NCBI GenBank assembly: GCA_017620235.1
Contig: JAFZQT010000063.1
Span: 1 to 36,725 of the forward strand
Length of the DNA stretch: 36,725 bases
Direction of reading: 5' to 3'
From: Butyrivibrio sp.
GTDB lineage: Bacteria > Bacillota > Clostridia > Lachnospirales > Lachnospiraceae
This document shows, in pieces, positions 1-36,725 of the stretch; the first letter of the stretch is position 1; each line of letters starts with the position of its first letter. Made by a program: the position numbers and the translations under genes. The notes below the pieces were generated by a model. That model was not told the origin of the DNA, ran no database searches, and saw only the letters and a list, made by a program, of their open reading frames with translations.

Positions 1-204
1 ATGCTTTATTAGTGCTACCTTCAATCGGCTATTCAGTACATGATACATGACTATTCATCACCTCTGGTTCCTGTTAAAGAGGTATATCAATAAACAAAAA
101 GCTCATAAATACTGAAATTTGAGCTTGAAATTATAGGAAGAAGAGTAAATAATTATTTACAAAAACTTTTTACCTTAAAGACATGAAAACAATAATGGTG
201 CGTT
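1..204. other. A+T-rich leader without a convincing gene
   Basis: No open frame of useful length runs through these bases. A short frame at 3-56 ends in a stop and could be the tail of a gene cut off by the window edge, but it is too short to identify. An imperfect hairpin has 7-base arms AAGCTCA (99-105) and TGAGCTT (120-126); it lacks a T-run, so I do not call it a terminator. The composition matches the A+T-rich gene that follows. Confidence 0.4.
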
Positions 205-1209
205 ATGATTTATAAATGTATTATTAGACTAAAAAGGTTCAAAAATAGAAGAAATATATTATTATATTTCTTTGCAATAATAGCTATTCTAACATCAATT
301 AATGCTAATATTTTTTTGGGGGGGTGGAAAGATGCTTTATACACTCCGACGCAAATTGTAAAGGTAAAGGATAATTATTATATATCTGATTGTTGGAACG
401 GACGAATAATATATTCTCATTATTTAGGAATACATCCAAAGAAAATGAATGTTTTGTCTGAAAACATATGCGGAGGTCATAGTATAGCAAGTGATGGAGA
501 GTATATTATGATTGACGATTCGGATAATCATAAGCTTAGATTATATTATCCATCAAATGACAGTGAGGATATAGTACTTATAGATGAATTAGATATTGAA
601 GATAGACCACACTATATCCAGTACTATAAAGGCTGTTTTTTTATTCTTGGCAGTTATAGTGGAAGTATTTATGAAGTCAGAGTTTTCAATGGGAAGATGA
701 GTTTAATAGATACACACATAATTGATAGAAGTATTTCGTATGCGAGAAGTTTTAGCATTGTCGATAACATTATTTTTATACCTACTGCAGATGGAAGGAT
801 TTATGAGATAGATTTAAATAGTTGGAGGATAAAAAGAGTATATTATGTTCCAGATGATATCGGAGGTATGAATTTTATTGATAGAATAGGAGATTATTTT
901 TATTTGACAGTATATTCTGGAAAAGATTTTGATATGAATTGTCCTTCTAAAATATTACGTGGAAAAAAGATAGAAGATTTTGAAAATAATACCTATGAAG
1001 ATATCACTAATGTTTTATCGATTTCAGGTACGCCGTATTTTATAACTCAATTTGATGGATTGTACTATTTAACAGAAATTGATTCAAATCAAGGTATCAT
1101 TGAGTTTAGTATTGACAATCAAGGAGAAATAAAGGATGTAAAAGATATTTATGAATATCGAGGAGAAAGACTTTCGTCAAAATTGAGGAAGAATAGAGTT
1201 TTTAAATAA
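205..1209 (+). CDS. Predicted membrane-anchored or secreted beta-propeller-like protein
   Basis: This is a 334-residue protein of unknown function. A basic N-terminus (residues 1-16, many R/K) precedes one hydrophobic segment at about 19-38, so it is probably anchored or exported. The rest contains repeated short beta-strand blocks with aromatic/glycine/aspartate turns (for example YYISDCWNGRIIY near 53-65 and a similar block near 100-110), as in NHL- or SMP-30-like propellers. No catalytic motif is visible. The start is ATG 205, with no strong ribosome site upstream. Base composition is clearly more A/T-rich than that of manC, which begins 24 bases downstream on the same strand, suggesting a separate origin although they may be co-transcribed. 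A T7-G7 homopolymer junction lies inside the coding region at 311-324. The propeller assignment is inferred from pattern only. Confidence 0.55.
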   Translation: MIYKCIIRLKRFKNRRNILLYFFAIIAILTSINANIFLGGWKDALYTPTQIVKVKDNYYISDCWNGRIIYSHYLGIHPKKMNVLSENICGGHSIASDGEYIMIDDSDNHKLRLYYPSNDSEDIVLIDELDIEDRPHYIQYYKGCFFILGSYSGSIYEVRVFNGKMSLIDTHIIDRSISYARSFSIVDNIIFIPTADGRIYEIDLNSWRIKRVYYVPDDIGGMNFIDRIGDYFYLTVYSGKDFDMNCPSKILRGKKIEDFENNTYEDITNVLSISGTPYFITQFDGLYYLTEIDSNQGIIEFSIDNQGEIKDVKDIYEYRGERLSSKLRKNRVFK

Positions 1210-1233
1210 GGAGATTGTAAGAGGGTTTTTGAT

Positions 1234-2544
1234 ATGAACATAGTTCTTTTATCCGGTGGGTCCGGAAAGCGTCTGTGGCCATTGTCCAATGACGTTAGAA
1301 GTAAGCAGTTTATTAGAATATTTAAGACTGAGAACGGCGAGTATGAGTCGATGCTTCAGCGTATGTATAGAGGGATCAGAAAAGTTGACGCGGATGCAAA
1401 TGTTACGATTGCGACATCTTTAAGTCAGGCGTCTGCAATCCACAATCAGCTGGGTGAGGCAGTAGATCTTTCTATTGAGCCTTGCAGAAGGGATACTTTC
1501 CCTGCCATTGCGATTGCGTGCAGTTTCCTTCATGATGTGAAGGGCGTGGGCGATGATGAGCCTGTTGTTGTATGCCCCGTTGATCCGTATGTTGACGATG
1601 ATTATTTCAGGGCTCTGGCAGATCTGTCAGCGATGGCAGAAAAAGGTGACTATAACCTTAATCTCATGGGAATAGAACCGACTTATCCAAGTGAGAAATA
1701 TGGATACATTATTCCAAAGGAAGCCGCTGATGTCAGTGAGGTTCTTGAGTTTAAGGAAAAGCCGGATGTTGCGACAGCTACCGGCTACATAAAAAAAGGT
1801 GCTCTTTGGAATGGCGGAGTTTTTGCGTTTAAGCTTGGATACGTGCTTAACAAGGCGCATGAGCTTATAGATTTCAAGGATTACGAAGATTTTTTTGCAA
1901 GATATGAAGATAGCAATAAGATCAGTTTTGACTACGCTGTTGTTGAAAAAGAGAGCAGCATAGGAGTTATGAAGTATTCGGGAATCTGGAAGGATCTTGG
2001 TACTTGGAATACCCTTACAGAGGCGATGCATGAGAATGTTATCGGAAATGGCGTGCTTAACGATAAGTGCGAGAACGTGCATGTTTTAAATGATCTTGAT
2101 GTTCCGGTTCTGTGCATGGGACTTAAGGATGTTGTAGTATCTGCGTCTCCCGAGGGAATTCTTGTTTCTGACAAAGAGCAGTCAAGCTACATCAAGCCTT
2201 TTGTTGATGAGTTTGATCAACAGATCATGTTTGCTGAAAAGAGCTGGGGAAGCTATCGCGTAATAGATGTAGGAAATGAAAGTCTTACGGTTAAGGTTAC
2301 TCTCCATGCAGGAAACAAGATGAATTATCATGCTCATGAGAGGCGTTCCGAGGCATGGAATATCATTTCGGGTCGTGGTAAAGTCATAATCGACGGTGCC
2401 ATGAGAGAAGTTAAGCCGGGAGATACTGTTTCTATTGCGGTTGGACAGAAGCACATGGTTGAGGCGATTGATGAGCTTCAGATCATTGAAGTGCAGTTTG
2501 GTACAGATATAGATGTGCATGATAAAGTTAAGTATACATTGTGA
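1234..2544 (+). CDS. manC: Mannose-1-phosphate guanylyltransferase / mannose-6-phosphate isomerase
   Basis: This bifunctional type II enzyme makes GDP-mannose from mannose-1-phosphate and can interconvert fructose-6-phosphate and mannose-6-phosphate in the cytosol, feeding glycan synthesis. The N-terminal nucleotidyltransferase has the signature LSGGSGKRLWPLS (6-18), R22/K24 downstream, FKEKP (173-177) and ALWNGGVF (190-197). The C-terminal cupin-type isomerase domain spans about 335-430, with predicted metal ligands H366, H368, E373 and H407. The length of 436 aa is slightly shorter than typical ManC (about 460-480) but both domains look intact. AGAGGG sits 8 bases before ATG 1234. Its closeness to the flagellin glycosylation island suggests that GDP-mannose or a derivative is one of the sugars used there; that link is inference. 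Confidence 0.92.
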   Translation: MNIVLLSGGSGKRLWPLSNDVRSKQFIRIFKTENGEYESMLQRMYRGIRKVDADANVTIATSLSQASAIHNQLGEAVDLSIEPCRRDTFPAIAIACSFLHDVKGVGDDEPVVVCPVDPYVDDDYFRALADLSAMAEKGDYNLNLMGIEPTYPSEKYGYIIPKEAADVSEVLEFKEKPDVATATGYIKKGALWNGGVFAFKLGYVLNKAHELIDFKDYEDFFARYEDSNKISFDYAVVEKESSIGVMKYSGIWKDLGTWNTLTEAMHENVIGNGVLNDKCENVHVLNDLDVPVLCMGLKDVVVSASPEGILVSDKEQSSYIKPFVDEFDQQIMFAEKSWGSYRVIDVGNESLTVKVTLHAGNKMNYHAHERRSEAWNIISGRGKVIIDGAMREVKPGDTVSIAVGQKHMVEAIDELQIIEVQFGTDIDVHDKVKYTL

Positions 2545-2555
2545 TGTGAAATAAA

Positions 2556-2589
2556 AGAGCGGTATTTGACGAGCGTCAAATACCGCTTT
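2556..2589. terminator. Bidirectional intrinsic terminator between convergent genes
   Basis: A perfect 13-bp stem (2558-2570 with 2575-2587) encloses the tetraloop GAGC. T-rich sequence follows on the plus strand and A-rich sequence precedes, so it can end transcription of manC and of the convergent rubredoxin gene. Confidence 0.85.
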
Positions 2590-2600
2590 AAATATCTTTT

Positions 2601-3224
2601 TTACCTTATTATTTTCTCAAAATCTTCCTTCGGATGTTTGCATATCGGGCAAATATAGTCATCCGGCATTTCTTCGCCGACATATTCAAATCCGCATATC
2701 GTGCATCTCCATATTGTCTCGCCTTTTGGAGTCTCGCCAACAGGCTGAGGCTTGGGCTTGATGTTATTCTGGTAATATTCATAAGTGCAGGATGGCGTGT
2801 CTGCAAGCACATCCATAAACACAGGTTCACAGATGAAAAGAGTGTGCGAACCAAGATCAACTTCTTTTTCCACATTCAGAGAAAAGAAAGCATTGGTGCC
2901 TTTCGTGATGTATGGAATACCATTGTCTGCAATCTTGCAATCAGAGAACGAAGCAAACTTGTCGACATCCCTACCGCTCTGGAATCCAAAGTGTTTGAAC
3001 AGATCAAAGCTTGCATCTGTGCTAATGACAGAAATGTTGCACTTTCCGGTCTCTTTTAACATATCATGAGTCAGGTTTGCTTTGTTGAGTGCGATGGAAA
3101 TTCTGTTTGGATCCGATGCGACTTGAACAGCGGTATTTGTGATACATCCGTTTTTCTTGTCGCCGCTAACTACTGTGCATACAAATAGTCCATAAGATAA
3201 CTTGTACATTGCCTTGGTATTCAT
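2601..3224 (-). CDS. Flavin reductase-like domain fused to C-terminal rubredoxin
   Basis: Residues 1-150 form a flavin reductase-like FMN-binding domain, as in flavoredoxins and high-molecular-weight rubredoxins; residues 171-207 are a rubredoxin with Fe ligands C174, C177, C192 and C195 (CTIC and CPIC). Such fusions pass electrons from NAD(P)H through FMN to the iron site and on to partners such as flavodiiron proteins that remove O2, peroxide or NO in anaerobes. The start is set at ATG 3224, giving 207 aa, because AAAGGAGATC (3240-3231) lies just before it; the upstream in-frame start at 3272 lacks such a site. The gene is monocistronic and converges on manC. A possible minus-strand -10 TATAAT lies at 3281-3276. 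The redox partner is not in this window. Confidence 0.88.
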   Translation of the reverse strand: MNTKAMYKLSYGLFVCTVVSGDKKNGCITNTAVQVASDPNRISIALNKANLTHDMLKETGKCNISVISTDASFDLFKHFGFQSGRDVDKFASFSDCKIADNGIPYITKGTNAFFSLNVEKEVDLGSHTLFICEPVFMDVLADTPSCTYEYYQNNIKPKPQPVGETPKGETIWRCTICGFEYVGEEMPDDYICPICKHPKEDFEKIIR

Positions 3225-3387
3225 GGAACCGATCTCCTTTCTCTTAGACCTATAAGCTACAATTCTAATCATAAAATTATAGAGCTATAATTGAGTGATT
3301 TTCATCCTAGGAAGACTAAAACTGTGTGATTTAATTGTAGCATGTTTATCTTGTATTTTTCAGTATATATTTCTGTGATTCACCTGT

Positions 3388-3416
3388 TTGTTGTATACAC
3401 AACACAAGTGTATAAT
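3388..3416 (+). promoter_or_regulatory. Putative promoter with overlapping palindrome
   Basis: A consensus -10 TATAAT (3411-3416) has only a poor -35 (TTGTTG, 3388-3393, 17-base spacer). The inverted repeat TATACAC-N7-GTGTATA (3394-3414) overlaps the -10 and would be well placed as a repressor operator. It lies upstream of the secreted acidic-tail protein. Confidence 0.45.
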
Positions 3417-3453
3417 ATAATCAAGCGTAATAATTTTGCCGATATATAAACTA

Positions 3454-3496
3454 AATGATATAGGTGTCGAAAGTGAATTTTGACACCTAATGATAT
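3454..3496 (+). repeat. Nested inverted and direct repeat in leader
   Basis: TAGGTGTC (3461-3468) and GACACCTA (3482-3489) are perfect inverted copies separated by 13 bases, and AATGATAT occurs directly repeated at both outer flanks (3454-3461, 3489-3496). The structure lies just before the ribosome site of the gene at 3517, so it could be an operator or an RNA hairpin controlling translation. Confidence 0.5.
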
Positions 3497-3516
3497 TGGG
3501 TAAAAGGGAAGAAATC

Positions 3517-4641
3517 ATGAAGATGCAAAGGATGAAGACAACGGCTTTTTTGATCGGAATTTGTATGGCGGCTATGTTGATTGTTAATCCTGTCATTGTG
3601 ATGGCGGGAGATACTGTGATGCTGCCATTAGAAGTGTATGGGAAAGATGTGGTATCTGTAGCTCTGCCTTCTGTCAGTGAAGATGGAGATTCACCCTTTG
3701 ATTTCATTATAGATCCTCAGGAGTTGATATTTGCGACCGATGCGGCTAAATATGGAGGCGGAAAGGTTGAAGGGGGCGCTACGTTGTTGTTTAGAAATCA
3801 TGATGGAGAGTTTGATTTTTCAAGGCGAAGCGACAGGCTTACTGTAAAGAACCAGAGTAACGTTCCGGTTGTTGTTACGATAACAGCAAGTATAGATGAT
3901 CTGGGAGATATAGATGTAGTCGGAAGCCCTGATTTTGGAGATTCTGATGCATGCAGTATGTATCTTGCTGTTGTAGATGATGAAGGAAATGAGAAGCCTA
4001 TTTCTGAGGAAGGGGAAATATCGGTAAGCACTGAAATGCGCGAGGCGCCTGAGGATGCTTATGTTTACAGGATAGATGAAGAGAACGGTAGCTATTCGTA
4101 TGAGTTTTCGAGATCTCCGGAAGAGATAGACTTTGATTCGTATTCATTTGGACTTACGGGATATTGCAATCCTAACGGGAACTGGCAGGATATATCTATT
4201 CATCCGATCGTAAGGATTACTTGGAAAGTAGAGCCTTTATTGTCAGAGGAAGAGATTGAGCAGCAGGAAGAGTCTGAAGAGGAAGCTGCAACAGAAGGCG
4301 ACAGCGAGCAGACTGAGGAACACGAGACGGCAAAAGAACCTGAATCTGATGTAAACGAATCTGGACAGGAAACTTCCGAAACTACAGATAAAAATTCTGA
4401 TTCAGCGTCTACGGAAGTATCAGTTGTTGAAAAAAGACCTGTTCTTGGCGAACAGGTTAGTACCGAACAGCCGAATTCCAATGCGAGCGTGGCTGCTTCT
4501 GTAGAGGTACAGCCTGATAACCACAATGATGATCATGAAGAGGAACAGGCTGCTACGCAGGAAACTTCAAATAGTGTAAGTTCATCGGAATCAGGTGATA
4601 ATGCTGCAGAATCTGCTTCGGATGATCAAAACAACGGTTAG
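3517..4641 (+). CDS. Secreted surface protein with acidic Ser/Thr/Glu-rich tail
   Basis: The function is unknown. A signal peptide is clear (MKMQRMKTT followed by a hydrophobic core to about residue 30, then VMAGD). The folded part, about 32-235, is beta-rich and contains FDFIIDPQ, followed by an alanine/tyrosine/glycine block and LTVKNQSNVPVVVTI, a pattern I associate with extracellular proteins of Lachnospiraceae. From about residue 245 to the end the sequence is low-complexity E/S/T/Q/N, probably disordered. No LPxTG signal or C-terminal membrane segment is seen, so wall attachment is unclear. I chose ATG 3517 (374 aa) because AGGGAAG lies 5 bases upstream; an in-frame ATG at 3490 lacks a good site. 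The gene is isolated, convergent with the following glycosyltransferases, and preceded by two palindromes that may control it. Confidence 0.7.
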   Translation: MKMQRMKTTAFLIGICMAAMLIVNPVIVMAGDTVMLPLEVYGKDVVSVALPSVSEDGDSPFDFIIDPQELIFATDAAKYGGGKVEGGATLLFRNHDGEFDFSRRSDRLTVKNQSNVPVVVTITASIDDLGDIDVVGSPDFGDSDACSMYLAVVDDEGNEKPISEEGEISVSTEMREAPEDAYVYRIDEENGSYSYEFSRSPEEIDFDSYSFGLTGYCNPNGNWQDISIHPIVRITWKVEPLLSEEEIEQQEESEEEAATEGDSEQTEEHETAKEPESDVNESGQETSETTDKNSDSASTEVSVVEKRPVLGEQVSTEQPNSNASVAASVEVQPDNHNDDHEEEQAATQETSNSVSSSESGDNAAESASDDQNNG

Positions 4642-4674
4642 AGAGACTGTATGGATGATAATAAGAGAGATTCC

Positions 4675-5628
4675 TTAATGTTTTTTACACCATTCAAGGA
4701 ATTTCTCACAATCGCTTTCAAAAAGAGACTTTTCTGATGCGATTATTTTTCTGTAATCTGTGAATTCATCCTGATGTTCTTTGAAATTGTCGCAAATATC
4801 GTGAAGTAGCGAATCAATAGCATCAAGTGAATCTGCAGGAGCTTCAAATTTATAGTTTTCCGGAATCGGAACATCTTTATCAAAGGCGGCTGCACCTTTC
4901 TTATTTGTAATGACGCAGCATCCGTTTGCGGCAGCTTCTCTTGGAATCCGGTCTTTGCCCGGGTGGCTTCCAAAGTCTATATAAATCTTGCTGTTCTGCA
5001 TCATAAATACCATATGTTCGACATCAAGACCTGTAAGGGCAATCCATTTAAGCCAGGAAGCTTTATCTATAAGAGGCTTCAGGTCGTTGTATCCTTTGGC
5101 AGGGTTGTATAAAGCGATGTCTTGTCTTAGATGTGCAGGGAAAATAAACTGCCCGTGAGCGTCATTGATATAGTCAGAAAGGTATAATCCGTTAGCATTT
5201 GGTATTTTTTTCTCCACATAATCCTTGGAATAATAAGATTGATATAAATGTAGGGAAACGTCATCTCTTATTTGATTGAGGTTTGATTCTTTAGTAGAAA
5301 TGATGTAGTTATCTACGCTCATCCACCACAGAACTTTAGTTGCTTTCTTTATAAATGGAAGAGCTAAAGTGAGCCCTTCGGGAAAGACGAATATGTTGCC
5401 CTCTTTGTCGGCAGCAGCATAATCTGAAACATGTTCTGTATTATATATAGCATAGGATTCAGGTGCAGGAACATCAGCACCGAGGTCTTCTCCGATAGGG
5501 AGATTTAAGTCAACATATACCATAAATGCTGTTCCGGGAGATAGTTCATTTATTCTGTGGCACATCTGATGTGCGAGTTCCGGACCACCGCTGGTTCTGT
5601 TTGCAGGTGATAGGATGTATACGTTCAT
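4675..5628 (-). CDS. GT-B-fold glycosyltransferase-like protein
   Basis: This 317-residue protein probably transfers a sugar in surface or flagellar glycan assembly. The C-terminal half has the group-1-type nucleotide-sugar-binding pattern: KIYIDFGSHPGKDRIPREA, then a GCCVITNKKGAAAF segment, matching the loop-helix part of GT-B enzymes that holds the donor phosphate. The N-terminal half (MNVYILSPANRTSGGPELAH) resembles the first Rossmann strand and glycine loop. It is shorter than classical family-4 enzymes, so the acceptor domain is reduced. Its ATG overlaps the stop of the upstream gene by 4 bases (ATGA, 5628-5625), indicating translational coupling. Donor and acceptor are unknown. It ends only 33 bases from the convergent secreted-protein gene, with no obvious terminator between. 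Confidence 0.72.
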   Translation of the reverse strand: MNVYILSPANRTSGGPELAHQMCHRINELSPGTAFMVYVDLNLPIGEDLGADVPAPESYAIYNTEHVSDYAAADKEGNIFVFPEGLTLALPFIKKATKVLWWMSVDNYIISTKESNLNQIRDDVSLHLYQSYYSKDYVEKKIPNANGLYLSDYINDAHGQFIFPAHLRQDIALYNPAKGYNDLKPLIDKASWLKWIALTGLDVEHMVFMMQNSKIYIDFGSHPGKDRIPREAAANGCCVITNKKGAAAFDKDVPIPENYKFEAPADSLDAIDSLLHDICDNFKEHQDEFTDYRKIIASEKSLFESDCEKFLEWCKKH

Positions 5629-6809
5629 GCGTTGTTCTCCATAATGTTTTTAATGATTGTTATGACTCTGTGAAGAACAGTGTCTTCTTCGCAGACCTTT
5701 TTATATCCGTTTAACGCAATTTCTTCACGTTCCTCATCGTGAGTAAGATAATAGTTCGCTTTCTCAATAAGCTCATCAAGAGAGTGGTAAGTTTCAAGAT
5801 GTACGCCCGGAGTCAAAAACATATCAAGCTCAGGCTGATAATTGGTCAAAAGAAATCCACCGCAGGCAAGAATATCCCATATTCTCTGAGGGAGTCCCGA
5901 TCTGATCGGCCTCATGGTTGTGTTAAGATTGATCCTGCTCTTTTTGAATATTATGGGCATTTCTGTAAATGATTTAGCTAAACCGTGTTGGAATACATGC
6001 TTAGATAAACCTGTTGTGTCACTTCCTGTAAAAAGATTGAGATTAAAAGGCTGTATATTGTCTGCAAGTAAATTGAGCAGTTTTATACGTTCCATAGCAG
6101 TAATGTGATAGCCAATGTAGTCGTCAATGGCTATCTGTCTGTCAAGATTCCTGATACTCAGCGCTGAAGAGTAGAAATTTGGATCGGTATCCTTTAAACA
6201 CTGTATTTCTTTATCAGTAATGGTATTTTCGATATATTCAAGTCCATAGATGCTTTCTTGGAGCTGACGATGCATCTTTTCTTCAAGAGAAGTTTTGATT
6301 TCTGCAGGTAAAGATAACTCGCTGTACGGATCTTTTTCTGTATAAAGAGATCCTATAAAAGATACATCGTAGTCATAACCTGTGACGTCGCCTATTGTAT
6401 CAGTCATTCTGTCTGCTGCGGCACCAAGAGGTAAATGGAAGATGCAGCTTGGGTTAGCGTCTTTTATAGTTTCATATTGCTTACGATCAAATAGGAAAAC
6501 TCTGTTATAAGGGCTCCTGATAGCATTGTTGTATATTTCAAGAACGGGGCAATCCACTGAAACGCAGACGTATGGAATCTTTATCTTTTCGCATACCATT
6601 GCAATAAATGGGAAAAAGTTTATGGAGAAAACGAATAAAGGCTTGTAGTCTGCGATGAGATTACCAAGATGGACAATCTTTTCATTAACAGATAAGGAAT
6701 TTTCAGCGACGCCCTGCTTGTCTTCAATTATTGTTAGACCGACAGCTTTTAGCGCGTCAATATAATCGGGCTCACATATGCTGTCATATCTGTAAAATAT
6801 TATATTCAT
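5625..6809 (-). CDS. CgeB/DUF3880-type glycosyltransferase
   Basis: This 394-aa protein matches the architecture of DUF3880 plus a C-terminal glycosyltransferase (CgeB-like). The N-terminal half contains FSINFFPF and CVSVDCPVLEIYNN; the C-terminal half has INLNTTMRPIRSGLPQRIWD followed by ILACGGFLLTNYQPEL, the conserved donor-binding region. Family members glycosylate spore or surface proteins, and many lie beside flagellin genes. It is a clear paralogue of the transferase at 9293-10495: both share SFIGSLYTE/SFVGSLYTE and GGFLL-NYQ blocks at matching positions. It is translationally coupled to the following gene and divergent from flagellin. No good ribosome site precedes ATG 6809; a -10-like hexamer ends exactly 6 bases upstream, so the message may be leaderless. 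Confidence 0.82.
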   Translation of the reverse strand: MNIIFYRYDSICEPDYIDALKAVGLTIIEDKQGVAENSLSVNEKIVHLGNLIADYKPLFVFSINFFPFIAMVCEKIKIPYVCVSVDCPVLEIYNNAIRSPYNRVFLFDRKQYETIKDANPSCIFHLPLGAAADRMTDTIGDVTGYDYDVSFIGSLYTEKDPYSELSLPAEIKTSLEEKMHRQLQESIYGLEYIENTITDKEIQCLKDTDPNFYSSALSIRNLDRQIAIDDYIGYHITAMERIKLLNLLADNIQPFNLNLFTGSDTTGLSKHVFQHGLAKSFTEMPIIFKKSRINLNTTMRPIRSGLPQRIWDILACGGFLLTNYQPELDMFLTPGVHLETYHSLDELIEKANYYLTHDEEREEIALNGYKKVCEEDTVLHRVITIIKNIMENNA

Positions 6810-6815
6810 AAATTC

Positions 6816-6821
6816 ATTCTA
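6816..6821 (-). promoter_or_regulatory. Extended -10 element placing the start site at the ATG
   Basis: On the minus strand TGG-TAGAAT (the -10 at 6821-6816) forms an extended -10. The predicted transcription start, 7 bases beyond the hexamer, coincides with the A of ATG 6809. No clear -35 or ribosome site is visible. Confidence 0.35.
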
Positions 6822-6913
6822 CCATAAACTGGATAATTATGATGTTACACAGACGTTTTTGGATAAAAAATGTTGTTTATAAAAAGTTTATACATTATTT
6901 TTTTTAAAAGGGG

Positions 6914-6940
6914 TTATTTTTTTAGAATTATAGTCGATAA
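6914..6940 (+). promoter_or_regulatory. Sigma-28 (SigD/FliA)-like flagellin promoter
   Basis: GTCGATAA (6933-6940) matches the flagellar -10 GCCGATAA at 7 of 8 positions, and TTATTTTT (6914-6921) matches TAAAGTTT at 5 of 8 with the exact 11-base spacer of that consensus. Transcription would begin near 6946, giving a leader of about 108 bases before the flagellin ATG. Confidence 0.65.
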
Positions 6941-7010
6941 TAAAAGTGTAAAACAAAACAGAGATGGTTTTTAGGCCAGCACTGAAAACTATTTCGAAAC
7001 GAGCAAACGA

Positions 7011-7044
7011 GTGGCAAGGAAGCCACCGTACAAATTCAAGGAGG
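7011..7044 (+). promoter_or_regulatory. Leader hairpin with GGA loop plus ribosome site: candidate CsrA target
   Basis: GTGGC (7011-7015) pairs with GCCAC (7022-7026), exposing the hexaloop AAGGAA. The core CAAGGA is repeated at the ribosome site (7037-7042, within AAGGAGG 7038-7044, 9 bases before ATG 7054). Two GGA sites, one in a hairpin and one on the Shine-Dalgarno, is the arrangement by which CsrA represses hag in Bacillus subtilis. CsrA itself is not encoded in this window. Confidence 0.5.
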
Positions 7045-7053
7045 AATTATATT

Positions 7054-7875
7054 ATGGTAGTACAACACAACATTACAGCAATGAATGCAAACAGACAGCT
7101 TGGAATCACAACTGGTGTTCAGGCTAAGTCAAGTGAGAAGTTATCATCAGGTTACAAGATCAACAGAGCAGCAGATGATGCAGCAGGTCTTGCAATTTCT
7201 GAAAAGATGAGACGTCAGGTTAGAGGTCTTACACAGGCTTCTGCTAACGCTCAGGATGGTATTTCTGCAGTACAGACAGCTGAAGGTGCTTTGAACGAAG
7301 TACACGATATGCTTCAGAGAATGAACGAGCTTGCTACAAAGGCAGCTAACGACACTCTTCAGACAACAGATCGTGATTACATTCAGTCAGAGCTTAATGC
7401 ACTTACAAACGAGATTACTCGTACAGGTGCTGCTACACAGTTCAACAACCAGGCTCTTCTTGATGGAACATTCAAGAATAAGAACATTCAGGTTGGATCT
7501 GAGACATCTGGTGAGAACCAGATCAAGATTGACATCGACAAGATGACAGCAACTGGATTGGGACTTAGCGCAGATGTTACTGGTACTGATGCTACTAAGG
7601 CAAAAACAACTATCGACAATATCAAGGGATGTCTTGAGAAGGTTTCAAAGCAGAGATCTGATCTTGGTGCTATCCAGAACAGACTTGAGCACACAATCAA
7701 GAACCTTGACAACGTAGTTGAGAACACACAGGCTGCTGAATCACAGATTCGTGATACAGATATGGCTACCGAGATGGTTAAGTATTCTAACAACAACATC
7801 CTTGCACAGGCTGGACAGTCAATGCTGGCTCAGGCTAACCAGACAAATCAGGGTGTTCTTTCACTTCTCGGCTAA
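7054..7875 (+). CDS. hag: Flagellin
   Basis: This is the structural subunit of the flagellar filament, exported by the flagellar type III system. The conserved N-terminal D0/D1 helices span about 1-135 (NITAMNANRQLG; LSSGYKINRAADDAAGLAIS) and the C-terminal D1/D0 about 185-273 (ending in NQTNQGVLSLLG). Only about 45 residues lie between, so there are no surface D2/D3 domains. Residues R89, L93 and E113 align with the TLR5-contact positions of enteric flagellins. A cysteine at 193 is unusual for a filament protein. ATG 7054 is chosen over the longer frame because of AAGGAGG at 7038-7044. Codons are strongly biased, as expected for high expression. Its own sigma-28-like promoter and terminator make it monocistronic. 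Flanking glycosyltransferases suggest that the protein is glycosylated. Confidence 0.97.
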   Translation: MVVQHNITAMNANRQLGITTGVQAKSSEKLSSGYKINRAADDAAGLAISEKMRRQVRGLTQASANAQDGISAVQTAEGALNEVHDMLQRMNELATKAANDTLQTTDRDYIQSELNALTNEITRTGAATQFNNQALLDGTFKNKNIQVGSETSGENQIKIDIDKMTATGLGLSADVTGTDATKAKTTIDNIKGCLEKVSKQRSDLGAIQNRLEHTIKNLDNVVENTQAAESQIRDTDMATEMVKYSNNNILAQAGQSMLAQANQTNQGVLSLLG

Positions 7876-7920
7876 TCCTAGATGGTTCACAAATTGGTCA
7901 TTTGCATAATTGCAACTACC

Positions 7921-7950
7921 AAAAGGGGCTCCGGAAACGGAGCCCTTTTT
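7921..7950 (+). terminator. Flagellin intrinsic terminator
   Basis: An 8-bp G/C-rich stem (7926-7933 with 7938-7945) with a GAAA loop is followed by TTTTT and preceded by AAAA. It is strong in both directions and also serves the convergent glycosyltransferase gene. Confidence 0.93.
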
Positions 7951-7957
7951 CTTTTGT

Positions 7958-9280
7958 TTAATTTTTGTATTCATTTAGATACAACAGTCTGTATTTATTA
8001 TACATACCAAGTTTCATTATTCCGTCATCATGTGCTGCCCACGGAGATGGTTGATCGGGAACTACAATCTTATATCCTGCGTTCAGATATTCTTCACACA
8101 TGGAAATGTCATAGAAATCAAAGCCATCAAAGATATCCTCCCGCCATTTTATCTTTTTGCTACATATCATGATAAATCCGTCTATTGCCTCTACCGAAAC
8201 ATGCGTATCAACGGATATGCCAGGAATATAGTCATAGGAAAGACTGTCCGGTTGCAAAAAATATAGATTTCCGACTCTTTTATCATGCCACATCACCGCA
8301 TCGGGAGGGAGCACCGGGCTTCCGACAAGACCTATCATGCCTATGTTGTTGTCTGATGCAAAAATATCAGCAATTTCATAGATGAAATATGGGTTTAAAA
8401 TGCACACATCCTGATGAATGAAGATATTTATGTCAGCATCACTTTCGGATTGACCTCGGTTATAGCCTTCAGCCATACCTGATGCGTCATTTATTGCAAT
8501 TGTTTTGATGCTGAATCCGGTTGGAACAAGCAGTTTATTTATGTAGTAGCAACATTCTTCATACATGAGAGGATTATTTACACATGTTATAAAGCAGATC
8601 TTTTTAGGGGAAATGAAAGAATGCTGAGGAACAGAAGGCTTTTGTTCATTTATTGGAATATTCTCATATTTTTTTCCGGAAAATGTCTTTATTAGCAAAG
8701 CTTCATTTGAGTACCCGCTTTTTTCATAATAAGATGCAAGTCCATCTGCAACAGCATATTTATTTCCTATGCATAATTCATCCAACATTTGAAGAACATA
8801 AAAAACGGATGGATTGATAGATAAAATATTGCGAAAAATGACAGATGTTTCATTTTCCGGGAAATTCATTTGTATTCTTCTAAATAAATACAGGGTTTGC
8901 TGCTTTAAATAAACATATTCATCTACGGATTTTATCAGAGAAAAAATATTGTTGGTTATTCCGGCAGCTTTTTCTGTTTGGTAGATTATGTGAGCGGACA
9001 AAAATCTGTCGAAGTCGGTGAAAATTTTAGATAGTTTACGGTATTCATATGATTCGCAGATGTTGCATATTTCGGCATGGGATGCATCTGTTTTCTCTGA
9101 AAGGAGAGAATTTATCTTGCCAAGGATTTCATGATGTGAAAGTACATCATCTTGGTATCTTTCAGAAAATATTTCATATTCTTTTGCGGTGTCGGTAATC
9201 ATTTCAAGACGCCCGCTTTCGGTATAAACACCGTTATTATCTTGATATTTTGTTATATCTATTGCAGGACGCAATATCAT
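7958..9280 (-). CDS. Family-2-like glycosyltransferase with N-terminal helical domain
   Basis: The C-terminal domain (about 227-435) is a glycosyltransferase-like family 2 domain of the PF13712 type: ICFITCVNNPLMYEECCYYI, a GYNRGQSESDADI block, IHQDV (288-292) in place of the usual DxD strand, and WREDIFDGFDFYDIS. The N-terminal 220 residues are mostly helical, with no catalytic motif; they may be a scaffold or TPR-like acceptor-binding region. The domain recurs in the proteins at 10619 and 11726, so three copies exist within 6 kb. It probably adds a sugar to a glycan on flagellin or the cell surface; the exact linkage is unknown. GAGGT lies 8 bases before ATG 9280. It follows the CgeB-like gene by 12 bases, forming a two-gene operon that converges on flagellin. 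Confidence 0.82.
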   Translation of the reverse strand: MILRPAIDITKYQDNNGVYTESGRLEMITDTAKEYEIFSERYQDDVLSHHEILGKINSLLSEKTDASHAEICNICESYEYRKLSKIFTDFDRFLSAHIIYQTEKAAGITNNIFSLIKSVDEYVYLKQQTLYLFRRIQMNFPENETSVIFRNILSINPSVFYVLQMLDELCIGNKYAVADGLASYYEKSGYSNEALLIKTFSGKKYENIPINEQKPSVPQHSFISPKKICFITCVNNPLMYEECCYYINKLLVPTGFSIKTIAINDASGMAEGYNRGQSESDADINIFIHQDVCILNPYFIYEIADIFASDNNIGMIGLVGSPVLPPDAVMWHDKRVGNLYFLQPDSLSYDYIPGISVDTHVSVEAIDGFIMICSKKIKWREDIFDGFDFYDISMCEEYLNAGYKIVVPDQPSPWAAHDDGIMKLGMYNKYRLLYLNEYKN

Positions 9281-9292
9281 AGGTCATTACCT

Positions 9293-10495
9293 CTATACAC
9301 TTTTTACTATGTCGATGATCTGACCGACACGTACATCAAAGGAGTGTTCTTTAAAGACTTTATCATGTGCATTTTGTGCTATCTGCTTGCGTTCGGATTC
9401 ATTTGCAAGGTAATAATCGATTTTATTCAGAAGGTCTTTTCTATCCTCATAATATACAAAGTCTTCACCCGGAACAAAGATATTTGCCAGATCCACCTGG
9501 TAATTGGATAATAGGAAACCGCCTGCGCCCAGGATATCATAGGCCCTTAAGGGTATTCCTCTTTGGATGCTTCTGAGCGTTATATTGAGATTGATCTTAC
9601 TAAGTTTAAATATATAAGGCATTTCAACAAAATAATCTGCTGCACCCATATTTTCTACACCTTTTGGACAGAAGGCTTTATTTTGCCCGTACGTGTAGAG
9701 CCGCATATTGTGGTGGTTGCCTATCATGGTAAGTATTTCTCTTCTTTCGATTATAGTTGCCTGCCTGTTTATTATATAGTTTGCATAAAGATATGCAGGC
9801 GTTTCTGCGCCATCCGGATAAGGATATATGTTGCTTACCTTTTGTATTTCATCAACTATCTTCTGAGGAAGACATTCTTCTATATAGTTTATTCCGTCGA
9901 CTTGTAACTGACCGCGGATGAGACCGTCGATATAGCCAAGCGAATAGGGGGAGAGCTTTGGAGCAATCTCATCGTAATACTGCCGTCTTTCTGTGTATAA
10001 AGATCCAACAAATGAAATATCGGCGGAAAATTTTTCTTTTTCCTTTTTGCCGGGGATCATATTGTCAAGACGTCTTGTTGAAGCGGCGAGAGGAAGATAG
10101 TGAACTGTTTTTATACCGTTGGTCCTGAAAATCTCAAATTCTTTGGAATCAAACATAAGGACTATGTTACAAGGATTGATTACTTGGCATGAATAAAGAA
10201 AAACTTCCGGATTATCATAAATCCAGGAGACATATTTAACACCGTCTATGTTGCAAACTTTAGAAACTACCGGAAGGAAATTGAAAGAAAAAACGAAATC
10301 CGGATTGGCGGATCTGATAGCTTTCAGAAAGTCTGCTTCAAAAACGGGATCATTTGTTGCTTTCTTTTCTTCATAAGCATAGGGATATTTAACTATTTCA
10401 AGGTGATTTCCTTCGCTGTCTGTATATTTTTCCAATGCATCAAGCATGTCCATATTGGCAAAAAAGATTGAAATATCAAGATAAAGAACTTTCAT
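9293..10495 (-). CDS. CgeB/DUF3880-type glycosyltransferase, second copy
   Basis: This 400-aa paralogue of the 5625-6809 protein has the same order of blocks: FSFNFLPVVSKVC, VSWIYDNPEVFLYSCQ, DISFVGSLYTERRQYYD, then KINLNITLRSIQRGIPLRA and ILGAGGFLLSNYQVDL in the donor-binding half. CgeB-like enzymes glycosylate surface or spore structures; here a flagellar target is inferred from location. The first in-frame codon is GTG 10498, but ATG 10495 is better placed, with GGAGG six bases upstream. It leads a two-gene minus-strand operon with the helical-GT2 gene and is divergent from the transferase at 10619. Two CgeB-like genes each paired with another transferase suggest duplicated modules that add successive sugars. 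Confidence 0.82.
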   Translation of the reverse strand: MKVLYLDISIFFANMDMLDALEKYTDSEGNHLEIVKYPYAYEEKKATNDPVFEADFLKAIRSANPDFVFSFNFLPVVSKVCNIDGVKYVSWIYDNPEVFLYSCQVINPCNIVLMFDSKEFEIFRTNGIKTVHYLPLAASTRRLDNMIPGKKEKEKFSADISFVGSLYTERRQYYDEIAPKLSPYSLGYIDGLIRGQLQVDGINYIEECLPQKIVDEIQKVSNIYPYPDGAETPAYLYANYIINRQATIIERREILTMIGNHHNMRLYTYGQNKAFCPKGVENMGAADYFVEMPYIFKLSKINLNITLRSIQRGIPLRAYDILGAGGFLLSNYQVDLANIFVPGEDFVYYEDRKDLLNKIDYYLANESERKQIAQNAHDKVFKEHSFDVRVGQIIDIVKSV

Positions 10496-10551
10496 CACAG
10501 TCCTCCGAGAATTAGTGTATTATCGATAGTACTATCATACCATTGGTTTAA

Positions 10552-10580
10552 TTGAATGTGTGATAATATTTAGGTATAAT
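10552..10580 (+). promoter_or_regulatory. Sigma-A promoter for the rightward glycosylation operon
   Basis: TTGAAT (10552-10557) and TATAAT (10575-10580) are separated by exactly 17 bases. It drives the gene at 10619 and probably the tightly spaced genes through 18025. Confidence 0.75.
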
Positions 10581-10618
10581 TTTAGTATGATTTCTGGGAT
10601 TCTGGGGGATAATTTGTC

Positions 10619-11674
10619 ATGCAGAATAAAGTGAAGATGACTTTTATCGCTTGTGTAAATAATGATCGGGCGGCAAGTGAATGTGCATGGTATATCGATA
10701 GATTGAATGTACCGGAAAATATGGAAATTGATTTTATCACCATAAAAGATGCGCCATCTATGTGTGCCGGATATAACGCGGCGATGAAATCTGTAGATTC
10801 AACTTATAAAGTCTATATCCACCAGGATGTTTTTATTCTGAATAGAGATTTTCCTATAGATCTGGTCAGAGTTTTTGAAGAAAATGATCAATATGGACTT
10901 CTTGGCGTAATTGGAGGTTTTGTTCCGAATAATGGTTCCGGATGGGATCATTGGACTGTAGGATCAACATATGCCGTGAATGAAAACAGAAAGCTTGACT
11001 TGCGATTAAAAGAAACGAAGGATAGAGCTGTTGTTGAAGTTGATGCGGTTGATGGGATGTTGATAGCTACAAAAGCAGATGTCCCATGGAGAGAAGACAT
11101 TTTTGACGGATTTGATTTCTATGATTTATCCCAATGTGAAGAATTTAAGAGAAGAGGACACAAAATTGGCGTAATAATGCAGGACGAGCCATGGTGTATA
11201 CATGATTGCGGATTAAGCAAACTTACGTATTATGACAGATATAGAGAGAAGTTTTGCAATGAGTACAGTGATAAATATCTGTTTGATAAGTATTATACTG
11301 TATCGCTTGAAACGGAAGAAATGTATAAACTTGGAAAGCAGTTTTTGGAAATAATAGAAGATGCGCTTGGTAGTGGCAATTATGAAGTTGTTTATAAGAT
11401 TCTTTCAGAGTTAAAGGATAAAAGGAGGCTGGATAACCGACTTAACGCTTTGTTCGATGTTAAGGAGCTTTGTGAATTAAACGGTTCTGTAGCTGATTTT
11501 TCCGGTTTTGGGAGAAGCGTCGATGAAATAGTGAGCAGACTTAACGAGTATAAGTTTCAGATGAGAAGGGCAACTTTAGGTGATGATACGGCTGAAGCGT
11601 TTATAAGCTTGGAACTTGATGCCGGTAAACTTTCGCAAGAAGGAATTGACTTTTTGAAAAGAAGATTTATGTAA
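10619..11674 (+). CDS. Family-2-like glycosyltransferase (PF13712 type)
   Basis: The catalytic domain fills residues 5-235: MTFIACVNNDRAASECAWYI, a SMCAGYNAAM loop, YIHQDVFILN (HQD at 68-70), a glycine-rich VIGGF segment, and PWREDIFDGFDFYDLS, closely like the domains at 7958 and 11726. The last 110 residues are helical and lack a known motif. The role is glycosyl transfer in the flagellin-associated glycan pathway; donor and acceptor are unknown. ATG 10619 has a GGGGGAT ribosome site. It is the first gene of a rightward run behind a good sigma-A promoter. The histidine of HQD stands where classical GT2 enzymes have the first aspartate, so metal binding may differ; this is seen in two of the three copies, while the third has HHD. 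Confidence 0.82.
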   Translation: MQNKVKMTFIACVNNDRAASECAWYIDRLNVPENMEIDFITIKDAPSMCAGYNAAMKSVDSTYKVYIHQDVFILNRDFPIDLVRVFEENDQYGLLGVIGGFVPNNGSGWDHWTVGSTYAVNENRKLDLRLKETKDRAVVEVDAVDGMLIATKADVPWREDIFDGFDFYDLSQCEEFKRRGHKIGVIMQDEPWCIHDCGLSKLTYYDRYREKFCNEYSDKYLFDKYYTVSLETEEMYKLGKQFLEIIEDALGSGNYEVVYKILSELKDKRRLDNRLNALFDVKELCELNGSVADFSGFGRSVDEIVSRLNEYKFQMRRATLGDDTAEAFISLELDAGKLSQEGIDFLKRRFM

Positions 11675-11725
11675 TTTCTAAATATTCAAGCTTATACAGG
11701 CTTTGAAAGGAAATGAAAAACGCGT

Positions 11726-14125
11726 ATGAATAAGACGGATATTATACGCTCGATAGATGAAGCGCTTAGTAACAGTGATTTCGACATGCTCTTCAGGATA
11801 AGGAATGAGTATGAGAAGACGGAAAAGGATGATGCTGACCTTGCTTATTTTTTTCTGATTCATGATATGGAAAAGGATATTACAAGGAATATCTCAGATG
11901 GGATCATAAGCGCAGCAGGGGAGTTTCAAGAAGCAGTATGCGCAATAAAAAAACTTAAGTGTCTCATAATAAGAAGCGAGTGGTGCGAGGAAGTTTCTGA
12001 GGATGAAGTTATAGAGTACGCATTATCTGTAGGAGCGACCGGAGCGGAGATACTTCTTTTGCTTAGTATATGGACCAGGGATAATAAAGTTGTATATAAC
12101 AGGTATGCTGCAAATTTAAAGAATCGTGTATGTGAAGATGGCGAGTATGCGGCTGAGAAGTTTGCTTTTATCATATGCTCCAATGATAGAGCGGAATTTG
12201 AAGAAGCAAAGTGGTGGATAGACAGATTGCATGTGCCTTCCGGATGTGACGTTGAGGTTCTTGAGATAACGGATGCGAAATCTATGTGCAGTGGTTATAA
12301 CGAGGGTATGGAGTATGCTGCCTCGTTGGGGGCAAGATACAAGATATACATGCACCATGATGTGCGTATCATAAATCAGAATTTACTGTATGATCTTATT
12401 GATATTTTCAAAGATGATTCCATAGGAATGGTTGGAATGGTGGGGGCCAAAGAGGTTCCCGATGACGGAGTTATGTGGTCTGACAGACAGTATGGAAATA
12501 TTGCTGAGGCGCGCATAAGCAAGGTCTTAAATTACAGAGAAGATGATATAACATTAGAATATCCAAATTTGAACGGCGTTGAGGTTTCACTTGTAGATGG
12601 CTGTTTTATGGCTACGTCCAAAGATGTTCCATGGAGGGAAGATTTATTTGACGGGTTCGATTTCTATGACGCGTCACAAAGTATGGAGTTTAGAAAAAGA
12701 GGCTATAAGATATTTATTCCATATATGGAAACTCCATGGATATTTCATGATTTTGGTATACCTGAACTTGGCAGATATGATCAATATAAAGAGATTTTTG
12801 TAAAAGAGTATTTACATGACAGCAAGCGATTTACGATAGAGGACAGGCTTAAAAAGAATTCCGAAGATCATGAACTTTACTATCTTTTGGGGAATTATTA
12901 TCTGCAAACAAATTCCAATCTGGCTTTTTTGTCCTATGAAAATGCATATTATCTGGCTTGCAGGAAATTTGGCTTAGAAAGCGATGAGGCATCTTTCCTT
13001 AAAGATGTTCTATGTAAGTATAAGATGACAAAAGGGCTTAATGTAAGGAACGTTTCTTTTATCATATTGTCATATAATTCTCTTGAATATACAAAGGAGT
13101 GTATAGAGTCAATACGCGAAAACTGCTATAGTGATGCGGTGGAAATAGTTGTTGTGGACAATAATTCCGAAGATGGAAGTTCAGAGTGGCTGGCAGAGCA
13201 AGAGGATATAGTTTTTGTTCAAAACAAGGAAAATGCAGGCTTTCCTAAAGGCTGTAACATAGGAATTGAGGCAGCAGATCCTGAAAATGATATTTTTCTT
13301 TTAAACAGTGATGCCTTGATCATGCCTGGTTCTTTATATATGATGCGAATGTCGCTGTATTCGGATGAAAAAATTGGAGCGTGTGGTGCTTCTACAAATA
13401 GCGCATCCAATAATCAGACAGTAAATATTCCTTTGAATACGGTAAGTGAATATACGGAATATGCACGTGTGACTAACATTCTTGCGGAAAATATCATTGA
13501 ACTAAAGTCTAAGCTTGTAATGTTTGCGATGCTTATAAAAAGAGACGCGTACAAAAGTGTCGGCGAGCTTGACGAGAGATATACTCCCGGCAACTACGAA
13601 GACGATGACTATGGCATGAGGCTTATGGAAGCCGGATTTAAGAGTGTTATGTGCTGGAATGCTTTTGTCTACCATTATGGAAGTAAAAGCTTTGGAAAGA
13701 TGTCCGATAAATACAGAGAGCTTCTTGAGAAAAACAGGGCTAAATTTATAGATAAATGGGGCTTTACTCCTGAGAGAAGTATGCATTTTAATGGGAAACT
13801 TTTGTCAGAGATAAAAAGAAATCCCGGTGATAATTTTAGTGTTCTTGAAGTGCAGTGTGGTTTTGGCGAGATGCTTTCAAGGATAAAGCTGTTGTATCCT
13901 TATGCTGAAGTAAAGGGAATTGAAAGTGAAGAAAAGCTTGCGCTTCTTGGGAAAAGTAAGCTCGATATTGAGTGCGTTGATCTTTTGAGAGATATTTTTT
14001 CAGTGGATAGAAAATATGATTATGTGATTCTTGATTTATCTGTAATTGATAGAGAAGAAGCAGATGTTTGGAGAAAAAAGCTTGCTCCTTTTGTAAAAGA
14101 GACTGGTAAGCTCCTTATCGGATGA
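11726..14125 (+). CDS. Tandem glycosyltransferase with C-terminal Rossmann-like domain
   Basis: Three domains are visible in 799 residues. After a helical N-terminus, about 140-365 is a PF13712-type transferase (FAFIICSNDRAEFEEAKWWI; MHHDVRI; PWREDLFDGFDFYD). From about 440 to 680 lies a classical GT2 domain (VSFIILSYNSLEYTKECIES; VVVDNNSEDGSSEWL; FLLNSDAL; YEDDDYGMRL as the ED box). The tail, about 700-799, looks like part of a SAM-type Rossmann fold (VLEVQCGFGEMLSRI and YDYVILDLS), but is shorter than a working methyltransferase. Such fusions can add two different sugars in turn. The start at ATG 11726 follows AAAGGAAA at a rather long spacing, and a six-codon ATG frame (11713-11733) overlaps it, possibly affecting translation. 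It belongs to the rightward glycosylation operon. Confidence 0.85.
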   Translation: MNKTDIIRSIDEALSNSDFDMLFRIRNEYEKTEKDDADLAYFFLIHDMEKDITRNISDGIISAAGEFQEAVCAIKKLKCLIIRSEWCEEVSEDEVIEYALSVGATGAEILLLLSIWTRDNKVVYNRYAANLKNRVCEDGEYAAEKFAFIICSNDRAEFEEAKWWIDRLHVPSGCDVEVLEITDAKSMCSGYNEGMEYAASLGARYKIYMHHDVRIINQNLLYDLIDIFKDDSIGMVGMVGAKEVPDDGVMWSDRQYGNIAEARISKVLNYREDDITLEYPNLNGVEVSLVDGCFMATSKDVPWREDLFDGFDFYDASQSMEFRKRGYKIFIPYMETPWIFHDFGIPELGRYDQYKEIFVKEYLHDSKRFTIEDRLKKNSEDHELYYLLGNYYLQTNSNLAFLSYENAYYLACRKFGLESDEASFLKDVLCKYKMTKGLNVRNVSFIILSYNSLEYTKECIESIRENCYSDAVEIVVVDNNSEDGSSEWLAEQEDIVFVQNKENAGFPKGCNIGIEAADPENDIFLLNSDALIMPGSLYMMRMSLYSDEKIGACGASTNSASNNQTVNIPLNTVSEYTEYARVTNILAENIIELKSKLVMFAMLIKRDAYKSVGELDERYTPGNYEDDDYGMRLMEAGFKSVMCWNAFVYHYGSKSFGKMSDKYRELLEKNRAKFIDKWGFTPERSMHFNGKLLSEIKRNPGDNFSVLEVQCGFGEMLSRIKLLYPYAEVKGIESEEKLALLGKSKLDIECVDLLRDIFSVDRKYDYVILDLSVIDREEADVWRKKLAPFVKETGKLLIG

Positions 14126-14155
14126 TAAAAGAATATAGGAAGTGTAGGGGGAACT

Positions 14156-14845
14156 ATGAATAAATTTATGCTTACAGCGTCTATGATGTGCGCCGATTTT
14201 GGCAATCTTGAAAAGGAGGTCAGGGCACTTGAAAGTGCCGGGATAGATTCTTTTCATATTGATATTATGGATGGACGCTATGTTAATAACTTTGCTATGT
14301 CGCTTTATGACATGATACTGATTGCAAGGGTGAGTAACAAGCCCTTGGATGTACATCTGATGATTGAACACCCAAGGAATAATATAGATCTTTTCCTGAG
14401 GTATCTTAGGAAGGGGGATACAGTATATATCCATCCTGAGGCGGAATATCATCCGTCTGCGACAATCCAAAAGATTATTGATTATGGAATGCATCCGGGA
14501 ATTGCTATAAATCCGGGAACAAGTGTTGAGTCGGTACGAGAGCTTCTTCGTATAGTTGACAGAGTTCTTGTTATGGCAGTTAATCCGGGCAATGCCAGTC
14601 AGATGTTTCTTCCTTTTGTTGGAGAGAAGATTGCTACTCTGCTTAAACTTCGTGAAAAGATGGGGATTGAACTATATTGGGACGGTGCCTGTGGGGCAGA
14701 GAGAATGTTGGAGTATGTTCCTAAAAAAATGGACGGTTTTGTTCTTGGAACAACGCTTCTTTTTGGGAAAAACACTGAATACTCGGATATTATACCTGCA
14801 ATAAGGAAACTTGACTTTTCATATTTGGAAAAGGAGTCAGTATAA
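14156..14845 (+). CDS. Ribulose-phosphate 3-epimerase-family enzyme in glycan cluster
   Basis: This 229-aa TIM-barrel belongs to the RPE family, which epimerises ketopentose- or ketohexose-phosphates at C3. Predicted metal/catalytic residues are present: H34 and D36 (FHIDIMDG), H67 (DVHLM) and D176 (YWDGAC). The phosphate loops include GIAINPGT (115-122), AVNPGN (141-146) and VLGTTLLF (196-203). The usual DGG-I after the catalytic aspartate is DGAC here, and the substrate-facing parts differ from housekeeping Rpe, so substrate specificity may have changed. It lies 30 bases after the tandem transferase and 3 bases before the LicD gene. That context suggests it makes an unusual sugar- or polyol-phosphate precursor for the surface glycan, although ordinary xylulose/ribulose-5-phosphate interconversion cannot be excluded. 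Confidence 0.83.
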   Translation: MNKFMLTASMMCADFGNLEKEVRALESAGIDSFHIDIMDGRYVNNFAMSLYDMILIARVSNKPLDVHLMIEHPRNNIDLFLRYLRKGDTVYIHPEAEYHPSATIQKIIDYGMHPGIAINPGTSVESVRELLRIVDRVLVMAVNPGNASQMFLPFVGEKIATLLKLREKMGIELYWDGACGAERMLEYVPKKMDGFVLGTTLLFGKNTEYSDIIPAIRKLDFSYLEKESV

Positions 14846-14848
14846 TCA

Positions 14849-16885
14849 ATGGTTGATAATTTTGATGATGAAAACAGTATAGTACCGCTTGAAAATTTAA
14901 GTTTTCCTGCGTCTTTTTTCAGACCTGAAGTCAGGAACGGCTTTTATATTTCTACAATGATGAAACGTTACTGGGCTGGACAGCTACAGATGCTGGCGGA
15001 TATTGATAAGTTGTGCAGAAGGCATGATATCAAATGGTTTGCTGACTATGGAACACTTATAGGTGCTGTACGCCATGGCGGGTATATTCCCTGGGACGAT
15101 GATTTTGATATATGTATGCTCAGGGATGATTATGAGCGCTTTTTTGAGATTGCCAAAAAAGAATTGCCGAGTGTGTACATAATTCTCACAATTAAAGATA
15201 GTGAGGAAGGATATAGTAATTGTCTTGGAAGAATAGTTAATTGTCATGCTATTGATTGCAGTAAGGAACATCTCGATATGTTCAGCGGATGTCCGTACAC
15301 TGTGGGCGTAGATATTTTTCCTATGGACGGTGTATATAATGACGCAGAAAAAGAAAATGAGCGTCAGGAACGGATTGAAAAGATTATATTGGCGCATAAG
15401 GCAGTTTCCGCAAAGGACGAACTTGGTGAATATTCCAATGATATCGAGAGCCTTTTGATCGATCTGGAAAAAGAGAATCATGTTCATCTTAAAAGAGGGA
15501 AAAAGCTTCTTCATGAGCTTGAAGTACTTATTGACAATGTTTATATGGAGTGTCCGGTGTCGGAAGCTGATAATGTTGCGTTGATGACGTTCTATCATAC
15601 GTATAAAAATCATATCTTTCCAAAGAAGTTTTTCCAAAGTTCTTTTGATATGAAATTCGAGAATACGATGCTTAAGGTGTCATGTTATTATGACCGGTTA
15701 TTATCAAGTAATTATGGCAACTATATGGAGATTCATAAAAGCGGAGGAATGCATGAATATCCGATATATATAAGCCAGGAGAATATCCTGAAGGATAAGC
15801 TTGGACACAATCCTTACAGATATACGCTTGATTCCAATGAACTATTGGTTTCGGTTAGAAGATATATGAGCAGAATGCTTTTGCCTGTGCAGGAGAAAGA
15901 GAAAATGACGATTGTCTTTCTTCCTTGCATGGCGAAATGGTGGAATACGCTTGAAGGGCTGTGGCGTAAGTACAAGTCTGAGGGACATGATGTGTATGTT
16001 CTTCCGATAAATTATTACGATTGTGATTATCAGGGAAGCGTTGGAGAGATGCATGATGAGAGAACTCTTTTCCCTGATTATCTGGATGTTGGCGATTGCG
16101 AGAAGTTTGATTATGCCGGTGTACATCCTGATAAGATTGTGATTCAGGTGCCGTTCGATGGGTGGAATACATCGTTTACTGTACATGAGTTTTTCTATTC
16201 GTCGAATATTCTTAATGCAACGGATGAACTTATTTATGTGCCTTGCTATGATATAGATGATCCCGTCGATGACGATGATAAGGCTTGTCATGGGATAGAA
16301 ATACTTGCGGAACAGCCGGCGGTGGTAAATGCGGATAAGGTTTTTCTTAAGTCTGAAAAACAAAGGGAGCTATATCTTAAGAAACTTATCGGCATAACAG
16401 GTGAGGAAACCCGTGCATTTTGGGAGCAGAAGATAGAAGTTCTGAATATTGAGGAAAAAGCTGAGCGAGAAGCTGATGTGGATAATACGCAAGAGTGGTC
16501 GGATTTTCTTGGTAAGTATGCCGGACGAAAAGCTGTGATCTATTACTATACGATCAGTACTTTGATGCAGCATGAGAGCAAGGCAATTGATAAATTTGAG
16601 CGTGTGCTTGAAACTTTTTCCGAGAACGCTGACAAGATAGTTGCTGTATTTGTTCCTCAGGACTATTTGACGGATAATCTTGATCTTGCAGATGAGAACT
16701 TGAGAGACAGGTACTATTCTTTTGTCGATAAGGTAAAGAGTACGGAAGGATGCATTTTTGACGAGGAGAATCGTGCACTGCAATTTATTGATAAATGGGA
16801 TGGATATTACGGCGATGCGGGAATTGTTGCCAGAAAGTGTGCAGATATGAAGATTCCGGTAATGATCGAGAATGTCGATATCTGA
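14849..16885 (+). CDS. LicD-family phosphotransferase fused to an uncharacterised C-terminal domain
   Basis: Residues about 40-330 are a LicD domain, the nucleotidyltransferase-fold family that moves phosphocholine or related phospho-groups from CDP- or other activated donors onto glycans. The signature is intact: WFADYGTLIGAVRH (63-76) then PWDDDFDI (81-88), whose aspartates bind metal. The second half (about 350-678; MTIVFLPCMAKWWNTLEGLW, then IVIQVPFDGWN and IEILAEQPAVVNADKVFLKS) resembles the first half of CDP-glycerol/GT-B-type polymerases, but I cannot assign it with confidence. The start codon is 3 bases after the epimerase stop. The pairing suggests that a phospho-substituent made or modified by the neighbour is placed on the flagellar or surface glycan. 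At 678 aa it is more than twice the usual LicD length. Confidence 0.82.
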   Translation: MVDNFDDENSIVPLENLSFPASFFRPEVRNGFYISTMMKRYWAGQLQMLADIDKLCRRHDIKWFADYGTLIGAVRHGGYIPWDDDFDICMLRDDYERFFEIAKKELPSVYIILTIKDSEEGYSNCLGRIVNCHAIDCSKEHLDMFSGCPYTVGVDIFPMDGVYNDAEKENERQERIEKIILAHKAVSAKDELGEYSNDIESLLIDLEKENHVHLKRGKKLLHELEVLIDNVYMECPVSEADNVALMTFYHTYKNHIFPKKFFQSSFDMKFENTMLKVSCYYDRLLSSNYGNYMEIHKSGGMHEYPIYISQENILKDKLGHNPYRYTLDSNELLVSVRRYMSRMLLPVQEKEKMTIVFLPCMAKWWNTLEGLWRKYKSEGHDVYVLPINYYDCDYQGSVGEMHDERTLFPDYLDVGDCEKFDYAGVHPDKIVIQVPFDGWNTSFTVHEFFYSSNILNATDELIYVPCYDIDDPVDDDDKACHGIEILAEQPAVVNADKVFLKSEKQRELYLKKLIGITGEETRAFWEQKIEVLNIEEKAEREADVDNTQEWSDFLGKYAGRKAVIYYYTISTLMQHESKAIDKFERVLETFSENADKIVAVFVPQDYLTDNLDLADENLRDRYYSFVDKVKSTEGCIFDEENRALQFIDKWDGYYGDAGIVARKCADMKIPVMIENVDI

Positions 16886-16918
16886 ATATAGCAGGATGAT
16901 AAGGTTTGGGAGGTATAT

Positions 16919-18025
16919 GTGTTTTCGTTTTCGGTGTGTATGATCGCTAAAAATGAATCGAAGAATATCGGAAAGTGTATTGATTCTATAATGCCTTTGG
17001 TAAAGAGTTTTGAGGGTTCAGAGGTTATCGTTGCTGATACGGGATCAACTGATGATACGATTGAAATTGCTAAGAATAAAGGCGCCAAAGTATATGAGTA
17101 TAAATGGACGGGAAACTTCGCTGAAGCAAGAAATTATGCGTGTTCAAAGGCAATGAATGATTATGTGCTATCTGTTGATTGCGATGAATTTCTTGAAAAT
17201 TTTTCGCAGGAACTTGCGGATAGATTCATGAAAGACGTTTTGGCAAATGAAGGCAAGATCGGTATGTCGACGATTGTCAGCACGTATGTACAAAATGGAG
17301 AAGAGCTCAGATCCCGTGATAAGATAGGGCGATTTTATGATAGGAGAATTTACAGCTTTTTTGGCGAGGTACATGAGAATCTTCGCGCTGTGAATGAAAA
17401 AGACGAGAACAGTTATTTTGATCTTCCGATTTCTTTTGATCATGTCGGATATGATACTACGGAGCTCAGAAAAAGCAAAGCCGAGAGAAATAAGAAACTT
17501 TTGCTTGGTGAACTGAAAGAGAATCCGGGAGATCCGTATGTATTGTTTCAGCTTGGCAAATGTTGTGTAGCGATGGAAGAATATAAAGAAGGCACTGACT
17601 ACTACGAGCAGGTAATGGAGCAAAAGCTCAATCCCAATCTGTCCTACATTCAGGATATGATGGTTTCATACGGGTATGGGCTTATGGCACAAAAAAGATT
17701 TGCAGATGCATTGTGTCTTGAAGGTGTAACGGATCTTTTTGAAGAAAATGCCGATTTTATGTTTATGCTGGGGCTGATATATATGAATAATGCTCTTTTT
17801 GACGATGCAATAGCAGCTTTTTTAAAAGCCACAAAGACCACGGCGTATGCGGTAGAAGGTGTGAACAGCTATAAGGCATATTATAATATTGGAGTCATAG
17901 AGGAAGTAAGAGGTAATATTTTAAAGGCAAAAGATTTTTACCGAAAGTGTGATGAATACAAGCCTGCGAAGGATAGATTAAAAGAGCTTGACGATAATAG
18001 ACTACAAAAAAATTTCAAAAAGTAG
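16919..18025 (+). CDS. GT2 glycosyltransferase with C-terminal TPR region
   Basis: The N-terminal GT2 domain shows SVCMIAKNES (5-14), DTGSTDDT (40-47), WTGNFAEARNYA (63-74) and the DxD motif D87-C88-D89. About 190 residues of TPR-like helices follow (pattern VLFQLGKCCVAMEEYKEGTD and similar). This layout is that of SunS-like and flagellin-modifying transferases that glycosylate a protein side chain, with TPRs binding the polypeptide. It is therefore a good candidate for the enzyme attaching the first sugar to flagellin or another protein; this is inference. The start is GTG 16919, with GGGAGG five bases upstream; an overlapping ATG at 16917 is out of frame. It is the last of five closely spaced rightward genes; an 80-base gap separates it from rfbF. 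Confidence 0.85.
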   Translation: MFSFSVCMIAKNESKNIGKCIDSIMPLVKSFEGSEVIVADTGSTDDTIEIAKNKGAKVYEYKWTGNFAEARNYACSKAMNDYVLSVDCDEFLENFSQELADRFMKDVLANEGKIGMSTIVSTYVQNGEELRSRDKIGRFYDRRIYSFFGEVHENLRAVNEKDENSYFDLPISFDHVGYDTTELRKSKAERNKKLLLGELKENPGDPYVLFQLGKCCVAMEEYKEGTDYYEQVMEQKLNPNLSYIQDMMVSYGYGLMAQKRFADALCLEGVTDLFEENADFMFMLGLIYMNNALFDDAIAAFLKATKTTAYAVEGVNSYKAYYNIGVIEEVRGNILKAKDFYRKCDEYKPAKDRLKELDDNRLQKNFKK

Positions 18026-18105
18026 TATATTACTATGTAATTAATTTGGTATTTTTTCATCACAGAATTTGATCTGAAAAACCGACGGAAGGAAAGAGAG
18101 TATAA

Positions 18106-18885
18106 ATGAAAGTTGTAATTTTAGCGGGAGGCTTCGGAACAAGAATAAGTGAAGAGAGCCATCTTCGCCCAAAGCCAATGATCGAGATTGGGGGAAAGCC
18201 GATTCTTTGGCACATAATGAAAGAGTATTCGCACTATGGATTTAATGAGTTTATCATATGCGCGGGATATAAGCAGGAAGTCATCAAGGAGTATTTCGCG
18301 AACTATTATCTCCACAACTGCGACGTAACTTTCGATTTTGCAAACGAAAACAAGACAACATTCCATTCCCAGAAGGCTGAGCCCTGGAAGGTAACAGTTG
18401 TTGACACAGGATACAGCACCATGACAGGTGGTCGTATCAAGAGGATAAGAGAGCATGTCGGAAACGAGGCATTCTTCATGACCTACGGTGACGGCGTGTG
18501 TGACATAGACATGACAAAGCTTCTTGAGTTCCACAAGGCAAACGGTAAGCTCGCTACTGTAACTGCGATCCTTGCGGGACAGCGCTTTGGTGTGTTCGAC
18601 ATTGATAAAGGTGATAACTCTACGATTAAAGATTTCAGAGAGAAAGCAAGCATGGACGGCGCCAGAATCAACGGCGGTTACATGGTTCTTGAGCCCGGAG
18701 TTTTTGATTATATCGAGGGCGACGCTACATTCTTTGAAAAAGAGCCTATGCACAACCTTGTAAAAGACGGAGAGATGGTCGCATACAAGTATGACGGCTT
18801 CTGGAAGTGCATGGATACTGCAAGAGAAAGAGATGAATTGACAGAACTTGTTGAAACAGGTAGAGCACCTTGGATAAGGTGGTAA
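18106..18885 (+). CDS. rfbF: Glucose-1-phosphate cytidylyltransferase
   Basis: The enzyme joins CTP and glucose-1-phosphate to CDP-glucose, the entry to 3,6-dideoxy and branched deoxysugars. The nucleotidyltransferase signature is AGGFGTRISEE (7-17) followed by RPKPMIEIGGKPI (21-33); TYGDGVCDID (126-135) carries the metal aspartate, and NGGYMVLEP and the C-terminal FWKCMDTARERDEL are typical of RfbF. The length of 259 aa fits the family. GGAAAGAGAG precedes ATG 18106. The next gene starts two bases after the stop, its ribosome site lying within the last rfbF codons, so the two are co-expressed. The CDP-glucose 4,6-dehydratase (RfbG) normally following rfbF is absent here. Codon use looks more G/C-ending than in the glycosyltransferases upstream, suggesting a different history. 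Confidence 0.93.
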   Translation: MKVVILAGGFGTRISEESHLRPKPMIEIGGKPILWHIMKEYSHYGFNEFIICAGYKQEVIKEYFANYYLHNCDVTFDFANENKTTFHSQKAEPWKVTVVDTGYSTMTGGRIKRIREHVGNEAFFMTYGDGVCDIDMTKLLEFHKANGKLATVTAILAGQRFGVFDIDKGDNSTIKDFREKASMDGARINGGYMVLEPGVFDYIEGDATFFEKEPMHNLVKDGEMVAYKYDGFWKCMDTARERDELTELVETGRAPWIRW

Positions 18886-18887
18886 AA

Positions 18888-20729
18888 ATGAGAGTTTCTG
18901 ATTACATAGCACAGTTTTTGGTAAAAAAGGGCGTCACCGACTGTTTTACTGTAGTAGGCGGTGGCGCTATGTATTTGAATAATTCTTTTGGTCATACCGA
19001 AGGAATGACTTGCACGCACTTTCATCATGAGCAGGGCGCTGCGATAGCGGCTGAGAGCTACTCAAGATATGACGGGAAGGTTGCGGCACTTTGTGTGACT
19101 TCGGGACCCGGCGGCACAAATGCGATAACCGGTGTACTCGGAGGATGGCTTGATTCACTCCCGATGTTCGTTGTGAGTGGACAGGTTCGCTATGACACAA
19201 CTGTCAGATATGAGAATAAGCTCTGGGGAAAAGAGTATGACCGCAAGGGACTTCGTTCTCTTGGAGATCAGGAGTACGACATAACCCGCATGACTGAGCA
19301 CATGTGCAAGTACGCGGTGATGCTTGAAGATCCGGCAGACATAAGGTATCACATGGAAAAAGCATGGCACCTTATGAACGTTGGAAGACCGGGGCCTGTA
19401 TGGATTGACGTTCCCGTTAATTTCCAGGGAGCAGAGATCAATCCCGATGAGCTCAGAGGTTACAGCGAAGAAGAGGCAGCTTCTTACGAAAAAGAAATTC
19501 CTGAAGTTAAGGAAGAGACTGTCTCAGAAGTAATAGAGATGATAAAAAAGGCTGAGCGTCCCGTTATCTATGCGGGCGGCGGAGTGCGCATCTCAGGCGG
19601 CTTCGAAGCGTTCAGAAAAGTTGTAGATAAACTCGGCGTTCCTGTCTGTACATATTGGAATTCGATCGATCTTATCGAGACAGACAATCCGCTTTACTGC
19701 GGACGCGGCGGCAACATGGGCGACAGACCTGGTAACTTTGCAATTCAGAACGCGGACTTTGTTCTTGTAATCGGCAGCAGGCTTTCTATCAGGCAGGTTG
19801 GCTACACATGGGGAACATGGGCAAGAGCTGCGAAAGTAGTAATGGTCGATATTGAGCCCGCCGAGATGGACAAGCATACAGTCCATGTTGATATGAAGAT
19901 TCACGCTGACGCAAAAGACTTCCTTGAAAAGCTCTTTGTGGCAGCAGATAAGTGCGACAGCTATGTTTCGCCTGCGGATGCATGGAGAAAACAATGCGTT
20001 GCATGGAAGGAAAAATACCCCGTTGTTTCTGAAGCTCAGCTCTATACGGGCGATAATAAAGTCAATGTATACGGATTTATAAAAGCTCTTTCTGCGGCAC
20101 TTCCCGATGGAAGCCTTACCGCGGTAAGTAACGGAGCGTGTTGCGTTGCCGGACATCAGAGCTGGGTTATAAAAGACGGCTCAAGATTCATAATAAACAA
20201 CGCGGTTGCGAGCATGGGATATGGACTTCCCGCAGCGATAGGCCTTTGCATCGCGGCAGGAAGAAAAGAGACCATATGTCTTGAGGGCGACGGAAGTATA
20301 ATGATGAACCTTCAGGAGCTCCAGACGGTTATAACTAACAAGCTTCCGATAAAGGTATTTCTCATAAACAATGAGGGCTATCATTCGATCAGGCTTACTC
20401 AGAACAATCTTTTCAAAGAGTATTCCAAGGTCGGAATCGGCCCTGAGAGTGGCGATCTCGCATTTCCATCTTTTGAGAAAATCGCGGAAGCGTTCGGATA
20501 TCCTTACAGCAGAGTCCTGACGGGAGATGAACTTGAGAAAGCGATGAAAGATGCGGTAGCTGCTGATTGTCCTGTATTTGTTGAGGTTTACACCGATACG
20601 GAGCAGGTTTGGGCACCCAAGAGTTCTGCAAGAAGAGAGCCTGACGGAAGCCTTACAAGCCCTCCGCTCGAAGATCTTGCGCCTTTCCTTTCAAGGGAGG
20701 AGCTTCGTGAAAATATGTATATTGATTAA
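18888..20729 (+). CDS. TPP-dependent acetolactate-synthase-like carboligase
   Basis: This 613-aa member of the acetohydroxyacid-synthase-like TPP family has the catalytic glutamate E48 (HEQGAAIAAE), a central domain around 200-350, and the TPP/Mg motif EGDGS...N at about 466-474. The C-terminal tail (KSSARREPDGSLTSPPLEDL) is like proteins found in O-antigen and sugar clusters, including YerE, which adds a two-carbon unit from pyruvate to a CDP-4-keto sugar to make a branched-chain sugar. Adjacency to rfbF supports a CDP-sugar substrate over branched-chain amino-acid synthesis, and no small regulatory subunit gene follows. ATG 18888 is used because AAGGTGG precedes it; an upstream TTG (18870) overlaps rfbF. 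The exact product is unknown. Confidence 0.85.
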   Translation: MRVSDYIAQFLVKKGVTDCFTVVGGGAMYLNNSFGHTEGMTCTHFHHEQGAAIAAESYSRYDGKVAALCVTSGPGGTNAITGVLGGWLDSLPMFVVSGQVRYDTTVRYENKLWGKEYDRKGLRSLGDQEYDITRMTEHMCKYAVMLEDPADIRYHMEKAWHLMNVGRPGPVWIDVPVNFQGAEINPDELRGYSEEEAASYEKEIPEVKEETVSEVIEMIKKAERPVIYAGGGVRISGGFEAFRKVVDKLGVPVCTYWNSIDLIETDNPLYCGRGGNMGDRPGNFAIQNADFVLVIGSRLSIRQVGYTWGTWARAAKVVMVDIEPAEMDKHTVHVDMKIHADAKDFLEKLFVAADKCDSYVSPADAWRKQCVAWKEKYPVVSEAQLYTGDNKVNVYGFIKALSAALPDGSLTAVSNGACCVAGHQSWVIKDGSRFIINNAVASMGYGLPAAIGLCIAAGRKETICLEGDGSIMMNLQELQTVITNKLPIKVFLINNEGYHSIRLTQNNLFKEYSKVGIGPESGDLAFPSFEKIAEAFGYPYSRVLTGDELEKAMKDAVAADCPVFVEVYTDTEQVWAPKSSARREPDGSLTSPPLEDLAPFLSREELRENMYID

Positions 20730-20743
20730 AAAGAGGTATAGAA

Positions 20744-21394
20744 GTGAATTTTTTTAATAAAAAAGGGAAAAACAGCATTAGAATAGTTGCTTTTGTAATG
20801 CTGTTGTTTATGGTTTTAACAACGGTCGGTTCCGGATTTTTCGCGGCAAGAGGCTTGGCGGGAGATGAGGAGAACTCTTCATATGATAATTCAGGTATAA
20901 GCCAGATTTCTGCCGAAGATCTTTCGGCGCTTCTAAGTGAGGGAGCAGGAACCGCGATAACGTTGGATGCTGATGCACTTGCATCGGATAATGCAGATGA
21001 TGCGTCAAGCGCGGCAGGCAGTGATGCGGCTGTGAGCGGAGGAAGCGAGACTGCATCCGGAGTTGCGGAAAGCGGTGTGTACACTTCCAAGGACGATGTG
21101 GCGCTTTACATCCACACTTACGGAAAACTTCCTTCTAATTTTATCACCAAGAACGAGGCAAAGAAGCTTGGCTGGACAGGCGGAGGCCTTGATGAATTTG
21201 CAAAAGGGAAGTGCATAGGCGGCGATGATTTCGGAAACCGCGAAGGCAAACTTCCTGACGGAAAAAAGTACAAAGAATGTGATATAGATACTATGGGTGC
21301 CGATTCCAGAGGATCGAAGCGAATTGTTTACGCTGACGACGGATCGGTGTATTATACTGACGATCACTATGAGAACTTTGAGCAGGTGTATTAA
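20744..21394 (+). CDS. Exported barnase-type ribonuclease
   Basis: The last 105 residues (112-216) are a guanyl-preferring RNase of the barnase (N1/T1) family: LYIHTYGKLPSNFITKNEA, GKCIGGDDFGNREGKLP and YYTDDHYENF align with Bacillus barnase. The catalytic set is present: K128, E178 (general base), R193 and H208 (general acid). The N-terminus has lysines and a hydrophobic stretch (12-36), a signal peptide or membrane anchor. It is followed by a 75-residue Ala/Ser/Asp-rich linker absent from Bacillus barnase, which may hold the toxin away from the cell. The GTG 20744 start has an AGAGGT ribosome site. The barstar gene starts three bases after the stop. Likely roles are RNA scavenging or killing competitors. 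Confidence 0.92.
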   Translation: MNFFNKKGKNSIRIVAFVMLLFMVLTTVGSGFFAARGLAGDEENSSYDNSGISQISAEDLSALLSEGAGTAITLDADALASDNADDASSAAGSDAAVSGGSETASGVAESGVYTSKDDVALYIHTYGKLPSNFITKNEAKKLGWTGGGLDEFAKGKCIGGDDFGNREGKLPDGKKYKECDIDTMGADSRGSKRIVYADDGSVYYTDDHYENFEQVY

Positions 21395-21397
21395 ACT

Positions 21398-21673
21398 ATG
21401 GAGAAGGTTTTTTATATTGATTTAGCAGAGGTTATGACACCGGAAGAATTGCAGAGCGAGCTGGTAAAAGAGCTTCCGCTTCCGGATTACTACGGTCGCA
21501 ATCTTGATGCACTCTATGATGTGCTTACAGAGAGCGGCGACGGCTGGAATATTATTTTTTACAATACAGAAAGAGCACAGTACAGGCTTGGAAAATATCT
21601 GGATGCGCTGCAGAGACTTTGCAGAGAAGCGTCAGAAGATGTGCGTGACCTGAAGATCAGGTTTTATCAGTAA
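21398..21673 (+). CDS. Barstar-family ribonuclease inhibitor
   Basis: This 91-aa cytosolic inhibitor protects the producing cell from the adjacent barnase. The recognition helix LPDYYGRNLDALYDVL keeps the barstar pattern, with Y31, N35, D37 and D41 corresponding to the residues that plug the RNase active site (barstar Y29, N33, D35, D39). The length equals that of Bacillus barstar (about 90). It is translated directly behind the toxin gene (3-base gap), ensuring that immunity is made with the enzyme. One cysteine (C75) is present. It is acidic in part, as expected for binding a basic RNase. Confidence 0.95.
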   Translation: MEKVFYIDLAEVMTPEELQSELVKELPLPDYYGRNLDALYDVLTESGDGWNIIFYNTERAQYRLGKYLDALQRLCREASEDVRDLKIRFYQ

Positions 21674-21691
21674 TAGAAGGGGTAAAAAATC

Positions 21692-22960
21692 TTGAAAACT
21701 TTAGCCATTGTTTTATTTGTAATAATGTATGTCCTTATGGTGGTTTTGCCTAAGAAAAGAGCTTATGTGGCACTATCTACGGCACTTATCTTTGTGATTA
21801 CGGGAATTCTGCCGTTTAATCAGGTATTCTCGGCGATAGACTGGAACGTTCTTCTGATGATCTTCGGAACTATGGTAATCGTTGATTACTTCATCGAGTC
21901 TAAGATGCCGAACCTCATTGCGGACAAACTTCTGAATGTTGCACCGAATGTGCTTTGGGTGACGATATTGATGTCTCTTTTCTCGGGACTCATCTCGGCA
22001 TTTATCGATAACGTTGCGACGGTTCTCATGGTTGCGCCTGTAGGACTTGCTATTTGTAAAAAGCTCAAGATATCGCCTGTTGCGATGATCATTTGTATCG
22101 CGGTTTCATCTAACCTTCAGGGAGCTGCGACACTTGTCGGCGATACGACATCCATCATGCTCGCTGGAGCTGCTAAGATGGACTTTAACGATTTCTTCTG
22201 GATGGACGGAAAGCTTGGAATCTTCTTTGCTGTTGAGCTCGGAGCGCTCGCTACGGTTCCGATCATGATGTTTTTGTTTAGAAAAGATAAAGAGCCTGTA
22301 AGCTCAGATGAGAAGACTGTTGTAACTGACTATGTACCTACGATAATGATGCTCGGACATGTGGTACTTCTTGTTATCGCATCATTTTTCCAGAACAAGC
22401 CTGAGATTACAAACGGTGTAATCTGCATGGTCTGCGGAATCATAAATATTATCTGGGAGATTTTCCTTTCAAAGGGAACAGACAGCATGTGGCATTCGCT
22501 CAAAGCGATCGACTACGATACAATGCTCCTTCTTGCCGGACTGTTCTGCGTTATCAGCGGAATTACCAATGTCGGAATAATAGATGAGCTTGCTGCTATC
22601 ATTGCCGATGCGGGAAAAGGAAACGTCTTCATGCTGTACACGGTTATAGTATTCGGTTCAGTTGCGATTTCGGCGTTTATTGACAATATTCCTTATGTTG
22701 CGACGATGCTGCCCGTACTTGGAAGTCTGTCGGCTGTTATGTCGGCTAATCCGCTTCTTTTGTACTTCGGTCTTTTGATCGGTGCAACTTTGGGAGGCAA
22801 TCTTACACCTATCGGTGCTTCCGCAAATATCGCCGGAGTAGGAATGCTCAGGAAAGAAGGCTATGAAGTTTCTTTCGGAGATTTCATGAAGATAGGAGTT
22901 CCGTTCACACTTACTGCTGTGTTTGTGGGATATCTTTTCATATGGTTTGTATACGCGTAA
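21692..22960 (+). CDS. ArsB/NhaD-superfamily membrane permease
   Basis: This 422-aa integral membrane protein has about ten to eleven hydrophobic segments and belongs to the ion-transporter (SLC13/ArsB/P-protein) superfamily. The duplicated hairpin signatures are clear: SAFIDNVATVLMVAPVG in the first half and SAFIDNIPYVATMLP with GGNLTPIGASANIAG in the second, which form the substrate/cation site. The family moves arsenite, Na+/H+ or dicarboxylates; the exact substrate cannot be read from the sequence. The start is TTG 21692, preceded by AAGGGG and 18 bases after the barstar stop, so it may be co-transcribed with the RNase pair, perhaps only by chance. A terminator follows. Confidence 0.85.
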   Translation: MKTLAIVLFVIMYVLMVVLPKKRAYVALSTALIFVITGILPFNQVFSAIDWNVLLMIFGTMVIVDYFIESKMPNLIADKLLNVAPNVLWVTILMSLFSGLISAFIDNVATVLMVAPVGLAICKKLKISPVAMIICIAVSSNLQGAATLVGDTTSIMLAGAAKMDFNDFFWMDGKLGIFFAVELGALATVPIMMFLFRKDKEPVSSDEKTVVTDYVPTIMMLGHVVLLVIASFFQNKPEITNGVICMVCGIINIIWEIFLSKGTDSMWHSLKAIDYDTMLLLAGLFCVISGITNVGIIDELAAIIADAGKGNVFMLYTVIVFGSVAISAFIDNIPYVATMLPVLGSLSAVMSANPLLLYFGLLIGATLGGNLTPIGASANIAGVGMLRKEGYEVSFGDFMKIGVPFTLTAVFVGYLFIWFVYA

Positions 22961-22982
22961 AGCGTGCGTATTCTATAAAGTT

Positions 22983-23025
22983 AAGGGCTTTCGGTTCATA
23001 AACGGACCGGGAGCCTTATTTTGTT
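22983..23025 (+). terminator. Terminator after the permease gene
   Basis: An imperfect stem of about 14 bp (22983-22997 with 23004-23017, several G-U pairs) ends AGCCTT and is followed by ATTTTGTT. It separates the permease from the aminopeptidase promoter. Confidence 0.65.
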
Positions 23026-23098
23026 GCCTGTCACTATATGTAAACCCGCGTGGATTCTTTGTTCAAAATTTTTTTACAATAATTTCCAGTAAAACGTC

Positions 23099-23127
23099 TT
23101 GATAGGCACAGCCGCGCGTGCTAGAAT
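23099..23127 (+). promoter_or_regulatory. Sigma-A promoter for the aminopeptidase
   Basis: TTGATA (23099-23104) and TAGAAT (23122-23127) lie 17 bases apart, each matching consensus at 5 of 6. Transcription would start near 23134, leaving a leader of about 130 bases; a second TATAAT occurs at 23200-23205 without a good -35. Confidence 0.7.
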
Positions 23128-23264
23128 GTTAATGCTTTATTTAAATAATTAATATGCCGATAACAGGACGGTCGCATATCATTGGAGGCAAAATTGGGCT
23201 ATAATTATATTGATTGCGGATTTCAAAATCTGTGATGAATATGATAAAAGGCGGAAAAAGTAAT

Positions 23265-24533
23265 ATGAAGAATATAACAGAACAAATGCTTGAGTTTATA
23301 GATGCGTCACCTACATGTTTTCACGTGGTCGACAACCTTAAGAGTGAACTTGTCGACAGGGGGTATGTGGAACTTAAGGAGACAGAAGAGTGGAAACTTG
23401 AGCCCGGAAAGTTTTTTGTTACGAGGAACGATTCTTCAATAATTTCCTTTAGAATACCCGGTAAGGATTTCAAAGGCTTCTATATGATTGCAAGCCACAG
23501 CGACTCTCCCTCTTTTAAGGTAAATGAGAATCCTGAGATGGAGGAAGTTTCGGCGTATGTAAAATTAAACACTGAGAAGTACGGCGGAATGCTCTGTGCG
23601 CCTTGGTTTGACAGACCGCTTTCAGTTGCGGGAAGACTCATCGTAAGAGATGGAAAAGGCGGCTTTGTATCAAAGCTTGTAAATGTGGACAGAGATCTTT
23701 TGATGATCCCTTCACTTGCAATCCACATGAACCGTGATGCAAACAGCGCTGCAAAGTACAATCCCCAGACGGATTGCATACCACTCTTTGGAGCTATCAG
23801 TTCCAAAGGAAAGTTTTTTGAAGTGGTCGCAGAGGCGGCAGGGGTTAAAAAAGAAGATATCTTAAGTCACGATCTCTTTTTGTACAACAGGGTGAAACCC
23901 ACATTCTGGGGCGCTGAGAACGAGTATATCGCAAGTGCCAGATTAGACGATCAGGAGTGTGTATATACTACATTTGCAGGATTTCTGGAGGCAAAAGAAT
24001 CTGAGAATGTTGTTATGCACTGCGTTTTTGACAATGAAGAAGTCGGAAGCGGAACAAAGCAGGGAGCGGATTCTACATTTTTGAAGGATACTCTTCTTAG
24101 GATAAATGAAGGTCTTGGAAGAACGAACCAGCAGTATTTTACAGCTGTTGCAAACAGTTTCATGATCTCCGCCGACAACGCACATGCCGTACATCCAAAT
24201 TACAAGGATAAGGCAGATCCTGTAAACAGGCCGCTTATGAACGGCGGCATCGTTATAAAATATAACGCAAACCAGAAATATACGACGGATGCGGTATCCG
24301 CAGCCACATTTAAACTTATCTGCGAGAAGGCGAATGTTCCTTATCAGACATTTACCAATCGCTCGGATATTGCCGGAGGTTCAACGCTCGGTAATATCTC
24401 AACTGCACAGGTTTCCATGAGTACGGTTGACATAGGACTTGCTCAGCTTGCTATGCATTCACCCTATGAATCTGCGGGAAGCCGTGACCCCGAGTATCTT
24501 GCGGGGGTATCAAAAACATTTTATGAGAGCTGA
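23265..24533 (+). CDS. apeB: M18-family aspartyl aminopeptidase
   Basis: This is a cytosolic dinuclear-metal aminopeptidase that removes N-terminal acidic residues from peptides. Family motifs in order: ASHSDSPSFKVN (76-87, metal H78 and nearby D80), CAPWFDRPLSVAGR, ARLDDQECVY (bridging aspartate), DNEEVGSGTKQGADS (catalytic glutamate pair) and SADNAHAVHPNY. The 422-aa length is normal for M18. I start at ATG 23265 (MKNITEQMLEF), with GGCGGA upstream; an upstream TTG at 23214 would add 17 unconserved residues. The promoter at 23099 drives it, and the SseB-like gene follows after 29 bases, so they probably form an operon. Confidence 0.94.
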   Translation: MKNITEQMLEFIDASPTCFHVVDNLKSELVDRGYVELKETEEWKLEPGKFFVTRNDSSIISFRIPGKDFKGFYMIASHSDSPSFKVNENPEMEEVSAYVKLNTEKYGGMLCAPWFDRPLSVAGRLIVRDGKGGFVSKLVNVDRDLLMIPSLAIHMNRDANSAAKYNPQTDCIPLFGAISSKGKFFEVVAEAAGVKKEDILSHDLFLYNRVKPTFWGAENEYIASARLDDQECVYTTFAGFLEAKESENVVMHCVFDNEEVGSGTKQGADSTFLKDTLLRINEGLGRTNQQYFTAVANSFMISADNAHAVHPNYKDKADPVNRPLMNGGIVIKYNANQKYTTDAVSAATFKLICEKANVPYQTFTNRSDIAGGSTLGNISTAQVSMSTVDIGLAQLAMHSPYESAGSRDPEYLAGVSKTFYES

Positions 24534-24562
24534 TAACAGCATCAGATGAAAGAGGGATATAG

Positions 24563-25822
24563 ATGGGATTATTTAGTTTGTTGGGGGGAAAAAAAGAGAA
24601 GGAACTTCATCCCGGACAACTTGATGAAGAAATAAGGAGAGCGAGAGAACGCGAGCTTGAGGAAGTCAGAGAGGCTCATGCGGAGCTTGATTGGCCTGTA
24701 ATACCAAAGCTCAACCATGTTAATCTGCCCGGCGTAGAGTGCTGTCTTGCCGAGACTGTGCCGGAAGAGCGCAAGGACGATATCGGTCAGATAATCTATG
24801 AGGATGACATTTCTATAGATGAACTTCGTGAGCTGAATGATCAGGAGCTTTTGTTTGTACTTACCACTTTTGATGAGTTTGACAGAGAGGTTCCGATTCC
24901 TGATTATGAGAGAAATCGCAGAAAGGTTTATAACGAGATTATCCGAAGAGTCAGAGATGCGGAGTTCTTGTATGTGATCTACGACAAGACGACAGGCTAT
25001 CCGTTTATCGACCACGGATACGGTCTTTTGTATTTTGGAAAAGAGATGGCGGAAGAGGCAGCAGAACTGTATAAGAAGCAGTACCGCCAGGTTATTGTAA
25101 AAGAGATAGAAGTTGAGCCGAAGCAGGAAGACGGTGCCGTAAGAAATGGATATTTTGATTTCCTTTACTGCATCGGACTTGAGGACCTTATAATCGACAA
25201 TGGCGCATACAGAGTGAAGTTTAAGAGAGATGAGATCTCAGCTGCTCCCGGTGAGTGGAACAGAATGATAAAAGATGCGCCGGTAAATCCTCAGCTTTGC
25301 TTCTCAATGCTTGATATGCTCGAAGAGCGCAGATGGCCGGTGAAGTATGAGAAGAGAGATGAGATACTTGCTCTTAAGGAAAAGAGAATGATCGGTAATC
25401 TTTTTACCGGAAAATATATAGTTCCCATGCAGTACGAGGGACATGCTGAAAAGACAGAGAACGGCAGAGTGAGAATGGGAAAAGATACAAAGTTTACATT
25501 CTTCATGGTTAAGACTGCCGATGATAAGATATTCATGCCGGTATTTACAGACGGCTTTGAGTTTAGCAAAATGAAGCTCGGACACGAGTGGAACGCCGCA
25601 GTATTCTCCTTCAGTGATATTGCAAGATTTATCCGCGACAAAGACGGCGTAGCGATCAACCCTGCAGGACACAGGATCTTCATGCCGAAGGAACAGATAA
25701 TAGCGATAGACGGCGCCAACAGGGCTTACAGAGAGACTAAGGCGCAGCAGACCGCTAAGGATGAGGGCGATACGGTAAAAAGAGCTGTAAACGGCGCAAT
25801 GGCGCAGATGGAAAATAATTAA
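24563..25822 (+). CDS. SseB-domain protein of unknown function
   Basis: The C-terminal region (about 325-400) matches the SseB N-terminal-type domain common in non-pathogenic Gram-positives: IFMPVFTDGFEFSKM, then FSFSDIARFI and GVAINPAGHRIFMP. The first half is charged and mostly helical (KEKELHPGQLDEEIRRARER) with a DWPVIPKLNHVNLPG block; no enzyme motif is seen. There is no signal peptide, so it is cytosolic. In Firmicutes these proteins are not tied to type III secretion; their role is undefined. AGAGGG precedes ATG 24563. It lies just behind the aminopeptidase and ahead of a long hairpin that may end the transcript. Confidence 0.78.
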   Translation: MGLFSLLGGKKEKELHPGQLDEEIRRARERELEEVREAHAELDWPVIPKLNHVNLPGVECCLAETVPEERKDDIGQIIYEDDISIDELRELNDQELLFVLTTFDEFDREVPIPDYERNRRKVYNEIIRRVRDAEFLYVIYDKTTGYPFIDHGYGLLYFGKEMAEEAAELYKKQYRQVIVKEIEVEPKQEDGAVRNGYFDFLYCIGLEDLIIDNGAYRVKFKRDEISAAPGEWNRMIKDAPVNPQLCFSMLDMLEERRWPVKYEKRDEILALKEKRMIGNLFTGKYIVPMQYEGHAEKTENGRVRMGKDTKFTFFMVKTADDKIFMPVFTDGFEFSKMKLGHEWNAAVFSFSDIARFIRDKDGVAINPAGHRIFMPKEQIIAIDGANRAYRETKAQQTAKDEGDTVKRAVNGAMAQMENN

Positions 25823-25852
25823 GAAAAATATAATAAATCGTATTTATAAAAC

Positions 25853-25899
25853 AGTATGCCAAGGCAATGTTGAATGATTCAACGTTTCCTTGGCATACT
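25853..25899. repeat. Long near-perfect hairpin between operons
   Basis: Arms AGTATGCCAAGG (25853-25864) and CCTTGGCATACT (25888-25899) are perfect, and an inner GTTGAA/TTCAAC stem with a TGA loop stacks almost continuously on them, about 21 pairs in all. There is no plus-strand T-run; the minus-strand reading is followed by GTTTTAT. It may terminate weakly in either direction or be a mobile palindromic unit. Confidence 0.75.
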
Positions 25900-25928
25900 A
25901 TATATTGTGAAGTAGCGAATAATAAGGA

Positions 25929-25957
25929 TTGTCAATATACGGATAATGGTCTAAAAT
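25929..25957 (+). promoter_or_regulatory. Sigma-A promoter for the CheX-like/CheY unit
   Basis: TTGTCA (25929-25934) and TAAAAT (25952-25957), each 5 of 6 to consensus, have a 17-base spacer. Transcription would begin near 25964, about 40 bases before the ATG, with AGGAG in the ribosome site at 25991-25995. Confidence 0.75.
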
Positions 25958-26003
25958 GGTACTGTAAGTTATAAACAAATTTTTATGTATAGGAGCTACA
26001 GCA

Positions 26004-26897
26004 ATGTTCGATCGTCTAATTGGTGTATATTTGGTAGAGAAAGGCTTGCTCGACAAGAGTCAGCTTGAGAAGGCATATCAGATACAAGAATCCAATTGCG
26101 CTAAGCTTGGTGTTATAGCTGTCGCAGAGAAGCTGATGACAATAGCACAGGCAGAACAGGTAAATGCCATGCAGGCATCTATGGATAAGCGTTTTGGAGA
26201 TATTGCCATCGAGCGTGGGTACTTAACTGATACCCAGGTAAGCCGTCTTGTGGAGTTGCAAGGAAATCCGTATCTTGCATTTATCCAGGCGCTTACGGAT
26301 ATGGGATGCATTTCCCTGAAGAAGTTGGCAGAGGTGGAGGAAGAATATCAGAAACTCCACGGTTTTACAGAGTCAGATATGGCAATTCTTAAGTCTGGTG
26401 ATGTAGAAAAGATCGTGCCTCTTTTCCTTGAAACCGATGACCCGATATACAGAGGTATGTTTTCCATGGGTATCAAGAATATGTACAGACTCGTGGATAG
26501 TCATGTATTTGTCGGAAAGGCATATACGACAAAAAATATTAAGGATGAAGTCCTTGGCTATCAGAAATTCCATGGAGATCAGAATGCGTTTGTAGGCATT
26601 TCAGGCAAGTTTGAAGACGTGCAGAGGATGGCTAAGGCGTACACAAAGGAAGAGTTTGTAGAGACAAAGGAAGACGCGCTTGACGCGGTTTGTGAACTTA
26701 TAAATTGTATCAACGGTTTATATGTAACAGAGCAGAGTAAGAATTCTAAGTTTATTGAGCTTGAGCCCCCCGGATTCTCCATATCATCACCGGAAGCAAG
26801 CTGCGATGAAATTATGGTTATGCCTGTTTATATCTGCGGCGGCGAAGTTAAGTACTTTATTGCAGTATCAAAAGATATAAAAATAACGACCACATAA
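26004..26897 (+). CDS. MshEN-like repeat protein with CheX-type phosphatase domain
   Basis: Residues 180-295 resemble CheX/CheC phosphatases that dephosphorylate CheY; the diagnostic E-x-x-N is E231-L-I-N234 in CELINCINGLY. The N-terminal 115 residues are four 24-residue units (5-28, 34-57, 63-86, 92-115), each separated by exactly five residues. The first three end in Q, and units 1, 3 and 4 have G at position 10; unit 3 starts R-F-G and unit 2 K-L-G. That is the pattern of the MshEN domain, in which two such motifs with a five-residue spacer bind cyclic-di-GMP. Here there are four, some degenerate, so ligand binding is a hypothesis. It is co-transcribed with the CheY gene 21 bases downstream, its likely substrate. 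There is no membrane segment. Confidence 0.8.
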   Translation: MFDRLIGVYLVEKGLLDKSQLEKAYQIQESNCAKLGVIAVAEKLMTIAQAEQVNAMQASMDKRFGDIAIERGYLTDTQVSRLVELQGNPYLAFIQALTDMGCISLKKLAEVEEEYQKLHGFTESDMAILKSGDVEKIVPLFLETDDPIYRGMFSMGIKNMYRLVDSHVFVGKAYTTKNIKDEVLGYQKFHGDQNAFVGISGKFEDVQRMAKAYTKEEFVETKEDALDAVCELINCINGLYVTEQSKNSKFIELEPPGFSISSPEASCDEIMVMPVYICGGEVKYFIAVSKDIKITTT

Positions 26898-26918
26898 TAG
26901 GTTGGAGGAATATAGAAA

Positions 26919-27272
26919 ATGAAAAACGTTTTAATAGTAGATGATTCCAGAACTTCAAGGAAAGTTTTGAGAGATATATTAGAGAGAGCCGGCTATTCAA
27001 TTGTAGGTGAGGCTGTTAACGGACAGGAAGGTTTTGACGAGTACATGAAACTTAAGCCCGACATCGTTACAATGGATATCACTATGCCTGTGCTTGACGG
27101 TATTGATTCACTCAAACTTATCAGAGAAGCTGATCCCAATGCTAAGGTTGTTATGATCACAGCCGCAGGACAGAAGCATAAGATGATGGAAGCAGTTAAG
27201 CTCGGCGCTGCTGAGTTTGTTGCTAAGCCTTTCGTAGAAGAGACTGTTATCGATGCATTGGCACGTTGCTAA
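26919..27272 (+). CDS. cheY: CheY-like single-domain response regulator
   Basis: This 117-aa stand-alone receiver has all key residues: D8 and D9 (acid pocket), phosphoacceptor D53 (TMDITMP), T81 and K103 (VAKPF). It has no output domain, so it acts by binding partners, classically the flagellar switch. GGAGG precedes ATG 26919. Pairing with a CheX-like phosphatase gene implies that its phosphorylation time is set by that protein. No CheA or receptor is nearby, so it may serve chemotaxis encoded elsewhere or another process. A strong terminator follows. Confidence 0.95.
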   Translation: MKNVLIVDDSRTSRKVLRDILERAGYSIVGEAVNGQEGFDEYMKLKPDIVTMDITMPVLDGIDSLKLIREADPNAKVVMITAAGQKHKMMEAVKLGAAEFVAKPFVEETVIDALARC

Positions 27273-27322
27273 TATAGAGTGCGTGTTTTCTGCTAAGCTG
27301 ATAGTGTATTATTAGACAAATT

Positions 27323-27360
27323 ATGTGCGCTGCTCTAATATTAGGGCAGCGCATATTTTA
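27323..27360 (+). terminator. Terminator of the CheX/CheY operon
   Basis: An 11-bp outer stem (27323-27333 with 27346-27356, one G-U pair) continues into an inner stem of CTAA with TTAG, then TTTTA. Its tail merges with the palindrome that follows. Confidence 0.75.
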
Positions 27361-27484
27361 TAGGAAATCTTACTTGATTTCCTATAAAATATATGGATGC
27401 GCAGCTCGCGGGGAGGTAATTTATTGCTTTGCAATACCGCTCGCGCGCAAAAGAGTCGCAAGCGACTCTTTATTATAGGAAATC
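27353..27484. repeat. Palindrome-dense element with repeated TATAGGAAATC
   Basis: A perfect 17-bp inverted repeat (27353-27369 with 27376-27392, loop TTACTT) contains TATAGGAAATC in opposite orientations; a third, direct copy lies at 27474-27484. Between them are a TATTGC/GCAATA hairpin (27422-27436), a G/C-rich CTCGCG-type stretch and a 9-10-bp hairpin AAAGAGTCG/CGACTCTTT (27450-27471). No protein is encoded. It resembles a small palindromic repeat element or a folded leader for the SDR gene. Confidence 0.6.
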
Positions 27485-27516
27485 ATTTCGGTTTTCTTAA
27501 AAAAGGAGGTGCGAAA

Positions 27517-28242
27517 GTGAACAGGAAAGTCCTTATAACCGGAGCGTCAAGAGGAATAGGAAAAGCTATTGCGGAAGCTTTTGCTGCTATGGGCGATGAA
27601 CTTTTTTTGACCTGTAAGCAGAGCGAAAAGCAGCTCGCCAGTTTTGCAGAACATCTGCGCAGCGAGTATGGCGTGAAGTGCAGCAGTTTCACTTGTGATG
27701 CCGCTGATTACGACTCGGTGTCGGATCTTTTTGCAAGGAAGATAAAAGACATCGATATTGTCATAAACAACGCCGGCATAGCGCACATCGGACTTCTTAC
27801 CGATATGAGCGTTGCGGATTGGCGAAAGATAATGAGTACGAATCTCGATTCAGTTTTTTTTACATGTAAATCAGCTGCTACTGTCATGTTGAGGAAACAT
27901 TGTGGTAAGATAATAAACATAACTTCTGTGTGGGGATCCGTCGGAGCCTCCTGTGAAGTTGCGTATTCGGCATCTAAGGGTGGGGTCAATGCTTTTACGA
28001 AAGCGCTGGCAAAAGAGCTTGCGCCTAGTAACATTCAGGTCAATGCAATTGCATGTGGAGTTATAGATACAGCAATGAACAGGGAACATTTGACGGAAGA
28101 GGATCTCAGCGCGCTTGAGGATGAGATACCCGCCGGAAGAATGGGCGAAGCTACGGAAGTTGCCAAGCTGGCGGTTATGCTTGCAGATTCGCCCGAATAT
28201 ATGACAGGCCAGATTATTACCCTCGATGGAGGATGGATTTAG
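27517..28242 (+). CDS. Short-chain dehydrogenase/reductase (FabG-like)
   Basis: This is an NAD(P)(H)-dependent oxidoreductase of the classical SDR family, closest in pattern to 3-oxoacyl-ACP reductases. The cofactor loop is TGASRGIG (8-15), with NNAG at 84-87 and catalytic S137, Y150 and K154; the C-terminal GQIITLDGGW is typical. The length of 241 aa is normal. I choose the GTG start at 27517 because AAAGGAGGTG lies just upstream; the frame is open further upstream through the hairpin element but that part is not protein-like. The HAD phosphatase follows at 14 bases, so both are probably co-expressed. No acyl-carrier protein or other fatty-acid genes are near, so the true substrate is uncertain. 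Confidence 0.88.
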   Translation: MNRKVLITGASRGIGKAIAEAFAAMGDELFLTCKQSEKQLASFAEHLRSEYGVKCSSFTCDAADYDSVSDLFARKIKDIDIVINNAGIAHIGLLTDMSVADWRKIMSTNLDSVFFTCKSAATVMLRKHCGKIINITSVWGSVGASCEVAYSASKGGVNAFTKALAKELAPSNIQVNAIACGVIDTAMNREHLTEEDLSALEDEIPAGRMGEATEVAKLAVMLADSPEYMTGQIITLDGGWI

Positions 28243-28256
28243 GGTGGAGAAGATTA

Positions 28257-29033
28257 ATGATTTTATTTTTTGATATTGACGGAACACTTTGGGATTACAA
28301 GAATTACATCCCTGAGAGCACAAAAGAAGGAATAAGGAGGGCGAAAAAGAACGGACATAAGTGCTTTATAAATACAGGAAGATCAAGATCTTTTGTAAGT
28401 AATAAAGAGCTTTTGGGAATAGGCTTTGACGGTATCGTTTCGGCGTGCGGATGTATGATCGAATACGATGGAAAGACTATTTACAACAGACTTATGGATA
28501 AAGATGATGCGATAAGAACTGTGGAGACGGTTCGAAGATATGGCTTCAGACCGATCCTTGAGGGACCGGAACATCTATATATGGAAAGAAAAGACTTTGA
28601 AGGCGATATGTACGGCAGAAAAGTTATGGCGGATATGGGAGACAGGCTTCGCGGTATTGATGATAATTGGGGTAACTGGCAGATGAACAAATTGTCATGC
28701 GCTACGACTGGATGTGATACCAAGAGCTGTTTTGCTGAACTTGAAGATCTTTATGATTATATGATCCACAACGAGCATGTCGTAGAGATGGTTCCCAAGG
28801 GATTTAATAAAGGCACGGGAATTGAGAAAGTCTGTGAGCTCTTATCGGAAGATGTAAAAAACACTTTCGCTTTTGGCGACAGCGTAAATGATATGGAAAT
28901 GATGCAGACTGCAGGAACCGCTATCGCTATGGGAAGATGTGCGGATGAGATCGCGAACATAGCCGATTTTGTTACAACATATCTTGAGGATGACGGTATC
29001 TGGAACGCTCTTGAGAGATACGAGCTTTTATAA
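28257..29033 (+). CDS. HAD-family (Cof-type) phosphatase
   Basis: The protein opens with the HAD nucleophile motif FFDIDGTLW (D6 and D8), has NTGRS as motif II and FGDSVNDMEMMQTAGTAIAMG as motifs III/IV near the C-terminus. The length of 258 aa and the cap layout fit the Cof/YcsE-like sugar-phosphate or flavin-nucleotide phosphatases. ATG 28257 directly before the nucleophile and preceded by GGTGGAGA is preferred over ATG 28233, which overlaps the SDR stop. The actual substrate cannot be inferred from sequence. A stem-loop terminator follows. Confidence 0.9.
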   Translation: MILFFDIDGTLWDYKNYIPESTKEGIRRAKKNGHKCFINTGRSRSFVSNKELLGIGFDGIVSACGCMIEYDGKTIYNRLMDKDDAIRTVETVRRYGFRPILEGPEHLYMERKDFEGDMYGRKVMADMGDRLRGIDDNWGNWQMNKLSCATTGCDTKSCFAELEDLYDYMIHNEHVVEMVPKGFNKGTGIEKVCELLSEDVKNTFAFGDSVNDMEMMQTAGTAIAMGRCADEIANIADFVTTYLEDDGIWNALERYELL

Positions 29034-29064
29034 AAAATTTACTTTTATATTGAACATAAAGATG

Positions 29065-29100
29065 ATAGAATTAGATTGTGTACAATCTAATTCTATTTTT
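29065..29100 (+). terminator. Intrinsic terminator upstream of trxB
   Basis: A perfect 14-bp A/T-rich stem (29065-29078 with 29083-29096) with loop TGTA runs into TTTTT. It ends the HAD transcript or, because trxB begins 22 bases later with no clear promoter of its own, may work as an attenuator. Confidence 0.8.
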
Positions 29101-29121
29101 AATATAAGGAGACAAACACGT

Positions 29122-30045
29122 ATGTATGATCTTATAATAATTGGTTCGGGCCCTGCGGGACTTTCAGCTGCAGTATACGCTAAGAGAGCGGGACTTAATA
29201 TGCTTATTATAGAAAAAAATCCTGTGAGTGGAGGTCAGATAATAGATACATATGAAGTTGACAATTATCTTGGCATACCGGGTGTGAACGGTTTTGACCT
29301 CGCCATGAAATTCAGGGAGCATGCGGACAAACTTGGTGCGGAATTTGCTGACGGAATCGTTACGGGAATAGAGAAGACTTCCGCAGATAACGGCAAGGCT
29401 ATCTTTAAAGTAAATACGGAAGATACAAGTTATGAGACCCGCACAGTTGTTATTGCAGCAGGCGCACATCATTCCAAACTCGGAATACCCGGAGAAGAAG
29501 AGTATATCGGCAAGGGTGTATCATATTGTGCAACTTGCGACGGCGCTTTTTATAAAGGAAAAGTCGCAGCCGTAAACGGTGGCGGAGACGTTGCGGTTGA
29601 AGATGCGATCTTCCTTGCAAGATTCTGTGAGAAAGTCTACCTTATTCACAGGAGAGACGAGCTTCGCGCTGCGAAGATCTTACAGGATGAGCTCTTTGGA
29701 CTTCCCAATGTCGAAGTGATATGGGACAGCGTAGTGCAGGAGATACAGGGCGAAGACAAAGTAAACAATTTAAGGGTTAAGAATATTAAAGAGAATAAGG
29801 TCAGCGACCTTAACGTAGACGGAATTTTTGTGGCAATTGGTATTCATCCTAAGACAGAAAGCTTTGCAGATATTGTCGAATGTGACGAAAACGGATATGT
29901 AATTGCGGGCGAAGATTGTGCAACAAATGTACCCGGAATCTTTGTAGCAGGCGATTGCAGGAAGAAGAGACTTCGTCAAATTGTTACTTCAGTGGCAGAT
30001 GGCGCAAACGCAGTAACCGCGGCACAAGATTACCTTATCCTGTAA
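29122..30045 (+). CDS. trxB: Thioredoxin reductase
   Basis: This FAD- and NAD(P)H-dependent disulfide reductase has the FAD loop GSGPAG (8-13), redox-active C136-A-T-C139, second nucleotide loop GGGDVAVE (153-160), the NADPH-specific IHRRDELRA block, and the C-terminal FVAGDCR FAD motif. The length of 307 aa fits low-molecular-weight TrxB. The second glycine loop has V where most family members have S. The start at ATG 29122 has AAGGAG upstream; the open frame continuing upstream to 28969 crosses the terminator and overlaps the HAD gene, so it is not used. No thioredoxin gene is adjacent. Confidence 0.93.
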   Translation: MYDLIIIGSGPAGLSAAVYAKRAGLNMLIIEKNPVSGGQIIDTYEVDNYLGIPGVNGFDLAMKFREHADKLGAEFADGIVTGIEKTSADNGKAIFKVNTEDTSYETRTVVIAAGAHHSKLGIPGEEEYIGKGVSYCATCDGAFYKGKVAAVNGGGDVAVEDAIFLARFCEKVYLIHRRDELRAAKILQDELFGLPNVEVIWDSVVQEIQGEDKVNNLRVKNIKENKVSDLNVDGIFVAIGIHPKTESFADIVECDENGYVIAGEDCATNVPGIFVAGDCRKKRLRQIVTSVADGANAVTAAQDYLIL

Positions 30046-30191
30046 ATAAATGCGTTATATCCTAATAATTACCAGAATCCGAACTTTTTGTGAAAAATAT
30101 CAACGGATTATATGAACGAAATATAATAATTGTATATTTTTTCCAGTTATACTCTGGGAATATTGAATTTTTGGTGAACGTGTTGCAAAAG

Positions 30192-30220
30192 TTGACAAAC
30201 TGAGAGAAATGTCGTATATT
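30192..30220 (+). promoter_or_regulatory. Strong sigma-A promoter for the NlpC/P60 gene
   Basis: Perfect -35 TTGACA (30192-30197), 17-base spacer, and TATATT (30215-30220). The start near 30227 gives a leader of about 34 bases ending in GGAGG before the TTG codon. Confidence 0.85.
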
Positions 30221-30260
30221 TGTATATGCGTAACAAAAATGTAACAAACCGGAGGTTATT

Positions 30261-31628
30261 TTGAAGAAAACTGCTAAACAGATTATGACCGCTAGTGTTG
30301 TAGCTGCAATAACAATTTCCAACATGAATAGTGTAATCGTATGTGCTGCACCGTCAAGGAGAGTAACGAGCGTTTTGCCTCAGGCAGGTTTTACATACGC
30401 TCTAGGGGATAATCAGGTATCACTTTCAACTCTTCAGAACAGTATCGATGAGAATGAAGAGAGTAGTTCAAGCAAGGGAGCGAGTAAAAAATCGGGGAAA
30501 TCGGGAAAACAGGGGGATTCTTCCATCAGCAAATCAGTTGCTGATAAGATTGAATTAAGTTCTGCCGTTACCGATGCGACACCATCTGCTTCGAATATTA
30601 CAGACAGTATTCTCCGCGACATTCAGGCCGCGACGGGAGCCGTAAACAGTGACGGGTCGAGTGATAGTCAATCCCAAGATGGAGATGAAGAAAATTACGA
30701 CGATCTTATAGTTGCCAAGGTCAACGATTATGTCAATGTCCGTGATAACCCGGGTGAGACTAATACGGAGAAGATTGGTAAACTTTATGATAAGTCAATC
30801 GGACATCTCATAGAAGAGAAGGACGGTTGGTATAAAATTAAGTCAGGTGACGTTACAGGTTGGGTTAAGGCTGAATACTGTATTACAGGTAATGAAGCCG
30901 CTGAATATGCAAAAGAAGTTGCCACATTGATCGGTCATATAACGACAAATGAGGGCGTTCTCAGAGCAAGAAAAGACCCTAATATTGACAGTACTTGTAT
31001 CGGATTTGTTCAGCCTGATGATGACGTTATCATTCTTGATGAACAGGATGGTTGGTACAAGATCGACTTGGAAGAAGATGAAGCATATATTTCAGCCGAT
31101 TATGTTAAGAAGACGGTTGAGTTCAAGGTAGCTGAGTCTGCTGAAGCTGAGAAGAAGCGTCTCGCAGAAGAAAAAGCTAAGACTGACGCCAACAAGAAGG
31201 CTGCTAGCCAGAATGCATCAGATAAGTCTGTTGATTCTAAGAAGGGATATAAGTCAGCTGCTTCTTATACTACAGAGACAAGCTCAATTGGATCTGCGGT
31301 TGCAGAGTTTGCTAAACAGTTCGTTGGTAACCCTTATGTTTACGGCGGAACAAGTTTGACAAACGGTGCGGATTGCTCAGGATTCGTTATGAGTGTATAT
31401 CAGAACTTCGGTGTAAGTCTTCCTCATAGTTCCGGTGCTGACAGAACTCAGGGAGCTGCAGTAGATGGACTTGCAAACGCACAGCCCGGTGATATTGTAT
31501 GTTACTCTGGTCACGTTGCGATCTATATCGGAAATGGACAGATTGTACATGCTTCAACCGCTAAGACAGGTATTAAGATTTCTAACGCTGATTACCGTAA
31601 GGTACTCGCAGTAAGAAGAATCTTGTAA
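30261..31628 (+). CDS. Secreted SH3-domain NlpC/P60 peptidoglycan hydrolase
   Basis: The protein has a signal peptide (residues 1-30, ending VCAAP), a low-complexity S/K/D region (60-145), two bacterial SH3 domains (about 148-207 and 222-284), a charged Ala/Lys/Glu linker (290-335) and a C-terminal NlpC/P60 cysteine peptidase (345-455). Catalytic residues are C372 (DCSGF), H418 (GHVAIY) and H430 (VHAST). Such enzymes cut D-Glu-to-diamino-acid bonds in wall peptides and help daughter cells separate or remodel the wall; SH3 domains bind the wall. The start is TTG 30261 with GGAGG five to six bases upstream. It is monocistronic between a very good promoter and a UUCG-loop terminator. Confidence 0.93.
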   Translation: MKKTAKQIMTASVVAAITISNMNSVIVCAAPSRRVTSVLPQAGFTYALGDNQVSLSTLQNSIDENEESSSSKGASKKSGKSGKQGDSSISKSVADKIELSSAVTDATPSASNITDSILRDIQAATGAVNSDGSSDSQSQDGDEENYDDLIVAKVNDYVNVRDNPGETNTEKIGKLYDKSIGHLIEEKDGWYKIKSGDVTGWVKAEYCITGNEAAEYAKEVATLIGHITTNEGVLRARKDPNIDSTCIGFVQPDDDVIILDEQDGWYKIDLEEDEAYISADYVKKTVEFKVAESAEAEKKRLAEEKAKTDANKKAASQNASDKSVDSKKGYKSAASYTTETSSIGSAVAEFAKQFVGNPYVYGGTSLTNGADCSGFVMSVYQNFGVSLPHSSGADRTQGAAVDGLANAQPGDIVCYSGHVAIYIGNGQIVHASTAKTGIKISNADYRKVLAVRRIL

Positions 31629-31650
31629 TTGAATATAGTAATGATTTTTG

Positions 31651-31678
31651 AGAGAGCTGTTTCGACAGCTCTCTTTTT
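31651..31678 (+). terminator. Terminator of the NlpC/P60 gene
   Basis: A 10-bp stem (31651-31660 with 31665-31674) is capped by the stable loop TTCG and followed by TTTT. Confidence 0.93.
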
Positions 31679-31748
31679 CGATAATGTGCACATAAAAACA
31701 AAAGTCAATAACAAAAAGATTATTTTTTGAGAACAAAAAATTCATAAC

Positions 31749-31849
31749 TTATCCACAATTTGTGAGAAAAATTGTCTAAAAAATGAACTTATACACGAAG
31801 TTATCCACATTATCCACCAAAATATGAGGGATTAATTATTTTATCCACG
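31749..31849 (+). other. Cluster of DnaA-box-like 9-mers
   Basis: Perfect TTATCCACA occurs at 31749-31757 and 31801-31809; one-mismatch forms are TTATCCACC (31810-31818) and TTATCCACG (31841-31849), with TTATACACG at 31789-31797. All lie on the plus strand within 101 bases. The surrounding noncoding stretch (31679-31955) is very A/T-rich and has no gene. dnaA, dnaN and rpmH are not in the window, so this may be a secondary DnaA-binding cluster affecting initiation timing or the transcription of hpf, not the main origin. Confidence 0.65.
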
Positions 31850-31952
31850 TTAAAAATCATGAAATATTATTGTGCAGTATTCACAAAAAATGCGAAAATT
31901 TCAAAAGAACTCACTCAATTTTCGCTTATAAATGTACTTATCGGGCTCAAAA

Positions 31953-31961
31953 TGGTATACT
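31953..31961 (+). promoter_or_regulatory. Extended -10 promoter for hpf
   Basis: TGG-TATACT (-10 at 31956-31961) forms an extended -10; the -35 region (TGTACT, 17 bases upstream) is poor. Transcription would start near 31968, about 86 bases before the hpf ATG, just downstream of the DnaA-box cluster. Confidence 0.5.
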
Positions 31962-32053
31962 GTAGATATATAAAAAACGGCCAACAAGTGCAGTGATCAT
32001 CATTCTTAATAATGTTGAAACATTGCATGGGTCGAAGCAAAGGGGATGATTGC

Positions 32054-32584
32054 ATGAAATTTACTATCGTGGGCAAAAACATTGATGTAACACCCGGACT
32101 TAAGGCAGCGGTTGAAGAGAAGATCGGAAAACTTGAAAAGTACTTCACTTCTGACACAGTTGCCAATGTTACCCTGAACGTTGATAAGGATAGACATAAG
32201 ATCGAGGTTACCATTCCCGTTAAGGGCAAAATTATCCGTGCAGAGCAGGTTAGCAATGACATGTATGTATCGGTTGACTTGGTAGAGGAGGTTATTGAGA
32301 GACAGCTTAAGAAATACAGAAGTAAGATCGTTGACAAACAGCAGGCAGAGGTAAGCAACTTCAAGAAAGAATATCTTGAGGCTGATTACATGGATGAAGA
32401 AACCATCCGCATCGAGAGGATCAAGAAATTCGATCCAAAGCCTATGTACGCAGAAGATGCATGTGTTCAGATGGAACTTTTGGGACACAACTTCTTTGTA
32501 TTTGTCAATGCAGAAACAGATAAAGTTAATGTAGTTTATAAGAGAAAGGGGAACACGTACGGATTAATAGAACCTGAGGTATGA
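32054..32584 (+). CDS. hpf: Long-form ribosome hibernation promoting factor
   Basis: The N-terminal domain (about 1-105; MKFTIVGKNIDVTPGLKAAV and KIGKLEKYF) is the RaiA/HPF fold that enters the decoding centre of the 30S subunit. The C-terminal domain (about 120-176; IRIERIKKFDPKPM, QMELLGHNFFVFVN and GLIEPEV) is the dimerisation domain that joins two 70S ribosomes as 100S in Firmicutes. The length of 176 aa fits the long form. Start ATG 32054 is preceded by AAAGGGGAT; an upstream in-frame ATG (32012) lacks a site. Its stop overlaps the next gene by four bases (ATGA), so the CotH-like gene is translationally coupled to it. Confidence 0.95.
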   Translation: MKFTIVGKNIDVTPGLKAAVEEKIGKLEKYFTSDTVANVTLNVDKDRHKIEVTIPVKGKIIRAEQVSNDMYVSVDLVEEVIERQLKKYRSKIVDKQQAEVSNFKKEYLEADYMDEETIRIERIKKFDPKPMYAEDACVQMELLGHNFFVFVNAETDKVNVVYKRKGNTYGLIEPEV

Positions 32585-34692
32585 TAGATAAGATTTTTTT
32601 TAGCAGAAAAAAAACTATGATAATTTTTGGGTTGCTGGCCATCGGTGCAGCAACCCTTTTATATTTTGGAAGTGAAAGAGAGAATAGGAATGTTGTAATA
32701 AACGAAGTGTGCGCGGATAACTTCTGTGCATATCGTAACAGTTCAGGAGATTATCCCGATTATGTGGAGCTTTACAACATGTCGGAAGAAGATGTCTCCG
32801 GACTTTATCTTTCAGATAGTAGAAAGAATCCGAAGAAATTTAAGGTTGAAGAAACAATACCTTCCAATGAGTACTATGTGGTCGAGCTTTCAAAATATAT
32901 GGAGAATGGCTTTGGAATAAGTAAGGGCGGAGAAGAGTTGTTTCTTAGCAACGAAGAGGGCAGGATAATTGATTCTGTCGCGATTCCTGAACTTTCATTA
33001 GATGTGACATATTCCAGAACAGAGGACGGAGAAGGCAGATTTTCCACTATGTCCGCAACTCCCGGAGGATCAAACAGTGATGCTGTGCAAGTTGCAACTT
33101 CCTTTATAGAAAGTCCGAAGTTTTCTATAGAAGACGGATTTTACAACGAGGGAACGAAATTAAAGATAACGTCTTCGCCGCTTGTGGATATTTTTTACAC
33201 CGATGACGGAAGTGTTCCGGATGAGAATTCACATAAGTACAAGGGCGAGATCACTCTTTCCGACGCGTCCGCAAAAGATAATATCTATGCGAATGAGATA
33301 ATGTATCCGACTTACATTCCGCCGGCTTACAAGATCGATAAGGCAAATGTTATCAGTGCGATAGCCGTAAACAAGTTTACAGGAAAAAAGAGCAGAGTGG
33401 AGACGCACACTTATTTTGTCGGTTTTGATAAAAAAGATGTGTATAAAGATATGAAGATCATGTCGCTTGTCTTTGATCCCGAAGACCTCTTTGGTCATGA
33501 CAGAGGAATCTATACTCTTGGTAAGAAGTATGATGAATACAAGGAACTTGGCGGCTTTGTTGATCTTCCGGATGATCGGATCCCGAGTAGTTTTACCGAT
33601 GAAAATGGATGGGTACAATATAGAAGTTCTTACACAAATTCGGAGAGCAAGGGAACGGAATCTGAGAGAAGAGCGCATATGACGGTTTTTGATGAGGCGC
33701 ATAAAGATCTCTTTTCACAGGATATCGGTGTGAGGATAGCGGGTGAGTCTACGAGAGCAAGTCATCAGAAGTCACTTAATCTTTATTCCAGAGAAAAATA
33801 TGATGGAAATGAGTACTTTGCCAATAGCTTTTTTAACAATAATGAAAAGAAAATCCGCCTTAGAAGATGTGACAGCGGAGTGGCGTACCTTGAGCCTTTC
33901 ATCCAGTCTGTCATAGGTGAGACGGGGATTCCTTATCAGGATTCAGAGCCTGCAGCTGTTTTTATAAACGGCGAGTACTGGGGAATCTATAATCTGAGAG
34001 AAAAGTACGATGAAAATTATTTTAAAGAGCATTTTGGTATTCCTTTCGAACAGCTATGGACTGTGAAGAACAGCGAGGTTGAGTGGGGCGATATTGGGGC
34101 AGATGAGGCTTACAATTCGCTTATCGACAGGATCTGCGAGCTTGACATGAGCGATGATGAGGCTTATTCATCGGTGGAGAGCGAGCTCGATATTGACAAT
34201 ATGATCGATTATTATTGCATTCTACTGTTCTTTAATGATCAGGACATCAATGGTGAGCACAACAGATTCTTGTTCAGGACAAGGGAACCCGGAGCCGGAG
34301 CGTGCAGTGACGGCAAGTGGCGGTTTGTTGCGTATGACCTTGATGTTACCTGCGAGAATGTGGAGAATGACACGGTTTCTGATTACAGAGAGATTGATGA
34401 AAAGATGTTTTTGCCGGGCTATTTCTATTCCAGACCCGGATTTAAGGAACGCTTCTATAACAGAATGGTCGAGCTTACAGAGAATGAGCTGTCATACGAG
34501 CATCTGAGTAAAAAGCTCTCCGAGTGGGATAAGGTGTACCGCGAACAGAGCATCGAGACATACAGAAGGTTTAACGAGGATGATTATTCTGAAAAAGATT
34601 ATGAGAGAGAGCTCTCGAAACTTGATTCGTTTTTTAAGAATCGAAAAGAATATGTCCTTAAAATGTTAGAAAAAGATATAAAAGAGAATTAA
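32581..34692 (+). CDS. CotH-kinase-family protein with lamin-tail domain
   Basis: An N-terminal membrane anchor (about 12-30) is followed by a lamin-tail-like domain (36-165; VVINEVCADN, DYVELYNMS), a chitobiase/FN3-like beta domain (about 175-285; IFYTDDGSVPD) and a CotH domain (about 290-650). CotH signatures are RIAGESTRASHQKSLNLY, EYWGIYNLREKYDENYF and WRFVAYDLDVT, the last carrying the acidic metal site. CotH proteins are protein kinases: Bacillus CotH phosphorylates spore-coat proteins, and in Clostridia they often occur as extracellular multidomain proteins beside cellulosome or surface genes. The role here is probably outside the membrane. It overlaps the hpf stop by 4 bases, an unexpected partner. 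A terminator follows. The length of 703 aa is typical of the LTD-CotH architecture. Confidence 0.88.
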   Translation: MIDKIFFSRKKTMIIFGLLAIGAATLLYFGSERENRNVVINEVCADNFCAYRNSSGDYPDYVELYNMSEEDVSGLYLSDSRKNPKKFKVEETIPSNEYYVVELSKYMENGFGISKGGEELFLSNEEGRIIDSVAIPELSLDVTYSRTEDGEGRFSTMSATPGGSNSDAVQVATSFIESPKFSIEDGFYNEGTKLKITSSPLVDIFYTDDGSVPDENSHKYKGEITLSDASAKDNIYANEIMYPTYIPPAYKIDKANVISAIAVNKFTGKKSRVETHTYFVGFDKKDVYKDMKIMSLVFDPEDLFGHDRGIYTLGKKYDEYKELGGFVDLPDDRIPSSFTDENGWVQYRSSYTNSESKGTESERRAHMTVFDEAHKDLFSQDIGVRIAGESTRASHQKSLNLYSREKYDGNEYFANSFFNNNEKKIRLRRCDSGVAYLEPFIQSVIGETGIPYQDSEPAAVFINGEYWGIYNLREKYDENYFKEHFGIPFEQLWTVKNSEVEWGDIGADEAYNSLIDRICELDMSDDEAYSSVESELDIDNMIDYYCILLFFNDQDINGEHNRFLFRTREPGAGACSDGKWRFVAYDLDVTCENVENDTVSDYREIDEKMFLPGYFYSRPGFKERFYNRMVELTENELSYEHLSKKLSEWDKVYREQSIETYRRFNEDDYSEKDYERELSKLDSFFKNRKEYVLKMLEKDIKEN

Positions 34693-34703
34693 AAATTACG
34701 GTG

Positions 34704-34766
34704 GAAACTTCCTGCGAAGGTTTGGCATTTTGATGAAAAAATCAAGCGTGGGAAGTTTCTTTTTTA
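34704..34766 (+). terminator. Terminator of the hpf-cotH operon
   Basis: GAAACTTCC (34704-34712) pairs with GGAAGTTTC (34751-34759), enclosing a branched loop that contains a TTGAT/ATCAA mini-stem, and TTTTTT follows. Confidence 0.7.
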
Positions 34767-34805
34767 TTGCATTTGCCAAGGGTGTATGCTACAATAAACC
34801 TGTTC

Positions 34806-34821
34806 TGACAAAAATTTGTCA
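34806..34821. promoter_or_regulatory. Palindrome upstream of thiolase: possible operator
   Basis: TGACAAA-AA-TTTGTCA is a perfect 7-base inverted repeat separated by two bases, 70 bases before the thiolase ATG. The region otherwise shows only a poor promoter. The half-site order is opposite to that of the Rex redox repressor box, so another regulator would be needed. Confidence 0.45.
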
Positions 34822-34890
34822 ATCAAAGGTTTTATAAGAAAAATCAAATAAAGGACAGATAATTTTTTTAAAAAACGGAGGTAATACGTT

Positions 34891-36081
34891 ATGGCACAGA
34901 AAGTAGTATTAGCGGGCGCGTGTAGAACGGCTATCGGCAAGATGGGTGGAGCTTTGAGTAACACACCGGCTGCAGAGCTTGGTTCTATAGTTATCAAGGA
35001 AGCACTTAATCGTGCAGGTGTTAAGCCTGAGCAGGTCGATGAAGTTCTCATGGGTTGCGTTATCCAGGCAGGTCTTGGACAGAACGTAGCAAGACAGGCT
35101 TCAATCAAGGCCGGTCTTCCTATTGAAACTCCTGCTGTAACTCTTAACGTAGTTTGCGGATCAGGTCTTAACTGTGTCAATATGGCAGCTGATCTTATCA
35201 AGGCCGGAGAGGCTGATATAGTAGTAGCAGGCGGAATGGAGAACATGTCTATGGCTCCTTACGCACTTCCCAATGCACGTTTCGGATATCGTATGAACAA
35301 CGGAACAGTTGTAGATACAATGGTAAACGATGCTCTTACAGATGCATTCAATCACTATCACATGATGATAACAGCAGAGAACATCTGCGACAGATGGAAC
35401 CTTACAAGAGAAGAGCTTGACGAGTTCTCAGCAAATTCTCAGCAGAAGTGCGAGAAGGCTATGGCTGACGGCAAGTTCAACGACGAGATCGTTCCCGTTC
35501 CTGTTAAGGTTAAAAAGGAAATGGTAGACTTCAAGGTTGATGAGGGCCCTCGTGCCGGCACAACAGCTGAGTCTCTTTCAAAGCTTAGATGCTGCTCAGG
35601 TAAGGAAGGCGGACTTGTAACAGCAGGTAACGCTTCTGGTATCAACGACGGTGCAGCAGCAATCGTTGTTATGAGCGAAGAGAAGGCTAAAGAGCTCGGA
35701 ATCAAGCCTATGGCTACATGGGTAGGCGGAGCACTTGCAGGTGTTGAGCCCGAGGTTATGGGTATCGGACCTGTTGCAGCTACAAACAAGGTTCTTAAGA
35801 AGACAGGACTTTCACTTGACAATATCGATCTTATCGAGGCTAACGAGGCATTTGCAGCACAGTCTGTTGCAGTAGCTAAGGACCTTGGATTCGATATGAG
35901 CAAGGTTAATGTAAACGGTGGTGCTATTGCACTTGGACATCCCGTTGGAGCTTCAGGATGCCGTATCCTTGTAACTCTTCTTCACGAGATGGGCAGAAGA
36001 GCAGATGCTAAGAAGGGTCTTGCAACTCTTTGCATCGGCGGCGGAATGGGATGCGCAACAATCGTAGAAAAATATGAGTGA
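34891..36081 (+). CDS. thlA: Acetyl-CoA acetyltransferase (thiolase)
   Basis: The biosynthetic thiolase condenses two acetyl-CoA to acetoacetyl-CoA, the first step of butyrate formation. Catalytic residues are nucleophile C89 (NVVCGSG), H350 ([10 protein letters not shown]) and base C381 (LCIGGGMG). The 396-aa length and the [20 protein letters not shown] start are typical. GGAGG precedes ATG 34891. Strong codon bias, like that of flagellin, suggests high expression. The crotonase gene for a later step in the same pathway begins 200 bases downstream beyond a hairpin-rich gap. In many Lachnospiraceae the operon continues with hydroxybutyryl-CoA dehydrogenase, butyryl-CoA dehydrogenase and EtfBA; they lie beyond the window if present. 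Confidence 0.96.
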
Positions 36082-36094
36082 TATAGGGAAGAAA

Positions 36095-36238
36095 ATGCGT
36101 GACGACTGCTGTGCTTGCACAGAGCAGTCGTTATGCATTTGATGACCGAACAGGCATAAGGAAAAAAATATACGAATGTATATGAGCATATCGATTTCCG
36201 AATGCCTGTAGCATGACGAGAGCGTAGCGGAGTCATGC
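36095..36238. repeat. Three consecutive hairpins between thiolase and crotonase
   Basis: Hairpin 1 (36095-36138) pairs ATGCGTGACGACTGC with GCAGTCGTTATGCAT using two G-U pairs, capped by TGTGC/GCACA. Hairpin 2 (36150-36209) pairs ACAGGCAT and GGAAA with TTTCC and ATGCCTGT, and encloses ATATAC/GTATAT. Hairpin 3 (36211-36238) pairs GCATGAC with GTCATGC. None has a T-run. They may lower crotonase expression relative to thiolase, stabilise mRNA ends, or be palindromic repeat units. No gene is present in this 200-base gap. Confidence 0.6.
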
Positions 36239-36281
36239 GTATATCACCAATAACGTAAATAATTTTAAAGGAGATAATGAC

Positions 36282-36707
36282 ATGAGTTTTGTTAATTGCG
36301 AAGTAAAAGAGAAAATCGCTGTTATCACAATCAATCGTCCTGAAGCACTCAATGCGCTTAACTCACAGGTTCTTGATGACCTTGGCGCTGCTTTTGACAG
36401 CATTGATGTAAATGTTGTAAGAGCTGTTGTTCTTACAGGTGCCGGAGACAAGTCATTCGTAGCTGGCGCTGACATCGGAGAGATGAGCACACTTACAAAG
36501 GCAGAGGGAGAAGCTTTCGGTAAGAAGGGTAACGACGTATTCCGTAAGATCGAAGAGTTCCCTATCCCTGTTATCGCTGCAGTTAATGGATTTGCACTCG
36601 GCGGTGGATGTGAGATCTCAATGAGCTGTGATATTCGTATCTGCTCAGAGAATGCTAACGGCTTACGTAATAGCTTATATCCATCACCCAAATACAACTT
36701 CGTATAG
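36282..36707 (+). CDS. crt: Crotonase (3-hydroxybutyryl-CoA dehydratase), broken at 3' end
   Basis: Residues 1-125 are a clear crotonase: AVITINRPEALNALN (13-27), the oxyanion-hole blocks VAGADIGEM (60-68) and ALGGGCEIS (105-113) with first catalytic glutamate E111, then SCDIRICSENA. In butyrate producers the enzyme dehydrates 3-hydroxybutyryl-CoA to crotonyl-CoA. From codon 126 (about 36657) the predicted protein stops resembling the family (a GQPE-containing block with the second catalytic glutamate should follow) and ends after 16 more codons at 36707, giving 141 aa instead of about 260. The break is near the window end, so it may be a real insertion or rearrangement or an assembly junction. 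AAAGGAGAT precedes ATG 36282. As written the product would be inactive. Confidence 0.88.
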   Translation: MSFVNCEVKEKIAVITINRPEALNALNSQVLDDLGAAFDSIDVNVVRAVVLTGAGDKSFVAGADIGEMSTLTKAEGEAFGKKGNDVFRKIEEFPIPVIAAVNGFALGGGCEISMSCDIRICSENANGLRNSLYPSPKYNFV

Positions 36708-36725
36708 GGCTCGCAGTCAAACTCG
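36657..36725. other. Foreign-looking terminal 69 bases
   Basis: This stretch follows the break in crotonase and encodes nothing recognisable. Composition and codon pattern change sharply relative to the preceding highly biased crotonase codons. It contains the small palindrome TTACGTAA (36663-36670). It may be the edge of an inserted element or a misjoined end. Confidence 0.45.

What the first reader, a model, noticed from the sequence alone, without database searches (positions are those of the whole stretch)
26004..27272. Four MshEN-like repeats fused to a CheX phosphatase, co-transcribed with CheY
The N-terminal 115 residues consist of four 24-residue units with exactly five-residue spacers (5-28, 34-57, 63-86, 92-115). 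Two such motifs with this spacing make up the cyclic-di-GMP-binding MshEN domain of type II secretion and pilus ATPases. Here the array is doubled and joined not to an ATPase but to a CheX-like domain with the E231-xx-N234 phosphatase motif, beside a stand-alone CheY. If it binds c-di-GMP, it would couple second-messenger level directly to CheY-phosphate lifetime, a route I do not know to be described. Against this, the R-L-G start is degenerate in units 1 and 4.
Basis: partly seen in the sequence, partly recalled or inferred. Interest (0 to 1): 0.78.

Follow-up and report, generated by a model that had tools for sequence, protein, structure and literature searches.

The report
MshEN-like sensor fused to CheY phosphatase
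A rumen bacterium makes a protein that joins a probable sensor for the signal molecule c-di-GMP to an enzyme that should switch off the chemotaxis protein CheY encoded next to it; the pair is conserved in many motile relatives, the domain pairing has been mentioned before, and what it does can now be tested at the bench.

Summary
ORF 26004-26897 (297 aa; closest relatives Butyrivibrio) holds four helical hairpins of 29-residue period, then a CheX domain with ExxN; a complete CheY starts 21 bp downstream. NCBIfam's MshE-type c-di-GMP profile and Pfam CheX both pass their curated cut-offs. Two corrections. (1) The array is probably not a doubled MshEN: conservation, predicted helix starts and the alignment with V. 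cholerae MshE point to ONE ligand site, from units 2 and 3, flanked by more degenerate units 1 and 4. It has Ala50/Asn54/Phe64 where MshE has leucines, so binding is likely, not assured. (2) The pairing is not unknown: the 2016 MshEN paper names CheX among MshEN partner domains in one sentence; the searches I made listed no test of it. New here: in 76 of 78 family genomes with the protein, a CheY-type receiver is adjacent or fused (8 fusions, two branches); 73 of these 78 encode flagellin against 56 of 172 others. The genome also has CheC and another stand-alone CheY, so this looks like a second, dedicated CheY-phosphatase pair. Best reading: c-di-GMP-gated CheY-P phosphatase. Binding, phosphatase activity and coupling are untested.

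The parts
26004..26897 (+). MshEN-like array + CheX protein, 297 aa
   Evidence: ORF; NF053729 and CheX profiles over cut-off; AlphaFold pLDDT 93.4, pTM 0.86
26016..26087 (+). unit 1 (residues 5-28), more degenerate flank
   Evidence: motif score 10/11, but contact positions vary in relatives (mean entropy 1.36 bits); full pattern in 7 of 87, though G7 is kept in 82 of 87
26103..26174 (+). unit 2 (residues 34-57), first half of the inferred ligand site: K34, L35, G36, A50, N54, Q57
   Evidence: contact positions mean entropy 0.28 bits; aligned with MshE motif 1
26190..26261 (+). unit 3 (residues 63-86), second half of the inferred ligand site: R63, F64, G65, V79, V83, Q86
   Evidence: contact positions mean entropy 0.27 bits; aligned with MshE motif 2
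26277..26348 (+). unit 4 (residues 92-115), degenerate flank
   Evidence: motif score 6/11; contact positions mean entropy 1.80 bits; full pattern in 0 of 87
26442..26891 (+). CheX-fold domain (about residues 147-296; borders read off the model's helices and strands)
   Evidence: DSSP of the model; Foldseek CheX hits, best E 4.8e-9; Pfam CheX at residues 184-258
26694..26705 (+). E231-x-x-N234 phosphatase motif
   Evidence: E and N in 87 of 87 non-redundant relatives; in a wider set N 87 of 87, position 231 E 58 and D 29 of 87
26919..27272 (+). stand-alone CheY (receiver) with D8, D9, D53, T81, K103
   Evidence: Response_reg 103.4 bits; residues
25853..25899 (+). strong hairpin between the upstream gene and this pair (no T run)
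   Evidence: -29.3 kcal/mol for 25850-25912
27323..27356 (+). terminator-like hairpin after cheY, followed by TTTTAT
   Evidence: -32.2 kcal/mol for 27318-27382

Best explanation
It is a CheY-P phosphatase of the CheX type with a built-in cyclic-dinucleotide sensor, working as a dedicated pair with the CheY encoded beside it. Proposed steps: (i) CheA, of which this genome bin shows one, phosphorylates the adjacent CheY at D53 (inferred); (ii) the CheX domain presents N234 and E231 to that phosphoryl site and hydrolyses it (motif and fold shown; activity inferred; the roles of the two residues are recalled from known CheX); (iii) c-di-GMP binds in one site between units 2 and 3: K34/R63 stack on the bases, the backbone amides at G36/G65 at the start of two short helices read them, Q57/Q86 hold ribose and phosphate (residues, helix starts and alignment to MshE shown; binding inferred); (iv) binding shifts the helical array and changes the CheX domain's access to CheY-P or its oligomer (inferred; the sign, activation or inhibition, is unknown). 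Net effect: c-di-GMP sets how long this CheY stays phosphorylated, either as an output toward motor or pili, or as a phosphate drain on CheA that indirectly changes the other CheY.
For: Profiles, fold and motif. Family profile aligned to MshE 5htl over profile positions 30-88 = units 2-3, domain E 5.4e-5. The 12 contact positions of units 2+3: mean entropy 0.28 bits against 0.97 for the 48 positions of units 2+3 (permutation p 0.0005), and 0 of 20000 random draws from residues 1-120 as low. First helices short and starting at the ligand position only in units 2 and 3 (35-41, 64-70; units 1 and 4: 2-12, 89-99), like the broken helix 1 of ligand-bound MshE (PMC5013675). All 8 ligand features in 76 of 87 rows. 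Receiver adjacent or fused in 76 of 78 genomes, upstream in 26, fused in 8, fusions on two branches. D53 and K103 kept in 76 of 76 paired receivers. Flagellin in 73 of 78 holders vs 56 of 172 others; CheA in 74 of 78 holders (others not searched). GGDEF-type gene divergent 115-201 bp upstream in 5 of 77; 3 of these 5 scanned, all GGDEF-EAL.
Against: The first guanine platform is not canonical: A50 and N54 replace leucines (N54 in 87 of 87 of the non-redundant set; N 50, H 18, C 5, V 4, L 3 of 87 in the wider set). In MshE any single change of the conserved hydrophobic residues cost more than 10-fold in affinity, and non-binding XpsE has L29R (the N54 place) and L54H among eight changes. No MshEN C-terminal subdomain. 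The NF053729 profile scores units 1-2 (37.7 bits) above units 2-3 (26.6); unit 1 keeps G7 in 82 of 87; contact positions of pairs 1-2 and 3-4 are also more conserved than random draws (p 0.0036 and 0.034; both pairs share a unit with 2-3); the best profile hit, PilF (E 9.7e-7), has its best stretch over units 1-3. No MshEN structure is among the 50 Foldseek rows shown (dominated by CheX). GGDEF presence says nothing beyond flagella: all 56 flagellated genomes without the protein have GGDEF. The GGDEF neighbours are one clade. 11 of 87 miss at least one ligand feature (L231 six; L163 is a truncated ORF). The branch with the receiver upstream has DxxN, 26 of 26. The only holder lacking both CheA and flagellin (G070) keeps the ligand residues while its receiver has lost D9 and its E231 is D.
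Confidence: 0.58

Rival explanations
1. Phosphatase pair without ligand control: the hairpin array is a former MshEN that now serves as a scaffold for dimerisation, localisation or docking on CheA or the motor.
For: Leucines lost in unit 2; units 1 and 4 degenerate; some relatives have lost glycine or glutamine.
Against: Among the most conserved residues of the array are those that touch nucleotide in MshE: G36, Q57, F64, G65, Q86 in 87 of 87; permutation p 0.0005. The glycines and glutamines of units 2 and 3 are kept in the 9 distant members as well (9 of 9 each). But N54, A68 and F93, which are not MshE contacts of that kind, are invariant too.
Confidence: 0.2
2. The site binds a different or asymmetric nucleotide (for example 3',3'-cGAMP or a mononucleotide): one half site is canonical (R63, G65, V79, V83, L35), the other altered (K34, G36, A50, N54, F64).
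For: N54 and F64 in place of leucines in one half only; histidine at 54 in 7 of 9 distant members.
Against: Enzymes for other cyclic dinucleotides were not searched for.
Confidence: 0.12
3. The adjacent CheY is not the substrate but an allosteric partner, and CheX acts on the other CheY; or the pair acts on type IV pili rather than flagella.
For: Another stand-alone CheY (C110, 48% identical) and CheC exist. Four holders have no flagellin and no FliM match but have T2SSE-family ATPases (PilB/PilT-like by inference; the family also rings in the window's genome and in 13 of 14 controls over cut-off); three of the four have CheA.
Against: Adjacency or fusion with the receiver in 76 of 78 with phosphorylation residues kept; 73 of 78 have flagellin.
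Confidence: 0.1

Closest known systems
MshEN domain of V. cholerae MshE (PDB 5htl; PMC5013675, abstract and passages seen)
   Same: 24-residue motifs with 5-residue spacers; Gly at position 3, Gln at position 24, basic position 1 in both halves of units 2-3; short first helices; alignment of units 2-3 with MshE residues 5-63
   Different: four units instead of two; A50/N54/F64 in place of leucines; no alpha/beta C-terminal subdomain; output is CheX, not an ATPase
PilF of Thermus thermophilus with three GSPII domains (PMC11731258, abstract and passages seen)
   Same: several MshEN-type domains in a row of which only two bind; K or L accepted at position 1; also matched by the family profile
   Different: three complete domains and an ATPase; here one inferred site
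CheX of Thermotoga maritima (1squ, 1xko) and Borrelia burgdorferi CheX-CheY complex (3hzh)
   Same: fold and ExxN motif (the motif's role is recalled)
   Different: these CheX structures are stand-alone proteins of about 150 residues; here with an N-terminal sensor array and an adjacent CheY
Cle proteins, CheY-type c-di-GMP receptors (named in the introduction and reference list of PMC6200980, passages seen)
   Same: c-di-GMP input into chemotaxis-type signalling
   Different: there the CheY-like protein binds the ligand; here the phosphatase would
YcgR/PilZ flagellar regulator (function recalled; a PilZ/YcgR gene lies in this genome's che cluster)
   Same: c-di-GMP control of motility
   Different: acts on the motor (recalled), not on CheY-P

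Membership tests
MshEN (c-di-GMP-binding T2SSE_N) | tandem 24-residue motifs with 5-residue spacer | tested here: met
MshEN (c-di-GMP-binding T2SSE_N) | curated profile NF053729 above cut-off | tested here: met
   50.9 vs 38 bits; 29 of 29 relatives match at E 0.001
MshEN (c-di-GMP-binding T2SSE_N) | Gly at position 3 and Gln at position 24 of both halves | tested here: met
   units 2-3: 87 of 87 non-redundant relatives; not met in unit 4
MshEN (c-di-GMP-binding T2SSE_N) | leucines at positions 2, 17 and 21 of both motifs (hydrophobic platform) | tested here: not met
   unit 2 has A50 and N54, unit 3 has F64, V79, V83; hence filed as MshEN-like, not as a canonical MshEN
MshEN (c-di-GMP-binding T2SSE_N) | alpha/beta C-terminal subdomain with the Asp contact | tested here: not met
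   unit 4 and then the CheX fold follow in the model
MshEN (c-di-GMP-binding T2SSE_N) | binds c-di-GMP | not testable with these tools
   needs ITC or thermal shift
CheX | Pfam CheX above gathering score | tested here: met
   32.7 vs 27 bits; 26 of 29 relatives match at E 0.001
CheX | CheX fold | tested here: met
   3hm4_A E 4.8e-9, TMt 0.78; 3hzh_B E 1.4e-7
CheX | ExxN catalytic pair | tested here: met
   E231, N234
CheX | dephosphorylates CheY-P | not testable with these tools
   needs an assay
CheY | acid pocket D8, D9, phosphorylation site D53, T81, K103, no output domain | tested here: met

The most novel reading that the evidence does not exclude
A conserved two-gene switch in Bacillota in which c-di-GMP, bound in a single pocket of a four-hairpin array with an Asn/Phe-modified guanine platform, directly sets the activity of a CheX phosphatase on its own CheY, so that second-messenger level is converted into CheY-P lifetime at the phosphatase step of chemotaxis, in flagellated relatives and in relatives that seem to have pili only.
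Probability: 0.45. Interest if true: 0.8.

Novelty: new variant of a known kind. Interest (0 to 1): 0.55.

Why it matters
If true, it is a direct link from c-di-GMP to the dephosphorylation of a CheY, for which the listings of my searches showed no described case; it would be common among flagellated Lachnospiraceae (73 of 129 flagellin-bearing genomes in the sample) and present in other families of the phylum. It gives the domain pairing noted in 2016 a partner, a predicted site and simple mutants, in bacteria not known to me as pathogens.

Tried and rejected
Two full MshEN domains (units 1-2 and 3-4): set aside on conservation, helix starts and alignment to MshE, although the NF053729 profile itself scores units 1-2 best (37.7 bits) and units 2-3 less (26.6). 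With the single window sequence, phmmer's MshE match ran over residues 34-105.

GGDEF co-occurrence as support for c-di-GMP: 78 of 78 holders vs 135 of 172, but all 56 flagellated non-holders also have GGDEF, so it was dropped as independent evidence.

A riboswitch or other RNA on the transcript: the one Rfam match in the window at gathering score is at 36078-36247. Promoter and terminator scan: not above shuffles; the two hairpins were folded separately, without a shuffle control.

Dropped before counts: one search used 108 rows after leaving out L003 (the window again), L008 and L089 (truncated ORFs), then kept 87 below 90% identity; this set is rich in Butyrivibrio. One search used 87 other rows: the 78 holders plus 9 distant members (L141 and L142 left out as repeats), no redundancy filter. 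In one search four partial hits (G016, G079, G089, G115) were not counted as holders. FliM and T2SSE were sought in six genomes each. Of 18 matches in the phylum search (17 of 398 genomes) I looked at ten loci, L142-L151, two of them of the same family.

Literature: 'MshEN'+'CheX' (1 paper), 'MshEN domain'+'c-di-GMP'+'response regulator' (36 papers, 20 listed), 'CheX'+'c-di-GMP'+'phosphatase'+'CheY' (16 papers, 15 listed), 'CheY phosphatase'+'c-di-GMP' (3 papers), CheX/CheC/FliY (8 papers), 'MshEN'+'CheY' (18 papers, 15 listed), 'Lachnospiraceae'+'c-di-GMP'+'chemotaxis'+'flagell' (5 papers). Listings only were seen, except passages of PMC5013675, PMC11731258, PMC6200980 and PMC11656802. Only open-licence PMC papers are covered. 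Supplementary Table 4 of PMC5013675, to which its CheX sentence points, was not seen.

Full report
What is there. ORF 26004-26897 encodes 297 aa; 21 bp further, 26919-27272 encodes a 117-aa CheY. The four nearest named relatives, 93-95% identical, are Butyrivibrio (B. hungatei and others), so the window is very probably Butyrivibrio (Bacillota, Lachnospiraceae). Upstream lies an SseB-domain gene, downstream an SDR gene. Strong hairpins sit at 25853-25899 and 27323-27356, which fits a two-gene unit; promoter and terminator scans were not above chance.

The array. The four units with 5-residue spacers are real: 36 of 44 motif positions, 0 of 5000 shuffles, and NCBIfam NF053729 at 50.9 bits against 38. 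AlphaFold on 59 sequences gives pLDDT 93.4 and pTM 0.86 for the full protein and pLDDT 93.8 for residues 1-121 alone, with eight helices, the second helices starting at 18, 47, 76 and 105.

One site, not two. In 87 non-redundant relatives G36, N54, Q57, F64, G65, A68, Q86 and F93 are invariant. The positions that touch c-di-GMP in MshE (1, 2, 3, 17, 21, 24 of each motif, taken from the residues described in PMC5013675) have mean entropy 0.28 and 0.27 bits in units 2 and 3, against 1.36 in unit 1 and 1.80 in unit 4. The family profile aligns units 2-3 with MshE residues 5-63. Only units 2 and 3 have short first helices that start at the ligand position (35-41, 64-70), whereas those of units 1 and 4 run 2-12 and 89-99; in MshE the first helix is broken because a full helix would clash with c-di-GMP. 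In a second set, 78 holders plus 9 distant members, all eight ligand features of units 2+3 are complete in 76 of 87, the pattern of unit 1 in 7 and of unit 4 in 0. Against this: the NF053729 profile prefers units 1-2; unit 1 keeps its glycine in 82 of 87; PilF, the best profile hit, aligns best over units 1-3; pairs 1-2 and 3-4 are also more conserved than random draws, p 0.0036 and 0.034, though each shares a unit with 2-3. The first guanine platform has A50/N54/F64 instead of leucines. In MshE single changes of these hydrophobic residues cost more than 10-fold in affinity, yet L54A/L58A variants were still stabilised by c-di-GMP while G11L and G40I were not, so the glycines matter most; the asparagine remains unexplained.

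The enzyme. Pfam CheX 32.7 bits against 27, CheX in 26 of 29 relatives; Foldseek's best PDB hits are CheX structures, and rank 6 is the Borrelia CheX-CheY complex 3hzh. E231 and N234 are invariant in the 87 non-redundant relatives. In the wider set N234 is 87 of 87 and position 231 is E in 58 and D in 29; the branch whose receiver lies upstream is D in 26 of 26.

The partner. Among 250 genomes of the family, 78 hold the full-length protein. In the 77 besides the window, the receiver is directly downstream in 41 (40 by rule, L157 by inspection), directly upstream in 26, fused in 8, not found in 2 (L187, L228); with the window, 76 of 78. Of 80 named loci, 79 have it downstream; L052 lacks it. 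Seven fused proteins fall together (support 0.99) and one apart. The ten loci of the phylum search that I examined (L142-L151) each have a receiver gene next to the protein. In 76 of 76 paired receivers D8, D53 and K103 are kept, D9 in 75.

The setting. Flagellin is found in 73 of 78 holders and 56 of 172 others (Fisher p 2.5e-21); CheA in 74 of 78 holders. Of the five holders without flagellin, G151 has FliM, so incompleteness (72%) is likely; G120, G040, G068 and G070 have no FliM match but have T2SSE-family ATPases (PilB/PilT-like by inference), and three of the four have CheA. GGDEF is in 78 of 78, but also in all 56 flagellated genomes without the protein. In 5 of 77 loci a GGDEF gene stands divergently 115-201 bp upstream; three were scanned and are GGDEF-EAL; the five lie in one clade. 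The window's genome bin (86% complete) also has a che cluster with YcgR, CheB, CheA, CheW, CheC and CheD and another stand-alone CheY, 48% identical, with the same sequence in the congener G207; that one resembles the motor CheY of Bacillus subtilis (recalled, not tested), and there is a third CheY-like ORF at 41%. Both NF053729 matches in this genome bin lie in this protein.

How it probably works. See Best explanation; fold, motifs, site residues and partner are shown, while binding, activity, coupling and sign are inferred.

What is known. The MshEN paper (PMC5013675; abstract and passages seen) names CheX among domains that accompany MshEN, in one sentence pointing to a supplementary table that I did not see. 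The listings of my searches showed no paper whose title or abstract start reports a test of it; most of those papers were not read. So the architecture is a known pairing; the single composite site, the paired receiver, the fusions and the distribution are what this work adds.

Verdict. A real and well conserved module, filed as MshEN-like plus CheX; not a canonical MshEN, because the leucine platform and the C-terminal subdomain were tested and not met.

Noticed in passing
26 of the loci L203-L231 (all but L204, L214, L228): A separate branch has the receiver gene upstream, DxxN in place of ExxN (26 of 26), and H, C, V, L or other residues at position 54; its phosphatase may be weaker or differently tuned.
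   Followed up: partly
L115 / L204 (G070): In a genome (99% complete) without matches to flagellin, FliM or CheA, the paired receiver has lost D9 and T81 and CheX has D for E, while the ligand residues of units 2-3 stay: possible change to a phosphorylation-free output.
   Followed up: partly
L155-L158, L204: GGDEF-type genes (three of five scanned, all GGDEF-EAL) divergently placed next to the MshEN-CheX gene in one clade.
   Followed up: yes
G120, G040, G068: Genomes with CheA and T2SSE-family ATPases but no match to flagellin or FliM keep the pair; in G120 a cheY-cheA-type cluster follows a topoisomerase-like gene (L152, named from start residues only).
   Followed up: partly
alignment A1: 23 of 29 proteins also match TIGR03029 (EpsG tyrosine kinase) at E 0.001; in the window protein the weak match lies at residues 33-86, which hints at MshEN-like units in that family too.
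   Followed up: no
window 36078-36247 +: Clostridiales-1 RNA, 98 bits against a gathering score of 48.
   Followed up: no
window 20744-21394 +: 216-aa protein with a C-terminal ribonuclease domain (PF00545, residues 119-215).
   Followed up: no
window 32581-34692 +: CotH kinase protein with a lamin-tail-like domain (LTD just below its cut-off).
   Followed up: no
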